In this document: positions 1 through 64,000 of the stretch, piece by piece
Position numbering within the stretch: position 1 is the stretch's first letter
Layout: each line of letters opens with the position of its first letter
Origin: Vishniacozyma victoriae
Taxonomy: Eukaryota > Basidiomycota > Tremellomycetes > Tremellales > Bulleribasidiaceae
Direction: 5' to 3'
Length of the DNA stretch: 64,000 nt
Assembly (NCBI GenBank): GCA_017654735.1
Contig: JADPYG010000001.1
Span: forward strand, 372,001 to 436,000
Notes under the pieces: generated by a model
Told to the model about the DNA's origin: nothing
What the model saw: only the letters and a program-made list of their open reading frames with translations
Databases searched by the model: none
Translations under genes and position numbers: made by a program

Positions 1-1213
1 TCCAGGGGATTTCCATATCTTTCCAAATATTCAGCCAATCGATAGTTTCTGGATATCCAGCTCGCTTTCCCAGTGGAATGACTTGTATTATGTATTTGTG
101 CGCATTACAGAAATCGGCTTTCTGTGCCCAATCGATAGAGTCTTTGCCTCCTTGTCGAATTTGTTTGGCCAGTGCGGCTCGTTGTCGAGCGAGTGATGGT
201 GTAAAGTCGAGGGGTAATGGTTGATTGCAGATCTATCATCAGCTCAATTACGCTCTTTAGGCCGGGACATACAAGGCATAAATCATCTAGATCACAGAAC
301 GCCTGCAGATACTCCTTCTCTTCCTCTGTCAATTGCTCTTCCGCAAATTCATCATCGCAGTCCATCAACACTGGAGACACTTCTTCAACTACAACAGGAC
401 GTGGGCATCTACCATCAGCATTATCATAGACAGGGCGACATACAGATCAATATCAACCGTCTGCTTATAGTTCTTCAGGAATTCGAATGCAGTTGCCTTT
501 TCCGCTTCAAGCTCCTCATTCCTCTTGATTTCCTCCTTACTAAGAACTGGTTCTAGTAGAGGACCATGATCCCTCTCGAATTGAAGTTGAGCAGCTGATA
601 TTTCTACTTTTGGCGGTTTCCTCATACTTTGTTTGACAGCTTCCAGTCCGTTCTTCTTGTTCGTATCGGTAGGTCGGCTGGGGTTGACTTTTGATTTAGG
701 TGCCGGTGTGATTGACGATTTAGCGGCCGGCGGAGTTGAATATTTAGGTACGGGCGTAGTTAGAGATGATTGTCGAGAAATAGCGGATGAATCGTGTACT
801 GGAGGTCTGGGAATTGCACCAATAGTTCCTCCAAAGACTCCAACTGGTCGTTTCGCATTCTTTGACGAGCTCGGTCCAGGTCCACCGATTCCACGAGATC
901 CGGTGCCTTTCTGAGACGAGCTCGAAGATCGAGAAGGTGGAGAGGAAGTTTGATATTCCTCAAGAGAGTATGTCGGTCTTGTAGTCTCCTTTTGCTTTTC
1001 CTTCTTTTTCATCTTCGGGGATCTTAGAAGTATTTCATCTTCCGATTCGTCTACGATCACCGTACTAGATCTCTTGGCTTTCGTTATCGTACCGGAAGCG
1101 TGTGGGGCGTACTTGGCAAAGAATGCGTTTGCTTCACTAGGGTTTACGCGGGATGTATTTCTTTTGAGCTGTTGCTTCGGCTTTGGCCTGTCGAGAGCTG
1201 GGTCCTTGGGCAT
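1..1213 (-). CDS. RTC4: RTC4-like domain protein (3' end beyond the window)
   Basis: The gene runs off the left edge, so the C-terminus is missing. It starts at the ATG at 1213 (MPKDPALDRP). Two short introns restore one frame: 409-443 (GTATGT..GCTGATGGTAG) and 233-272 (GTATGT..GCTGATGATAG). About 270 N-terminal residues are Ser/Pro/Lys-rich and probably disordered. After splicing the frame shows a CxxC pair (DDLCLICNQPLP) followed by FCNAHKYIIQVIPLGKRAGY and ETIDWLNIWKDMEIPW. This matches the RTC4-like domain pattern, with its CxxC, C-x2-H and 'iP.G...GyP..IDw' elements. Yeast Rtc4 was named from a telomere-capping screen, and its biochemical role is poorly known. The family call rests on this domain; the function here is inferred only by family. 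Confidence 0.7.
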
Positions 1214-1512
1214 CTTGTTTATTATCTATATATCGACAATGATAGTGTAAAGTCAAGTGGCTAGTAGGAATAGCGTCATGGTTATATATGAGACAGTCAA
1301 GTGGAGGAAAGGAATTAGCACAGTTGATTTAAACAATCACAAAATCAGGCACGTCCCATCAGCTGATTTACCCTTCTTCTATCCCAGTACACAAAGAGGT
1401 AGACTCATACAACGTGCATATATTGCTACAATCCACTTTATCGTGGTATTCAAGAAAATACTCGATGTCTGACAGACAAACCCTATGGAATACTATACAA
1501 CTTAATTATCAT
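1214..1512. other. Intergenic, RTC4-like promoter and 3' flank of the next gene
   Basis: AT-rich spacer between two minus-strand genes. I see no convincing reading frame, RNA gene or repeat. It should hold the RTC4-like promoter (right-to-left) and the terminator of the membrane protein gene. Confidence 0.6.
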
Positions 1513-3624
1513 CTATGGGACGTAGGTAGGTAATGATGGTTTCCGAGAATGATCCTCTAATTCCTGGGTGACTTCCGGAACAGGAGAATGGCGTGAATGC
1601 TCAGACCCCTCCGACAGTATCACCTCCTCATCATCATCCTCAAAAGAAGGTGCTGTTGGCGTAGCTTCTTCCTCTTCCGGCATGAAAGGTGGAGCGGACG
1701 GAACGAGGTGATCTTCATGTGCGGGCGGAGGAGCTGAGGGTAGAAGATGCGATTCATCAATCTCCATCGATTCAGCCAAATCCGCCTCGGAGTAGACTCG
1801 GTGCATGAGTCGTTGCGGTGGAGCAGGTAGTGATGACGAAGATTCACCAACCACAGGAGCGAGTTCCCTTGGATCATGTTCTTGCTCGTGGTTGTGTAGC
1901 TCGAATCCTTGATCATCCACTTCGACGGTTGGCGCGGATGGTCCATCCTCTGCTGCTTCATGCTGAGGTGGAGCTGTACCGCCAAGCCTCATTCGTTCCA
2001 GAACATGTTTGTCGTCGGTCGCGATATGCCTGACTCTTTGTTCCTCTTCCTCGTCCGGTGGAGGAGCATCCATCCTTTGTTTCCCATCACTTCGGCTCGC
2101 TACTGCTAATGCCACCTCTGAGTCTTCGGTGGCTGGAGCAGGGTAATATCCAGGAGCAGTCGTCTTTTCGACCACAGGTGCAGCGGGAGGAGCGGTGGGA
2201 GGCGGACGACTTGATGAGCCTGATGGCTGTACTTGGAGACTTCGTACGGATGCCGGGCGATAGGCAGGTGGGAAATAGGTGGCTGTTGGAGGTTGTGTTG
2301 CCGACCGCGAGAAACCAGATGAAGACGTTTCGTTGGTATTCGTTTCGTCGCTGGTGACGTTGTCTGAACTTCCAGGCGCCCCACCCCTCTCAACGCTTGT
2401 TTGTGACGCATCACTAGGGATTCGGTTCGTATCGCTAGACCTCCTTCCGATGGGCGAGTTAGGATCCTCCGGTTTCTCCTCTTCAATAACTTCAATCGAG
2501 GGCGTAATACTCCGACTAGGTCCTAATCCAGCTTGAATATGACGACGGCGAAGTACACCTTGATTCCATGATCTGACTTTGGTGCGTATGACCGAAGTCG
2601 GTCCTCGTTCCTTCGTCCTCGGTTTCGGTAATGTCGTCCCTTCGATCTGGGCCAGCTTTTCTCTTAAAGCATCATCTCCTCCATTATTATTTACATCCTC
2701 CTCTGTCAATCCAGCAGCGGCTAATGCTTTTCTTCTCAGGCGTGCTGCGCGACGTTTGGCGCGACGGTGCTGTTTACGGCGTTTGATTACAATACTGTTG
2801 TCAGTGGAGTTCTTGTAGAGACTTACAATATGATTCCAGCAACAATCATGAGTGCTAAAATGACACTCATGGCGACAATGAGGGGAGTTCTGTAGAATTC
2901 TGAACGTGTTGCCTCGATTCCCCATCTATCATCAGCTACGTTCCAGTTGTTTAGATTCGACTCACCCTGGGGGTAGGGCATCCGTGATGGCGAACTGGGA
3001 CGCATCACCCGCGTAGGTAGTTGGAACAGCAGTCGCGATCGGATCGCCGTCCGGTCCAAAATTGGCAGTAGCGACCTGACATCAGCTCATCCCTATCTTC
3101 GGTACCATAGGACTCACCCCCGCCTGCCGACCATATAGCAACCAAGCATTATCCACCTTGCTCCATGATCCTTGTTGATCCTGACTAAGATAAAACGGTA
3201 GCCGGGTTTCTGCGACTACATAGGCGTTTGTTGGGAGCGCATGCGTGGGTGTCGACATCGACGTGAGGTATTGAATATCGTAATCGATATTCTCCCCATC
3301 TATGCGCGACTCTGCCGTAGGTTCTTGACGTATATACAATGTCGGTGTCGGTGTGAGTGTGGCGACCGAAGTCGGCAAATGGGCGGGAGGAGCGGCAGCA
3401 GCGAGTGTAAAGAATGGTAAAGCGAGACCGAGCGCTATGCGCTTCTTTGATCCTTTCCTTGAAGAAATGAAAGAGGTACGTCTTTCCAAACGCTCAAGGT
3501 CATCAATGGTAATCCTTGAAGGCCCCGATTCAACCGCCGTAATCCCATTATAGTCCTTTGTGTTGTTCCAATCTTCTATACTCGGCCCGTCGTAGCCATA
3601 ATCGCTCTCTCTGCGTTTACGCAT
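1513..3624 (-). CDS. Two-pass membrane protein with PPxY and P(S/T)AP motifs in a long cytosolic tail
   Basis: Start is the ATG at 3624 (MRKRRESDYGYDG); four exons are joined by three short introns, the last only 32 bp. A basic stretch (SSRKGSKKR) precedes a first hydrophobic segment (IALGLALPFFTLAAAA). A probably lumenal region of roughly 150 residues follows, then a clear second membrane span (TPLIVAMSVILALMIVAGII) split by the 32-bp intron and ended by a strongly basic stop-transfer (IKRRKQHRRAKRRAARLRRK). The tail of about 420 residues is acidic and Pro/Ser-rich. It carries FPPAY (a PPxY site for WW domains of Rsp5/Nedd4 ligases) and several P(S/T)AP sites (LLPSAPP, LVPSAPP, GPSAPT, PTAPSF) of the kind bound by the ESCRT-I subunit Vps23/Tsg101. 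I recognise no catalytic domain. A role as a ubiquitin-ligase or ESCRT adaptor is inferred from the motifs alone. Confidence 0.65.
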
Positions 3625-4780
3625 TCCTTCCGACCGTTCATGGGCTGTGTCACTTAATCCAGTTTGTCGAATTGACTTATTTATAGGAGACTAGGGGGTA
3701 AGGGGAAGGGGGGAAACGCTATATTTATAGATAGCTCGGGTGTCGTGTCTGCATCCAATTTCGGCTCAAGTAAAGGAGGTGGCGGGTGTGGCGGTGGTTT
3801 GTCGGTCTCGTCGTCCAAAGCTGCGGCCGATGTATATATAAAAGATGTATATATAAATGATGTATTAATGAGTACCGATGAAGGTGATGTCGAGATGAAA
3901 TACAACGCGTGAGCTCGGTCCGGTAGAGTCCCGATTCGGTCGATCCTTTTTGTTTCGTATCAAACGTTTCTTCTCGAGTGGCTCTTCTTCTCTCTCACTA
4001 TCACGCCGTCGAGAAGTATAGATATAGACAAAAGTAGGTATAGGTATAGATTGGATCCACTCGCCTTGAACGCTCTCTTCGTCGTCCACACCGTTCCGTC
4101 TCTCCTTTGTGATGCTCGGATTAATTATTACTTGTTATAGTAATTACAGTAAAGGGCAGGGTAGACAATAACGGGATTATACTATTCAGGGCACAGCATG
4201 GGGGAGAACAGAGAAGAAAGAGATGACGAATTCTGTCATACACAAGTTATTTTTGAACTCTGGCTAGAATCAGCAAGAACCAAGTTGGAATACGTAACTC
4301 CGAACAAGTGGCGTGATCCCACTCATTGTCACCATCTCTACCTCCTTTGCATCCGGCCGCCGCCATCGGTATGGCGTATCTCTTCTTCCGACATCACCCG
4401 CGTAAGCCAGCGGTTCCTGTACATTCCACCTATCCATGATGATCCCCTTTGTATAACGGCAAATGACATGCATATTTATACGTAAATTGATAGAAGCCTC
4501 TTCAGTTCACAGAATGTAGGGCATCTGAGGATTCATTATGGATCTCGTACCTGGCCCTTACCCGCGTCTGGGCTTTGGTATAGCTCACGTGACTACGTGG
4601 GTGTTACCTTGGCGACGGTGAGTGAGAGGCCCTCGGCGACTTGTTTACCGTTGCTTCGGTATTGGTACCGTTTGACGTTTCATCTACTCAACGACCCATC
4701 GTCAAGGTCCTTGACCACCTCTGGACCAGTATGAATATCCTCGCTAGCACCTACTCATCTCATCAACTCGCAGGTCGAGC
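3625..4780. other. Intergenic, no convincing gene; short AT tandem repeat
   Basis: Divergent promoter region between the two-pass membrane protein gene and the sensor-like gene. The open frames here lack proper ATG starts, splice logic or recognisable sequence. A small imperfect tandem repeat, gatgtatatataaa, lies at 3828-3867. A TATAAATA-like string sits just upstream of the minus-strand start, near 3678-3690. Confidence 0.5.
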
Positions 4781-6090
4781 ATGTTTCCTCTAATCCTGAT
4801 CCTATGCCCTCTGGCGCTGGCCGCTACATTCACACCTAGACAAAACCTCCCAGAAGGAGCAACTACCCTGGTGGTATACCAAGAAACGACCTCGAGTGAA
4901 ACGCACGTTCTCCCCAAGGTCACGCTGATGATAGTTCGGTAGGTGTGATTGAGCAGAAATGCTTGGTGTTGGTGGATGATCCGAGTCAGAGGTTTTGTAT
5001 GGTATTGGTTGATGGGATGGGGGATGCTGGTGGTTTATCCGCCTCGGAGCTTGCTCAGCCTACCGGGTCGATTGAATCTAATATCAGCGTCAGCGATTCG
5101 ATCACTCCGGGCATTACAACTTCCTTGTTAGATGTATCGTCCTCTGATCCATCTTCTTCCACATCGACCGCCAAGCTTGACGACGCCTCAATAACCACTC
5201 CTGCTGAAGCATCTCCCACTTCCGAATCTGCGATTCTCAATTCCTCGTCTTCAGAACTTGACGGCGCTTCCATCGCGACTGTATCGCCCCCTGCCGAATC
5301 CTCCCTCGTATCCAGTACATCATCTACTCCCTCTCCGTCGCCTCAGCTTGGTGACCTCGCCTCTTCGACGATTCCTCTCTCTGTCGGTTCATCACCTTCT
5401 TCCGATACCTCCGCTCCTATCACCGCTCCATCCCTTGCCTCTTCGTCGTTAGTCGAGCTGGATTCGTCCTCGAGTGTATCCGGTGACAGGTCGTCGGCCG
5501 AGGAGACCGCTCAAGCTTCCAGTGCTTCCGAAGCTTACACCGGAGCCATCAATGCTCCCTCCGCTGTCGAATCCGCTATTGTTGGAACCTCAACCGCAAG
5601 TGGGGGTTCAGATGAACCGTCTCAGTCCTCAATCGCTACAACAGAGGTCTGCTCCGCCTTACCCTCCCTTACCGACAATCTCTCCAGTCTGACCCCGACC
5701 TCACTTGGCACCGACTCAGTCTTGACCATCACCGTACGTCCTCTCCTAGCCTCCACTGATAGTCAGCGTATTCCCAGCGCGTCACTCCTCAATCCAACTA
5801 CCAGTCTCGCTTCAGCAGATTTGGCAGCTGCTGCTGCTAGTATCGTGAGTCCACCCCACGTCTAGTCCTGACGATAGACATCAACTCCTGGTCAAAAGAT
5901 GCAAGTCCTCCCTATCGGTCTTGGAGTTGTTGCGGGTGAGTATGAGTATGTTGTAAGGCGAAGCTGAATGGTAGGTCTGGTCGTCATTACATTGCTCATC
6001 GTTGGGTACGTGATGTATGAGAGGAGGAAGTATAAGAGGCAGTTTAGGTCGAGGAAGCTGGCTGAGGGGATGAAGTATGGGTCTGCTTGA
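4781..6090 (+). CDS. Ser/Thr-rich type I membrane protein, wall-sensor-like
   Basis: A signal peptide opens the frame at 4781 (MFPLILILCPLALAATFTPR). The junction to the next exon, around 4890-4942, is unresolved: the obvious CTGATGATAG acceptor does not keep phase, while a GTGAAA donor with the acceptor at 4942 does. The long middle exon encodes about 300 residues dominated by Ser, Thr, Ala and Pro with few cysteines, as expected for a heavily O-mannosylated extracellular stalk. After a GTGAGT intron near 5849 and another at about 5935-5972 comes one membrane span (VLPIGLGVVAGLVVITLLIVG) and a short basic cytosolic tail (YERRKYKRQFRSRKL) ending at 6090. The layout resembles fungal Wsc/Mid2-type stress sensors, but no WSC cysteine domain is visible, so this is an architectural resemblance only. 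Confidence 0.6.
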
Positions 6091-6173
6091 TTGCATGTAT
6101 TGAAGCGGTTTGGTTTGATGTCCTGTTCCTGGCAACACGTGGTTTGCCGAGTGGTTAGGAGATGATTTTTAGC

Positions 6174-6360
6174 CGAGTCAATGCAACGGGATTATCGATA
6201 ATGGCATCGGCGTTATATGATATCACCCTCATCGTGAGTTAATACATGACCCTATTACATCTGGTCTTACAGAGGATATCCAATAGTACCTGCCGTGACT
6301 GACGCTGCCGTGACGAGTCAATGCAACGGGATTATCAATAGAGTCCTTTCGGCGTTATAT
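6174..6360. repeat. Imperfect direct repeat, two copies of about 45 bp
   Basis: Both 6174-6218 and 6314-6360 begin cgagtcaatgcaacgggatt and end cggcgttatat, with a divergent centre (atcgataatggcat versus atcaatagagtccttt). The copies are 140 bp apart in a gene-poor stretch. No ORF, terminal inverted repeat or target duplication was seen, so the origin is unknown. Confidence 0.6.
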
Positions 6361-6361
6361 A

Positions 6362-6707
6362 TTACAGGCCTCTACTCCGCCCGATACAAGGAATCATATA
6401 TACATATATGTTTTGAAGTGGACATGTCTCCCCAGGAATAACGAGATGGCAGAGACGGGTTACTGCAGCCCTTGTATCCACGTTCTCATCTTCGACAAGA
6501 GCGATCAACGAGGGAAGGTGCTGGAGACGCCATCAGCCAATAACCTGCAGGGTCATGAAGTAGACTTACGTCCGATAGCTTCTTTGCCAAAGCAAAGGTT
6601 GAAACATCCTTCGGTGACAAAATGGGCGAATTGACTGCCAATAAACAATTGACGCAGATAGGCAGACCATCGACCGAAAAGAAGCCGTATGGGTCATATA
6701 CTGGCAT
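6362..6707 (-). CDS. Possible small two-exon gene, unknown
   Basis: An ATG at 6707 opens MPVYDPYGFFSVDGLPICVN. A well-formed 49-bp intron (6521-6569, GTAAGT donor, CTGATG branch, CAG acceptor) joins it in frame to HLPSLIALVEDENVDTRAA and on to a stop at 6362, about 98 residues in all. It has a CxxC (ICVNC) and further cysteines but no family I recognise. It lies only 110 bp beyond the likely stop of the upstream zinc-finger gene, so it could be an alternative or missed 3' part of that gene. It overlaps the second copy of the neighbouring direct repeat at its end. Confidence 0.3.
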
Positions 6708-6816
6708 CCTAGTATTTGAAACACTGCCAATTAGCTATATCCGTCGCGTGAGAGACACGTACCCTGTCCAACCCCAACATCCTGGATTTCTGAGGTGACT
6801 ATCCCCACACGGCACT

Positions 6817-8388
6817 CTAGCCGTCTTTACTACCGTTTCGGGAAGCTTGACGACCTGCTGACTCAGCTCCTTTCTTGACTACTACGTATCCTCTCAGCAG
6901 GCGGCAGGTCTTTGACTTCTACACCCTGCCGTCGAGCTTTTTCCTTGATTACCTCGCATATTCTGGTGATTTTCTTTCGAGTCTCTGCCCGGCAGGTAGG
7001 ACAGAGAAAGATGAATTGGCTTTGGTCAGTGACTGTACACCAGTGATGACCTCACCCTAATCGGTCCTCCCCGACAGTCTCAGGGAGAAGTGGATTACTA
7101 ATGACCCGGGTGAGTCCTCCGCATCCCTTGCCCTCGCAGAATGCGAAAGGTCCAGCTTGATCCGACACTCTCACTTCGGCTTTCTGCTTGATTGATTCTT
7201 CGGAGGATGTGTACGTGCTCCACATGGCGGAGGAGTAGCCGAGGATACTGAATGTTAGTCGTCAACCCTACACCAAGACGTACCACTTGGCGTAGGAAGC
7301 CTCGGACGCATGCACCAGGCAATACACAATCCGACGACCGCCCACAAGCAAGTCGGGGAAAGGACAATAGGTACCCATTGGGCAGAGGAAGGGACGCATA
7401 GTCCGGGTCGAGCGAGAGGGGTACTATAAGTCAGCTCATTCCAACATCAGTCTTTCATTTACTCACCTCGCATCCGTATTGGTAAAACATCGAGCGATGC
7501 CTCGACTCCACCTCACGAACACTCCTGAACCTCCTGGCTTTCTCCTGCCGATCCAAATCATCCTGTGAATAGAGATCAGAATCATCCAATCCCTCACAGG
7601 CGTACATCAGTACCGCCGGGTTGTCGGACTGATGGTCCTCTTGAAAGAATGTTCGCGGGTGATCTGACACGAGGTCGAGTGTCGCTCCGCTATGAGAGAT
7701 GGGTTCCTACGGATCAACTTGTAACAACTCCAGAAACTTACATCTCGACCCTTGCATGTATTGATCAGAGCCCTCATTATTTGGCTCAAGCCGACATGAT
7801 CCTTACTGCTCGCCGGCAGTCCATCTCCATCACCAAACCACTTGGCGATATCATCCACTTTTTTCACCTTGCCCATCTCCTCCTTGAGCTTATTGCTCCT
7901 CTTTTGCCCTTGGGTGCATTGAGAGATGGCGACCCGGGCGAGTTCGTCGGTGACGAGAATTCCAGTCCTCTCAAAGACGGAATTCTGTACCCTCCAAACT
8001 CCCCTCCTTCCTTCGATCAAAACTACTCCAAACATGATTGCCAAAACGTCCGTGTCACAAAGACGCTGCGCGTACTGGGGTAGGTGGTGGTCGATGATAT
8101 CCACCCCCGCGGCGTAATCCGGCGCTATCTCGTCGAAGGCATTGATGCCTGTTCCAATTACCGCAGTACCCTTGTTTCTCAGCCTGTCATTGATGATCTG
8201 TGAGGTCAGCCTGAACTCACACACAAAGTTGTATCTTATTCACCTCCGGTATTTCGGTCCCATCTGGGATAATGTCCTTAAAGTGCTTTCGAGAAGGGTT
8301 GTTTTCGAATAACGCGGATATCGTTTTTTCGCGGAGGGGCAGAACAGTGTATTGGAAGGGAGTCTCGTCACGCGTTCCCCTCCCCCCA
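6817..8388 (-). CDS. Hypothetical protein with C-terminal zinc-binding cysteines; 5' end unresolved
   Basis: At least six exons can be chained in one frame. They are FENNPSRKHFKDIIPDGTEI, then NKGTAVIGTGINAFDEI with IIDHHLPQYAQRL, then EPISHSGATLDLVSDHPRTF, then YPSRSTRTMRPFLCPMGTYC, then ILGYSSAMWSTYTSSEESIK with FCEGKGCGGLTRVIS, and finally QFIFLCPTCRAETRKKITRI. The introns are short with CTGAC/CTGAT branch sites, for example the one ending CACTGACCAAAG before the last exon. The CxxxxC and CPTC pairs look like a zinc ribbon or treble-clef. The end is either a TGA at 6863 or, after a further small intron, a TAG at 6817. No in-frame ATG lies in the first visible exon, which begins at an acceptor at 8388, so a 5' exon is missing. 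No family recognised. Confidence 0.5.
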
Positions 8389-9250
8389 CTGTGTTCTTAA
8401 ATCAGGGTCGTGTGAAGTTCATCTTATCAATCGCTTCCAACAAAAGAACCCCTTTGGACTTGAGGGCGTTCTACAAAACACACACACACACACACACTCC
8501 ACCGCCCCTCACACATCCTTTGAAAGGGAGTGAACTCAGGTAGCCGCAAGCGGTAATCGTGCCAAATCCCTACGAGGTGGGGAAATCGATTTGAGATCCC
8601 CACAACAGAGGTGTGGCTTGTACCGTTGTGTATTGACTCGTTGCTACTCTACAATGTCGACAATTCTACTCACCACAAGGACTGTCCCTCCCCTCACTCG
8701 GGCAGATTGAATCTTGTAGTACTGGATTACTGAGCCGGCGTTATATTCCTCCTCATACTTCCAATAATCGTGATGTCACTATACCCGACTGCATTCACCT
8801 GAACGGAGCTACTCCCCTTTCTGTACCTACTTGTTGACGAGATCGTTGTACACAGTCTGCTGAGTATATGATGATGGCCATGTACAATGCCTACCAGCCT
8901 CTTGTTGCTGTTTTGATACACAAGCGGCTTGTGCTTTGTCCATCCAGAAGCGAACTTGATGGAACGCGACTAGCAAGAAAGCATACCGCCAATATCGATA
9001 AAAATGGGCACCAAGCTGATGACGTTGTTAGATGTCGTCCTTGACCCTTCTCCTACTTCACAACTCCTAGGAGCAGCTGACAATACTCTTTGGTCAGGTA
9101 AAAGTCATCTAAAGCATAGATCCAATCAATGGACCAAGACATTGGGATGCAGATTGCGATTGAGCATTTGGGAAAGGCCTTAGTGGCAGAGGCTAGCGCC
9201 TCTCTGGGCAATGTAGGCTTCATATACAGAAAAAACGACCCCATTTCAGC
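8389..9250. other. Intergenic with a short (CA)n microsatellite
   Basis: Probably holds the unseen 5' exon and promoter of the minus-strand zinc-finger gene. A pure CA run spans 8478-8497. The small open frames here show no splice logic or recognisable sequence. I see nothing else that can be supported. Confidence 0.45.
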
Positions 9251-9368
9251 ATCTCCGTCTTCTAGTGGTTAGGAAATCTCGTTGTGGAGATTACGTAATC
9301 TGATCACATGGTTGTTCGTTTATTCGAAGTGTTCCGAGAAAACGTGTGTTCGATTCACACCGGGGATA
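9251..9368 (+). tRNA. tRNA-His (GUG anticodon) with an intron of about 46 bases
   Basis: The acceptor stem pairs ATCTCCG (9251-9257) with CGGGGAT (9361-9367), discriminator base at 9368. The D arm carries AGTGGTTAGG. The anticodon stem TCTCG (9277-9281) pairs with CGAGA (9335-9339), and the loop reads TTGTGG...C with anticodon GTG at 9284-9286. The intron (about 9288-9333) falls directly after position 37, where eukaryotic tRNA introns sit. The T arm is GTGTG-TTCGATT-CACAC (9344-9360), which includes the B box. The joined loop TTGTGGC equals that of yeast tRNA-His. In this family G-1 is added after transcription. The gene lies 90 bp upstream of the HIT-hydrolase start. Confidence 0.85.
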
Positions 9369-9457
9369 TCATTTTTGCTTTTGGCCGGTGGTGTCTCTGG
9401 GTGTGTATTCACTCAGGCTCTGTCTTGGACGCGCATCGGTTTCATGCTCTCGTCATC

Positions 9458-10055
9458 ATGATCAATCCTCTTTTTTCGACCTTTGACGTCGGAAAGCAAG
9501 GTCAGCCATCAATCCAGTCGTTCAGGCGCGTACTGAGTCTCGGCAGTCTTTTTCATCTCGCGTCTATCGCTGGGTATCGTCAATCTCAAACCACTGCTTC
9601 CAGGTCGTAAGTACATTCATCTGCCTACATCACATACTGAACAGATAGATGTGCTCGTCCTACCTCGCCGAGTCGTACCTCGCCTGGCCGACCTCAATCC
9701 AGATGAAGTGACCGACCTTTTCCTCAGTGTCCAGCATGTCGGCAAAGTCCTGGAGAAAGCATACAACGCACAATCATTGACAATATCGATACAGGATGGC
9801 ATACAGGCTGGTCAATCGGTACCTCACGTTCATGTTCATCTGATTCCACGCAAATCAACGGATTATGGAGGTGACAATGACAAGATTTATCCTGCTCTTG
9901 AGGAGAATGAGAAGGAGATGAAAGGGGACATGGAGAGTATGAGGGACGAGTGGAAGACTGCAAAGGATGAGGATCGGAAGCCTAGGACTATGGAGGAGAT
10001 GGAGAGGGAGGCAGAGTGGTTGAAGGGCTTGGTCACTGCTGGATCCAAGATGTGA
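9458..10055 (+). CDS. HNT2: Bis(5'-adenosyl)-triphosphatase, FHIT/HNT2-type HIT hydrolase
   Basis: Members cleave dinucleoside polyphosphates such as Ap3A and Ap4A through a His-triad active site. The start at 9458 gives MINPLFSTFDVGKQ. An intron with a GTCAGC donor joins VFFISRLSLGIVNLKPLLPG, and a GTAAGT intron then joins HVLVLPRRVVPRLADLNPDE. The SLTISIQDGIQAGQSVPHVH segment leads to the catalytic triad HVHVHLIPRK, so all three histidines are present. The order and spacing match human FHIT and yeast Hnt2 closely. The C-terminal Glu/Lys-rich stretch (EENEKEMKGDMESMRDEWKT) and the WLKGLV end are as in fungal homologues. A cytosolic or mitochondrial location cannot be judged here. Confidence 0.9.
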
Positions 10056-10163
10056 GTACACGAAAAAGCGAATGTCTAGCCATATCAAGCTATTACAACC
10101 CTATAATGCATGTATTGCAAGACCGAATCTCAAAAGCGGCGTCCATGCTCGCTTATTGACTTG

Positions 10164-10992
10164 ATGACGACCTCTCGACCATATACGTCAATATCACTCA
10201 AGGTGTCCTTGCTCGGGCCTTCGGTTCAGACGGTTGTACGCCTTCCCACGGATACCTGCGCTTTGATAGAATACGATATTACACACAATGCCGACGAACT
10301 CGCGTTCCTCGATGATAGGGACACCGATACTATCATGAACGAGTATCGAGGAGGCGGTTCAGACGAAGAGTCCGAGGCTAGAGAATCAGTATCAGACAAC
10401 TCTTCCGAAGGCATTCATAATTCGGCGGAGTTGGAGAACAAGGTGATCGATCCCACATGGACTCCTGAAGGCGATCTGGATCAAGGTGCGGATGATGGAG
10501 AAGTTGAGGAAGAGATAGTGGTGGTCAAGAGTGCGAGACGAGTAGAACCTTTCCCGGTGAGTTTCTTGTTCTGGATTTGACGACATAAGCTTATATCAGG
10601 TTCTCCAATCCCTTGGATTTAATGCCTACTCTGCTCCTCGAGCTATCGCACCTCAACCCCGACAAGCCAGTCGTCGAACCTCTCTCCAGCAGCTCCCATC
10701 TGTGTCCGTTTCCGGCTTGCCATCTACATCCCCTTCGCTTATTCGACAAGCCCACCGTCGAACGTCCCTTCAACAACTTCCCTCAAGTAGTATGTTGCCT
10801 GGGTACTTTGATCAGTCTCACGCGGCTGGAAGGAAAAGTTCGTTGGGTCAACTATCTTCGGGAAGTCAGAGCCCGACCAAGAGATCCATGCAGGGGGACC
10901 AGAGTGAGAACGAGGATGAAGGGAGAGAGAGGAAGAGGAACTACTCTGATGCGGCCAACAGATGGAACTTCGGTGGGTTCAGTATGCGATGA
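10164..10992 (+). CDS. Hypothetical acidic, Ser-rich protein with an internal repeat
   Basis: Two exons: ATG at 10164 (MTTSRPYTSISLKVSLLGPS), donor GTGAGT near 10558, acceptor CAG at 10600, stop at 10992. The first half has VQTVVRLPTDTCALIEYDIT, then an acidic low-complexity region. The second half contains a duplicated motif, RQASRRTSLQQLPS and RQAHRRTSLQQLPS, separated by about 20 residues. Each holds an RRxS-type basophilic kinase site. A third related piece reads GRKSSLGQLSS. The C-terminus has a basic nuclear-signal-like stretch (GRERKRN). The gene follows the HIT hydrolase on the same strand. No family recognised; nuclear and phosphorylated is a guess. Confidence 0.6.
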
Positions 10993-11478
10993 TGTACCAA
11001 GTCTGGTACTTGTATGTCTTTCTTTGTCCTAGTCGATTCATAGTATTATCTTTCTCTCGGTCTGTCAATAATTTTATCGTTGTCTGAATAGGTCGATCAT
11101 GTTCATAGAGATCAATGCAGAGGAAATGATGCCATCCACAACGCTCTTGGTGTTTCAGCAATCATCAAGAGCCACTGTCTCAGCGACTACGATTATTCAG
11201 GTCGTTATACCATCATCTTGTTCTGGCTTTGCATGCCTACTTACATCCAGAGCAGAGGAATGGGTAGGTCACTGCGTTTGCATGCGAGTCAGGGGGACGA
11301 GGGATTGATCGGGTCATTGGCAGTGGAAGCGGGGTAGGGAAGTGGGTTGAGAGCTAGAAACACTTCGAGAGAAGAGGTGAGAGAATGCTATTGCATTCGG
11401 GTCTTGAAGTACGAAGACAGCTATAAACACCTTGCTCTGTCTACCACCAAATAACCCCTAGATCCGTACCAGTCAACA
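10993..11478. other. Intergenic between convergent genes, nothing recognised
   Basis: This is the 3' flank of the plus-strand gene ending at 10992 and of the doubtful minus-strand gene ending near 11479. The small frames here are not supported by splice signals. Confidence 0.5.
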
Positions 11479-11813
11479 CTAAGAGGTGGCGTTTCCAGTA
11501 GCCTGTAGGGTAGTCAGCATATGGCGCTGGGGAAAGAGGGTAGGCTTACCGATCCGGCATCAAGATCCAATGCCTTCTGCTTAAGACCTTTCCAAAAAGC
11601 AAGCATATGGGCGGACTCGGCCGCAAAGTAGGCAGCGTTTGAGTAGTGTGACGGGCATCTCTTGTTTGTACGGTTCGAAATTGGCTTCAAGTGCGTAGAA
11701 CTCGGTTGCGAGCTCAGCATGGGTCTACTTTCAGTATGGTTCTTTGAAAGGTGGATGTATAGCAGGTAGACTCACCACGGCGACATGATCTGGGTCAATT
11801 GATGAAGACATGT
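11479..11813 (-). CDS. Possible small gene of about 85 residues, frame doubtful
   Basis: An ATG at 11813 (MSSSIDPDHVAV) is followed by a GTGAGT intron and an exon reading THAELATEFYALEANFEPYK. The best-looking continuation (AAYFAAESAHMLAFWKGLKQ, then KALDLDAGS, a GTAAGC intron, and ATGNATS-stop) is in a different frame of the same exon. Either the gene is broken by a one-base shift near 11640, the shift is a sequence error, or the short stop at 11583 is real. The layout (about 110 residues, Ala-rich helix near the C-terminus) resembles the small gene at 51.6-52.0 kb. No family recognised. Confidence 0.3.
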
Positions 11814-12379
11814 TTGTCAAGTATATGTATTTGAGTGTGATTGAAAAGGTGGATTAGATTAGATAGTACTGCGATAGTGGGAATGATTCTGCAGGGAGCT
11901 ACTGAGATCAGCTTATTTCCGAGATCATACCGGGGTGAAAAAGGCAAGGCGGTGCTTCATTTGGGCAGAAGACGACGTTGGTTCTGACCCCAAAGCCCCC
12001 TTCCTGTTGGGTGCTGGTACAACCCTGCTCGCCGTACTATCATAGCATGACATCAATAACGTACCTTCCTCTTAAATAATCACTCTACCAAGTGTAAGTG
12101 GAGTGCATGCTGACTAAGAGGGTAATTCCAGCGACTTTGACTCAGTGAATCTGATTCGGGGCAGCAGCTACAAAAGTCTCACTGCGACTTTTAATTGCCT
12201 ACTGTTACCCTCTCTGAAGATCCCCATGACAAACACCTCCTTTCACCTTTAGAATACGAAATCGTTCGTACATACGATTATATATCTACAAATCTTGTGC
12301 GGTGACAGATGGTATTCTATCTGATTTAACAATATACACTTGACTACTCCTCGTCTTCCTCCTCCACCTGCTGATTACC
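11814..12379. other. Intergenic, nothing recognised
   Basis: Upstream flank of the doubtful small gene and 3' flank of locus A. I found no RNA gene, repeat or convincing frame. Confidence 0.5.
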
Positions 12380-14120
12380 TTAACCGTTCCCCTGGTTGAC
12401 CTTGACGGGTTTGGGTTGAGTGGGACCGGACCTAGTCCTCTTTTGAGGTTGCTCGTCGAAGTTATCGACGAAAGATTTGGTTCTTTTCGACGACAGGGAT
12501 GAGGCGGAAGCGGGTTTGGAAAGCTTCCTCCTTTCCGAGGTGGAAGAAAGAGCCGACCAGGTGCCGAGTTCGAGGTCGTTGCTGGGAATCTAATTGTTAG
12601 CAAAGGTTGTGTACATATCATCATGACTTACCCCTGGAGCCTGACTTCGGATAGTTCGTCGGAGGGGGACGAACGTAGGATCCGAAGCCTCATGATCACC
12701 TTCAGCCGAGTTGGAACCGTCGTCGGAGGAATCAGTGATACCACTGATATGGGCCTCGTGCTCGACCTCGTCGGGAGTCTGTTCATCGATCGAGTCGTCA
12801 TCGATGAACTCGTGATCGGAAGAGGCGGGTTCACTACCTAGGCCAGCGAGGACCTTGGCGGCCTGCTCGGCCTCCTGATCGGATGGATCCGGCGATGGGG
12901 AAGGGCTTACTTCGAATCTATGGACTGATGCTGATCGGCCCGATGGACCAGCCACAGGAGTTCGGATGGACAGTTTGGCCATGCTCGACGAGGCAGTAGG
13001 CCTGGCAGCGGAGGAGGTTGTCGGAGGGGGATTGGCGTAGAATCGTTCTGTATTATCAGCACTAGACCTTGTACAAGTGAGTGGTAAGTTAGACGCACCG
13101 GTAGCTTGTCGGATTACCTCGGCCAGACCTGGGGGCATGGTCGGGGGCTGAGCCTTAGCAGGCTCCGGGTGTTCCTTTAGCCACTTTGCTGCCTTATCCA
13201 CCATGATCAATCATATCAACGAGAACTTACCGGTCTCCTTCTTGATCGCAGCGACCTCACCAGGAATGTAAATCAATTCCCTCTCCGGCCAGGTATCGAA
13301 GTCTTGGAGCTTCTTGAGTGCCCAGGCGTTGGCACTATCCCAGCCGCCGGGGATCTGAGCAGTCGGCCTGGAAAGAAGCCTCCAAATATCGTGGTAGTGT
13401 ATTCTTGACTTGACGAGATCCATGATATGATCCCCGATATGACCCCATTCTACCGTGTCCGTCCATAAACCACCCTTGAGCTTGTTGACCTTTACTACCA
13501 CCAAGAGGGCATATAGCTGCTCGTCAGCTCTGGATTAAGGAAGAAGGGGGAGACTTACGACAGTATGCATGCTGCAACTGAAACAACCGTTCAGATTCTT
13601 GTCGTATCCGTACGGGGTTCCATGCCGAGAGTGTTTGTAGAAGAATAATGAGGGAAGGAGTTCACCACATTTGATATCGATTCGGCCCTTTGGTACATCC
13701 GCGCAACAGGCCTTCTTGGTCGTCCTGTCGTGGTGAAACAAGATAGGAGAACCGAGCTATATCATCAGCTATGATCCTTTGATCAAGAGAGGTGGCTCAC
13801 AGCTTGAAGAGCCAGAAGTAGGACCATGTACTGCCTCTTGGTGAGACCATACTCGCTATCCTCTTTGCACCCCGCTTGTGCGTGTATCTTGCTGCTGGGA
13901 GGACTGACAACACCCTTGAGGACCGGGACGGCGGGGCCAACATCGAACTCGGCAGGATAATCGCTGCGATTGTTGAAGACTTTCCTCTTCTTATTGAATG
14001 GGTCGGGAATGGCGTGTGTATCTGGAATTGGGCGGTTCCTTCATCGTGAAGCCCTTCGTGGTCAGTGTCGAATTCGCCTTGCCTCTGAGAGGTCAGATTA
14101 AGACAAACGGGTGTACATAC
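12380..14120 (-). CDS. Locus A: unknown multi-exon protein, paralogue of the decayed locus B
   Basis: Exons chain in frame as NKKRKVFNNRSDYPAEFDVG, SEYGLTKRQYMVLLLALQA, LGSPILFHHDRTTKKACCAD with CGELLPSLFFYKHSRHGTPY, then LWTDTVEWGHIGDHIMDLVK with IPGGWDSANAWALKKLQDFD, then WLKEHPEPAKAQPPTMPPGL. A Ser-rich acidic half follows (SSDHEFIDDDSIDEQTPDEV) and a basic end (KRTKSFVDNFDEQPQKRTRS). The first half has many Cys, His and Trp residues and looks like a folded domain; the second half looks disordered. The first exon and start near 14.1 kb are unresolved. The stop is a TAA at 12380, but the same frame continues GNQQVEEEDEE to a TAG at 12344, as if a CAA codon had become TAA. No family recognised; homology to locus B (19.7-21.1 kb) is clear by eye. 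Confidence 0.6.
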
Positions 14121-14674
14121 CAACAGGATATGACCGGAATCAGCCCTGACACGACGAGGGATTGTGATTGATAGATGTCGGGGAAAAGATGTATTGGGCT
14201 GACTCTATCATCATATATAGTCGACTTCAGCAAAATTGTTTCGAACCATCAGCAAACCCTTACGCCCCAGACGAAGCCTGCCTTTGAGGGCCTTTGAGTG
14301 TCAATTTCTCAATGCCACACGCCTTGGTGTGTGAAGCATCAGGGCCATCCTGAATATGTGTCCCTATCCTTTCCCCCACATCCCTTGACGCTACAATTCC
14401 TTTCCTATCTTTTCTTTTTGATGAGCTCCGACGCGACGCGACTTGTTTCGCTGGACCTGATCCTGTTCGGAGTATTCCGGACCTCTAGGCTCCGCTGTGC
14501 TTTACGTAATTTAGTGCTGTGCCGGAATGGTGAGTGTGTGTTCTGCCGGATTGTGCCTCCACTTTGGGCGATCAGTAGATGAAGTGTAAAGTGGCAATAC
14601 CTTTATAACCGAAACATACACCCCTTCACTTCACAATCACTCTCTTTATATGATAGTATAGAACCTCAGCTATT
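14121..14674. other. Divergent promoter region, locus A and the intronless gene
   Basis: Holds the unresolved 5' end of locus A and the promoter of the plus-strand gene at 14675. A TATA-like string (ctctttatatgatagtatag) lies about 30 bp before the ATG at 14675. No other gene seen. Confidence 0.5.
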
Positions 14675-16015
14675 ATGCCACCATTCGTCCAGTCTGCCAA
14701 TTGGCAGACCCTGGCTCGCCAGGCTGGGCGCCCACTCACCAAAGTAAAACCGCCCAATCTTAATACTATAAAGACTACCCTACCTGGAAAAGTAGTTAGG
14801 GCTATTCATCGATCCTTCCCATCACTTTCGACACCAGCCCATCTCCTCGAGCTTAATCCAGCCTACGCATTCAACTCTTCCGGTAATCAGCTATCGAGAG
14901 GATTCAATAAGGCTGTCACACTTAATCGGCTTCACCAGCCATTCGCTCAAGCTAGTCGAGGGATCCGAACCGCTGCTCGACGACCGACTACTCCCTTCGC
15001 TACCAACGTTGGACTCGGATCTGCTAGATCATACTCCGCCGGTCCCCAGCAAGCTTTCCACGGAAAGGTGCCTATGGGATTAAGGGCACTCGCTTCTTTA
15101 CTTGATCAAGATACCGAGAAAACCCTACCTGGCCGATCTTACTACAAGCCCTACAACAGGCCTCAGAAACACACAAGGACCGCCAAGCGATCAGTCCGAT
15201 CTTCCATCTCGAGCATTGACTTAGAAATGGACCGACACTTTCCTCGACGACAGGCTGCTGCTGGTCCAGCTCATGCTGAGAATCTCTTGCAACCCGAGCA
15301 ACTCGTTACTGGTGGTATCAACACTACCCTCACAATCCCCATCGGCAGGAGCTACCTCGAGATTCTCGGTCTTCCTCCCGCTGAGCCGCTCGCAGCAAAT
15401 GAACTGGGTCGGAATAGATTTGCCAATCTCGACAATATACGTGTTCACGGCATACTCAACAATCCGGCAGCTCGGCACATGCTTGCTCTCTTCAATAAGC
15501 TTGACGCGCTGGGCGTTACGCAGATCAACGAAGAAGGGGAATTCTCTCAAGTCGAAGGAACATTGGAATTCGTGGAGCTCGATGGTGAACGGGAGCTGGA
15601 CGAGGTACAACTCAAATTCTATGACCGATCCGAGGCGGACGTGCGGAAGATTATAGGAGAGAGTATGAGACCAAGGAATGAAGGATGGACATTGAGGGAG
15701 GAACGAGCCATCAAGATTGTCAGCCCCGCAGAAGCTCTAGCGGCACTGGAACGCTGGGCAGATGCCCAAGGACCTAATTGGCCAAGACCGAGACCTATCG
15801 ATAATAGCGAGCTCGTCATGCCTCTTATCGATATCGATCCTATGGCTGCGACAATCCATGCTTGGGACCACGATGATGCAGGGCAATGGAACGGATCGGA
15901 CTTTGGAGTAGATACCCCTGATTCCGATTCGGATGGGTTGTCGGATTATAGTGTGATGGAGGCGTTCCCGGCTCAGCAGGATATGGAGGAGTTTGGCGGT
16001 GAATGGGAGGATTGA
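14675..16015 (+). CDS. Intronless hypothetical protein, 446 residues
   Basis: One uninterrupted frame from MPPFVQSANWQTLARQAGRP to GGEWED; the lack of introns is unusual in this window. The first 130 residues are basic with many Arg, Ser and Ala and almost no acidic residues, compatible with a mitochondrial presequence. The middle is ordered-looking (LTIPIGRSYLEILGLPP, ARHMLALFNKLDALGVTQIN). The last 70 residues are very acidic (DSDSDGLSDYSVMEAFPAQQ). No domain recognised. The gene is convergent with EMC7. Lineage-specific or retro-derived origin would fit the missing introns but is inference. Confidence 0.65.
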   Translation: MPPFVQSANWQTLARQAGRPLTKVKPPNLNTIKTTLPGKVVRAIHRSFPSLSTPAHLLELNPAYAFNSSGNQLSRGFNKAVTLNRLHQPFAQASRGIRTAARRPTTPFATNVGLGSARSYSAGPQQAFHGKVPMGLRALASLLDQDTEKTLPGRSYYKPYNRPQKHTRTAKRSVRSSISSIDLEMDRHFPRRQAAAGPAHAENLLQPEQLVTGGINTTLTIPIGRSYLEILGLPPAEPLAANELGRNRFANLDNIRVHGILNNPAARHMLALFNKLDALGVTQINEEGEFSQVEGTLEFVELDGERELDEVQLKFYDRSEADVRKIIGESMRPRNEGWTLREERAIKIVSPAEALAALERWADAQGPNWPRPRPIDNSELVMPLIDIDPMAATIHAWDHDDAGQWNGSDFGVDTPDSDSDGLSDYSVMEAFPAQQDMEEFGGEWED

Positions 16016-16270
16016 TAAGTGATGAAGATTGTATTCTGCCGAGTTAGGCGTCAAGGATGATAGATGTACACGAGACACGATGTATGTTTTGCTTATGAGA
16101 TTTGTCAACGTCAGTCATCAATGAGTGCCACCTTGAGAGGTGATGGTACCCTCACCGTACAGCCTGCATATCGTACAGCCTTGTGATCATGGCGCTCAAG
16201 AACGCTAGCCAAGGGACAACGGGGATTGATCAAGTCAGAAAAGAGGAAAAGGGAGGGGTAGTGATGATTC

Positions 16271-16492
16271 GCGCAAGCAAGTCGCAGGCTGGCGCAACCT
16301 GGCGCATACACGCGGAAATGGCGCAATTATGATCAGACGTCTGGAAGACGACATTGGGACCGAGACCAGCGGTCGGATAGGGATGAGGAGGGATGGTATT
16401 GACTTGCGCACGAAAGCAGCGAGGGTTGTGCAAGCTGGCGCATTCCTGCGCATCACTGCGCATCCCTGCGCATACGGGCGCAGGCTGGCGCA
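16271..16492. repeat. Cluster of eleven GCGCA motifs, six at exact 10-bp spacing
   Basis: GCGCA begins at 16271, 16292, 16302, 16321, 16406, 16438, 16448, 16458, 16468, 16478 and 16488. Most copies read tGGCGCA or cTGCGCAt. The last six are spaced exactly 10 bp, one DNA helical turn. The cluster lies in the 3'-3' interval between the intronless gene (ends 16015) and EMC7 (ends 16670), not in an obvious promoter. Confidence 0.85.
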
Positions 16493-16669
16493 GCTATGTC
16501 TGGCCGTTTGGACGACAACACTTGGGTCGTGTCTATCTCTTCAAATAGAGATGACTGACTTTGCGTTGACCAGCGGTGATGATATCGTGTTACATATCTC
16601 TATTTCCGTTATAATAGATGGGTTCCGCATCCTCGGTATTGATCCCAGTCAAACTATGCTTCTCCTGGC

Positions 16670-17573
16670 TCACTTGCCCTTTCTCTTCTTGCCTCCTGAC
16701 GGCGTCGATGCTCGTCCTGGTACCTCGGCAGCTGGTGCGCCGGCGAGCATGCTTGATAATCTATTATCAGCACAATCTCAAGCAGAGATGAGTAAACTTA
16801 CCCGCCTGACCAGTCCATACTCTTCATCGCCTCGACCTTCTTCCTAGCTTCTGCCATATCCTGTGCAGACTCTGGGTCCATGTCTGCTAGCGATTCCTAC
16901 GAAGTCAGCGACTCGCCTGATGTGAGAATCGAAAGGACGTACCTGTAATTTCGGCATAGCATACATCATGACCCCACTGAACAGCATCATGAGTACCATA
17001 GGGCTCTTTAATAGACCCATCACATTCATTCCTGGAGCTGGGATGAAGTAGTCGTCTTGTCGTCCATAGAGGATGAATGGGTATGGAAGGGATGGGGATT
17101 TGGAGGGATCATTGGGGAGTTTGGTAGGGTGCCATGGTTGGATGTGGACGATTTCAGAGGTTGATGTATCGATACTTGTATCGGGGATGACGGAGATCAA
17201 GACCTAGTCATCAGCTTGGCCGGTTCTGGAAAGCTGCAGCTTACACTAGCAACAGAGTATCCAGGTACAGAAGGTGTGAGGACGTATGATCCCTGCTCGA
17301 CTCCTTCTATCGTGAATGTCCCATCTGCCTTGACCCATGCACCATTGATTCCATGATCCAGCTTGACTCGACTAGAAGCAGGTATCGTTGTGTCTGAGAA
17401 AGTCAGATACCGCATCTGGAAGATGGTAGGTGGACTTACTAGCAGGTAGCTCTATTCGCCCGACGAGGTTCAACGCCAACGACAACGGCAGTAGAGTTCT
17501 GAAAATCAGCTTGAGCCCCCCGATGGACAGATAGCACTCACATCAGAGCCAGCAATGCCCGTATTGAATACAT
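16670..17573 (-). CDS. EMC7: ER membrane protein complex subunit 7
   Basis: EMC inserts and helps fold membrane proteins in the ER; EMC7 contributes a lumenal beta-sandwich and a C-terminal anchor. The start at 17573 gives a signal peptide (MYSIRALLALITLLPLSLA) joined across a GTGAGT intron to LNLVGRIELPA. The lumenal domain reads KLDHGINGAWVKADGTFTIE and GSYVLTPSVPGYSVAS, then IHPWHP-like EIVHIQPWHPTKL. The family-typical end follows: YFIPAPGMNVMGLLKSPMVL with a membrane span and MMYAMPKL, then a cytosolic helix (DPESAQDMAEARKKVEAMKS) and a Lys-rich tail (SGGKKRKGK) in a last exon after the GTAAGT intron at about 16806. Five or six short introns. Residue pattern and length fit EMC7 well. Confidence 0.9.
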
Positions 17574-17620
17574 GGTGGTGGTATGGAGGGAGACAAGGAG
17601 GTATTCCACCCTTTCTAGGT

Positions 17621-17701
17621 GTGACTGACGCGTTTGGTCCCGGTGACTCTATCATCTGTCAGTCACATCCGTCAGTCACGTCAGTCACGACCGTCAGTCA
17701 C
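17621..17701. promoter_or_regulatory. Five copies of GTCAGTCAC upstream of EMC7
   Basis: GTCAGTCAC starts at 17658, 17671, 17680 and 17693 (spacing 13, 9, 13), with its reverse complement GTGACTGAC at 17621, overlapping an ACGCGT. They lie 48-128 bp upstream of the EMC7 start. The TGACT core resembles bZIP half-sites; the factor is unknown. Confidence 0.6.
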
Positions 17702-18355
17702 ACATCGACAAGGCATACAATGGGGATCGATTAAGGACGAGACGAATCAGTCGAAGTGGTAGAGATGTTGCAGATGCTTACTGGTAAAGACGGATGGAAG
17801 ATGGGATTGAAAAAGCCCCTTGGATGCTCAAGCCGGATTACTGTCCTTCACTATCGTAACACCTCTCGAATAGGCATCATAGTGCTCACCAGCTGTGAGA
17901 GAATGTTAACGAGGGGCTGGCTCGATAGAGATACCTTGAATAGCTCAGCAACGAAGGAAGGATGAAACGAGAGGTCCGTGCTTAAAAATTCGAACTCGGT
18001 TGTTACTACTCAGATAACTCTTCTCTTCTCTTCTCTCTCCTATCTTTCTCTCTCTTCATTCCCTCCATCAACCCCCCTGAGTCTCTACCACTCACCCCTT
18101 ACCATTCATCAGTCATCTGTCTAGCTCGAAGGACATAGCAGTGCGACTTGGCTTATAGGTGAGTTTTCTCTGCTTGATCATATTCGAGGATGTACACTGA
18201 TATTTGCAGATATTGCAAGTCAAGTCATCAAGTTCTTCGTACGTAAAGCAGATCACGTGAACTAAGCCCTGGTAAGTCTTGCCTTCGTGGATCGGAAGTA
18301 GAGCTAATCTCAAGCAAATTCCCTGCTACTCTCCATTGACTGTAATCACCCACCG
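17702..18355. other. Intergenic; pyrimidine tract and probable 5' UTR intron
   Basis: Between divergent EMC7 and the F-box-like gene. A CT-rich tract at about 18018-18065 is typical of fungal core promoters. A GTGAGT..CTGATATTTGCAG pair at about 18160-18210 looks like a 5' UTR intron of the downstream gene. No coding frame supported. Confidence 0.45.
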
Positions 18356-19227
18356 ATGACCGACTTATCCGCATCCTCTGCTAGTGACAGGTAATGTGGC
18401 CATGTCTTGTTCATCGTATATTATACTGACTGACTAGGATGAAAGGCCAAGATCAATCCACGGTCTGGCCCCTCGTCGCTCGGTTCCTTGTCGACAATAA
18501 CGACATTGCTACCGGTACCCAGGCTGCCAGGCGCCGCTCTTTCTCCGCAACTGCCCTTCTCCTCCTCAGCAAACAAATACATCAACAATGCGTGCCGGTG
18601 ATATATCACAACGTCAATGTCTGCGAATACTCCGCCTTCAGACTTCCCAAAAGCTTGCTTGATGAACAAGAGGACGGCAGTCCAGCCAGAGAACGCAAAA
18701 GAGCCTACCGACAGGCGATCGTCAGCTTCTCACTCAAGCACCTACCCAAAACCTCGACTGCTCTCATGTGGCAATCTGGGCTCGATTACCTCTGGAGCTC
18801 GTTGAGCCAGGGCCCAATGTTCCCTTCCTTGAAGATCATCAAAGTTAGTTCAATGTACATCAAGTACTTGGTCCTCTACTTGGTGGCCAAGACTCCTCGA
18901 CATTCCTCGAGACCACATCTCGACTGCTTTCATCCATTCACGGCTGTATTGGTGCGCTTGTATAAGGATAGACCTTCACTCAAATTCGCAATCCGAGAAG
19001 GCAGGGGGGGAAAATGGGATGAAAGACACTTCAAGAGCATGATACTAATGGAATTGTGGGACTACAAGACTGGGATCAGAGGTATCAAGGAACAAACCAA
19101 GGTCAGCGCCGTTGATCACGCTTGCGCTGGCGTCGGGAATAAATGGACCATCAACGAATTCAAGCAAATCCCCAAGCGAAGTATCATTTTTCGACAACCC
19201 CAGGCCAGCGGCACCGCCATCGCCTGA
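18356..19227 (+). CDS. F-box-like hypothetical protein
   Basis: A short first exon (MTDLSASSASDR, ATG at 18356) is joined by a 45-bp intron (GTAATG..CTGACTGACTAG) to one long exon ending at 19227. Residues from about 20 to 85 (STVWPLVARFLVDNNDIATG, TALLLLSKQIHQQCVPVIYH) fit the degenerate F-box pattern common in this fungal group, where 'LL.LSK...P.iY..V.V' follows a first helix. The rest has no repeats I recognise. If it is an F-box protein it would connect substrates to an SCF ubiquitin ligase. A second F-box-like gene with a similar layout is at 55.1 kb. The family call is tentative. Confidence 0.5.
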
Positions 19228-19743
19228 ACTATCACGCAAGCACCCTCGACCTTCTCCTCGTTGTCTCTCTCTCTCTCGCCAACTCCACTATCCGGCAGAT
19301 CTCCCGCTCGAGCCGCTCGCCTACTCTCGTATCAATCCACCAATCCTCGCTCATTCGCTCGTCAATGCCATCGATGTCGAAATTTCGGTAGATTTCAGTT
19401 GTATGTATAGCAACATGTAAGTAAATCAGTCGTATGCATGTACCGATGTCCCATGGCAGTGAGTCGAATCATAACTATGTTGACGTACACTGAGTGCCTC
19501 CATTCCCCAAGAAGGATCTTGGACCCCCTCCCTGTGTACTAAAATTCCTCGGATTGGTACGTACCGAGCAACGATCTCGCTGCTGCTCGTCGATGAAAGG
19601 CTGACTTTCGAGTCCGAACATACGAGCTGATTCGGATGATGTCATGAATGGGTCCGTAATCAACTGATCCTGGCCCGTCTTGCTTCGAGAGCTGTTGTTA
19701 ACTCCTTGTCCTCGATTGTGTGGTGCTGATGGGTACACCTCAG
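19228..19743. other. Intergenic or eroded 5' part of locus B
   Basis: No supported gene. By position this should hold the first exons of the locus B copy, but I could not align it to the locus A upstream exons, so those are probably lost or highly diverged. Confidence 0.4.
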
Positions 19744-21145
19744 ATTTTCGATTCAATTTCCATCACCTTCAAACTCAAACACGCGAAGCCTACCAAGCCA
19801 AAGTCTGTGTTTGTGGTCGCCTTCTCCATTCCCTCTTGTTCCGGGAAAACCAGAGCCAAGGGACTCAAGGCGATTGGGACAAGGACATGCATGGTAGCAA
19901 GGGTCTTGTCTCTTTAAGGAGGTAAGTCCGTTTCCAAAAGTCTGCTCTCACGAGCTGATGTTCAGATCGTCACTGGACTAGGCATCATCAAGCAGAACGT
20001 CATCAAGACGGGGGGTGATTGGACCGACACCCCTGAATGGGGTCACACTAAAGACGCTACTCACCTTTTGATCAAGGCTCGATTACATTTCCACGACTTC
20101 TACAGGATTCTAGCGAGCCCCGCCGCTCATTTCCCTGGTGGTTGGGATAGCAACAACCACTGGGCGCTGGAGAAGTTGAAGAACTTCGACACCTCAGAGG
20201 AAAGAGAGCTGGTCTACATTCCCGGACGAATCGAGACCATTCGAAAAGAGACTGGTACGTGGGTTCAAGTGCTCTAAAATAGGGCTGACGATATAGAGCA
20301 ATGACACCTTGAGAACCCTGAACCTCCTCGACCCACCAAGGTCACTCCCCCTTCCTCGCTTGAACAAGCGATCGAGGAGGCCACAGCCAAAGCCACAAGT
20401 GAGTCTGTTACCACATACAACGCCGAGTCAGTATGCTAACGACTAGCTCAATGGAATGCTGCCCACGGTATCGCTCAAGCTCCTGCTGGACAGGCTGCCA
20501 AGAGCATGTCAGCTCTTTTCATCTCCACTCCCGTTGTTGGTGGTCCCTCTGGTCGAGCCTAGTCTATCCATCGAGACGATCCGACCGATGAAGCTCGAGC
20601 TGCGGCCGAGCAACTTCGAGCTTTGAGGGGTCCTCGATACCAAGACGACCACGGTTTCATCGACGATGACGATGATATCAACGCCGACAGTGACTTTGTT
20701 GTCACCAAGGTCATTAAGGGGGCAGGCATCACTGGTAGATCGATCAAGAAGGAGCCGGAGGATGCCACTGCGTGCATCCACTCCCTCCCTAACAAGGTAA
20801 GTATTTCTACCTCCACTCGACCTCGCTGACGACTAGTCTTCCCGAACTGGTTTCGGATTCAATGATTGGTCGAGTGCGAGAGCTTCAATAACTCGACAAG
20901 CCTCCGTGTCTAGCCTTGGGGAGAGGGCCGCGTCCCGAGCCCACTCCGACGACGATGGCCACGTTGCCAAGATGAAGAGTTCAGCGAGGCTTGCCGATAT
21001 CAAGAGTGGGATGGCGAAAGGCTTGAACAAGTCTTTGAGCGATAGTATCGTAACCAGGTTGTTCTTCACTTGTTCATATTCAATCTGTACGAGTAGGGTA
21101 CTGTTCTCGTATCAACAATCATGCAACCGCTTCTTCGTCCGCTAA
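19744..21145 (+). pseudogene. Locus B: decayed paralogue of locus A with two in-frame stops
   Basis: The exon order follows locus A. FRFNFHHLQTQTREAYQAKV with CGRLLHSLLF matches the LFHH..CGELLPSLFF exon. DWTDTPEWGHTKDATHLLIK with FPGGWDSNNHWALEKLKNFD matches the WGH..PGGWDS exon almost throughout. HLENPEPPRP matches LKEHPEPAKA, and MSALFISTPVVGGPSGRA and DDHGFIDDDDD match the acidic half. Introns are still recognisable at equivalent places. A TGA at 20302-20304 sits where locus A has Trp, and a TAG at 20560-20562 where it has Ser/Ala, so the copy should not give a full protein. A later piece (SSARASITRQASVSSLGERA) has no locus A match I could find. The 5' end is not identifiable. It may still be transcribed. 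Confidence 0.7.
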
Positions 21146-21386
21146 TCCTCTGCGCCATGCTCCCTCTTCTAAAGGACCCGCGAAGAGGACTGGGCTGCCC
21201 GCCAACTCTGGTGTCCATCCACACTCAATTGTCCATAATCTTGTCATTACGACCCAGCGATGTCTTCATTGTCGTTAGCTTCACCTTGCAAGCTGCTCAT
21301 TTGAATAAGCATGACTTTGTTGCATACGGTACCATTGATTTACTGACTAAATATGGTCTTTCCTGCTACCTAAACATCCGAAATAT

Positions 21387-22016
21387 CTATCGACCTAAGC
21401 GTGCCCTCTTGCTGTCCGGCCCATCTGACTTTGCTGTTGCCATTGCCCTCATCGCCGCTCGCTTGCGATTCCTCTCTGCGTTGGGGTTTGACGAGCTTGG
21501 AACTCGAAGTGATTCAGTCGATACAGAAGGTCCAGTCGATACGGAGGGTAACTGAAGAAACGGGGTCAAAGCTTCAGCAACGGACTTTGACTTGGACGGT
21601 ATCTGGTCACCTGACATGGTAGCGGTATTTCTCAATCGTTCGAGGATGGTGATAATGTCGCTTGCCGTACCAGTGAATGCCGTGCCGTCTGCTGCTTTGG
21701 TTTCGAGGACCCAGCGAGTGACGTGGCTATCAAGATTGGGGTTGGCGTATAGGTCCGGATGTGCCGCTAGCCAAGATGATAGGACGGGGAATTTGACTTT
21801 GGGTTTGGGAGATGGCTTGGGTTCGGCTTTTTTCAAGTACCGAGAACTCTCATGACCGTTCGTCGAGCCCTGTTCTTTGTGGTCTCGGTCTGGAAGTTGT
21901 TCAGGTGTCGGAACCGCTTCTGTACCTCCTCCATCCTTCTCTTCCTGCCAAACTTCGTTGAAAATAGCATCCCTCAATCCTTTCTCCTGCGCATCAACGG
22001 GGACGAAGCTAGCCAT
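21387..22016 (-). CDS. Hypothetical protein, 209 residues
   Basis: Single frame from MASFVPVDAQEKGLRDAIFN to a stop at 21387. The N-terminal third is acidic and charged. A centre with KVKFPVLSSWLAAHPDLYAN and SHVTRWVLETKAADG looks folded. The C-terminus is basic with a nuclear-signal-like end (DSKRARLGR). A small internal repeat (VSTGPSVSTE) comes from a duplicated gtcgatac segment. It lies between locus B and RNR2. No family recognised. Confidence 0.55.
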   Translation of the reverse strand: MASFVPVDAQEKGLRDAIFNEVWQEEKDGGGTEAVPTPEQLPDRDHKEQGSTNGHESSRYLKKAEPKPSPKPKVKFPVLSSWLAAHPDLYANPNLDSHVTRWVLETKAADGTAFTGTASDIITILERLRNTATMSGDQIPSKSKSVAEALTPFLQLPSVSTGPSVSTESLRVPSSSNPNAERNRKRAAMRAMATAKSDGPDSKRARLGR

Positions 22017-22621
22017 GTTGGGAAATGTTTACTACTTATTAGTGATTGAGCCATAGACAGAGGGGTTGGCTCACAGGATTTTAGTGTCTACCTTCAAATA
22101 CACCAAAGTGCACCGGTACCAGACGTTGCAGGACCTTCATGCTGGAAGGGCGCAGCGTTGACTTTGCTCTGGGATCTATGAGGAGGTGTGTGCGTAGGAC
22201 GCGTATGGCTTGATGTAGATGTAAAAGTGTTGAGTCGAGATGACAAGCCTTGTTGAATGATCAAACTGACGAATGAGTCCAGTCATGTAATCCAGGAACA
22301 CCACCTGTTTAAACCCCGTCGAAGTGGGGATTTCAATTTCATTTCAAATCCCCTTCAAGTGGGGGTATAGGGGAACTGGCATGCATCTATCAATGCATCC
22401 AACACTATTATGAGATCATGCGCTTTGATGAGAGGATTACTTGGGATGAACTGAGAGATTCTCGAGTCCGATCTCAACATGGATTGAAGAGATAAAGTGG
22501 TGACTGTATGTTACATTCTAAAGCTACAACATTATAAACAATCTGAATGGTTGATACTATATGTCTGAAAAGTGATTTATGATTTATAATTATCCTTCTT
22601 CCATCTTTCTCTAAGTCTCCT
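22017..22621. other. Intergenic with a small inverted repeat
   Basis: Promoter of the 209-residue gene and 3' flank of RNR2. GGGGATTT (22326-22333) and AAATCCCC (22346-22353) form an 8-bp inverted repeat with a 12-base loop. It is flanked by two related strings, ccccgtcgaagtgggg and ccccttcaagtggggg. No gene seen. Confidence 0.5.
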
Positions 22622-24366
22622 CTAGAAATCTACATCCATCCTGAACACTCTGTTTGATTGTCCAGGACCGTCTTGACCTGCAGCACCGGGTGTATTTGAT
22701 CCTGAGCCCGATACATTTGCTTTTTGGTATGATGATACCCTCGACTCGAAGAAGTCTGAGATTAGCCATATTCTGAACAAGAGGGATAGACGTACTAGCC
22801 TTCCCTTGCAGGGAGATCAATTCCATCCAGTCGAATGGGTTGCTGACGTTGTATATCTTTGGGCAACCTAGCGCCACGACTAGTCGGTCGGCTACGAATT
22901 CAATATATTGTGCCATGAGCTGTTGATTAGCTATTGATCGGAATCACTCCGAAGGGCTGAGCTCACCTTGGCATTGATCCCTATGAGACTGCATGGTAGA
23001 GCTTCCGTTAAGAACTCCTTTTCCAGCTCGACCGCCTCGGTGACGATATTGTGGATCTCCTCCGTAGAGCATCGGTGATGCAGGTGGTCGTATAGCTGTG
23101 TGTCAGCTTAGATGTACTAGGAATCATGTAGCTTACGAGGCATGCGAAATCCTGACTATCAGCTTAAGTGACGAGACAATGCACTCGAGCTTACCGTATG
23201 TGTTCCCTCGTCCCGACTGATCAACTCATTCGAAAAAGTCAGACCAGGCATCAAGCCTCGTTTCTTCAACCAGAAGATGGCGGCGAAGGAGCCCGAGAAG
23301 AAGATACCTTCTACACAGGCAAAGGCGACTAGCCTCACTCGGAATGGCTGAACGTCAGCCGAAAGTCTGACATTCCCATGATGCGCTTACCAAGTCTGGC
23401 GTAATATAGCGCAGCGCCCACTCGGCTTTCTTTTGGATGACAGGAACTGAATCGTCAGTCTTGTGCTCACGCATAGCAGACGGCGACCTACTATTCTCCA
23501 TTCCGTTAAACAGGAAATCCTTCTCCTCAGTATCCCTCACATAAGTCTCTATCAGGAGACTATACGTTTCCGAATGAACTTGCTCCATCATCGATTGAAA
23601 GGCGTAGAATGCTCTTGCTTCTGCGATTTGGACGTTCATTGAGAACTGTTCAATGATGTTTTCTGGATGTCAGCTTCATTCACTCAGGGGCAAGGAGCTC
23701 ACCTCCTACGATACCGTCTGATGCGGCAAAGAATGCCAATATACCTCAACGGTCAGTTACTGTTTTGTCCAGAGTACGATAGCTTACGAAGTATAAAGAA
23801 CCTCTCGTTCTCTGTCAACTTGTCATTCCAGTCTATCAGATCATGTCCCAAATCCAGCTCTTCTGCCGTCCAGAAACTAGCTTGAGATGCTTTATACGCT
23901 TGCCATATCTACCATGAGTTTGCACCATGTTATGACCAATTTTACTCACTTCTCGATACTTGATTGGAAAGAGAACAAAACGGGAATTCGATTCCTTCAG
24001 TATCTCCTCATCCTCCTCTTCTGGGAATTTCCGCTCCAACTTGCCCTCCTTCTCCTCTAGGTCCTTCTTGAGAGCTGCCTCCTTTTTAGAGGGCTCATCC
24101 AGCAGTATCTCCATCCCTTCTTCCTCTTCTGAGCGCACGCTTCCATTTGATGTCTGCCAATCCTGACCCATCTTGTTCTCTAGTGACGAGCTCGAATCGT
24201 ACATTGGCCTGATCTTGTCAATCTGCGGCATCTCACCCAGAGAGTCTATCGAAGTAGCTTGTGAAAAGACTGATGAAGCATGAGATGGAGTTGGAGACGG
24301 TGTACGATCGACATGTCGGGCCAGTGGATATGGAAGCGGTTGCGATCGGTGGATACTTGTCGTCAT
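22622..24366 (-). CDS. RNR2: Ribonucleoside-diphosphate reductase small subunit (R2)
   Basis: R2 carries the di-iron centre and tyrosyl radical used by R1 to make deoxyribonucleotides. From the ATG at 24366 an N-terminal extension of about 130 residues (Ser-rich, then Glu/Lys-rich) precedes the fold at [20 protein letters not shown]. Visible family blocks are [14 protein letters not shown] (first metal Asp), [20 protein letters not shown] and [20 protein letters not shown] (Glu and His ligands, radical Tyr), then [30 protein letters not shown] and [20 protein letters not shown]. The last two exons add [20 protein letters not shown] and the R1-binding tail [10 protein letters not shown]. Stop at 22622. 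About ten introns. It is divergent from IFM1. Confidence 0.95.
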
Positions 24367-24675
24367 GGTGTCAAGCTACCTTATCGATTTCCGGTATTTT
24401 TTAAGGAGTAGTTGTTGAATTTAGAGTGTTACTCATCTGTCCTTCGATGTATGTGTGTATGTATCCTTGCCTATAGTCTGAATACAATAAGAGTAATAGT
24501 ATGACATGTACCCCTGTTCCATCAACAAAAGTCTGATCGACATTAGATATGAGAGTGGCAATTCCGTCGGAAGCAACGTCACTTTATACTACCACGTGGG
24601 TCTGAAAGGTTAATCACAAAAAGTTGGTAGCAGCAGCACAGAGTACATACATCGACACCTGTATACACCACAGTC
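24367..24675. promoter_or_regulatory. Bidirectional promoter, RNR2 and IFM1
   Basis: The 309-bp gap between the two ATGs must contain both promoters. A CACGTG E-box lies near 24593. No MCB (ACGCGT) element of the kind expected for a cell-cycle-controlled RNR gene was seen here. Confidence 0.5.
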
Positions 24676-27620
24676 ATGCTATCAGTATGCTGCAGAGGAG
24701 GGAGATGCTTAGGTACATCCCATATAACTATGGCCGGACCATCGACCTTGTCCCGAGCATGCCTATCCACCTCGACACCGGTACTGAATGGTAAACCACT
24801 CCCTGTCACCGACTGGTCTAAACCCGCTGGATCATCATCTTCCGGTAGTCGTCCTCCTCGTAATGATCGAGGACCACGATCACCTCGACCTCCTCCTCGA
24901 GACGGTCAACGTCCTCCTCGCCAAGGTCCATCGTTCGGCATCATGCCTCGAGGAGGGGATGCGAAGAGGACCAATGGCCCGAGAACACCTTCTGCGCGCA
25001 GTGGGAAACCAAGTCAAGCAGGAGGAGAAGACCTGGCATCACAACTGCAGAAATGGAATATATCGGCTGCGCCAGAGAGGAGAAACAATCAGGACGTGAG
25101 CGGTGACGGGGAATCGACCCGTCGGCTGCCAGTTTCCGAACGATTCAATAATGATGAAGAACCGGAACTAGACACTCGGCATGGACGTCGTCTGAAACCT
25201 GGAGAGAAAGGCCTATCGAGATCATTCGATGCAGTGAGGAAAGCATCGGGAGGAGGGGACTTTTCGTTAGATCGGGGACATGCTCGACACGGATCGAAGA
25301 AGGGCAAAGAGAGGGAATTCGAGAGTAATAGGAATACTCGATTGGATCCAGCAAAGAAGGCGGATAAACCTAAACGGACTCAGAAAGCTAAGGAGACGGA
25401 GAAGGAGGTTTATATCCCTTCTACGGTGACTGTCTCGAGACTGGCAGATATCTTTGGAGTGAAGATCTGTAAGTCTAGCTCGACAGCTCGAACTGACAGG
25501 TAGTCAATCTTCAAACTCGGATGATGCGCCTAGGGATGGAGGAGGATCAGCGGAGAGCAGATTACTGTGAGCCTTCACACTCATTCATCCCCGTGGACCA
25601 CAACTGACACCCAGTCTTGACGTCGGAGGATGCTTGCAATATCGCTCTCGAGTACGGATTCAACCCAGTTGTCGATGACGAGAAATCGTTCGACATCCTA
25701 CCCGAGTAAGTTTGTCTCTGTATAAACATGGGTTGATACTGACAAACAGGGCCGACGCAGCATCAAACGATGCTCAGCCACTTCGACCACCCGTCGTCGC
25801 CATCATGGTAAGCTGGATCCCCTGGTCCGCGGTTGTAGCTGACAATCAGGGTCACGTAGATCACGGCAAAACAACTCTTCTCGACTCCCTGCGTCATACC
25901 TCTGTTGCGGCAGGTGAAGCAGGAGGTATCACCCAGCATATTGGTGCTTTCTCCGTACCCCTCTCATCTCTAGTCGTCACATCGCCAACGACATCAGACA
26001 ACAGCATCACCTTTCTCGATACGCCCGGTCATGCGGCATTCACAGCGATGCGAGCTCGAGGTGCTTCCGTCACGGATATCGTGGTGCTGGTTGTTGCTGC
26101 CGATGATGGTGTCATGCCCCAAACCAAGGAGGTATTGAACTTGGTCAAGAGCGAAAATGATCGGGTGGGGTTGGTGGTCGCTATTAACAAATGTGACAAA
26201 CCCGGACTGGATTTCGTTAGTTCCTTGACATACAGTTGGGCCCAGCTGATGAATAGACCAAAGTCAAGTCGGCTCTTGGAGCAGAGGGGATCTTGCTAGA
26301 GGAGGACGGAGGTGACGTGCCATCAGTCAAGGTTTCAGGATTGGCAAAGATGGGTTTGGATAGCCTGGTCGAGACTCTGTCAACGATAGCAGAGGTCCGA
26401 GATTTGCGAGGTCGACAGGATGGTCAAGTCCAGGGATACGTCCTCGAGTCGAGAGTCGATAGGGGAAGAGGGTAAGCACACGTTCGGGAACAATGCTGAT
26501 TGTCAGGAACGTCGCTACAGTCCTAGTCACCAGGGGTACCCTTCAAGCGGGCTCTGTCATTGTGGCCGGAAACACTTGGGCCAAAGTCCGTCAAATGCAA
26601 GACTCACTCTCTCGTCCCATCAAATCCGCACCACCCGGAACACCTGTTTCCATTACTGGCTGGAAAGAACTCCCCGCTGCAGGCGATCAGCTCCTCGAGG
26701 CAAAAGACGAAGACTTGGCAAAGAAAGCAGTAACGAATCGAATCCGGGAAATCGAGTTCAAAAAGATGATGGCCGATGTCGAGATCATCAATGCGAAACG
26801 TAAAGAGGAACGTCTGAGGGCAGAGAAGGAAGCTGCGGATGAAGAGGCTATCCTGGCTGCTGGGGGAACTTTAACTCAAGCGCATATGGCAGAGAGACTA
26901 GCTGCTGCCGAAGCTGCCAGAGTGCTGGAGCGGGACGCGTTCAAGGAACTGCGATTGATCATCAAGGGAGATGTGAGTGGGACCGTTGAGGCGGTTGTGG
27001 GTAGCTTGGAGGGGATTGGGAATAAGGAGGCTGGTGTCAAGATCATTCATACTGGTGTTGGAGAAGTCGGCGAGTCGGACGTCTCAATGGCGGAAGCATC
27101 ACAAGGTAAGTTGACAGTTCCTCTTCAGAACCCAAGCTGATAGTCAGCTACCGTGATTGGTTTCTCGGTCAATTGCTCTCGATCGATCCAGAATCAAGCA
27201 AAAGATATGAATGTCCCCCTCCACCTCGAATCAGTCATCTATCGCCTAATCGAGACTGTCCGAAGTAAAGTTGCTGCCCTCCTACCCCCAAAGATCGAAT
27301 CGAGGGTAGTAGGCGAGGCGACCGTCCAACAGCTCTTCCCTGTAAAGGTCAAGAAAGGAACAGTGATGGTTGCTGGATGTAAGGTTTCCAACGGTATCAT
27401 CAACAAGGCCGAGAAAGTCAGGATCTTGAGGTCTGGGGACGGAAAGGATAGAGAGGTGGTATATGAGGGTACTATTGAGACGTTGAGACATCTGAAGAAG
27501 GAGGTGGGAGAGGTTAGGAAGGGAACGGAATGTGGAATTTCGTTCGATGAGTTTGCGGATGTCAAGGAAGGGGACGAGATTGTCTCGTTCACGACTTTTG
27601 AGGTGCCGAGGGAGCTGTAG
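24676..27620 (+). CDS. IFM1: Mitochondrial translation initiation factor IF-2
   Basis: The product brings initiator tRNA to the mitochondrial ribosome as a GTPase. The start at 24676 ([20 protein letters not shown]) or the next Met gives a presequence with [15 protein letters not shown] long Arg/Pro/Gly-rich stretch follows. The IF2 core is split by introns: [54 protein letters not shown] (P-loop, joined across an intron after VAIM), [15 protein letters not shown] (G2), [20 protein letters not shown] (G3) and [10 protein letters not shown] (G4). Domain II ([20 protein letters not shown]) and the C-terminal beta-barrels ([20 protein letters not shown]) complete it. Stop at 27620, 90 bp from the URE1 stop on the other strand. 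Confidence 0.95.
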
Positions 27621-27710
27621 GCTGACACGTATTGCATATTCAATTTTGTACTATTACATTGCATCTCTGCTCAAAAATGATCCAAGATTCCTTTTGAACA
27701 ATTGGAGGAC

Positions 27711-30700
27711 CTAGAAGATAAAGTGATTCTTTGTCAATGGCAATTCCGTCGCAGGCGGAGCATCACAGAGAACACCATCAGCCTTGACCTCGTAGGTCTC
27801 TGGATCGACTGCCTTGTCAGCCTTCGAATATCGGGGAACATACCAGTCATCTTTGGCATAGCATCATTCAACTTCATATCCTTTTTAGTGATCTTTCGAC
27901 AGTTCTTGACAGGTTCTGCCCTCTTCTTGATCCCGTATGATGCGATCTTACCTGCTTGTCAGCTCGATATGAGTGGGACCTACCATTATCAACGGAAGCT
28001 TGGCTGACCCAGACTACCGAGTTGAGAGCAGCTGCTGAGGGGTGGTATCCCCACATCGGACGACCGATCACTGGCTGAACCGTAGGAATGGATCCATTTG
28101 CATCGCCCATCTGATATCAGTCTTAGGTCCTGGTGCAGGTTGAAGAAGGAGGATGAGATGAACTGACCTGAGCCCAAGCGATGACTCCTCCTTTAACTAT
28201 CATGTTCGGCCTAGCACCGAATGAGTCGAAATCCCAGAAAGCTAGATCTGCCATTTGGCCCACTGCAACGGACCCAATCAGGTGGGACATACCATGAACA
28301 ATAGCACTGAACATTAGGCAACTCATGATTTTTGGGCTGCTGACTTACGGGTTGACGGTGTATTTGGCGATATATCGCTTGACACGATTATTATCTCTAC
28401 CCTCAATATCACCTTCCAGCGGACCTCTCACATCCCTCATCTTGGCAGCAGTCCGCCATGTCCGAGCGATGACCTCACCCACTCGACCCATCGCGAGAGC
28501 ATCACTTGAAATAACGGAAATAGCACCCGTGTCTTGTAATACATCCTCCGCAGCGACTGTTTCTGCTCGAATTCGAGAATCAGCAAAAGCGATATCTTCA
28601 GGAATGGATCGGTCGAGGTGGTGACAGACCATCAACATCTGAATGTTAGCTTCGCTCGGGGGCTATAGCTTACGTCGAGGTGCTCATCTAGGGTGTTTAC
28701 GCAGTATGGTCGCGTTGGGTTGGTTGAGGAAGGTAGGACGTTTTCTTGCTCGACTACTACGATGATATCGGGTGCGTGACCTCCTCCAGCTCCTTCCGTG
28801 TGGTATCTGCAAGTGTGAGATTTGCTCAATGCTGAGTGAGAGAGGCTTACGTATGGATGGTCCTGCCTCCTATGGCCTCCAGGGTCTTTTCCACATACCC
28901 ACTCTCATTGAGGGTATCAGTGTGGATGTTGACCTGTTAGTCAGCATCTCGATGACTTCTGCTCGAAAGCCAACACTCACCTGAACATCATACTCGTCAC
29001 CGACCTGCAAAGCTCGATCGATAGCCTCAGGCGTACATCCCCAATCTTCATGTAGCTTCAAACCCATCGCTCCGGCTTCGACGATATCCCTGGAACCATT
29101 CATTCCAGCATCATTTCCTTTACCGGTGAATCCAAAGTTGAGAGGTAGAGTATCGGTGGCCGCCATCATGTTCTTCATGTAAAATTCGGATGAAGTACAG
29201 GTGGTAGCGCAAGATCCAGCTGCTGGACCTGTTCCACCTCCTACGACTGTGGTAACTCCTGATGCCAGTGCCTATAGTCAGCTACCTTCCACTGGACGAC
29301 TTACTTCTTGAGCAATCTGAGGGCAGATGTAGTGAACATGGACGTCTATTCCTCCTGCAGTCACAATCTCTCCCTCACCAGCAATGACCTCGGTACTAGA
29401 TCCAACAATCATATGTTCGGTGACGCCATCCATCGTATCTGGATTACCAGCTTTTCCAATTCCAACAATCAAACCATTCTTGATACCGATATCAGCTTTG
29501 ATGATACCGCTCCAATCAACAATGACAGCATTGGTGATAACGGCATCGAGAGCTTCACGATCGTGTCGGTTCGTTGCTTGACCTTGTCCTTCTCGGAGTG
29601 ATTTGCCTCCACCGAATTTACATTCATCTCCGTATACCGTGTAATCCTTTTCTATTTCAATCCAGAGGCTCATGTCGGCTAATCTGATCCTGTCGCCAAC
29701 GGTAGGGCCAAACATGGAAGCGTACTGAATCTCAGCGGAATTGAAGAAGGTGAACTCACCACTTCAGGATCCATCTCTGCCATAGTACCCTCTTTAACCT
29801 GGTCCTGCTTCTTGTGCCCAAACCTATGCTTCTCGACCATATCCTTAATCGTTGTCTCTCGTAATGATTCATCAAAAGTACCAGTCCCCAGACCGTTACC
29901 ACCAGACAACCACTGCTTTCCCCCATATTGAACTAGCGAGACCGTCTTGCGTTCTCCGGGCTCGAATCGGACAGCTGTTCCAGAGGCGATATCGAGGTGG
30001 GTACCGTAGGATAGTAGCCTGTCGAAGATAAGGGATGGGTTGGTCTCGAGGAAGGGGTAGTGTGATCCGACCTACTCCGTCAGCTCAAATTTCCAGAGTG
30101 AGATGCTGCAGGATCGTACCTGGATAGGCCTATCACCAGCATTCTTGACCTCGACAGCCCATCTCTTTCGGCCGACATTGAATTTGATTTTCTCCTTCTT
30201 ACAAACAACAGCCCCAGCGAGATATCCTTTCGGCGTCTCGGGGATGGGGAACATCTCCTCCGTTGGCATGGGGAGGAATGAACCGTAAAGTGCATTCTCC
30301 ACTACGTTTCAGCAGGTGAGGTTTATAGGTAGACGTACGGTCTCCTGAGTCTGAGCAAATGGGATCATGGACAGATACTAGAAATGTTCTGGATATTAGC
30401 TGTGCTCTACACCTGAATTTGTGCTTGCTCACCCATCCTGAAAATCAGCTGTAGTCTTCGAATTGAGAAAATCAGCTTACCGGGAATGTCCCCTCGACTT
30501 GTACATCATGAATACCCTCAGCAACGCCATCTGCCATCAATTCAACCCTACACTCCATTCGATGAAACTCACCCATCACATGCCTCCTTCCCAAGAACTT
30601 CTTTCCCAAATCCATAAGCTCAGCAACGCTGTGCCGACCATCCCGGATAAATTCATGTAATTGGAAAGCGATAAGAGCTACTGCTTCTGGTCGATTTAGG

Positions 30701-30829
30701 CGGAGTCCTCTAGCTAGTCGCTTTTGGGCTAGAAATCCTATTGTTGCTATCAGGAGCTTGTCCTGGCCTGTCAGTCTGGCTCGAGGTTGGTGAAGCGATA
30801 CATACCTGTTCCCGCGGGAGGAGATCCAT
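27711..30829 (-). CDS. URE1: Urease, single-chain gamma-beta-alpha form
   Basis: Nickel enzyme that splits urea to ammonia and carbamate. The short first exon MDLLPREQ (ATG at 30829) joins [20 protein letters not shown] (gamma region). The beta region follows, with EGTFPDG-type sequence, [19 protein letters not shown] sequence and [11 protein letters not shown]. The alpha region starts with [20 protein letters not shown]. Nickel and catalytic elements visible are [13 protein letters not shown] (HxH), [16 protein letters not shown] (the Lys that becomes carbamylated), [13 protein letters not shown] and [10 protein letters not shown] (active-site flap). The C-terminus reads [20 protein letters not shown] to HFIF with a stop at 27711. 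About fifteen short introns. One chain fusing all three bacterial subunits is usual for fungi. The length, roughly 830 residues, fits the family. No accessory urease genes are next to it. Confidence 0.95.
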
Positions 30830-31131
30830 GATAAGGGACTATTGGTCGATAGCTTCTTCTGCTTGGTGCCTTTGATTGGTAGAAGACAGCTGAGCAGCTG
30901 AATTAGATGTTCAAGCTCTCTGATCCCCTGTTCCTGGGATTGGAACGGTCTGCTCTCAGCTGATTGCAATAGTCAAGGCTAGTATGTCGACCGGGAAAGC
31001 AAGATAAGTAGTCACACTCTAATTTGTACTCAATTTGTGAGGCACAGAATGTGGGGCAACATTTACATCACCTCCAGCAAGAAATCAACTCTAGAGATGC
31101 AACTCACTATCTACTACATGATGCGCTAGAC
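30830..31131. promoter_or_regulatory. Divergent promoter, URE1 and IRC3
   Basis: About 300 bp between the two starts. In-frame sequence upstream of 31132 is open back to 31024 but has no ATG. No GATA cluster strong enough to call nitrogen control was noticed. Confidence 0.4.
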
Positions 31132-33733
31132 ATGCTCGGTATAGCTATTAGGCGCTTCTATGGCGTCTCCCAGAGACCTATCTCGGGTATTTTGGCTCAC
31201 TGCCGACCGTTCGCAGCGATTAGCCGCTATCGGCCCGTACCCAAGCTCAACACCATTGTTCCAAGATGGCAATCTAGCGCAGCTCTCGAAGCGCTTCGAC
31301 TCGATGAGTCCGAGTCAACAATCCCTTTCAGAGACGGGGAGACTACCTCTTCCTCAGTCGTGCTACGTCCATATCAAGAAGCCGCCATCACATCATGTCT
31401 GGCAGCTCTATCATCAGGCCTGACCCGGATCGGAGTGTCCTCCCCGACAGGCTCAGGCAAAACGACAATGTTCATGTCGCTCATCCCAAAAGTTTCTGAT
31501 CAAGGAGAAGGGACCAGAACCTTGATCTTGGTCAGCAGTGTGGACTTGGCGAGTCAAGCTGAGGGAGCGGCTAGAAGAATGCTGGGACCAGGGTATAGGA
31601 TTGAGGTTGAGCAGGGCAAGAGGATTGCAAGTGGGACTGCCGATGTGTAAGCTGTCCCCATCATTGCCGCTGAGATCTTAGAGCTAATGGACAGCACGAT
31701 AGGCACATACCAGACCCTCAATAATGTTGAAAGGTTGAAAAAGTTTGATCCCAGCAAGTTCAAGCTAGTCATTGTTGACGAGGCTCATCACGCTGCTGCT
31801 TTCTCGTAAGTGACTGAATAGTCTATGTCTGATGAGATAGGTATCTGAGATTGCTACACTACTTCAACGATGGGGTACAGCTCCCTTCCAAGATTTCTCC
31901 CATAGACACGTAAGCCCCCTTCTTGCAACAGTCTGAGCATTCCTGACACGTCCAGCTCGGCTCAGCACAACCAGGTCCCAATCATCGGGTTTAGCGCCAC
32001 ATTCAGCAGACCTGATCAGCTTGCCCTCAGTGCTGTTTTTGAGAAGATCGTCTTTCACCGAGAAGTTACTTCCATGCTGGAGGAAGGATGGCGAGTGGTC
32101 CTTGAATCATCGTGACAATTGCTGAATGACAGGCTATCACCCGCAAGATCAACTACCATCCAATGTGATCTTCACCTCGATCAAGTCGAAGTGAGCTCCA
32201 CAGGCGACTTCAAAACCTCCTCTCTGGCTCCTCACGTCAATACTCCCAGCATCAACGACCTCATTGTTCGGTCCTACCTCCATCGAGCTGGCGACAGACG
32301 GTCTACCTTGATCTTTTGTGTCGATCTAAGCCACGTCGCCAATGTCACTCAAGCTTTTCGAGAGGCTGGAATCGATGCGAGATCGGTATCGTCTATATTG
32401 GCTGGAAAGAGCAGAAAGGAGACTTTGGACGCGTTTGCAAATGGAGGATTCCCAGTATTGGTGAACTGTGAAGTCTTGACGGAAGGAACCGATATTCCAG
32501 TAGTAAGTCGTTGTGATCCGGAGTGAACACTAACACTGATGCTGACGGCTAGATTGACTGCATCATTCTGGCAAGGCCGACGAAAAGTCGAAATCTCCTG
32601 GCACAGATGGTAGGCTATAAACCTCTCATACTTTCAAGCTGACAAATCAGGTCGGGCGAGGTCTGCGATTATCACCAGAGACCGACAAAGAAGACTGCCT
32701 GATAGTGGACGTCGTTGACAACGTTGGTCGGGCAAATGGGATGTTGGTCTCACCCACCCTCTTTGGATTGACACATGATGAGTTGGCCGAGGAGGAGCGA
32801 GAGCGAAAGGAGGCGAAAGACTCTGATGGAGGTACGCGTTCCACCGTAGTTCCTAGTTCCGATTTCGCGACTGACATACCAGAAGCATCCTCTTCAGCTA
32901 CGCCTGGAGAAAGCACCCCTCGAGTTCGCAAAGTCACTTTTGTTGACGAGGATGACCCTTTCAGAGTCGCGTCATCATCTCGACCGCCTATCGCCAGAAT
33001 GTCATCAAATGCATGGGTAGGCGAGAAATTCAGTAGCAACGCTAATATCAGGTGGCATGTGGTGGAGACCGATACATTTTGGAGCTGCTTGGTGAGTCTA
33101 CCTTACCGTCACAACTGACGAAACAGGCAAAGGATATATCTCTGTCGATCCCAACGAAAGCGATACCGAAGACGAAGGCAAATGGACTGTAAAGTACCGC
33201 TACAAGATTCAGATCGGCGCCGGTGCCGCAGGCTGGTTTTCTCGAGTCACCAACGTAGCGACCGCCGATGATCTGGAGCGGGCAATGCAGACCTCCGACA
33301 AATATGCGGAAAAGACGCTGGGTCGAGCGGCGTATAGCCAGATCTCGAGGTATGCGGAATGGCGTCAGAGACCGGCCAGTCCGAAAGCCATGTCAGCTTT
33401 GCTGAAGATGAAAGGAATCAAAAAGGAGGATGGAGTCAGGGATATCGAGATTATGGGGAAACCTGTCAAGGTTGATCGTCTCAAGGCCGGAGAGGTTGCT
33501 TCATACATGTGAGCAAACACCATTTATGATCGAGTGAGCTGAGATTCAGATGTGCCGCGACCCATGGCGCCATGGTAGGTTATCCTTTGATCAACAGTCT
33601 CAGGCTGAAGTTTCAGACTCATCGGAAGAAAAGGGACCACGCCTCCGCAAGACAGGCTCAACGCCAACAGATCAAAGCGGAAAAGGCACGAGCGGCCGAA
33701 GCAAGGAATCTCCCTTTACCCAGCTCCATCTAA
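31132..33733 (+). CDS. IRC3: IRC3-type mitochondrial SF2 helicase, full length
   Basis: Irc3 is a DNA-dependent ATPase/helicase of yeast mitochondria. The ATG at 31132 opens an Arg-rich presequence (MLGIAIRRFYGVSQRP). Helicase motifs follow in order: RPYQEAAITSCLAALSSGLT, SPTGSGKTTMF (I), LILVSSVDLASQA (Ia), VIVDEAHHAAAFS (II), PIIGFSATFSRPD (III), RRSTLIFCVDLSHVANVTQA (IV), VLVNCEVLTEGTDIPV (V) and VGRGLRLSPETDK (VI). The C-terminal third resembles other Irc3 proteins: NIRWHVVETDTFW, GKGYISVDPNE, AEWRQRPASPKAMSALLKMK, LKAGEVASYMCAATHGAM and a basic end. Stop at 33733. About ten introns. It is the first and only complete member of the five-gene array reaching 41.2 kb. Confidence 0.88.
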
Positions 33734-33865
33734 GGACGGCTACCAGGAACGACTCGGCCCCTAGTCTACATACGCTACGATATCTCGTCAGCCGTTTTCA
33801 AGTTGATTCTTCATCTTGCTCTTCAAACATCGACCATGAGGGTAATCCAGATTCAATGATTGGCC

Positions 33866-34773
33866 ATGCCTGGTCTGTCTCGAAAGTCTATCCTTGGCGC
33901 CGTAGCCTCTTCCTCGCCACGATCAAGCAACGCTATCACGCAGAACCCAGTCGACGGTGCCCGATCTCTTTGGTCCGGCGTACGAAGCTTCGGCAAGACT
34001 TTGAAGGAGATGGCGGATACGTTCAAGCAGCGAGCCGCATCCAACCCGAATGTCAATGATGGAGTAACCCATCCTGTTGTTGAGCCCCTTAAACCTGTCG
34101 TCTGGCCAGAGCATCCGGAAATGGAAAAATCGGTCAATGTTTGGGTGAGTTGGTGATCGTCAATAGTGGCTGACGTCAGACGACTTGCGGTCCAGACTCC
34201 TTCATCCTACAGCTATTTAGTATGTCTGCTCAGCCTCGAGTGAATTTCAACTCTGATGAGCAGGGAAAGGGTTCATCAAAATTATGATGAAGAAGGACGG
34301 AAGTGGATACGTCGTCATATGGAAACCGAACGAGAAGTCCGAGACTTACAAGACCGATCGAGACGTTCCGGCACGATCCCTTCTTGCCATTGTGGGGACT
34401 TTGGAGAAAGCCATCAAGCGCGGAAACAACTGGGCGGGCATCCACTTTCCCCGAGAGATCGCCAAGTAGGTCTCCTTGTTGTGGTCCAGCTGAACAGTCT
34501 AGTCTTTCGGACGAAGCTTCTTGGCTTACTCAGCCCGCTACCGAGAAGCAAAAGGAATACATTCGTGCTCTGTACGGAGACGAGGGTTCAGGTCAAGCAA
34601 CCGAACTTGTAATTGATGGTCACCGAATTTCAATCGATGATCTCTCCAAGGGGCAGGCGGGCGATTTGATGTAGGTCATGTGTTCAGCATGCTACGGGTG
34701 CTGATGCGGTAGTCAACGCGCCTTGTATGGCCAATGGGCGAGTCAACCATACAGAAGCAAGTGGGTGGACTGA
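33866..34773 (+). CDS. Stand-alone gene resembling only the IRC3 C-terminal domain
   Basis: Exons chain as MPGLSRKSILGAVASSSPRS, FGKTLKEMADTFKQRAASNP, HPEMEKSVNVW, TTCGPDSFILQLFR, KGFIKIMMKKDGSGYVVIWK, DVPARSLLAIVGTLEKAIKR, ASWLTQPATEKQKEYIRALY, ISIDDLSKGQAGDLI and QRALYGQWASQPYRSKWVD, stop at 34773. Introns are short with proper signals. The order (Trp/Val strand, Phe-rich strand, GKGFI strand, Leu-rich helix, 'W...PAT.KQ...L..L', 'I..L..G....L...A.YG') parallels the C-terminal third of the IRC3 gene just upstream. No helicase motif is present. The start at 33866 is a choice between close Met codons. It is either a split-off domain or the end of a lost helicase copy, now with its own N-terminus. 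Confidence 0.6.
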
Positions 34774-35058
34774 CCAACAGTCTTCCAAGTAGACCGACTT
34801 CTGCTTTCATATTATCGGACTCGCTTCGGACACATGGCTGGCCATGCATACCATATCTTCCGATGTATGGAATTCAGTGCGTCAGATCACGATTGAAAGG
34901 TGACTGGACTTTTCGATATAATGAGGGTCCGTGCGCAGATCCATCATTCTCTCCTTTCGTTTTGTCTTCTTCTCTATCTTCCTTCTCTACTTCACCTCTC
35001 ACCCTTTCCTCCAACTCAATTCGTCTCCCACACAGGCTTTGGAGATACACCGGTCAAA

Positions 35059-36814
35059 ATGTCACCCAAGCAGAAATCGAATCCAAGCGGTCACAGAACC
35101 ACGTCTATAAAGACCGATACGCAGTACTCCAAGCTCTTCGAAGAATTTCTCAAGACACTCGATCCACCAATCAGTTCAACAGTGAACCACGACTCCCCCG
35201 AAGATTCCAGGTCTGGTCTACAACTACGTGACTATCAGAACGATGGTGTAGTGGCCGTACTTAAAGCAATGGAAGGAGGACTCACGCGTATCGGAGTGTC
35301 TGCGCCGCCGGGAGCTGGGAAAACTATAATGTTTACGACGCTTATCCTGATGATCAAGCCAAGGAATAACATGGACGCGGTCCTCATCATAGTATCTGGA
35401 ATCACATTGGCCGACCAAGCGGCTGAAACTCTGGGAGAACATCTTCCCGATCGATTCAAGGTTGGGATCGAGCAAGGAGGCAGTCGAGCCCGTCGAGGTC
35501 ACAACATGTGAGTCCGTCTTCGTCCCAATGTGATGCTTTTTGCTTATACCTTTAGTATTGTCGCTACCTGGCAAAGCCTCCAGCATGAAGACCGCATCAG
35601 TCTATACAATGCCGAGGAGTTCAAGGTGATCATCGTGGATGAGGCTCATCATGCCGCTTCTCCCGCGTATGTCATGGGTCAATGTTACGCCCACACTGAT
35701 TTACAGGTATCTCAAGGTGCTCCATTATTTCAACGATAAGGTGGAAGTTGGCAGCACTCCCAATCTACTGGCGAAGTAAGTCCTTCGGGGAACACCTTGT
35801 CTGATCTGAAGGCGAAACCATGGCCAACAAGTCCCCATCATCGGCTTCTCGGCAACTTTTGCTCGAATGGACAAAAGGAAGCTAAGCTGGAGTTTTCAAA
35901 AGGTGGTCTATCATATCACCATGGACACTCTACTGGAGAAGAAAGTGTGAGTTGTCCAGATCTTTGATCAGACGACATTGATAAGCAGACTTTCCAAATT
36001 CGTCATCAAATCGACCTGGTCGAAACTTCAGAAGCTCTGTAATGAGAAGCAGAAGAAGACAACCGAGGTGATCGTGGCGAGACCGATAGCAGGCTCCAAA
36101 AAGGTTCCCAAAGCTGCCAATAATGCGACTTCATCGAAGGATTGTATGAGAGGAGGATTCATCGAGATGTGGAAGATCACCGGCACCCACGAATTCAATC
36201 AACATGTCTTGAAGACCTACCAGAAAGAAGCAGGAGACCGAAAATCAACATTGATCTTCTGCGCTAACCTGGACATGGTCCAGGACCTGACAAAGAAGTT
36301 CAAACAGGCTGGCATCAAGGCGGATTCGGTAACGACCCGAACCCCAAAGCTAAAGAGGTTGTACACAATTAGGGACTTCAGGACATTGAGATTGAAGGTG
36401 TTGATCAATTGTGAAGTCCTGACGGAAGGGGCGGATCTACCATCGGTATTATTCCATCTTCAGATATCGATCAAGGCTTGACTGATGGTAGGTGGATTGT
36501 ATCATTCTCGCAAAACCGACGTCTAGTCAAACCTCCTTCAGTCAAATGGTAAGAGATTGGACAGTTCAAGCTGATAATAGATCGGGAGGGGTCTTCGGCT
36601 CTCTCCTTTGACCGGCAAGACCGCTTGCCTTATCCTCGACCTCTTTGGGATTTGCAGTCGATTCAACCTTAGTGTACAACCCTCTCTCCACTGTAGTGGG
36701 CCACCTAAGAAGAAACCCAAGTACGTCCGATAGGCCAGGACAAGTACTGATCGTGATAGGGTCACAGCAGAGCAATCGGAAGAGTCCTCGGAGGAGTCTT
36801 CGGATGACGAGTAG
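35059..36814 (+). CDS. IRC3-like SF2 helicase paralogue without the C-terminal domain (copy 2)
   Basis: ATG at 35059 (MSPKQKSNPSGHRTTSIKTD). Motifs: LQLRDYQNDGVVAVLKAMEG, APPGAGKTIMF (I), VIIVDEAHHAASPA (II), VPIIGFSATFARMD (III), RKSTLIFCANLDMVQDLTKK (IV), VLINCEVLTEGADLPS (V), CIILAKPTSSQTSFSQM and IGRGLRLSPLTGK (VI). It ends soon after motif VI with PPKKKP and a Ser/Glu/Asp tail (SEESSEESSDDE), stop at 36814. Residues needed for ATP binding and hydrolysis are intact. No mitochondrial presequence is obvious, and the PPKKKPK stretch looks more like a nuclear signal, so it may act elsewhere than IRC3. A pyrimidine-rich promoter lies upstream (34960-35030). Confidence 0.75.
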
Positions 36815-37414
36815 TGGCCTCCATCCGACCAGGGTCTATATCCTATCATGGTGTCTACGTATGATCGTACTGAAAATACTCACCAATTTGGACTGACAGG
36901 CTGATCAGCCGAGGGGCTCTATCTCCCCTTATCCCAAGAAATGAGGCAACACATACACCGGATCTCTGGCGACCAAGGCTCACAGATGATTGGGTAGGAC
37001 AGATTTGACTCGAGATACCCCTCAGATTGACAGCAAGTTCCATGTCAAGTCGTGTCTACAATCTCGGTTTCGGCCAGACAGCCTTCAGGAGAAGATGGCG
37101 ATAGTAATGAATCTTGCATCGAGGTAATCTTAGGGGCATAGATGTACACCGAGACGGTAAGCGGAGAGCCTGAAGCCTGGAAACCGGGAGGGTCGAGCCG
37201 AGTATGATGAACATGTGATTGAGGGTGGGAGAGGGTCTGTGCACTGAAGGAGAGGATACGGAAACTGGATTGGAGAAATTCATTTCTCTTCCTCTCTTAC
37301 ATCTCACTTCCTTTCCTCCTCCCTCATTGTTCCTGCTTATCAAAAGAGCTAGGGTAGTGTCATCACCTAGAGTCACTCATCTGCCCACCGGTACCACCCC
37401 ACTTTTAGGTCAAG
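36815..37414. other. Intergenic between helicase copies 2 and 3
   Basis: Contains a CT-rich tract at about 37285-37335 just before copy 3, like the one before copy 2. No coding frame or IRC3 C-terminal remnant was recognised. Confidence 0.45.
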
Positions 37415-39032
37415 ATGCAGGCAGTCGACATTATCGACAGACTGTCAAGGGATACCAGTCCAGCTTCCAGTTCCGACTCGGACTCCGACTCCGACGATGA
37501 CGAGACACCGCAGCTCCGCAGCTATCAAGAAGAGGCCGTCAAGGCGACCCTCAAGGCAATCAAGGAGGGGACTCGCCGAATCGGTATATCAGCACCTACA
37601 GGTGCCGGCAAGACCATCATCTTCGCCTTCATCATCAAGGAGATTTTGATGAAACATCGAAAGGGGAAGGTATTGATCCTGGTGGGAACGGAAGAGCAGG
37701 CAATCCAGGCCAAGAACAAGGTTCTCGACGCGTATGGCAGGGAGAGGATCCTCATTGGGGAAGAGCGTAACTCGCTGCGTGCCTTACCTCGCGATGAAGT
37801 GTAAGTCATGACGGCGTAGTCACATACCTTCAAACTCATAATTTCAGGATCATAGCAATGTGGCAGACTCTGAAGGGCCAGGCAAGGATGGATCAATTCA
37901 AGAGAAAGTTCAATCTGTCGGACTTCAAGCTTGTAGTAGTGGACGAGGCGCATCACTCGGTATCAAATTCGTGAGTCCTACTTGCGCTATGGCGTCTTGA
38001 CTGAATGCAGCCACCTACAAATACTAAGCGAGTTCAACAAAGATGTGCAGGTCAAGAGGAGTACTACACGCTACCGAGCGTGAGTCCTCACAGTCAACAG
38101 ATTAGGACCCCACTGATCGATAGGCCGGCACATAATCTTAAGACCCCGATTGTCGGAGTATCAGCCACTTTCACCAGACACGATAATCGAGAGTTGATAT
38201 GGGTGTACGAGAAGGTGGTCTATGCCTGTTCACTTCAAGATCTCTTGGATGCAGGACAGTAAGTCAGAACACCTCGCAGGGCATCAAGCTGACATCACAG
38301 CCTGGTGCCGATACGAATTTGGAAAGTTTCTCAAGAGTCGCGAGAGCATGATGGACCTACTGGTATGGTCATGCTCAGGGAGTCACTAGTGCCACCAAGC
38401 ACCAGGCGAGCTCGTGCATCGACGGAGATTCCCCCGACTCTTCGACAGCTCACTTTCGACGAGATCAGTGGCCTTGCTGGAACTCGCAAGTTCAATGAAC
38501 AAGTCCTTAAATATTACCGAACACGAGCTATAGGCAGAAAGTCAACTCTCATCTTTGCCAAGGACCTCAGATACGTCGACAATCTTGCCAAGGTCTTTGT
38601 TGATGCTGGTGTACAAGCGAAAGCCGTGACCTCTAGAACATCCAGGACATCACGCCAGGAATACATCGCTTCATTCGCGAGGGGTCAATGCCCTGTTCTT
38701 ATTACCTGTCTAGCCCTCAGTGAAGGGTTCGATGCTCCTCAAGTGAGCACACATCTTGCGTTTGAGCGCATCGCCAGAGCTAACACCGATAGATCGATTG
38801 TCTTATCCTGGCAAATCCCACCGACTCCAGGATCTTCCATACTCAGATGGTGAGCACCTTTTACTGATTGAGCTGATACAAGATTGGCAGAGCTACTCGC
38901 CTCTCCCCTCAGACCGGTAAGATTGATTGCCTCATCCTCGATCTGGTGAGCAACTGTGATCGATTCCATTTGGTAGTGGAACCTATGCTCGAGAGTGCGT
39001 CTGATCGTGCTCGACTTGTTTGCTCTGGCTGA
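37415..39032 (+). CDS. IRC3-like SF2 helicase paralogue without the C-terminal domain (copy 3)
   Basis: ATG at 37415 (MQAVDIIDRLSRDTSPASSS), then an acidic Asp/Ser run. Motifs: PQLRSYQEEAVKATLKAIKE, APTGAGKTIIFAFI (I), KVLILVGTEEQAIQAKNKV (Ia), LVVVDEAHHSVSNS (II), TPIVGVSATFTRHD (III), GRKSTLIFAKDLRYVDNLAK (IV), VLITCLALSEGFDAPQ (V) and IGRATRLSPQTGK (VI; the second Gly is Ala). The end is DRFHLVVEPMLE and a few more residues, with a stop at 39032 if the last GT is not used as a donor. Copies 2 to 4 share this 'D.F...R..L.V.P.L' ending, which IRC3 lacks, so they are closer to one another than to IRC3. Confidence 0.72.
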
Positions 39033-39256
39033 TGCGTTGCAGGAGCTAAGCGAGAACAGATAGATGTAGACTAGCAGGAACAGCATGTCAGTCTCATTGG
39101 CGCTGGTGCAGATTGAGGTGTCAATTCAAGTATGTATGCCATATCAGATGAATCCACCGCACAGCATGCCTGTCTTGATGCTGTATCTGGAGGACCGAGC
39201 TCACTGAGTCTGTGGCTGAGAGTCCGTGCAGGTGGCTTTGTCCTTGTGGAGGCTGA

Positions 39257-41175
39257 ATGACCCGCCTTTCGAGGGTCAGCAATCCGCTCCGAGCATTAGT
39301 CTTCTACAACTTGATACACCCCATGTCTAGCCTTGGACTCAAACGCGACCTCTCTTGTATCTACGAGGAACCCATTGACCCCCTAGTCAAGGTCCGTAGA
39401 GCCTCCTCACCCGACACTCACTTAGCGATAACCCCAGACACCTTGAAAGCGGACCTGGGAGACATGACGTCCGTTAATGTTGCGACACCTTCCGATCAGA
39501 ATACCCCATCCGTGTCCCAAGATCGACAAGTCAATCGAGATCCCCTCGTCCTCCAGGATGCCTCTACTGTTCAAGACACCGCGACTCATACTCCAGCGAT
39601 CCCATCCATCGACTTGATCGACGAGGACCCCACCGACTCTCCTCAAGTGAGACCCATTCGCCAGTTATACTATTACCAAAGTGATATCCTTGCTCTTTTG
39701 ATCAGAGCGCTCAACTCGCCGACCGCTGTCAAACGGCTCGCAGTCTCTTCGCCTGCCGGATCTGGAAAGACCAACGCGTTCATATCTTTGCTGCCAAATA
39801 CACCAAAACGTGGAAACGGTGACAAAGTCTTGATTGTGGTGCCAAGTCTGGAAATCATGAGACAGGTCAAAAAGTGTATTAGCACACTTCACCCGCGTAG
39901 ATACCAGGTGAAGTGGAGCACGGAGGTCACCACCCCCAGGACGATGACGCAGACGTGTATGTACAGTACCCGTCTTCGAAGTTGTTAACGCTGTAGCATT
40001 GTCGCCACCACCCAGAGCCTCCGAAATGACCGCGAGGTGAAAAAGTATGTTCCCAGCTTGTTCAAGTGCGTGATTGTCGATGAAGGGCATCACGCTGCCG
40101 CTACAACGTGAGAAACCCTTGGCCTAGATATGGCTGGCGCTGATTTCAGATACCTTCGTCAGCTACATTGGTTCAACGGCGAAGTCACGATGATCAAAGG
40201 TCTACGGCCAATAGGACGGTAAGTCGAGTGAATTCGAGCGACTCAGGAGTAACCAAACAAGCTCTCTCCATCATGGTCACAAAGTGCCCATTATTGGCTT
40301 TTCGGCAACAATGTCTCGAGGGGACAGACGACCTCTGATATGGGTCTACGACAGCCTCGTGATTCATATACCCATCAACGATCTGCTCAAGGAGCATTTG
40401 TAAGTCCTGACTGCCGCAATCCGGAAGCCCTAATCCTCTAGCCTTGCGCCAGTCGAGATAGTATCGATGATTTGTCAAGTCAACCCTCTTCACGAGGAGA
40501 CAGCGAAATTGATGTACACCTACGAAGGTCAGATGTTGACGCCGTACAGCCGTTTCAGGCGTAGTTTCACCAGGGGAAAATTCTCCAGGACCGAGCCGTT
40601 CATGGATCTCGTGATATCGACCTATATATCAAAAGCCAAAGACCGAAGATCCACCCTGGTCTTCTGTTCGTCGAAGCAGACGTCGGCGGACTTCGCAGAG
40701 CTATTCGAGAAAGCAGGTGTGAGATGTCGGTTTGTAACTGGAGATACCGATCATTACGAACGAGAGACCACAATCAGTGACTTCAAGGCGGGTTTATTTC
40801 CTGTTCTGGTTAACTGTCAGGTTTTCACAGAGGGTGCGGACATGCCGGCTGTGAGTACATCCACAGACAGTAGTGTTTGCACTGATTTGACCCAGATCGA
40901 TGTGGTCATCCTTGCGAGGCCGACCAAGAGTGAGAACGCAGTGACTCAGATGGTGAGTGCCTTTTGGGAATTAGCTGAATTCGCAGTTGGGCCGCGGGAC
41001 TCGACTTTCGCCAAACACAGGCAAAGACTTTTGTCTTCTACTCGATATGTTCAACGCGCTGGACGATAAGCACCTAGGCGTGGAGCCGTGCCTTTGGCAA
41101 TATAACGCCTGGGACGTTCCGCCGATACCAGATGCGTGGATCGATTCCGAGTCTGAGTCCGAAGACGAAGATTGA
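39257..41175 (+). CDS. IRC3-like SF2 helicase paralogue with a DEGH motif II (copy 4)
   Basis: ATG at 39257 (MTRLSRVSNPLRALVFYNLI) gives a presequence-like start; a second Met at 39323 is possible. A Thr/Ser/Asp-rich spacer of about 120 residues follows. Motifs: IRQLYYYQSDILALLIRALN, SPAGSGKTNAFISL (I), KVLIVVPSLEIMRQVKKC (Ia), CVIVDEGHHAAATT (II, DEGH instead of DEAH), VPIIGFSATMSRGD (III), DRRSTLVFCSSKQTSADFAE (IV), VLVNCQVFTEGADMPA (V) and LGRGTRLSPNTGKD (VI). It ends at 41175 with LGVEPCLWQYNAWDVPPIPD and an acidic tail. The Ala-to-Gly change in motif II is mild and may leave activity intact. This is the most diverged copy in the array. Confidence 0.72.
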
Positions 41176-41307
41176 GGCAGTGATGATCAACGGTAGGATG
41201 TTCGAGACGTACATGACTCTCGATGTGCGAGTTCAATCGCGGATCCGTTGATAGAGCATCTTACTTAGGCGTATGCATTGTACGTACCAAATTGCATGCT
41301 CGTCAAT

Positions 41308-41977
41308 TCATCTCTTTAAAGCCCTGTTGTAGTAAATCTTGCCCTGCGTCTTCAACCCAATCCAAAGTTCCCTCCACCACTCCTTAACCCATTTCACTTG
41401 AGCCTCCTGATTGGAAACCTGCCAATCTTTATAAAACCTCGAAAGAGCTTCATCCCGCCGGCGAATGTCCGCTTCGGTAGGTGGGTCCGAGGGGGGTGGG
41501 AGGAGGGATAAGCGGTATTCTTTTGATTGATTGAATGAGGTGTTCATCGTTGACTATGATCAGTCTTGTCAATATTTGAGAAGAGAGGAGAGAGGACATA
41601 CCCAAAATTTATGATTCATCCCATCTACCCTTTCTCTGCGTAGACGCCATTCTAATTCCAAATCATTCAAACGTGATGAAGTCGATGGGAATTCTGAAGC
41701 CGAGTATGGAGAATTTGAAGATCGAGTTCGAGAGGGTGTACTTCCATAAATGATCGGACGGATATTAGATACTGGATCAGGCCTAATTCATTAGTAGCGA
41801 CTCATGAAATCGAGTGTAGGAGACATACGGAGCTACGAGATCATCACCCTCGGAAGCGACCGGTCTTCTTCTACGTGATCCAGAAGCGGCGGAAGAATTC
41901 GAGTAAGCGATCTGAAGTACCCGAGGGGTGATTGTAGGCAATCTCGAGATGGGTGAAGAGGTAGCAAGCATAGCCAT
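41308..41977 (-). CDS. COA8: Cytochrome c oxidase assembly factor 8 (APOPT1 family)
   Basis: A mitochondrial matrix protein that protects cytochrome oxidase assembly. The ATG at 41977 opens a presequence (MAMLATSSPISRLPTITPRV). A GTATGT intron joins VAPPDPVSNIRPIIYGS, the family signature with its 'DP.SNlRPi.y' block. The next exons give WRLRRERVDGMNHKFW, then NTSFNQSKEYRLSLL, FYKDWQVSNQEAQVKWVKEW and the end WRELWIGLKTQGKIYYNRAL. These parallel human COA8 ('W.q.FW..qN..F...KE.F', 'FYk.fl', 'yn..W'). It is head to head with BUD22 over only 135 bp. Confidence 0.85.
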
Positions 41978-42112
41978 AATGTCTATATATTGGTGAGAGA
42001 TGTAAACGGGAGATGAATAGTTGATTTTACAACCTCGATTTCAGGCACAGTTGAAATGACATTGGATTCAAGAATTTTGCACAAGGGTAACCTACACCAT
42101 ACATCAACCATT
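41978..42112. promoter_or_regulatory. 135-bp bidirectional promoter, COA8 and BUD22
   Basis: This is the entire space between the COA8 ATG (41977, minus) and the BUD22 ATG (42113, plus), so the two genes must share or overlap promoter elements. No TATA box is obvious. Confidence 0.6.
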
Positions 42113-43843
42113 ATGTCGGAAGCAGGACCATCAACACAGCCACCTCCAGTAGTAGAAGCTGGACAGGGGAAGAAGAGAAAGAGGACTGGGAAAGAGAGGG
42201 AAGAGAGGAAACAGGCTGCTATTCTAGCTGTATGTCTGTTTGATCTTTCGAGCCGAGGGTATACTAATGAGATAGGCTCAAGCTGAAAAAGAAGAGGCTG
42301 CAGCAGCGCCTGCAACGACTGAAGAGGTTGAGGGAACTACCGATGCTCCAGTAGAGCCGCAGTCCGAGGAGGTAGTAGAGACAGTGGAGACACCAGCAAC
42401 ACCTGCTGCGCCAGAGGTAGATGTAGACCGCCTGTCCAAGCGATTGGTACGTCGACTCCCACTTCTGCAGCATTCGCTGATCATCTAGCCAACAGCCTTA
42501 AAACACTTGAACCCAGTATTCAAGCGAGCTAAGACGATGGAGACGACACGATTGATCAAGAAAGTTAAAGCTCTCAAGTCCAAGACCGGGTCAGAAGCAG
42601 AGCTAGCAGAACTGGAAGCACAGCGTCATCTCCTAGCTGTAAGTTGATTAATCTTGAGGATGTTTGAAGGGCTCAACTAATGATATAGCACCTACCCGTC
42701 GGCCCTACCTTATCCAGGCAGCTATTGACGAATCTCCGAAAACATCGACTATTCAAGCATAACCCCTCCCTAATCCCTACCACCGTCATAGAGACTCTAT
42801 CGCCTGAATCCGCCTCATCAGATGTCGAGGTACTCAAGAAAGTGGAGAATCGAATATGCAGTGCCAAGAACGCTGCAGATGAGATGAAAAGGGCAGTAGC
42901 GTGGTTGATGGGTGATGAAGGATCTAAATTGGGAGGACCCACCAAGAAGGCCGAAGCTCCGACTCCAGTCAAAGCCACCGGGAAGAAGGGCAAGAAGGAA
43001 GTAGAAGATGAGGATGAGGAGGTAGAAACGATAAGGCGAAAGATAGTCGTTGACAGTGACGATGAGGGATCAGACGAGGAGGAAGGGGACCCGGCAGACG
43101 AGGCAGGATGGGAATCAGGCTCAATCTCTGGCGGTGATGACGTCGAACCATCAACCAAACAAATCGCCAACTCGGATTCAGAAGATGATGAAGATTCAGT
43201 CCCTGTCCGCCCTACCAAAAAGAACAAAACAAAAGAAGTCAAACCTAAACCATCCAAACAAGCTCAGCCATCCAAGAAACTTACTTCTTCCACTTTCCTA
43301 CCATCTCTCTCGACTGGATTTACGAGAGGTGGAAGCGATGATTCGGATCCGGATGATGATTTCGCAGAAGGACTCGAGGACGTTATTGGAAAAGGAAAGA
43401 CTGGAGAGAGGAAGAATAGACGTGGTCAGCAAGCTAGGCGATTGTACGTCTCTCCCTTTGTAATGCTTTTTCTCGAGATTCGATAGCTAATGTGCAGGAT
43501 TTGGGAGAGGAAATACGGAAAGAACGCTAAACATGTTCAAAAAGCTAGTGAACAAGCTACAGAGGGCAACATCGCCAACGCATATGGCAAAAGAGCTGGC
43601 GCCACTGCTGCCCCAGCGGCCAAGCCCACGGGACGTCCAACTACCGGAGCTCGACCACCTCCCACAGGAGCAAGACCTGCATCGACGTTCACTCCGAGTG
43701 CAAGACCAGCATACACCCCCGCTCCTCTTCGCCCAGCACCAGCACCAGCTACCGAGGCTCTACATCCATCTTGGGAGGCTGCCAGACTCAGGAAACAGAG
43801 GGAAGCAGAAGGTCCAAAAGCCACCAAAATCGTTTTCGACTAG
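42113..43843 (+). CDS. BUD22: BUD22/SRFBP1-type ribosome biogenesis protein
   Basis: Yeast Bud22 acts in early 18S rRNA processing in the nucleolus. The ATG at 42113 (MSEAGPSTQPPPVVEAGQGK) starts a charged N-terminus with a basic stretch (GKKRKRTGKEREERK). After three short introns a helical region reads HLNPVFKRAKTMETTRLIKK and LLTNLRKHRLFKHNPSLIPT. A long acidic/basic low-complexity region follows. The typical C-terminus is complete: a QARRL-IWERKYGKNAKHV block, a Pro/Ala-rich spacer, and LHPSWEAARLRKQREAEGPK with KIVFD at the very end, the hallmark of the family. Stop at 43843. Confidence 0.88.
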
Positions 43844-43965
43844 TCATCTTGCTGGTGTATATATTTTCTATGAGATGCATGACATGACATTATAGACATG
43901 TGTTTTGTTTATATACTGTATCAAATGAGAGAAAATGCACAAGAGACCGGAGGACGAAAGAGAAT

Positions 43966-45958
<1,993 letters not shown>

Positions 45959-46229
45959 TGTTGGGGGTGTATTGTTGGTATATGGATGTGATAGAGAGTA
46001 TAGGAGCGAGTCTAGTCCTTATATATATTGTCTAGAGTATACTATAGAGTAAAGAGCGGCAGTGCCGGTAGGAATGAATTAAGCGACAAATACACAATCA
46101 GTTGCTTATCGGTATTGCCGCGTCGAGTATTTCAGGGGTATGATATCAATACACGCACATGATTGCATGATGACTAGAGAGCATACAACGATATATAAAT
46201 ACTAGTACAGTGAAGCATCACTCTAACCC

Positions 46230-47693
46230 TCAGGGAGAGTTAGCAAGGCGGTAAACATCCGCGACTAGATACAAACTTCCACAAACTACCACCAACTCGT
46301 CATCCGTGACTCCCCCAAGGATCTGCTTGAGCCCTTCTACTCCTGATTGATCCACTGAAGCCGCCTCGCCGGATATAAGATTGTTGACGACGTCCCTGAC
46401 TTCATCCTTGTTGGCAGGCTTCACCCAAGGCATACCCTCAACAGGCGTAGTGAAGTCGACAAGAGTCACTTTATCGCCCTGACCAAGTAATGGTCTCAGA
46501 ACGCTTTCGGGCGATTTACCAGGTGAAGCCGATAATGAAATGACAAAGTGGACCTTGATTCCAGCGCCAAGATCATTGATGTATGCTCGAAGTGTCTTTG
46601 CCGAATCGGCATTATGAGCCCCATCCACAAGTACAGGAACTGATCGATCGGTACCAGGAACAGTGTACTGTAACCAAGAACACCTTCCTTCCCATTTCGT
46701 AGCTTCCACACCACGCTGCATGATAGGTGGTGTGACCCTAGCGAGAGCAGGTTGAATCGATAATGCCCGTTTATCACGCGAGAGAACGTGAACGATCGTA
46801 AGTGCCAGAGAGAGGTTATCGAGTTGATGTTGCCCGCCTAGAGGAAGTCGAGTCGCAACGTAATCTTCTCCAGGAACAAGCCTTCCATCTAGGATAACAG
46901 GTATTCGAGTCCTCACATGTACTGGCTGAGGAGGGACGAATGGCGAAAGCGAGAATGGTCGTCGATCTTCCTTGATAACAGTCGTCAGCCCAGCTTCAAT
47001 GACAGCCGCGCGAAGTTGGAACCCAATTCCATGAGCGACGTGCATAGCTTCCGGAGCGAGGTTGGGCGCAGTAACAAGTAATCCACCAGGGACAGTAATT
47101 CTAGCCTTCTGATCGGTAATAGCAGCAATACTATCGCCCAAGAAAGTCGTATGATCCAATCCAACAGAAGTAAGGGCCGAAGCGAGATTATAAGCATGTG
47201 GAATGACGTTCGTAGCGTCATTCACACCGCCCATACCGCATTCGATAATCATCACATCGATAGGTGGTTGAGCAGTGGCGAACATGTAATAAGCAGCAGC
47301 CGTAGCGAACTCGAATGGTGACACCTCGATTTGTCGTTGAGCAGCTATATGTCGAATAGTACCAACGGCAGTATCATAGACCTTGCGAGGAGGTGGAACA
47401 CCAGCTATGCGAACAGCATCTCGAGCTTCGATAAGATGAGGCGAATTGTATCGAGCCGTTCGAAGTCCAGCGACGGTGAGGATTGAATCGAGGATGGCGG
47501 AGACAGATCCTTTCCCATTGGTGCCAGCGAGGTGAATAGCAGGAATCATCAATGGCGGTAGATGACTCATGAGTCGCCTCATATGACCCAGAGTCAAATC
47601 GATCTTGTCTGCCCGACTACCCTGTGGGACGGTTGGAGGCCTCTTCGAGTCGTACCCAGCAGCCGCCGGATCAGAAATGTGCGCAACCGACAT
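46230..47693 (-). other. FOL3: Dihydrofolate/folylpolyglutamate synthase module of the fused frame
   Basis: These enzymes add glutamate to dihydropteroate or folates using ATP. The domain is complete: DLTLGHMRRLMSHLPPLMIP, HLAGTNGKGSVSAILDSIL (P-loop), RYNSPHLIEARDAVRIAG, SPFEFATAAAYYMF, VMIIECGMGGVNDATNVIPH, SVGLDHTTFLGDSIAAITDQ, KARITVPGG, LPLGGQHQLDNLSLALTIVH, VPVLVDGAHNADSAKTLRAY and VVVCGSLYLVADVYRL. The 'GLDH..FLG.....I...KA.I' block favours the Fol3 (dihydrofolate synthase) side over Met7-type FPGS, but this is not decisive. The first in-frame Met close to the domain is at 47693 (MSVAHISDPAAAGYDSKRPP). No intron is required inside the domain. Confidence 0.85.
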
Positions 47694-50600
47694 GACCTGA
47701 GAGCGAGGTTGTGGTCGATTGTTTGGAACGTTTCCAGAGGCGTGGACCGAGTGCATAGATGGGCGAGCCCTGAATTGGGGTTCAGGTACAGGGTAGTACC
47801 CATGCGGAGGCGGAGGGGCGTAGTGCTGCGGTGGATATGAATGATGACCATTCTGCTTGAGGTCAACACTTGGCCATGAAGGTTGAGCCGAATCACATAC
47901 CACGACGCGTGTTGGTATTCGGGGATCCATCATATATGGCGCAGGGGCATATTGCGGGTGATGGGGATGATACATCGCGCCAGGTGGCGGACCGAGTGGT
48001 GGTGGACCATAAGTCATGGGTCTGGGCTGGTATGGCACCCCATTGGATGGGCCGGGTGCGAGTGGGCGAGGTGGTCCGAACGCGCGAGGCTGAGCTCGTG
48101 GAGGGGCGGTGGTACTGGTACTGGCCCTATGCTCGACTTTGGTAGGAGTAGGAGGAACGGCAATCGATCGTGACGGAATAGGTTCCTTGGCTTTGGTATT
48201 GTACGTTCGAGCTAGTTGTCAGCTAAGCCCTCGTCGAGAAATATTTAACTTACCATATTCATCCACCTGCAATTTAGGCTTGGTTTCCTTAAACTCGATC
48301 CTGTCAAATGGTACCCAATACTTTTGTCCCGTCTCCAGCCGTACTTCCACCTGTGAACTGTCCACCAAGACTCGGACCAGCGATCCGTACATATATCCTC
48401 CACCCTTCGATTTGACCTTGAGTTGTGAATCGATGGGCAGAGCAAGGATCTTCTGCTTGAGGTCTTCAAGACCTTGTGCTCGTCGAATAGCAATTTGGGC
48501 CTGGATTGTTAGCTTGGCTTCTGAAAGAGGCTGGGGATCTTACGGGATTATGAGACTCGCACAGCAATTCAATCTTGATAGTCTTACTAGGTTCCACAGG
48601 GGCAGCTGGATCCGCACCCTCGATGGGAGCAGGCCACTCAAGGACCTCGTGGACTTGGTACAGAACCTTCGGATCTTCCCTCGCACAAGAGACATGATAA
48701 GCCTTGACGCAGGATTTTGACTACTCGTCAGTCGCCGTAAATAAGATTTTTCAATGACATACCTTGGTACACTGAACTTTTGCGCCTGTAGTCCTCAACT
48801 TCTTATCCAGACAAGACGAACACTTGAGTTTCCATCTAGCCGCCTCAATTTTATCGGCGCCGACGATATGTAAAACCGGTACGCCATCTACTTCAATATC
48901 CTCAATCCCAACTTCCGGTATACCAAGGGCGCAAGAGTGGTGAGCGGTGATCGTCGACTTGTCGATGGACTGTGAATGCGCCTTGACCGCTTCCGTGGGC
49001 TCGTAGACGGGTCGCAGGTCTTCGGTGGAGAGTGATGGACAGAATAGACATGGATACGAAGTGGGTTCTTTGACAATGACGGTCTTGGGTTCTTTGGCAA
49101 TCTTGATCTTGCGTGTTCGATAATCGAGGCCGTTGACGGGTAATGTCGTCTCGTGCTCTTCGAGATTCAATTCAATCGGATCAGTGGGAGTGTCATCATG
49201 CTGGACAATCCTAATCTTCCTCGGCTTGGGCGTATGTGTTTCACCTTCCGCCTTTCGTTTTCGTGGTTTAATCTCTGTCCGTACTTCCTCAATGACCTCG
49301 GCCAATTCCCTCTCTGCCAACATCTCGTCGACATTAATCCTAACACTATGTTCCACGCATTCACAGACTTTTGCCCTTTTGCCCAATTCCAACCAACTCT
49401 CCAAAGCGAAATTGATACTTTCGGCACAGTTGAATCCCATGTTGAATCCAGCATGATATCCTCGGGGATAGGTGATAACGTATTCATTTTGGTGATGTAC
49501 GAGCATATTGACTGGAATCTTGTCGTTGGCGAGTTGCGTAGGTGACATGGTAAAACTCTTGTGTCGTAGGAACTGGTCGCATCGCTGAGCGTCTTGTGGG
49601 AAATATCCAGCGAGAGTGTGTTCGAATCGATCAGCATGTCGTTGAGGGACAGCATACCAGAATTTGGGAGCTCCAAAGTGGATATAGTTTATCGAGAATA
49701 GATCCATATCTTCGACGTGCCATGCGAATGTTGCGCCGTACATCCCGAAATAGAGATATGGCGAGTTAACTCCAGGTAATTTCTTGGTCAATGCACACCG
49801 GTTGAGCAAGTTGGGCAAGCAAGAGACGTTCCAAGGAGTAGATTTATCGGCAAAGAGCGAACCTTGTAGATCGGCACCGTACCAACTTGGTTCTCGCGTC
49901 AAGAGGGATTTCCAGAATTTCTTTTCCATGTTGGAGCATGCTTCCGGTGTATAGTCTTCGGGTTGCGTATCATGCGGTAGCCATGCGGTTTTAGGGTCGA
50001 AAGTCTCGTAGAATGGATCAAGGCCTTGTGATTCAGGTGTACGTGCCTGCGGATCAGATTCGGTTGAAGAGTGTGGTGAATGTCCAAGAGCGGGGACGTC
50101 GTCGGCACTTGGATCTTGTTGCGAATGCGAGTTGATCTGCTCTTCCTCATCCTTGACGTTCTCATCCTCTTGTTGCGAGCCAGCTCCAGCCATACTTTCC
50201 CTCTCCTCCTTCCGCTTCTTTGCAGCAGCCAGCTTCTCCCTCCTCTCCGCCTTTTGCCTCGTCATGTCCGCTACAGCCTGTGCAGCTCGTTCCTTGGCCG
50301 CTTTTGATCCCCGATCGAGAGCTCTGTCCACATCCTTAGGTCCCGGACCGACAAATCTCTTGTCTTGACATTTCTCGAACCATTCCCTCACATCCAGTGG
50401 GTTCTGACGACGTTTCTCGACGTTCGTTACTCTAAACAGACCGGATCGACCGAGCATCGTTTGTTGAATCGGTGATTTGATGCGGACGTTACTGAGTGTT
50501 TCTTTCGAGATGGCGGGTAGGGCACCATTCCATTCGGGTGGAGGAATGATCTTGGCTATTCCGGAATACTGACCCCATGGCACTGTTTTGGTGACATAGC

Positions 50601-51128
50601 CTTCAAAGTCCTATTCATCAGCTAGTCCGAGGGTCTCGCAGAGCGCTCGGAAACTTACCTTGAACTCTTCCATCGTCGGTCTGAAGATTGGAATACCCCG
50701 CTTAGCTTCAGGATCATCTTCAGGTGAAAGCCATTGTTCCTCTTGTCCAGATTTCCATGGCGAAACATATCTCCCTCCGGCTCCATTGTTCAACGGAAAG
50801 CTATCGGTCAGCTCTATTCCAAGGCATATCAAGGGCTAGCTTACAATTCCGCTGGCTGTAGATACATCGGTCCCGGATCCTTCTCCTCGACTGCAATATG
50901 CTTTCTTATAGTTGAAGATCGAGGCTTATAAGTGGGCACTATTCGCGAAGGCGGTGCCTGCGATGATCTAGTCACACGAGGCGACCTTGAAGGTCCAGCG
51001 CCAGGTGAAGATGTTGCAGGTTGATCATGACGTCTGAGTCTGGGTGTGATCGGTGAAGAAGGTGTTTGTGTGTTCAAGTCGGCCGAAGGTAGTGTGTTTG
51101 AGGTTGAACCGGCAATTGAGGTTGACAT
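46230..51128 (-). CDS. KDM4-type JmjN/JmjC histone demethylase read in frame into a dihydrofolate/folylpolyglutamate synthase
   Basis: The ATG at 51128 opens a Ser/Pro-rich start. Then come JmjN (IPIFRPTMEEFKDFEGYVTK, joined by intron), JmjC with Fe ligands in FAWHVEDMDLFSINYIHFGA and YPRGYHAGFN, a basic stretch, and an extended PHD finger (YPCLFCPSLS, HHSCALG, LKCSSCLDK, GAKVQCTKSKSCVKAYHVSC). A Tudor-like segment (YMYGSLVRVLVDSSQVEVRL) follows. The exon ending LQVDEY joins in phase, over a 42-bp intron (48212-48253, GTAAGT..GCTGACAACTAG), to ARTYNTKAKEPIPSRS and a Pro/His/Tyr-rich linker. The same frame runs on without a stop into the full synthase domain, ending at 46230. KDM4 enzymes remove methyl groups from H3K9/K36. 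If annotated as two genes, the second would start at the ATG at 47693. Confidence 0.7.
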
Positions 51129-51596
51129 TGTATCTATCTTGCCGATTTGAGGTGATTTATAGAATAATATCTCGGATCTAATTGGTGTTACGGGTGATTA
51201 TATGGTGTCTATATTACACAGTTGTGAGAGTGAAGGAAGGAAGGGAAATGTAAAGAGTGATCTAACCGTCTAATTGCCTGTATTCTAAAGTGACTCAGTT
51301 CAAGCTATAGAGTGGCGGAGTATACACTAAGCTAATTTGATTCCGCTCCTTTGTCAGTCTAGTGGCTAGTGGCTCAGGCATTAAACAACCACAACCACTC
51401 CAACTATGATATCAACGACGACCAACGATAGACCAAGTATACAATGCTGATTGTGATACATCAGGATAGAGAACGGGGTTACAAATACAATAGAGTTTCT
51501 ATTGATACAATCATGAACATAATAGGCGTAATCACTTCTAAGACTTCCCCGTTACCGTCAAACTTTCTTTCCTTGTTCTTTCCGAGTTTGCTACAT
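51129..51596. other. Intergenic, promoter of the demethylase frame
   Basis: About 470 bp between the start of the demethylase gene and the stop of the small gene, both on the minus strand. I see no gene, RNA or repeat here. Confidence 0.5.
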
Positions 51597-52030
51597 TTAT
51601 AATAGGGGGATAGGCGGGGTCTCGCGTTCATCACCTGATACACTAGATACTGCCGAGTTCTGTCGCCTGCCATCATCAGCAAAAACACATTGGAAAGTGA
51701 GGGAACAACTTACACCAAGTCTCCTGCTTGCTTCTTGTCCTTCGCATTGTCCGAGCCAAGTATATGGAATCTCATAAGAGCGCTTGCGTAAACTTGTCTG
51801 GCAGCGAGCTGCTTTGCGGCATAGACTGCTTCCTCGTCAAGGATTTCTATCTGTTAGCGGGTGATCCAGTCTATACAAGTTTTTCGGGGGGACTTACCAG
51901 CAGAGACTGCAGTGAGGGGATAGGTGGATGCATCCGGCTGCTCGAATATGTCGTCAACTTCGCGCACGACTGCGAGCGGGCCCTCTGCGATAATCTGAGT
52001 CACGGTAGTGGATTCAATCGTGTTTGGCAT
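51597..52030 (-). CDS. Small hypothetical protein of about 110 residues
   Basis: Three exons with good signals. MPNTIESTTVTQIIAEGPLA..TAVSA from the ATG at 52030 joins across a GTAAGT..CTAACAGATAG intron to EILDEEAVYAAKQLAARQVY and FHILGSDNAKDKKQAGDLV. A GTAAGT..CTGATGATGGCAG intron then joins RQNSAVSSVSGDERETPPIP and a stop at 51597. If the last intron is retained the protein ends at V-stop. It is Ala-rich and helical-looking with no membrane span or signal peptide. No single exon is long enough to be obvious in a plain open-frame scan. It resembles the doubtful gene at 11.5-11.8 kb in layout. Function unknown. Confidence 0.5.
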
Positions 52031-52911
52031 GATTAAGATATATCAAAAGGTGTTATTGAGAATTGACAGTATGAGATAGGATTCAATGGCGTTATATACT
52101 TTTCGCATCCTTTGACATGTCCGAGTGTCAGCCCGGTCAAATCAGAGAGGCGTCATGACTAATCCTTCCTTTGACAATTAGGCTTACATTTGTATTACTA
52201 GCGCATTGATTTGTATTCTAGATTGATTTGTATTGAAGGATAGTGTGGTTACATAGAGGTAGCAACTGAACCTCCCAGGAGTAGATTTACAGGATATCCG
52301 ATAGTGACGCAAGCAATAGGGGTGAGCTCTGGAGGGCGGAATATCTGTGCAGATCTTCCATACAAGAGGCACAAGGGAAGATTAACTGCTGGCGTCATTG
52401 TCCAGGCTGCTGAGCTCACGTTAAGTGGCGATGGCGCCCAAAATAATGGTACGCCCGATCTGGGAAAGGCTGTCGGCATCGCCTGAATGAGTTCAGAGAT
52501 CCATCCTTACATCTGCAGGTGGATATAGTCTATAGCTACTCTCATGCATAATATCAAATACCTATGAAGAGGGATGTGAGAGCAAGAGAGAGGTATGGAC
52601 AAACGCCACGAGGTAGCTGTTTCTCAAATTACCCAACAAAGTAACTTTCCTACCTCGGTAGTATAATCCCCTCGGAACCGTCTCTTCCCGTAATCTGATA
52701 ACCCCGAGAAACTAATTTCGACAGCTTGGCAGGAAAGTAGCAGATCGCCTTTTCTCTGCTGTTACGGGGCGACACCACCCCCATATGGTGCCTGCCATGG
52801 TTTGTGGCTTTACTAGTCGGCCGATACCCTTTACCTCTCACCAAATTCCATGACATGTAATCCGATAAAAGGGGAGAAGCACTATTCTTTTTCGACAAAT
52901 AACCATTCACC
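52031..52911. other. Intergenic; one weak minus-strand frame
   Basis: The divergent promoter of the small gene and the MFSD1-like transporter. A 76-codon minus-strand frame from an ATG (52479 to 52249, MPTAFPRSGVPLFWAPSPLN) has no splice or homology support and is left unnamed. A GGCCGATA string (52819-52826) inside TCGGCCGA matches one in the promoter of the Zn2Cys6 regulator at 60.0 kb. Confidence 0.45.
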
Positions 52912-54846
52912 ATGTCAGCGCTCAAGCAGGATACACTTGCTTTATCATTCAGTGATCAGCTTCCTGTCCTTGGTAGTGCACCAACACAAGCTACACTGCA
53001 AGATGATGAAAAGGATGATATCACTCCCGACTCCGACTCCAACAAGAGCATACTACCAGACCATCCTGAAGGTCATATCCCAATGAAATTACGGATAATG
53101 GCATTCGCTTTCGTCCTATTCTTCTCGACCGGAGCAGCATTCGCTGAAGTCACCATGGGTCCTCTCAAAAGTACACTACAGCGAGAACTTGGATTGAATA
53201 GTACGTCCATTTCCCACGTTGTCAGGACGGAGCTGATCTGGTAGATGTCCAATTTGCGACCATAAGTACGGCTAGTAATTTGGTCAACACTTTGCTCCCT
53301 GCTATCGGCGGGATCACTATGGATTACTTTGGTGCTGCTCAGTAAGTCCCACTACCGCTTTAGAGCTACGCTGACATGCAGTACCGCATTAGGAGCTTGT
53401 ATCTGCTGTATCATCGGTTCAGTCGTAGCAGCTTGCGTACGTCCATCCATCCTTGTCGACTCACGCTGATCCTCAGTCCGCAAACACCTCCCAGCACAGT
53501 CTCCTGATTATCGGTCGAATCCTCCTCGGTTTCGGATCAATCGTAATCGAAATCTCCCAGAACAAGCTTTACGCACACTGGTTCGCCGGATCTACACTCT
53601 CATTCGTCGTAGCTCTCGACCTAGCCTGGAACTCGCTCACAAGTATAATTGCCAGACTCAGTGCAGTACCAATGAGCAGGTTGAATGGATGGTATGGGTG
53701 GGCTCTTTGGATCCCTTCTTTCGTGATCATGGCTTGTACGGTACTTGTTATTGCGTACATCATCTTCGAGAGGAAGGTGCCGGAGGTGTATAGGCCAAAG
53801 AAGGGATCTCAGAGTACTCAGTTGAAGGGATTGGGGAGGTGGAAATTTGCTATCGTTTCGATTACCCAGCTGTACGTCTTCTCTGCTTCCGCTGATCACA
53901 CATCTGACCAACAGACCTATGTTCTTTTGGATCCTCTGCGGTACCGGTGAGTCTATTCTCTCTTCAATTGATATCAGGCTGACGGGCAGAAATATTCCAA
54001 AATGCAGCAAGGACGGTCTACAGCGTCAATCTAGCAGACATTCAAGAAAAGACAAGAGGAACATCAACCTTAGCGGCAGGTTACAATTCATCCCTCCAAA
54101 ACGTCGTCACTGTATTCATGGTCCCCCTCATCGGTTTATTCTTTGATAAATTCGGATGGAGAATGCCTTTTGGTCAGCCCCTCTTTTCCTCTTCTTTCGT
54201 TCACTGGAGCTGATGAGTAGTTTCAATTGGAGCAGCGTTATATATCGTTGTATTCGCTTTGATTGGACTTACTACGGTTCATCCTACTGGTCCGATCGTA
54301 CTGTCCTCATTCGCTTTATCGATGAATGTCATTCCCTTTGTCGGATCTATTCCGATTCTAGTCAATGATCCGACGAAGATGGGAACGGCGTACGGAGTCT
54401 GGTCCTCGTTCGTGGCATGTAACAACATCCTTCTAGAAGTCACAGCAGGATCCATCGTAAGTGACCCCCTTTTCTGGTCATTCATTTGAGTCTTAGCTGA
54501 CGATTACAGCAAGACAACACTCCAGGCCAGACATATGAAAGGGTAATATACCTCCTAATAGCGATCAAGGCATTCCAAGTCCTCCTCGGCCCTATCTACG
54601 ACTACCTAGATGGGAAACTCCTCGGTCACTCTCTAAGGAGAAGTGAGAAGAAGAGGTTAGAAATGAGGGATGAGAAGTTGGCGAAAGGGGAGGAGTACTT
54701 AGGGTGGAAAGTACATAAACCAACTACTTGGTTCTTTGGGTTTCAGTATGCTGCGATGGTACTTGTATCTTGGGTGGTGAGTCATCATTGACATGACCTG
54801 TGATGCGAAGAGCTGATGATAGATCTTCTTCGTCTATTCGGTATAA
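52912..54846 (+). CDS. MFS transporter, MFSD1-like
   Basis: ATG at 52912 (MSALKQDTLALSFSDQLPVL). A soluble N-terminus of about 60 residues precedes the first span (MAFAFVLFFSTGAAFAEVTM). Exons continue NVQFATISTASNLVNTLLPA, a family-like GRILLGFGSIVIEISQNKLY with WFAGSTLSFVVALDLAWNSL, then YGWALWIPSFVIMACTVLVI. The second half has NSSLQNVVTVFMVPLIGLFF, DKFGWRMPFVSIGAALYIVV, PIVLSSFALSMNVIPFVGSI and AYGVWSSFVACNNILLEVTA. The last exons give TYERVIYLLIAIKAFQVLLG and WVIFFVYSV, stop at 54846. The 'GR...G.G.e....Q..y...WF.g..l....gl...' block and about 12 spans resemble MFSD1, a lysosomal dipeptide transporter in animals. The fungal substrate is unknown. Confidence 0.75.
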
Positions 54847-55081
54847 ATCAGGGGATGGATGGATGGCAATCTCAGTGTTCTACGGAACTCCATCCACTTG
54901 GCAGGTAGTTTGAACTGACTTGACCAGACCGCATGCCCTTTTTGGTCCAATCCTTTGTTTGACGATCCTTTATACTAAGGCCCCTGATACACATACAGCA
55001 TGTCATATACTGATCGCCGCTCGTATTCGAAAATTCTACCTCAGCCACATCTGTTCTCACCCCTTTTGAAAAAAAACCAAT

Positions 55082-56374
55082 ATGTCAATCAGCCGATCCC
55101 CAACTCAAATCTTCCCTTCAGAGATCCTTCTCTTGATCGGTACCATCCTCGAACAAGAAGACCAAAAAGAAACCCTATCCTCCCTTGTCCGGACGTCCCG
55201 AACAGCATGGAAGACCCTTACTCCCCTTCTCTATCGATCCGTCATCATACCCCACCGAAAGTCTCTCGCAGGGCTCATGTCCAATTTCGCCCAACACCGA
55301 TTACAAATCCATCCCCTTCCCACCGACTCTGAAATTGGGAGACCACGGGGTCTACAATTATTACGATTAGTGCGTGAATTGACCCTGGAAGCGATCCCTC
55401 GAGTGGAGAAGATCAATGGTTGGAAATCCTCCGATTCTTCCGTTTGGCATGAACTTAAAATTCTCACCAATCACCATTCAGTGATCAGAGGCCAGAGACG
55501 CCTGGAGAGGTTCACAATTACCGGATCGGCTATCCAGCAACTACAGCTGGCGGATCCTGTAGCTGAATTATCGAGTCTGGGATATGAAGAAGTAACGATG
55601 CCATCTGATGGTCTACCTCCCCCACCCGATAGTTTCGAATTCACATTCCTACCTCAATCGGAATTCACACTTGCCACCCTCATTGCCTTCCATCAACCTC
55701 GTCATCTCATCATTCAATACCCATTGGCCTGGTATCAACCCCCCAGACCAGAACTTGTGGCTCCTTACCATTCTGCCCCACCCAAAGAAACTCGGCCCTA
55801 CGAAGTAAGCCTCATGAATGCTCTGGAGGTTTTACAGGGTCAAGAAACGATTCTCTGCGTTCACGACATGCATGATCAGTCTCCACCTATCGGACATCTC
55901 GGAGCTCAACATCTTATTTCCTTCATCTCTTTCCCAAGCGCGCCCATCTTGTTCGTCACCCCCAAAAGTATCCTGCCATATGTCAGTCGTCATATCAGAA
56001 TATTACAAATCAAACGAATCATCAGGACATCCAACCCAATTATCCCGGTTACGAGGACTTGTATAGGTGTACTCAGTCGACCATTGACCCTGGAACAGTG
56101 GCAAATCAGCGAGAAAGGATGTTGGACGTTTTATAGAGTCGGGGCTATGATAACCGGTTCTGAGCGCAGAGATGAGTGGTTTCGCGGAGCGAACATTGAA
56201 AGTCAGATTAGGTCATGGGTAAAGGAGGAGTTTTCGGAAGAAGAGGGTCATCCAGCCGGCTTTGCAGAAGCTATCAATGCGAGATTGAGGTTTGTTCATG
56301 GTGACGTGGACAACGATCCAGATGACTTGGTATGTGAAGCATGTGCGCACAAGTGTAGGATCCCGGTAGATTGA
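55082..56374 (+). CDS. F-box-like hypothetical protein, intronless
   Basis: Single frame of 430 residues. Its N-terminus, TQIFPSEILLLIGTILEQED and TLSSLVRTSRTAWKTLTPLL followed by YRSVII, fits a fungal F-box ('lP.Eil..I...l.....l..L.rtsr...  l.P.LYr.v.i'). The remainder shows no LRR or WD repeats I can name. The end has a small Cys/His group (DDLVCEACAHKCRIPVD) that could bind zinc. If functional it would be an SCF substrate receptor. It lies between the MFSD1-like transporter (same strand) and the Zn2Cys6 regulator (convergent, 120 bp between stops). Confidence 0.6.
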   Translation: MSISRSPTQIFPSEILLLIGTILEQEDQKETLSSLVRTSRTAWKTLTPLLYRSVIIPHRKSLAGLMSNFAQHRLQIHPLPTDSEIGRPRGLQLLRLVRELTLEAIPRVEKINGWKSSDSSVWHELKILTNHHSVIRGQRRLERFTITGSAIQQLQLADPVAELSSLGYEEVTMPSDGLPPPPDSFEFTFLPQSEFTLATLIAFHQPRHLIIQYPLAWYQPPRPELVAPYHSAPPKETRPYEVSLMNALEVLQGQETILCVHDMHDQSPPIGHLGAQHLISFISFPSAPILFVTPKSILPYVSRHIRILQIKRIIRTSNPIIPVTRTCIGVLSRPLTLEQWQISEKGCWTFYRVGAMITGSERRDEWFRGANIESQIRSWVKEEFSEEEGHPAGFAEAINARLRFVHGDVDNDPDDLVCEACAHKCRIPVD

Positions 56375-56494
56375 GTGAGCATTGAGCTTGATTTGTACTG
56401 TATTTGTATCTCCCGATATGGCTGAAGTTGTAACAGTTCATGAGCGTGTACATGATGTATAGAACATGATGTATGATTGTACAGTCTACTCAAA

Positions 56495-59400
56495 TCATCC
56501 AGCCTGATCCGTAAAGATCGAACTGTAATCGAAAGATCCTTCCTCCAGTAGTGACAGGATCGTAGCGGCAGACCTGTACATTAGCTTCATTCCACATATT
56601 TGTTTGGAACCTCGACTAGAGAAGAGAGACTCACAATCCCTGATTCTGATCCCCACCCCTCAATCCATCTGAAACAGTATCCATCCCTTCTCCAGCCAAC
56701 ATCTCGCCTCCAAACCCAGCTCCATTCTGTCCAAAATCAAAACTCATCGGATTGACATTCGAGTTATCCATATATTCTCCCATCATTGTTGTTTGAGCAC
56801 CGCCGCTAGCTTGGTTCGAATATCCATCCCCTGTAAATTCGAATCCCATATTCGTATTTCCTCGAGGAGTGAAACCAGTAGAAGGTAATTGGGAATTGTT
56901 GGCCATGTTTGGAGTATTCGTCGCCGTATTATCGAGGGCGGAGAGATCGACGTAATCGTTTGTATTGAATAATACTTCCAGATCGGCAGCTTGAGCTTGA
57001 ACTTGAGGACCGGAGAGAAGTTCCGGTTGAGCAGACATGATATCCTGTCCGATGAATGTATGAGCCGCTGGCGAGGCAGAACCTCGAGTCGAGGGAGAGG
57101 GTGAGCATCGTTTCCGTACGGGTCGAAGCCATGCAGGACTAGGTCGGCCGGTACCATCCGGTACTCTAGGTGAGTCCACTGGGATGTTACATACTATCTA
57201 TCAGCAAAGCGCTTGCATTGTGAAGAGGAAGACTTACTTCGGCAGAACTCGTCAATGATATCGGCAGACCTAAGACCACAGAGGTATCGACCACTGAATC
57301 GCCTAAGGAGTCCGACACATGATCGAAGACCCTCGATGGAAGAGGCGATGAGAGGTCTGAAATCTGCATTTCGGCAGTTCAAAATGACAGCCACAAGAGT
57401 TCGACCGGCTTGAGCAAGTTGATGAATGACGTGTACTCCGTCTACGGGTAAGCTTATATCCTCCGTTGATCTGTGGTACTTACAATACGTCATCATTCCT
57501 CTTTGACTCTATCTCATCAGCTTCAGTCTAGGATCAAGAGGCGAAACATACAATATGAACGTGATCCGCAATGATTGTCAATGCGCACTGCATTGCCTTC
57601 CTGCACAGGTCCAAATGTCTCGCCCTCTCCTCAGCTGTAGATGCAGGCATAGCGACAAAACCAGAGAATCGATGTCTGTAGATAATCATCTTGACCAGAT
57701 GTTCCAACTACTCGTCAGCAGTGTCATACAGAGATTGTGTAGAGGAAGGCATACACAATGCAATCGCTCGGCCTGTGTGATTCGGACTGGATCCCTGGAG
57801 TTTGTAGTTTCGGTATCATAGTGCCAGTATCGAGGAAGTAATCTTGACCATTCTTCTAGTAAACTCTCTTCATCATCTAGTGATCCAACATTGCCGGAGC
57901 GCCGAGCAATAGTGGAAGCAGCACGAGCAAGGAAAGGCGAGGTAGCAAAGTTGGATGGTTGGGTCGATGAATCGATTACTCCCTGTGCAATTAGCTTAGG
58001 TCCAATTCGAGATTCAGGAAGCTGACCTCTAGAATGACGTGTAGACGAATGGCAGCTACGAAAGCGCATATCCTACTCTTTGTTGGACTGGTCTGATCCT
58101 TGACGCCTTCCTTGGTCAAGTTCTCATCGTCGACGATGATGGGCTCGGTGACGTCGCAATCTCGTAGGTGGATGATTGGTGGCCGACCGAATAAGGCTGC
58201 GGACTGCTTGTCCCATGAGTAGATCGCCCAGAAAGTACGCTGCAAATCAGCTTGAGTAGGTCATACCATCAGAAGCTGGACTTACCTTCCTGGTCTCCTT
58301 TTCGACAGCATCAAAGTGATCGTACCCATCCACACTCCTATGCAATCCACCATCCAAACACAGGGTGATACTTTCCGCCTGCAAAGCGAATGCTTTACTC
58401 AGATTTCCAAGCCCAAACGCGTAGACGGCAGCCAAGAATGCAGCCTGAATCGAATAAAGCGTCGGTCGATCCGCAGACGGTAAATCCCGTAGTCGCTTGA
58501 ACAATTCGAAATACTGTTTGCCGGCAGTAGATGGATCCACCGGATTCGCCCTTACTCGAGGATCATCCACATGCCTCGAAGATAATGTACAGACGGCAAC
58601 AATGAAACATGCGAATCCTGGTTCACCCCATTGTTGAGGGTTTGCGTAATCTGCCAAAAAGGATGGAACGTGTAGGAATGGCCAAAGTAAGTGCGAGGTT
58701 GATAAATAACATCGTACTAGCGTATCCATGAGGTCGGGAGGAATGACTCCAGTGATGACTTTCCAGCTTGCTTCCGGGTTCAATGTCTGGTGGGGTCGTG
58801 GTGTACGATCTGGAAAGAATCGTTCCTTTCTACGACCTTGGCCTTGACCTTGGCCGTTGGGGCTGTCGGCATCTGTATAGGATGATGATGACTTTCGCAT
58901 TGAGTGACTTGAACGACGCATGTTCGAGGGTCCTGATGGAGAAGTCGAGAGTGAGGTGTCGGTCATGGCTGGAGAAGCAAAGTTTGGGAGATTGACGTTA
59001 TTGTTGAATGCGTTACTGTCCGACATACTTGCGTTGACATTTGCAGTGGTGAGGAGCTCGAGGAGTGGGAAACCGGAAGTTGCACCTGGTCATCAGCCTG
59101 GTTCTTGTTGTGGACAAGACATGGAAGACCCACCTTGCCACTTAGCCTGCCCAATCTCGTCTTCGTAGAAGAAGCTCATCCCCTCCATACGTTTCGCCAT
59201 TTCATTCACTCCCTCCTCCTCCCTTTTCTTGGTCAAAGACCTCCCTCCAGCCCAGCCACCCGTCATTCCTCCTAGTCCTGCCCAATTGCCTTGATTTGGG
59301 CCTGATCCGGAGGCGACAGCATTCCCTTCTGACCATTTCTGATTCCCCATCAATGCTTCCAAAGCTACATTTACTCCTTCTCCCTTTCCTTCCTTTATCC

Positions 59401-59923
59401 CCACACTAGTCCCACTTCCCAACCTCGCGTCCAATGTGGACAAAAAGGCATTATGTACATTCGGAGGAACGTCCCTCAACATCGCTTCAAGCGCTGCTAA
59501 TCTCGCTTCCAATGCCGTCTGATCTTTGACTGGTGAATGAGGTCTCTTGAATCCGGCGGTACTACTTGACCTCTGTTCGCTAGGTTTCGGTTTCGCAGGT
59601 CTTCGAGACGGTGTGTGGAAAGTACATTCATTCTTTGTTGCTTGGCAAGGTCCACATGGGTGGTGCGTATCACATCGAATTTTACGTTTCCGACATCGAT
59701 CACATGCGTGTGCTAATCTCAATCTAGGCCTCTTTGCGCCATCGGGACCAAGAGAGGTGGAGGGATTATCATCGTCTTGAGAGTCGTAGTCTGTATGATT
59801 ATCTTGGAAATCGGGCGTTGATTCTCGTCGGTCGTTAAGGGCGTGATTGTTTATAGTTGAAGGGCCAGCTTCGGTCTCTTGGGCATTGCCTAGCCTTGAT
59901 GGCTGGAGTAGTGATGGATCCAT
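56495..59923 (-). CDS. Zn2Cys6 (Gal4-type) transcription factor with fungal-specific TF domain
   Basis: Start taken at the ATG at 59923 ([16 protein letters not shown]); an upstream TTG at 59944 is not needed. The binuclear zinc cluster is complete: [26 protein letters not shown], with Cys at about 74, 77, 84, 90, 93 and 100. A basic linker and [20 protein letters not shown] (coiled-coil) follow, then a low-complexity stretch. The fungal_trans middle domain reads [77 protein letters not shown] and [20 protein letters not shown]. The C-terminus is Asn/Gly/Ser-rich and acidic, ending SIFTDQAG in a last exon with the stop at 56495. It should bind CGG-type DNA sites. Targets are unknown; two transporters flank its block. 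Confidence 0.88.
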
Positions 59924-60010
59924 CCCTGCCAGCAGCTGACGCAATATAGCTAATCTAGAATGTAGTATATATGTATAATATGAATGAGTACAATGGGTCG
60001 CCTGACTATT

Positions 60011-60028
60011 GGCCGATAGACCGGCCGA
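60011..60028. promoter_or_regulatory. Tandem GGCCGA motifs upstream of the Zn2Cys6 gene
   Basis: GGCCGATA (60011-60018) and GGCCGA (60023-60028) are 12 bp apart, about 90-105 bp before the factor's ATG. The same GGCCGATA is at 52819-52826 upstream of the MFSD1-like transporter. CGG/CCG contents suit a Zn2Cys6 protein; autoregulation is inference. Confidence 0.35.
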
Positions 60029-60169
60029 CGAGTCATTGACACGGAATCAAATTTCATTCTCTTTACAGTCACTGAGCACGGGGGGTCTGAACGATGGAAA
60101 CAGGCGGGGGAGTCTCGCAAGAATAAGCATCAAATAATGCATACCCTGATCTTTCCTACGAGGTTGATC

Positions 60170-60938
60170 TCAAGCATATCCCAAGCTGCGCCAAAACTGC
60201 GCGAATGTCCACCTGAGTCGGAAGAGAGCTTCGACGTATTTTGCAAGAGGGGTATCGGCAGTCGCAGTTCGATCGGCGTCTCTCATCTTGGATGCATAGA
60301 ATGTGAATATCTAAAGCATCAGAGAAGACTTGGCGGGTTGAAAGTACATAGATGGACGGGACTGACCAATAGTTGGGGATCACATGCAGCGCGACCAAAC
60401 GTAAGGTCACCTTGATTGGTGATGGGGAACATCGCTGAGAGGAGCGCACCACAAGTCCTGATGGTTCGGCCAGGGAGGAAGTTGGGATCCTCAGCAAGCG
60501 CGTAGGCTTCGGCGACAGGGAACTGGGATAGGTCTACCATGTGCTATGGGGTTCAGTAATGATCAGGATCTATAGCTTTGAGTTCTGGAATCAAGCACTT
60601 ACCGCTCGTACAGCCAGGACACCTCGGTAACATTGCTCATCGGACCACAGGTGATCATAGACCTGTATGTCAGTGTCATCATGTGGAGGTGAAGTGTACA
60701 TACATTTGACGAAGCGATGACCATGATGGTGTGGACCAGCTTCGGGATAAGTGATGATGTTGGTATAGCAATTGAAAGGTAAACCAATTTCAGAGGATAT
60801 CATCAGCCTCTTTACATCAGACATCAAATTAGCAAAAGTCGTGTTTTCAGCTGTCCCTGTAAAGAAGCAAAGAATGAAGACAGATCCTAGACCATCCCCG
60901 GTTCGCCGATAGGGCGGAAAGGACGCTTTCTCTATCAT
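60170..60938 (-). CDS. Hypothetical protein, about 215 residues
   Basis: ATG at 60938 (MIEKASFPPYRRTGDGLGSV). One long exon includes ITYPEAGPHHHGHRFVKCMY and YDHLWSDEQCYRGVLAVRA. A GTAAGT intron joins HMVDLSQFPVAEAYALAEDP with RTIRTCGALLSAMFPI. A GTCAGT intron then joins IFTFYASKMRDADRTATADT and ends ALFRLRWTFAQFWRSLGYA, stop at 60170. A His-rich patch (GPHHHGHRF) could bind metal. The 45-bp GTATGT..CAG segment within the first exon is left unspliced because splicing would break the frame. It is divergent from the FMP42-like transporter. No family recognised. Confidence 0.5.
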
Positions 60939-61270
60939 TCCAGAGATCCAGATCTGATTCGGCCTGCCGTTACTTCTCGAGTACCACTGAAGCTTGCATC
61001 GAGTTGGATGATGTATATTGACTCTTGGTAATTGAATCAGCCTAAAGGCGTAAGTTCAGGTGGACGGAATCAAATTACAAGTAACAGATCTGGAGATCTT
61101 ATCTCGTTCAACAAATGTTACATGCGAAGATAAGAAACCGAGGTAGTACGATGACATCTCGGTAAACTATCAACGGAAGGTCAATACGGATCAGCATTGT
61201 ATGTACTGACTCGACACTTCTACCCAGCCTCTCAAGCAGTCAATCAATAGGGCCCATTTACTTCGAAAGG
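60939..61270. other. Divergent promoter region, nothing else recognised
   Basis: About 330 bp between the divergent hypothetical gene and the FMP42-like transporter. No repeat, RNA or frame is supported. Confidence 0.5.
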
Positions 61271-63438
61271 ATGCTAGCCTCATCAACAACCACAATTAAG
61301 CGAGCTGCTCAAGTATCAGCTTCAATCTTTTTCTGGTAAGTCCCATCTCGGTGCAAGCTGATATCAGTTTCTGCATCGCCGGTCTAGTATTCGGTGAGCC
61401 CCCCCTAGCCACTCGCGAAAATGCTGATAAACAGGATTCGCAGCTCTCAAACCGATCCTACTTGATTCAGGAGTTTACTCCAATTTATGCGATGGTGGAA
61501 AAAGGTGTAAAGCTCAAGATACGAGATTGAACTTCTTGTTCACGGTCGCTAGTAGTGTTACCAATGTACGTTCCACTCTATCTCCCAAGACATGCAGAAT
61601 GGAAGCGGAGGGGAGTAGGAAGAAGAAGAGAGGCTGATACCAGGTTTCAGCACTCCCCATGGGTGCGGTCCTTGATCGAGTCGGACCTCGATGGACGTCC
61701 ATTTTTGGAGCTCTCCTGTTTGGATCTGGATGTGTTACATTCTCCCTGGGAATTGTTCGGCCATGTAAGTCCCCTGACCACTTGTGACTCTAGCTTACGG
61801 AGCAGATCTGGATACGTACCTCATGTGAGCTATCCACATTCACTTTCACCCCAAAAGAAGCTGACAGGAAGTGGATTCTCCCTCATGGCATTAGGAGCAC
61901 CAGCAATGTTTCTAGCTCAATTCCACCGTACCTCACCCTTTCCATCCAGTCAAAATGAGCTGATAACAGTATCAAACGCTTTCCCCACTCGTTCGGGCCT
62001 AGTTCTAGGCGCCGTGACGGGTGCTTTCGACGCTTCCTCACTTCCACTCGTTTTTTTCAAGCTTGCCTACTTCTCTCATAGTGGGAAGCCGAACATGTAA
62101 GTCCTATGATCGAGTCTGGCTGATGATAGCCGGACATTCTTTCTCTCCTACACCCTGATCCCTGTCCTGTAGGTCAACCTAGAGCGAGTCCGAGTGAGAT
62201 TGACGATCAGGTTGATAATCCAACAAATCACATTCGGCCCTTCGGAAGCCTACGAACGTCCCCCTCCCCTTACCCTCACCCCATCTTCTCCCGCTCCCAC
62301 AAGAAACCGGAGAATGTCATCCTCGTTCTCAAGGATCTCATATGGTGTACATGATGATGCGGATCCTGAGGAGGTTAAGGCGGTACTGGAGAAGAATGGG
62401 GATGGGATCGTAGGTGTCTTATTTGGGAAGAGTGTTGGGGAACAGATTGGGAGTACTTGGTTCTGGTATGTTTATCTTGTTTACGTATTGGTGGAGAGGG
62501 GAGATACTGATGATAAGGGCAATGGAGTTTATGGTTGTTATCCAAATGTACGTGCAGCAGGCTTATTGAAGACAAGTCAGTGTAAGAGCTAAGACGCAGG
62601 ACGAGAATAAATTGGTACTTGGCAACAGTCAACTCACAGCTGGTCTACTACACGGGCGAACAACAGCTTGCTGATAGTCTGACCGACGGTTCGTCCCCCT
62701 TTCGATAGCAACTACTCTGAATACGCTGACGGACTAGCATTCATCTTCCTCCTACCCCTAGGCGGTCTGATCAGTACGCCATCCCATCTAAATCGTTTCG
62801 ATGATGTAGGAGAGCTGATAAAAAGGTATCCCCGCCATCGGCTGGCTACTAGACACCCGCCCAATGAGGGACGTGATCATCATCCTAGGCGTAATGGGTA
62901 TCTCCTTCGGAGCGTTGACTCTAACATCTACGATCGTACCCCAACTTATCGGTATTGGAGTACTTGTGGTGGCTAGACCTCTCTTCTATACTGCTATTTC
63001 AGATTACGCAGCCAAAGTCTTTGGGTGTGTCCGCGTTCCTCCCTTCTCCTCTCCCTTCGTCCTTCATCTATATATCCTGTCTCCTACATCCTCCTCCATC
63101 TCCCTTCGCTCCGCTCGAGAGAAAAAGCTGATGTCAGATTCGAAACCTTCGGAACAGTCTACGGACTAGCAATGACCCTCTCAGGCCTCCTTGGACTCCT
63201 CCTAACACCAATGGACCTCCTCACCAAGAACGCACTAGGAGGGAACTTTACACCTATAAATGCCATCCTACTTGTCCTAGGAGCGATATCCGCTGTCGGT
63301 CTGTATTGGAGAGTATGGAGTCACGTACGTGAAGGAACGATTCGGGTGGAAGATGGTGGAGGGGTAGAGTGGGAGGCTGGATATAGTGGGATCAGTCAAG
63401 TTATTGTTGAGGAGAATGAGGATGAGGATGAGGCTTGA
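61271..63438 (+). CDS. FMP42: FMP42/SLC43-type MFS transporter
   Basis: ATG at 61271 (MLASSTTTIKRAAQVSASIF). Very short exons join CIAGLVFGFAALKPILLDSG. Then comes a family-typical block: VYSNLCDGGKRCKAQDTRLN, the next span with LPMGAVLDRVGPRWTSIFGA, and FSLMALGAPAMFLAQFHLSN with AFPTRSGLVLGAVTGAFDAS. 'F.LSN.FP..SG...a..TGAFDaSs' is the signature of the fungal FMP42 and animal SLC43 (LAT3/LAT4) group, which move neutral amino acids in animals. A long cytosolic loop (SEAYERPPPLTLTPSSPAPT and an EEVKAVLEKNGD segment) is followed by the second six spans. The end is acidic (VIVEENEDEDEA), stop at 63438. About nine introns. A fungal substrate cannot be read from sequence. Confidence 0.82.
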
Positions 63439-63634
63439 GGGTCCCATTAAGCTAGATGAGCAGGGGATGATGTGGATATTGTCTAGAATTATCGAGACCA
63501 GCTCTTGGCTATTGCATTATTATATACAAACATTATCTACCTACTATACCTACTCTACATCAATCCATCCAAATTATACTTCTCACAACTACTCGCTCCT
63601 TATTGGCCCTACCTCCTCCCTCGAACATTCCAAT
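63439..63634. other. 3'-3' spacer, nothing recognised
   Basis: Short convergent interval between the FMP42-like stop and the CDM1 stop. AT-rich with no supported gene. Confidence 0.5.
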
Positions 63635-64000
63635 CTATAACCAGGCATGTAGTACATTCTCCCTATATTCCACATCATCCTCTCCCTCCTTGGTTGTCAG
63701 GATCGAGTGGATCTGAATATCAGCCCCGTCCCTTCATCAATTCCTCTCTTTCAAGTGGATGCTGAGCGACAAAAGAAAAGAGAAATGGGAAGTAAGAAGG
63801 AAGAACATACCTCGGAAGGTGGGTTCAATCCCCATTTCTTTGCCCTCTCCCATCTCTGTAATCTGGAAATCCCAACTGAAGGACCGTATTTAGGGGTCAT
63901 ATCGAATACCCTCAGTATATCTATCTATCAGCTTCCTGAACACCGGGGAGTGGATGACCATACGGTGAACTTGATTATGCGTATCAGGACCTGCGTGGAC
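63635..64000 (-). CDS. CDM1: DNA polymerase delta subunit 4 (5' end beyond the window)
   Basis: The small accessory subunit of polymerase delta (POLD4 in animals, Cdm1 in fission yeast). Three exons are visible. HAGPDTHNQVH runs off the right edge. A GTATGG..GATAGATAG intron joins ILRVFDMTPKYGPSVGISRL and QRWERAKKWGLNPPSE, the family core (human 'FDl...YGPC.GItRLqRW.RA...GL.PP'). A 98-bp intron (63713-63810) joins IHSILTTKEGEDDVEYRENV and LHAWL with the stop at 63635, the usual family end. The N-terminal PCNA-binding region lies outside the window. Confidence 0.9.

Follow-up and report, generated by a model that had tools for sequence, protein, structure and literature searches.

The window, a stretch of 64,000 nucleotides of Vishniacozyma victoriae DNA, carries on its minus strand (51128-46230) a gene whose first half resembles a histone demethylase and whose second half resembles a folate synthase. 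Re-reading of the sequence resolves it into six exons and five introns of 44, 48, 42, 43 and 42 nt, leaving one stop-free frame of 1559 codons from the start ATG to the stop codon (Table 1). Demethylase and synthase (FolC) are confirmed to be joined in one continuous coding frame, as the initial annotation had claimed, and the phase 1 junction intron on which that claim depended was recovered unchanged. When introns were sought by a branch-point-like CT[AG]A[CT] element, this intron offered the sole 5′ site between 48300 and 46230.

Table 1. Features of the demethylase-synthase gene (positions in the window)
Feature	Position	Strand	Remarks
Exon 1	50845..51128	-	Predicted start codon at 51128; N-terminus without Pfam domain
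Exon 2	50659..50800	-	Ends inside JmjN (residues 132-165)
Exon 3	48763..50610	-	Remainder of JmjN, JmjC domain, start of extended PHD
JmjC catalytic domain	49408..49758	-	Residues 427-543; H-x-E and distal H present
Exon 4	48544..48720	-	Zinc-binding; second portion of extended PHD
Exon 5	48254..48500	-	Tudor domain; top fold matches are PHF19/MTF2/PHF1 Tudor
Junction intron	48212..48253	-	42 nt, phase 1, GTAAGT...CTGAC...TAG
Exon 6	46230..48211	-	Linker, then complete FolC; stop 46232-46230
Pro-rich disordered linker	47604..48209	-	Codons 901-1102, 202 residues
Recurrent linker motif IPTRVVVCDS	47889..47918	-	From linker comparison
Internal Met (MSVAH...)	47691..47693	-	Conserved among closest relatives only; possible second start
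FolC (dihydrofolate/folylpolyglutamate synthase) domain	46233..47603	-	Profile and fold
P-loop GTNGKGS	47505..47525	-	From alignment

Domains of the two halves

Judged by its domains, the first half is a predicted KDM4/RPH1-type protein of JmjN-JmjC-extended PHD-Tudor order. JmjN of the spliced protein (PF02375, 48 bits against a cut-off of 26) and JmjC (PF02373, 130 bits against 24) are both well recognized, and WHVED and GYHAGFN align to RPH1 and KDM4C, supplying the H-x-E...H residues that we take to be the iron ligands. The extended PHD and Tudor-like parts of the initial annotation were borne out as well: two PHD-type zinc domains exceed their Pfam cut-offs (PF13771, 44 bits; PF13832, 41 bits), the extended PHD has a profile match to BRPF1/NTO1/Jade, and one Tudor-like barrel was identified by fold (PHF19 best, E 2e-4, TMt 0.81, TMq 0.58) in a model built without alignment (pLDDT 75), a sequence profile search having given no match for this domain. 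The JmjN-JmjC pair is held in common with KDM4/JMJD2/RPH1 proteins, yeast RPH1 (3opt) being the best solved relative by sequence. KdmA of A. nidulans shares a PHD-type zinc domain with the fusion and, as far as the available part of its description goes, is unlike it in having no Tudor domain (PMC4949671). KDM4/RPH1 enzymes act on H3K9me3/H3K36me3, and their PHD-type and Tudor reader domains are variable among fungi. The FolC part sets the fusion apart: the list of 92 other KDM4 relatives contains no protein with a FolC-type Pfam accession.

The second half matches TIGR01499 with 238 bits against a cut-off of 162.65, over positions 5-399 of the 400 in the profile, and the FolC fold is recovered in the predicted structure. 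In an alignment to L. casei FPGS the P-loop, the ECGMGG-DATN residues and the C-terminal DGAHN residues are all present, in columns that are invariant or nearly so among the relatives; presumably these are the functional residues of FolC/Fol3 synthases. FolC/Fol3/Met7 is normally a free protein, 402-487 residues long in the bacterial examples with solved structures, whereas here a chromatin enzyme carries it at its C-terminal end. Coprinopsis cinerea encodes Fol3 and Met7 in different genes, according to the portion of PMC7552465 that was available.

The linker and conservation of the fusion

The linker's frame is free of stops, whereas the two remaining sense frames have 2 and 6 and the antisense frames 3, 10 and 7. 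Its G+C content is 58%, against 39-40% in the two flanking intergenic stretches, and no intergenic-like stretch is present. The synonymous-codon score is positive only in the coding frame, and weakly so (0.020 per codon, with -0.05 to -0.14 in the other frames and, for comparison, 0.127 in FolC and 0.064 in KDM4). First-order Markov simulations, 5000 for each composition, produced an open run of 202 codons in 0.9% of cases when composed like the linker itself and in none when composed like intergenic DNA. The encoded segment is predicted to be disordered, with pLDDT <50 across model residues 1-197.

A short motif was found in 30 of 44 linkers, by a pattern written after the sequences had been inspected and in linkers that are not independent of one another; the 14 without it include the three Cryptococcus fusions and six of the twelve from Kwoniella. 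An additional intron at 47900-47853 (GTATGT...CAG, 48 nt, in frame) would remove VCDS from this motif; it was rejected because it is absent from the branch-point scan and the motif recurs as protein.

The same domain order in one frame, which the initial annotation had proposed to look for in related genomes, was recovered repeatedly among proteins of relatives. JmjC is also found in 30 of the 60 long FolC proteins listed, 26 of them from named Tremellales or Trichosporonales. The junction is crossed by 11 proteins of metagenome or assembly origin, 3 of them counted in the 30 as well; for these 11 the single frame is a reading of protein sequences. The 30 include two apparently faulty models, P0006 (2572 aa, also with a zinc-cluster factor) and P0030 (without a P-loop), as well as P0032, which has a garbled stretch in JmjC and lies outside the 11. 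Merging of neighbouring gene models as the source of the join is judged unlikely, because the metagenome and assembly proteins show the identical join. Two of the 11 (P0163 and P0168) bear a synthase name from their source; the KDM4-FolC records listed, where their names are informative, are called demethylase or RPH1.

The initial annotation had kept two adjacent genes in play, with a boundary in the linker. On this reading the linker would be the KDM4 C-terminus reaching a separate FolC start, and a true fusion protein would not exist. The individual models for KDM4 and FolC in C. deuterogattii (1269 and 529 aa) and C. depauperatus (1068 and 489 aa), the 1279-aa KDM4 model without FolC in C. 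neoformans, the 535-residue FolC model of Tremella mesenterica (Tremellales) and the long linker-like tail that the KDM4-only proteins keep there all speak for it. Against it stands, besides the joined frame in the 30 long and 11 metagenome or assembly proteins, the scarcity of a suitable start: a Met lies within 10 residues of FolC in 2 of 31 relatives, leaving 29 without one, the nearest is >100 residues off in 4 of 31, and none is conserved across genera, while the sequence before FolC, often G-x-GKIDLGL, recurs at the expected start position. Because a Met just before FolC is not conserved, two genes are improbable for the clade as a whole, and overall we hold this reading to be very unlikely; what survives of it is the Met at 47693, conserved only in the closest relatives.

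Because of that local conservation, an extra FolC-only product is possible in this species. Dual output from the locus would comprise the fusion together with a free cytosolic FolC, transcribed from an internal start and translated from Met 47693, and a KDM4-only protein upon retention of the junction intron; retention of this fifth intron does bring an in-frame stop, the KDM4-only reading ending at 48219. The MSVAH Met is present in 7/7 closest relatives showing the region (P0153-P0157, P0159, P0160), P0164 and P0166 are predicted to begin at it, and cells need folate outside the nucleus. However, the next relative, P0163, lacks the MSVAH block (0 of 8 identical) and has an intron remnant that apparently reads through without a stop, other genera have no conserved Met at this place, and the region is GC-rich with nothing resembling intergenic DNA. 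On balance, dual output is a minority possibility.

Split forms, other partners and the synthases of the genome

Sister species with the two domains apart, which the initial annotation had named as grounds for abandoning the fusion, are in part seen in side branches, as separate models, and the three unfused Cryptococcus KDM4 proteins (C. neoformans, C. deuterogattii and C. depauperatus) are nested within the fused clade of the KDM4 tree, a position that also argues against the two-gene reading. From this nesting it follows that in this group the fusion was probably split later or the genes were annotated apart. In the FolC tree, the Tremella mesenterica sequence branches off basally to the fused clade, and P0064, of the Trichosporonales branch, ends in the linker without FolC. 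The KDM4 tree comprised the window's protein, 21 of the 30 fused proteins and 10 of the 92 KDM4-only proteins, picked for spread; P0029 and P0031 were excluded as too short. With support given as SH-aLRT only, the window's protein is placed with Cryptococcaceae in the KDM4 tree (92), but the FolC tree puts it among Trichosporonales and others (95). Most simply, the fusion would have arisen once, before the separation of Tremellales and Trichosporonales, and been kept in most of the lineages seen.

FolC has acquired other partners elsewhere. In Naganishia it is joined to a histone deacetylase (PF00850; P0033-P0035), and P0184, P0186, P0188 and P0190, from metagenome and assembly sources, carry a post-deacetylase stretch with FolC. 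Like the KDM4 fusion, this places a C-terminal synthase on a histone-modifying enzyme, but the partner differs and the FolC forms a separate clade, on a long branch, and the Naganishia fusion is therefore considered independent. In P0033 a Met lies 4 residues before FolC, so that a free FolC start is possible in that protein. In other lineages, inspection by eye found FolC joined to a Cys-rich part in P0036, P0231 and P0220, and to a membrane-protein-like tail in P0202, P0203 and P0206; other Tremellomycetes and smuts likewise have FolC with other N-terminal partners or extensions.

Since the N-terminal partners are so varied, the partner may matter little, and a tie to chromatin may not be what the fusion is for. 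The fusion would then be genuine but without a functional link, FolC having come repeatedly to lie C-terminal to whatever gene was upstream. Such an origin sits less easily with the fact that KDM4 and the deacetylase, two of the partners, both modify histones, and with a KDM4 join kept across two orders with a recurring short linker motif; we give it roughly even chances.

Besides the fusion, no second FolC/MET7-type synthase was found in the assembly with TIGR01499, P0048 or three P-loop or SSPHL patterns; the two other GTNGKG matches are sequence full of stops. A PF08245 search missed even the fusion's own FolC and is uninformative, and a second, MET7-type synthase could have escaped detection because of introns. 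No FolC relatives were found in viral_contigs. As this is the only FolC detected, and dihydropteroate synthase and reductase are also present in the assembly, the fused FolC is probably the cell's dihydrofolate synthase.

Possible function and meaning

The preferred reading, with good though not the highest confidence, is that one gene encodes a bifunctional protein in which a KDM4/RPH1-type histone H3 demethylase is tied to an intact FolC/Fol3-type synthase by a flexible linker of ~200 residues. A single translation product is very probable, and catalytic activity of both halves equally so; a nuclear location is somewhat favoured. Functional coupling of the demethylation and folate chemistries is doubtful.

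Were the fused synthase to supply the cell's dihydrofolate, every demethylase molecule would carry a folate-making enzyme. The tether would fix both the ratio and the shared location of the two enzymes. Some folate synthesis or polyglutamylation, at the least, would then take place in the nucleus, where demethylation releases formaldehyde and one-carbon units are consumed. Formaldehyde is not used by FolC itself. A more specific and still less likely proposal is that the Tudor/PHD readers bring the synthase to methylated histones, where tetrahydrofolate (THF) or its polyglutamates would capture JmjC formaldehyde as 5,10-methylene-THF. LSD1 offers the nearest parallel: in the available parts of PMC11375787 and PMC4406087 it is presented as a histone demethylase that binds folate (Luka 2011, 2014, cited therein) and links histone demethylation, formaldehyde and THF in the nucleus, as proposed for the fusion. 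LSD1, however, is flavin-dependent and binds THF, whereas the fusion is a JmjC oxygenase covalently joined to a folate-making enzyme.

Both halves are well known, and literature searches by title returned no description of a KDM4-FolC fusion; conserved over two fungal orders, the fusion is apparently undescribed. On the coupling of nuclear folate supply to histone demethylation, the reviews, in the parts available, point to THF binding by LSD1 (PMC11375787, PMC4406087), and the fusion provides a natural, genetically simple system for testing it, for which the C. neoformans group, with its genes unfused, is a natural comparison. If the chromatin-folate reading were true, a link between a synthase and a histone enzyme would have been invented at least twice in Tremellomycetes, with KDM4 in Tremellales/Trichosporonales and with a deacetylase in Naganishia. 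In these yeasts one step in making folate de novo may require a chromatin regulator and be regulated together with it, and the fusion would represent an unexpected physical link from vitamin metabolism to gene regulation.

Reading frame and domains

Six exons with small, canonical introns were found when the window DNA was re-read, and their spliced frame encodes 1559 residues without a single stop, as the initial annotation had proposed in joining both halves in one open frame; the short phase-1 intron that it had placed at the junction was likewise found (table). When all frames are compared, the linker between the KDM4 and FolC halves is free of stops in the coding frame only, where alone its codon score is positive, though weak. 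Its G+C content is 58%, compared with 39–40% in two flanking intergenic stretches. An open run of linker length arose in 0.9% of 5000 simulations with the linker's own composition and in none of 5000 with intergenic composition.

Features of the locus and of the surrounding window
Feature	Position	Strand	Remarks
Spliced frame	51128–46230	−	six exons
Junction intron	48253–48212	−	42 nt, phase 1
Linker	48209–47604	−	residues 901–1102
Linker motif IPTRVVVCDS	47918–47889	−
Next gene	from 45958 downwards	−	start ~270 nt past FolC stop
Rfam 5_ureB_sRNA match	29310–29591	+

In the spliced protein, Pfam cut-offs are exceeded by JmjN at 48 bits, by JmjC at 130 bits, and by two zinc models of PHD-like type at 44 and 41 bits. 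The solved structures nearest to the JmjC domain are yeast RPH1, followed by human KDM4, and its H-x-E and distal H iron ligands align with both. A profile search with the zinc region finds BRPF1, NTO1 and Jade through their extended PHD. A sequence profile search found no Tudor domain in the last exon before the linker; modelled from a single sequence, this exon is predicted to form a small barrel (pLDDT 75) whose best fold matches are the Tudor domains of PHF19/MTF2/PHF1, several of the matched entries bearing H3K36me3-reader titles, and fold thus supports the Tudor-like part originally read here. A second JmjC match (G000:C12:466011-466100) is partial and has an internal stop.

Elsewhere in the window, the gene following FolC reads by eye as an aldehyde dehydrogenase of the delta-1-pyrroline-5-carboxylate type. 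The 5_ureB_sRNA match probably reflects urease conservation rather than an sRNA, because the opposite strand reads by eye as urease coding sequence.

The joined architecture in relatives and its history

Homologues (P0xxx) were sought with residues 901–1559, admitting lengths of 0.55–1.75 times the whole fused protein and scoring 8000 candidates. JmjC is also present in 30 of the 60 proteins listed for the FolC half, which is the order in one chain that the initial annotation had proposed to look for in related genomes; P0029 and P0031 additionally combine ePHD or Tudor pieces with FolC. Named records account for 26 of the 30: Kwoniella (12), Cutaneotrichosporon (4), Cryptococcus (3: C. amylolentus and two without species names), Vanrija (3), and one each from Naematelia, Kockovaella, Cryptotrichosporon and 'Tremellales sp.', all assigned to Tremellales or Trichosporonales by taxonomy look-up. 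Since the gene models behind named records may have been merged, proteins from metagenome or assembly sources were examined; against such merging, the junction is also crossed in 11 of these, each of which holds both the Tudor end and the P-loop of FolC within a single chain (P0023, P0025, P0027, P0029, P0031, P0163, P0167, P0168, P0189, P0194, P0216; the first three also count among the 30). The start of P0025, MLTLQ/HFDVYM, resembles an intron end followed by exon 3, and P0025 is therefore likely to be a single genomic ORF (1470 codons); its alignment with residues 138–1558 of the window protein is unbroken. This comparative evidence supports a real KDM4–FolC fusion.

In a KDM4 tree of the window, 21 fused and 10 KDM4-only rows, the fused rows group with the KDM4-only proteins of C. 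neoformans, C. deuterogattii, C. depauperatus and P0064 (SH-aLRT 98); Naganishia (on a long branch), Phaffia, Mrakia and three Agaricomycetes, all KDM4-only, fall outside. Constraining the fused rows to one clade was rejected (p-AU 5e-45), also without P0064 (p-AU 1.4e-7). In the FolC tree, the free FolC of C. deuterogattii and C. depauperatus, which represent the split group there (C. neoformans being represented by KDM4 alone), are nested beside C. amylolentus and retain an NGLGKIDLGL or GGVGKIDLGL lead. The simplest history would be a single fusion that was split afterwards. Tremella mesenterica does not fit neatly: its 535-residue FolC model sits at the base of the fused clade in the FolC tree, and no KDM4 from this species appears in the 120 relatives listed for KDM4.

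In Naganishia (P0033–P0035) the same FolC is C-terminal to a histone deacetylase instead of KDM4 (P0034: PF00850 at 204–505, FolC from about 733), a joining that is, to judge by the FolC tree, independent; in relatives P0184, P0186, P0188 and P0190 the post-deacetylase stretch and FolC are covered, the deacetylase domain itself is not. FolC often has a chromatin partner, but not as a rule, since other extensions also precede it in one chain: by eye, a membrane-protein-like tail (P0202, P0203, P0206, P0209, P0210, P0213, P0214, P0221) or a Cys-rich, MYND-looking part (P0036, P0220, P0231), and long extensions in smuts (P0048). The named smut FolC proteins (P0045, P0046, P0048, P0049, P0050, P0052) have 1187–1395 residues in all, and the synthase of P0048 lies near residues 830–1366. 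Pfam scans gave no convincing partner domain in P0202, P0206, P0220 and P0036, and no call in the P0048 extension.

Linker motif and a possible second start

P, S, G, Q, H, N, Y, T or A make up 64–79% of the linker in the 37 proteins measured; its sequence diverges fast, and a short motif is often kept (IPSRVVVCDS, IPSRVVLVES, ATNVVVVDS and similar elsewhere), which by eye resembles a SUMO-interacting motif. Of 44 linkers, 30 contain it, where 500 shuffles gave a mean of 0.18; it occurs in both orders and is missing from the three Cryptococcus fusions and half of the Kwoniella ones (6/12). Among KDM4-only relatives the pattern was met in 3 of 92, the clear case being P0064, which falls inside the fused clade.

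An added FolC-only product from Met 47693 (MSVAH), put forward initially as a second start, is possible in this genus: the Met is kept in the closest relatives (P0153–P0157, P0159, P0160), and a start at this Met is predicted for P0164 and P0166. Against it, P0163 lacks this Met, and no Met recurs before FolC; the nearest one upstream lies a median of 47 residues away in 31 relatives (leaving out P0030, without P-loop), within 10 residues in two and beyond 100 in four. In the deacetylase-linked P0033 a Met lies 4 residues upstream. What recurs right before FolC, where a free enzyme would begin, is a G-x-GKIDLGL-like sequence.

What the fusion may do

FolC joins dihydropteroate or a folate to glutamate with ATP and consumes no formaldehyde; any coupling must therefore run via the tetrahydrofolate that it helps to make or retain. 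Reviews report that THF captures formaldehyde and that the demethylase LSD1 binds folate (PMC11375787, PMC4406087). In a mushroom, Fol3 and Met7 are separate genes (PMC7552465), whereas in the window FolC is joined to KDM4. Literature searches listed no paper that describes a KDM4–FolC fusion, which is a new architecture built from two known enzyme families. A strong rival is that the fusion is genuine and its halves have no functional link. Our preferred reading is co-expression and tethering, whereby the cell's putative dihydrofolate synthase would be made together with a histone demethylase and would be physically held to it.
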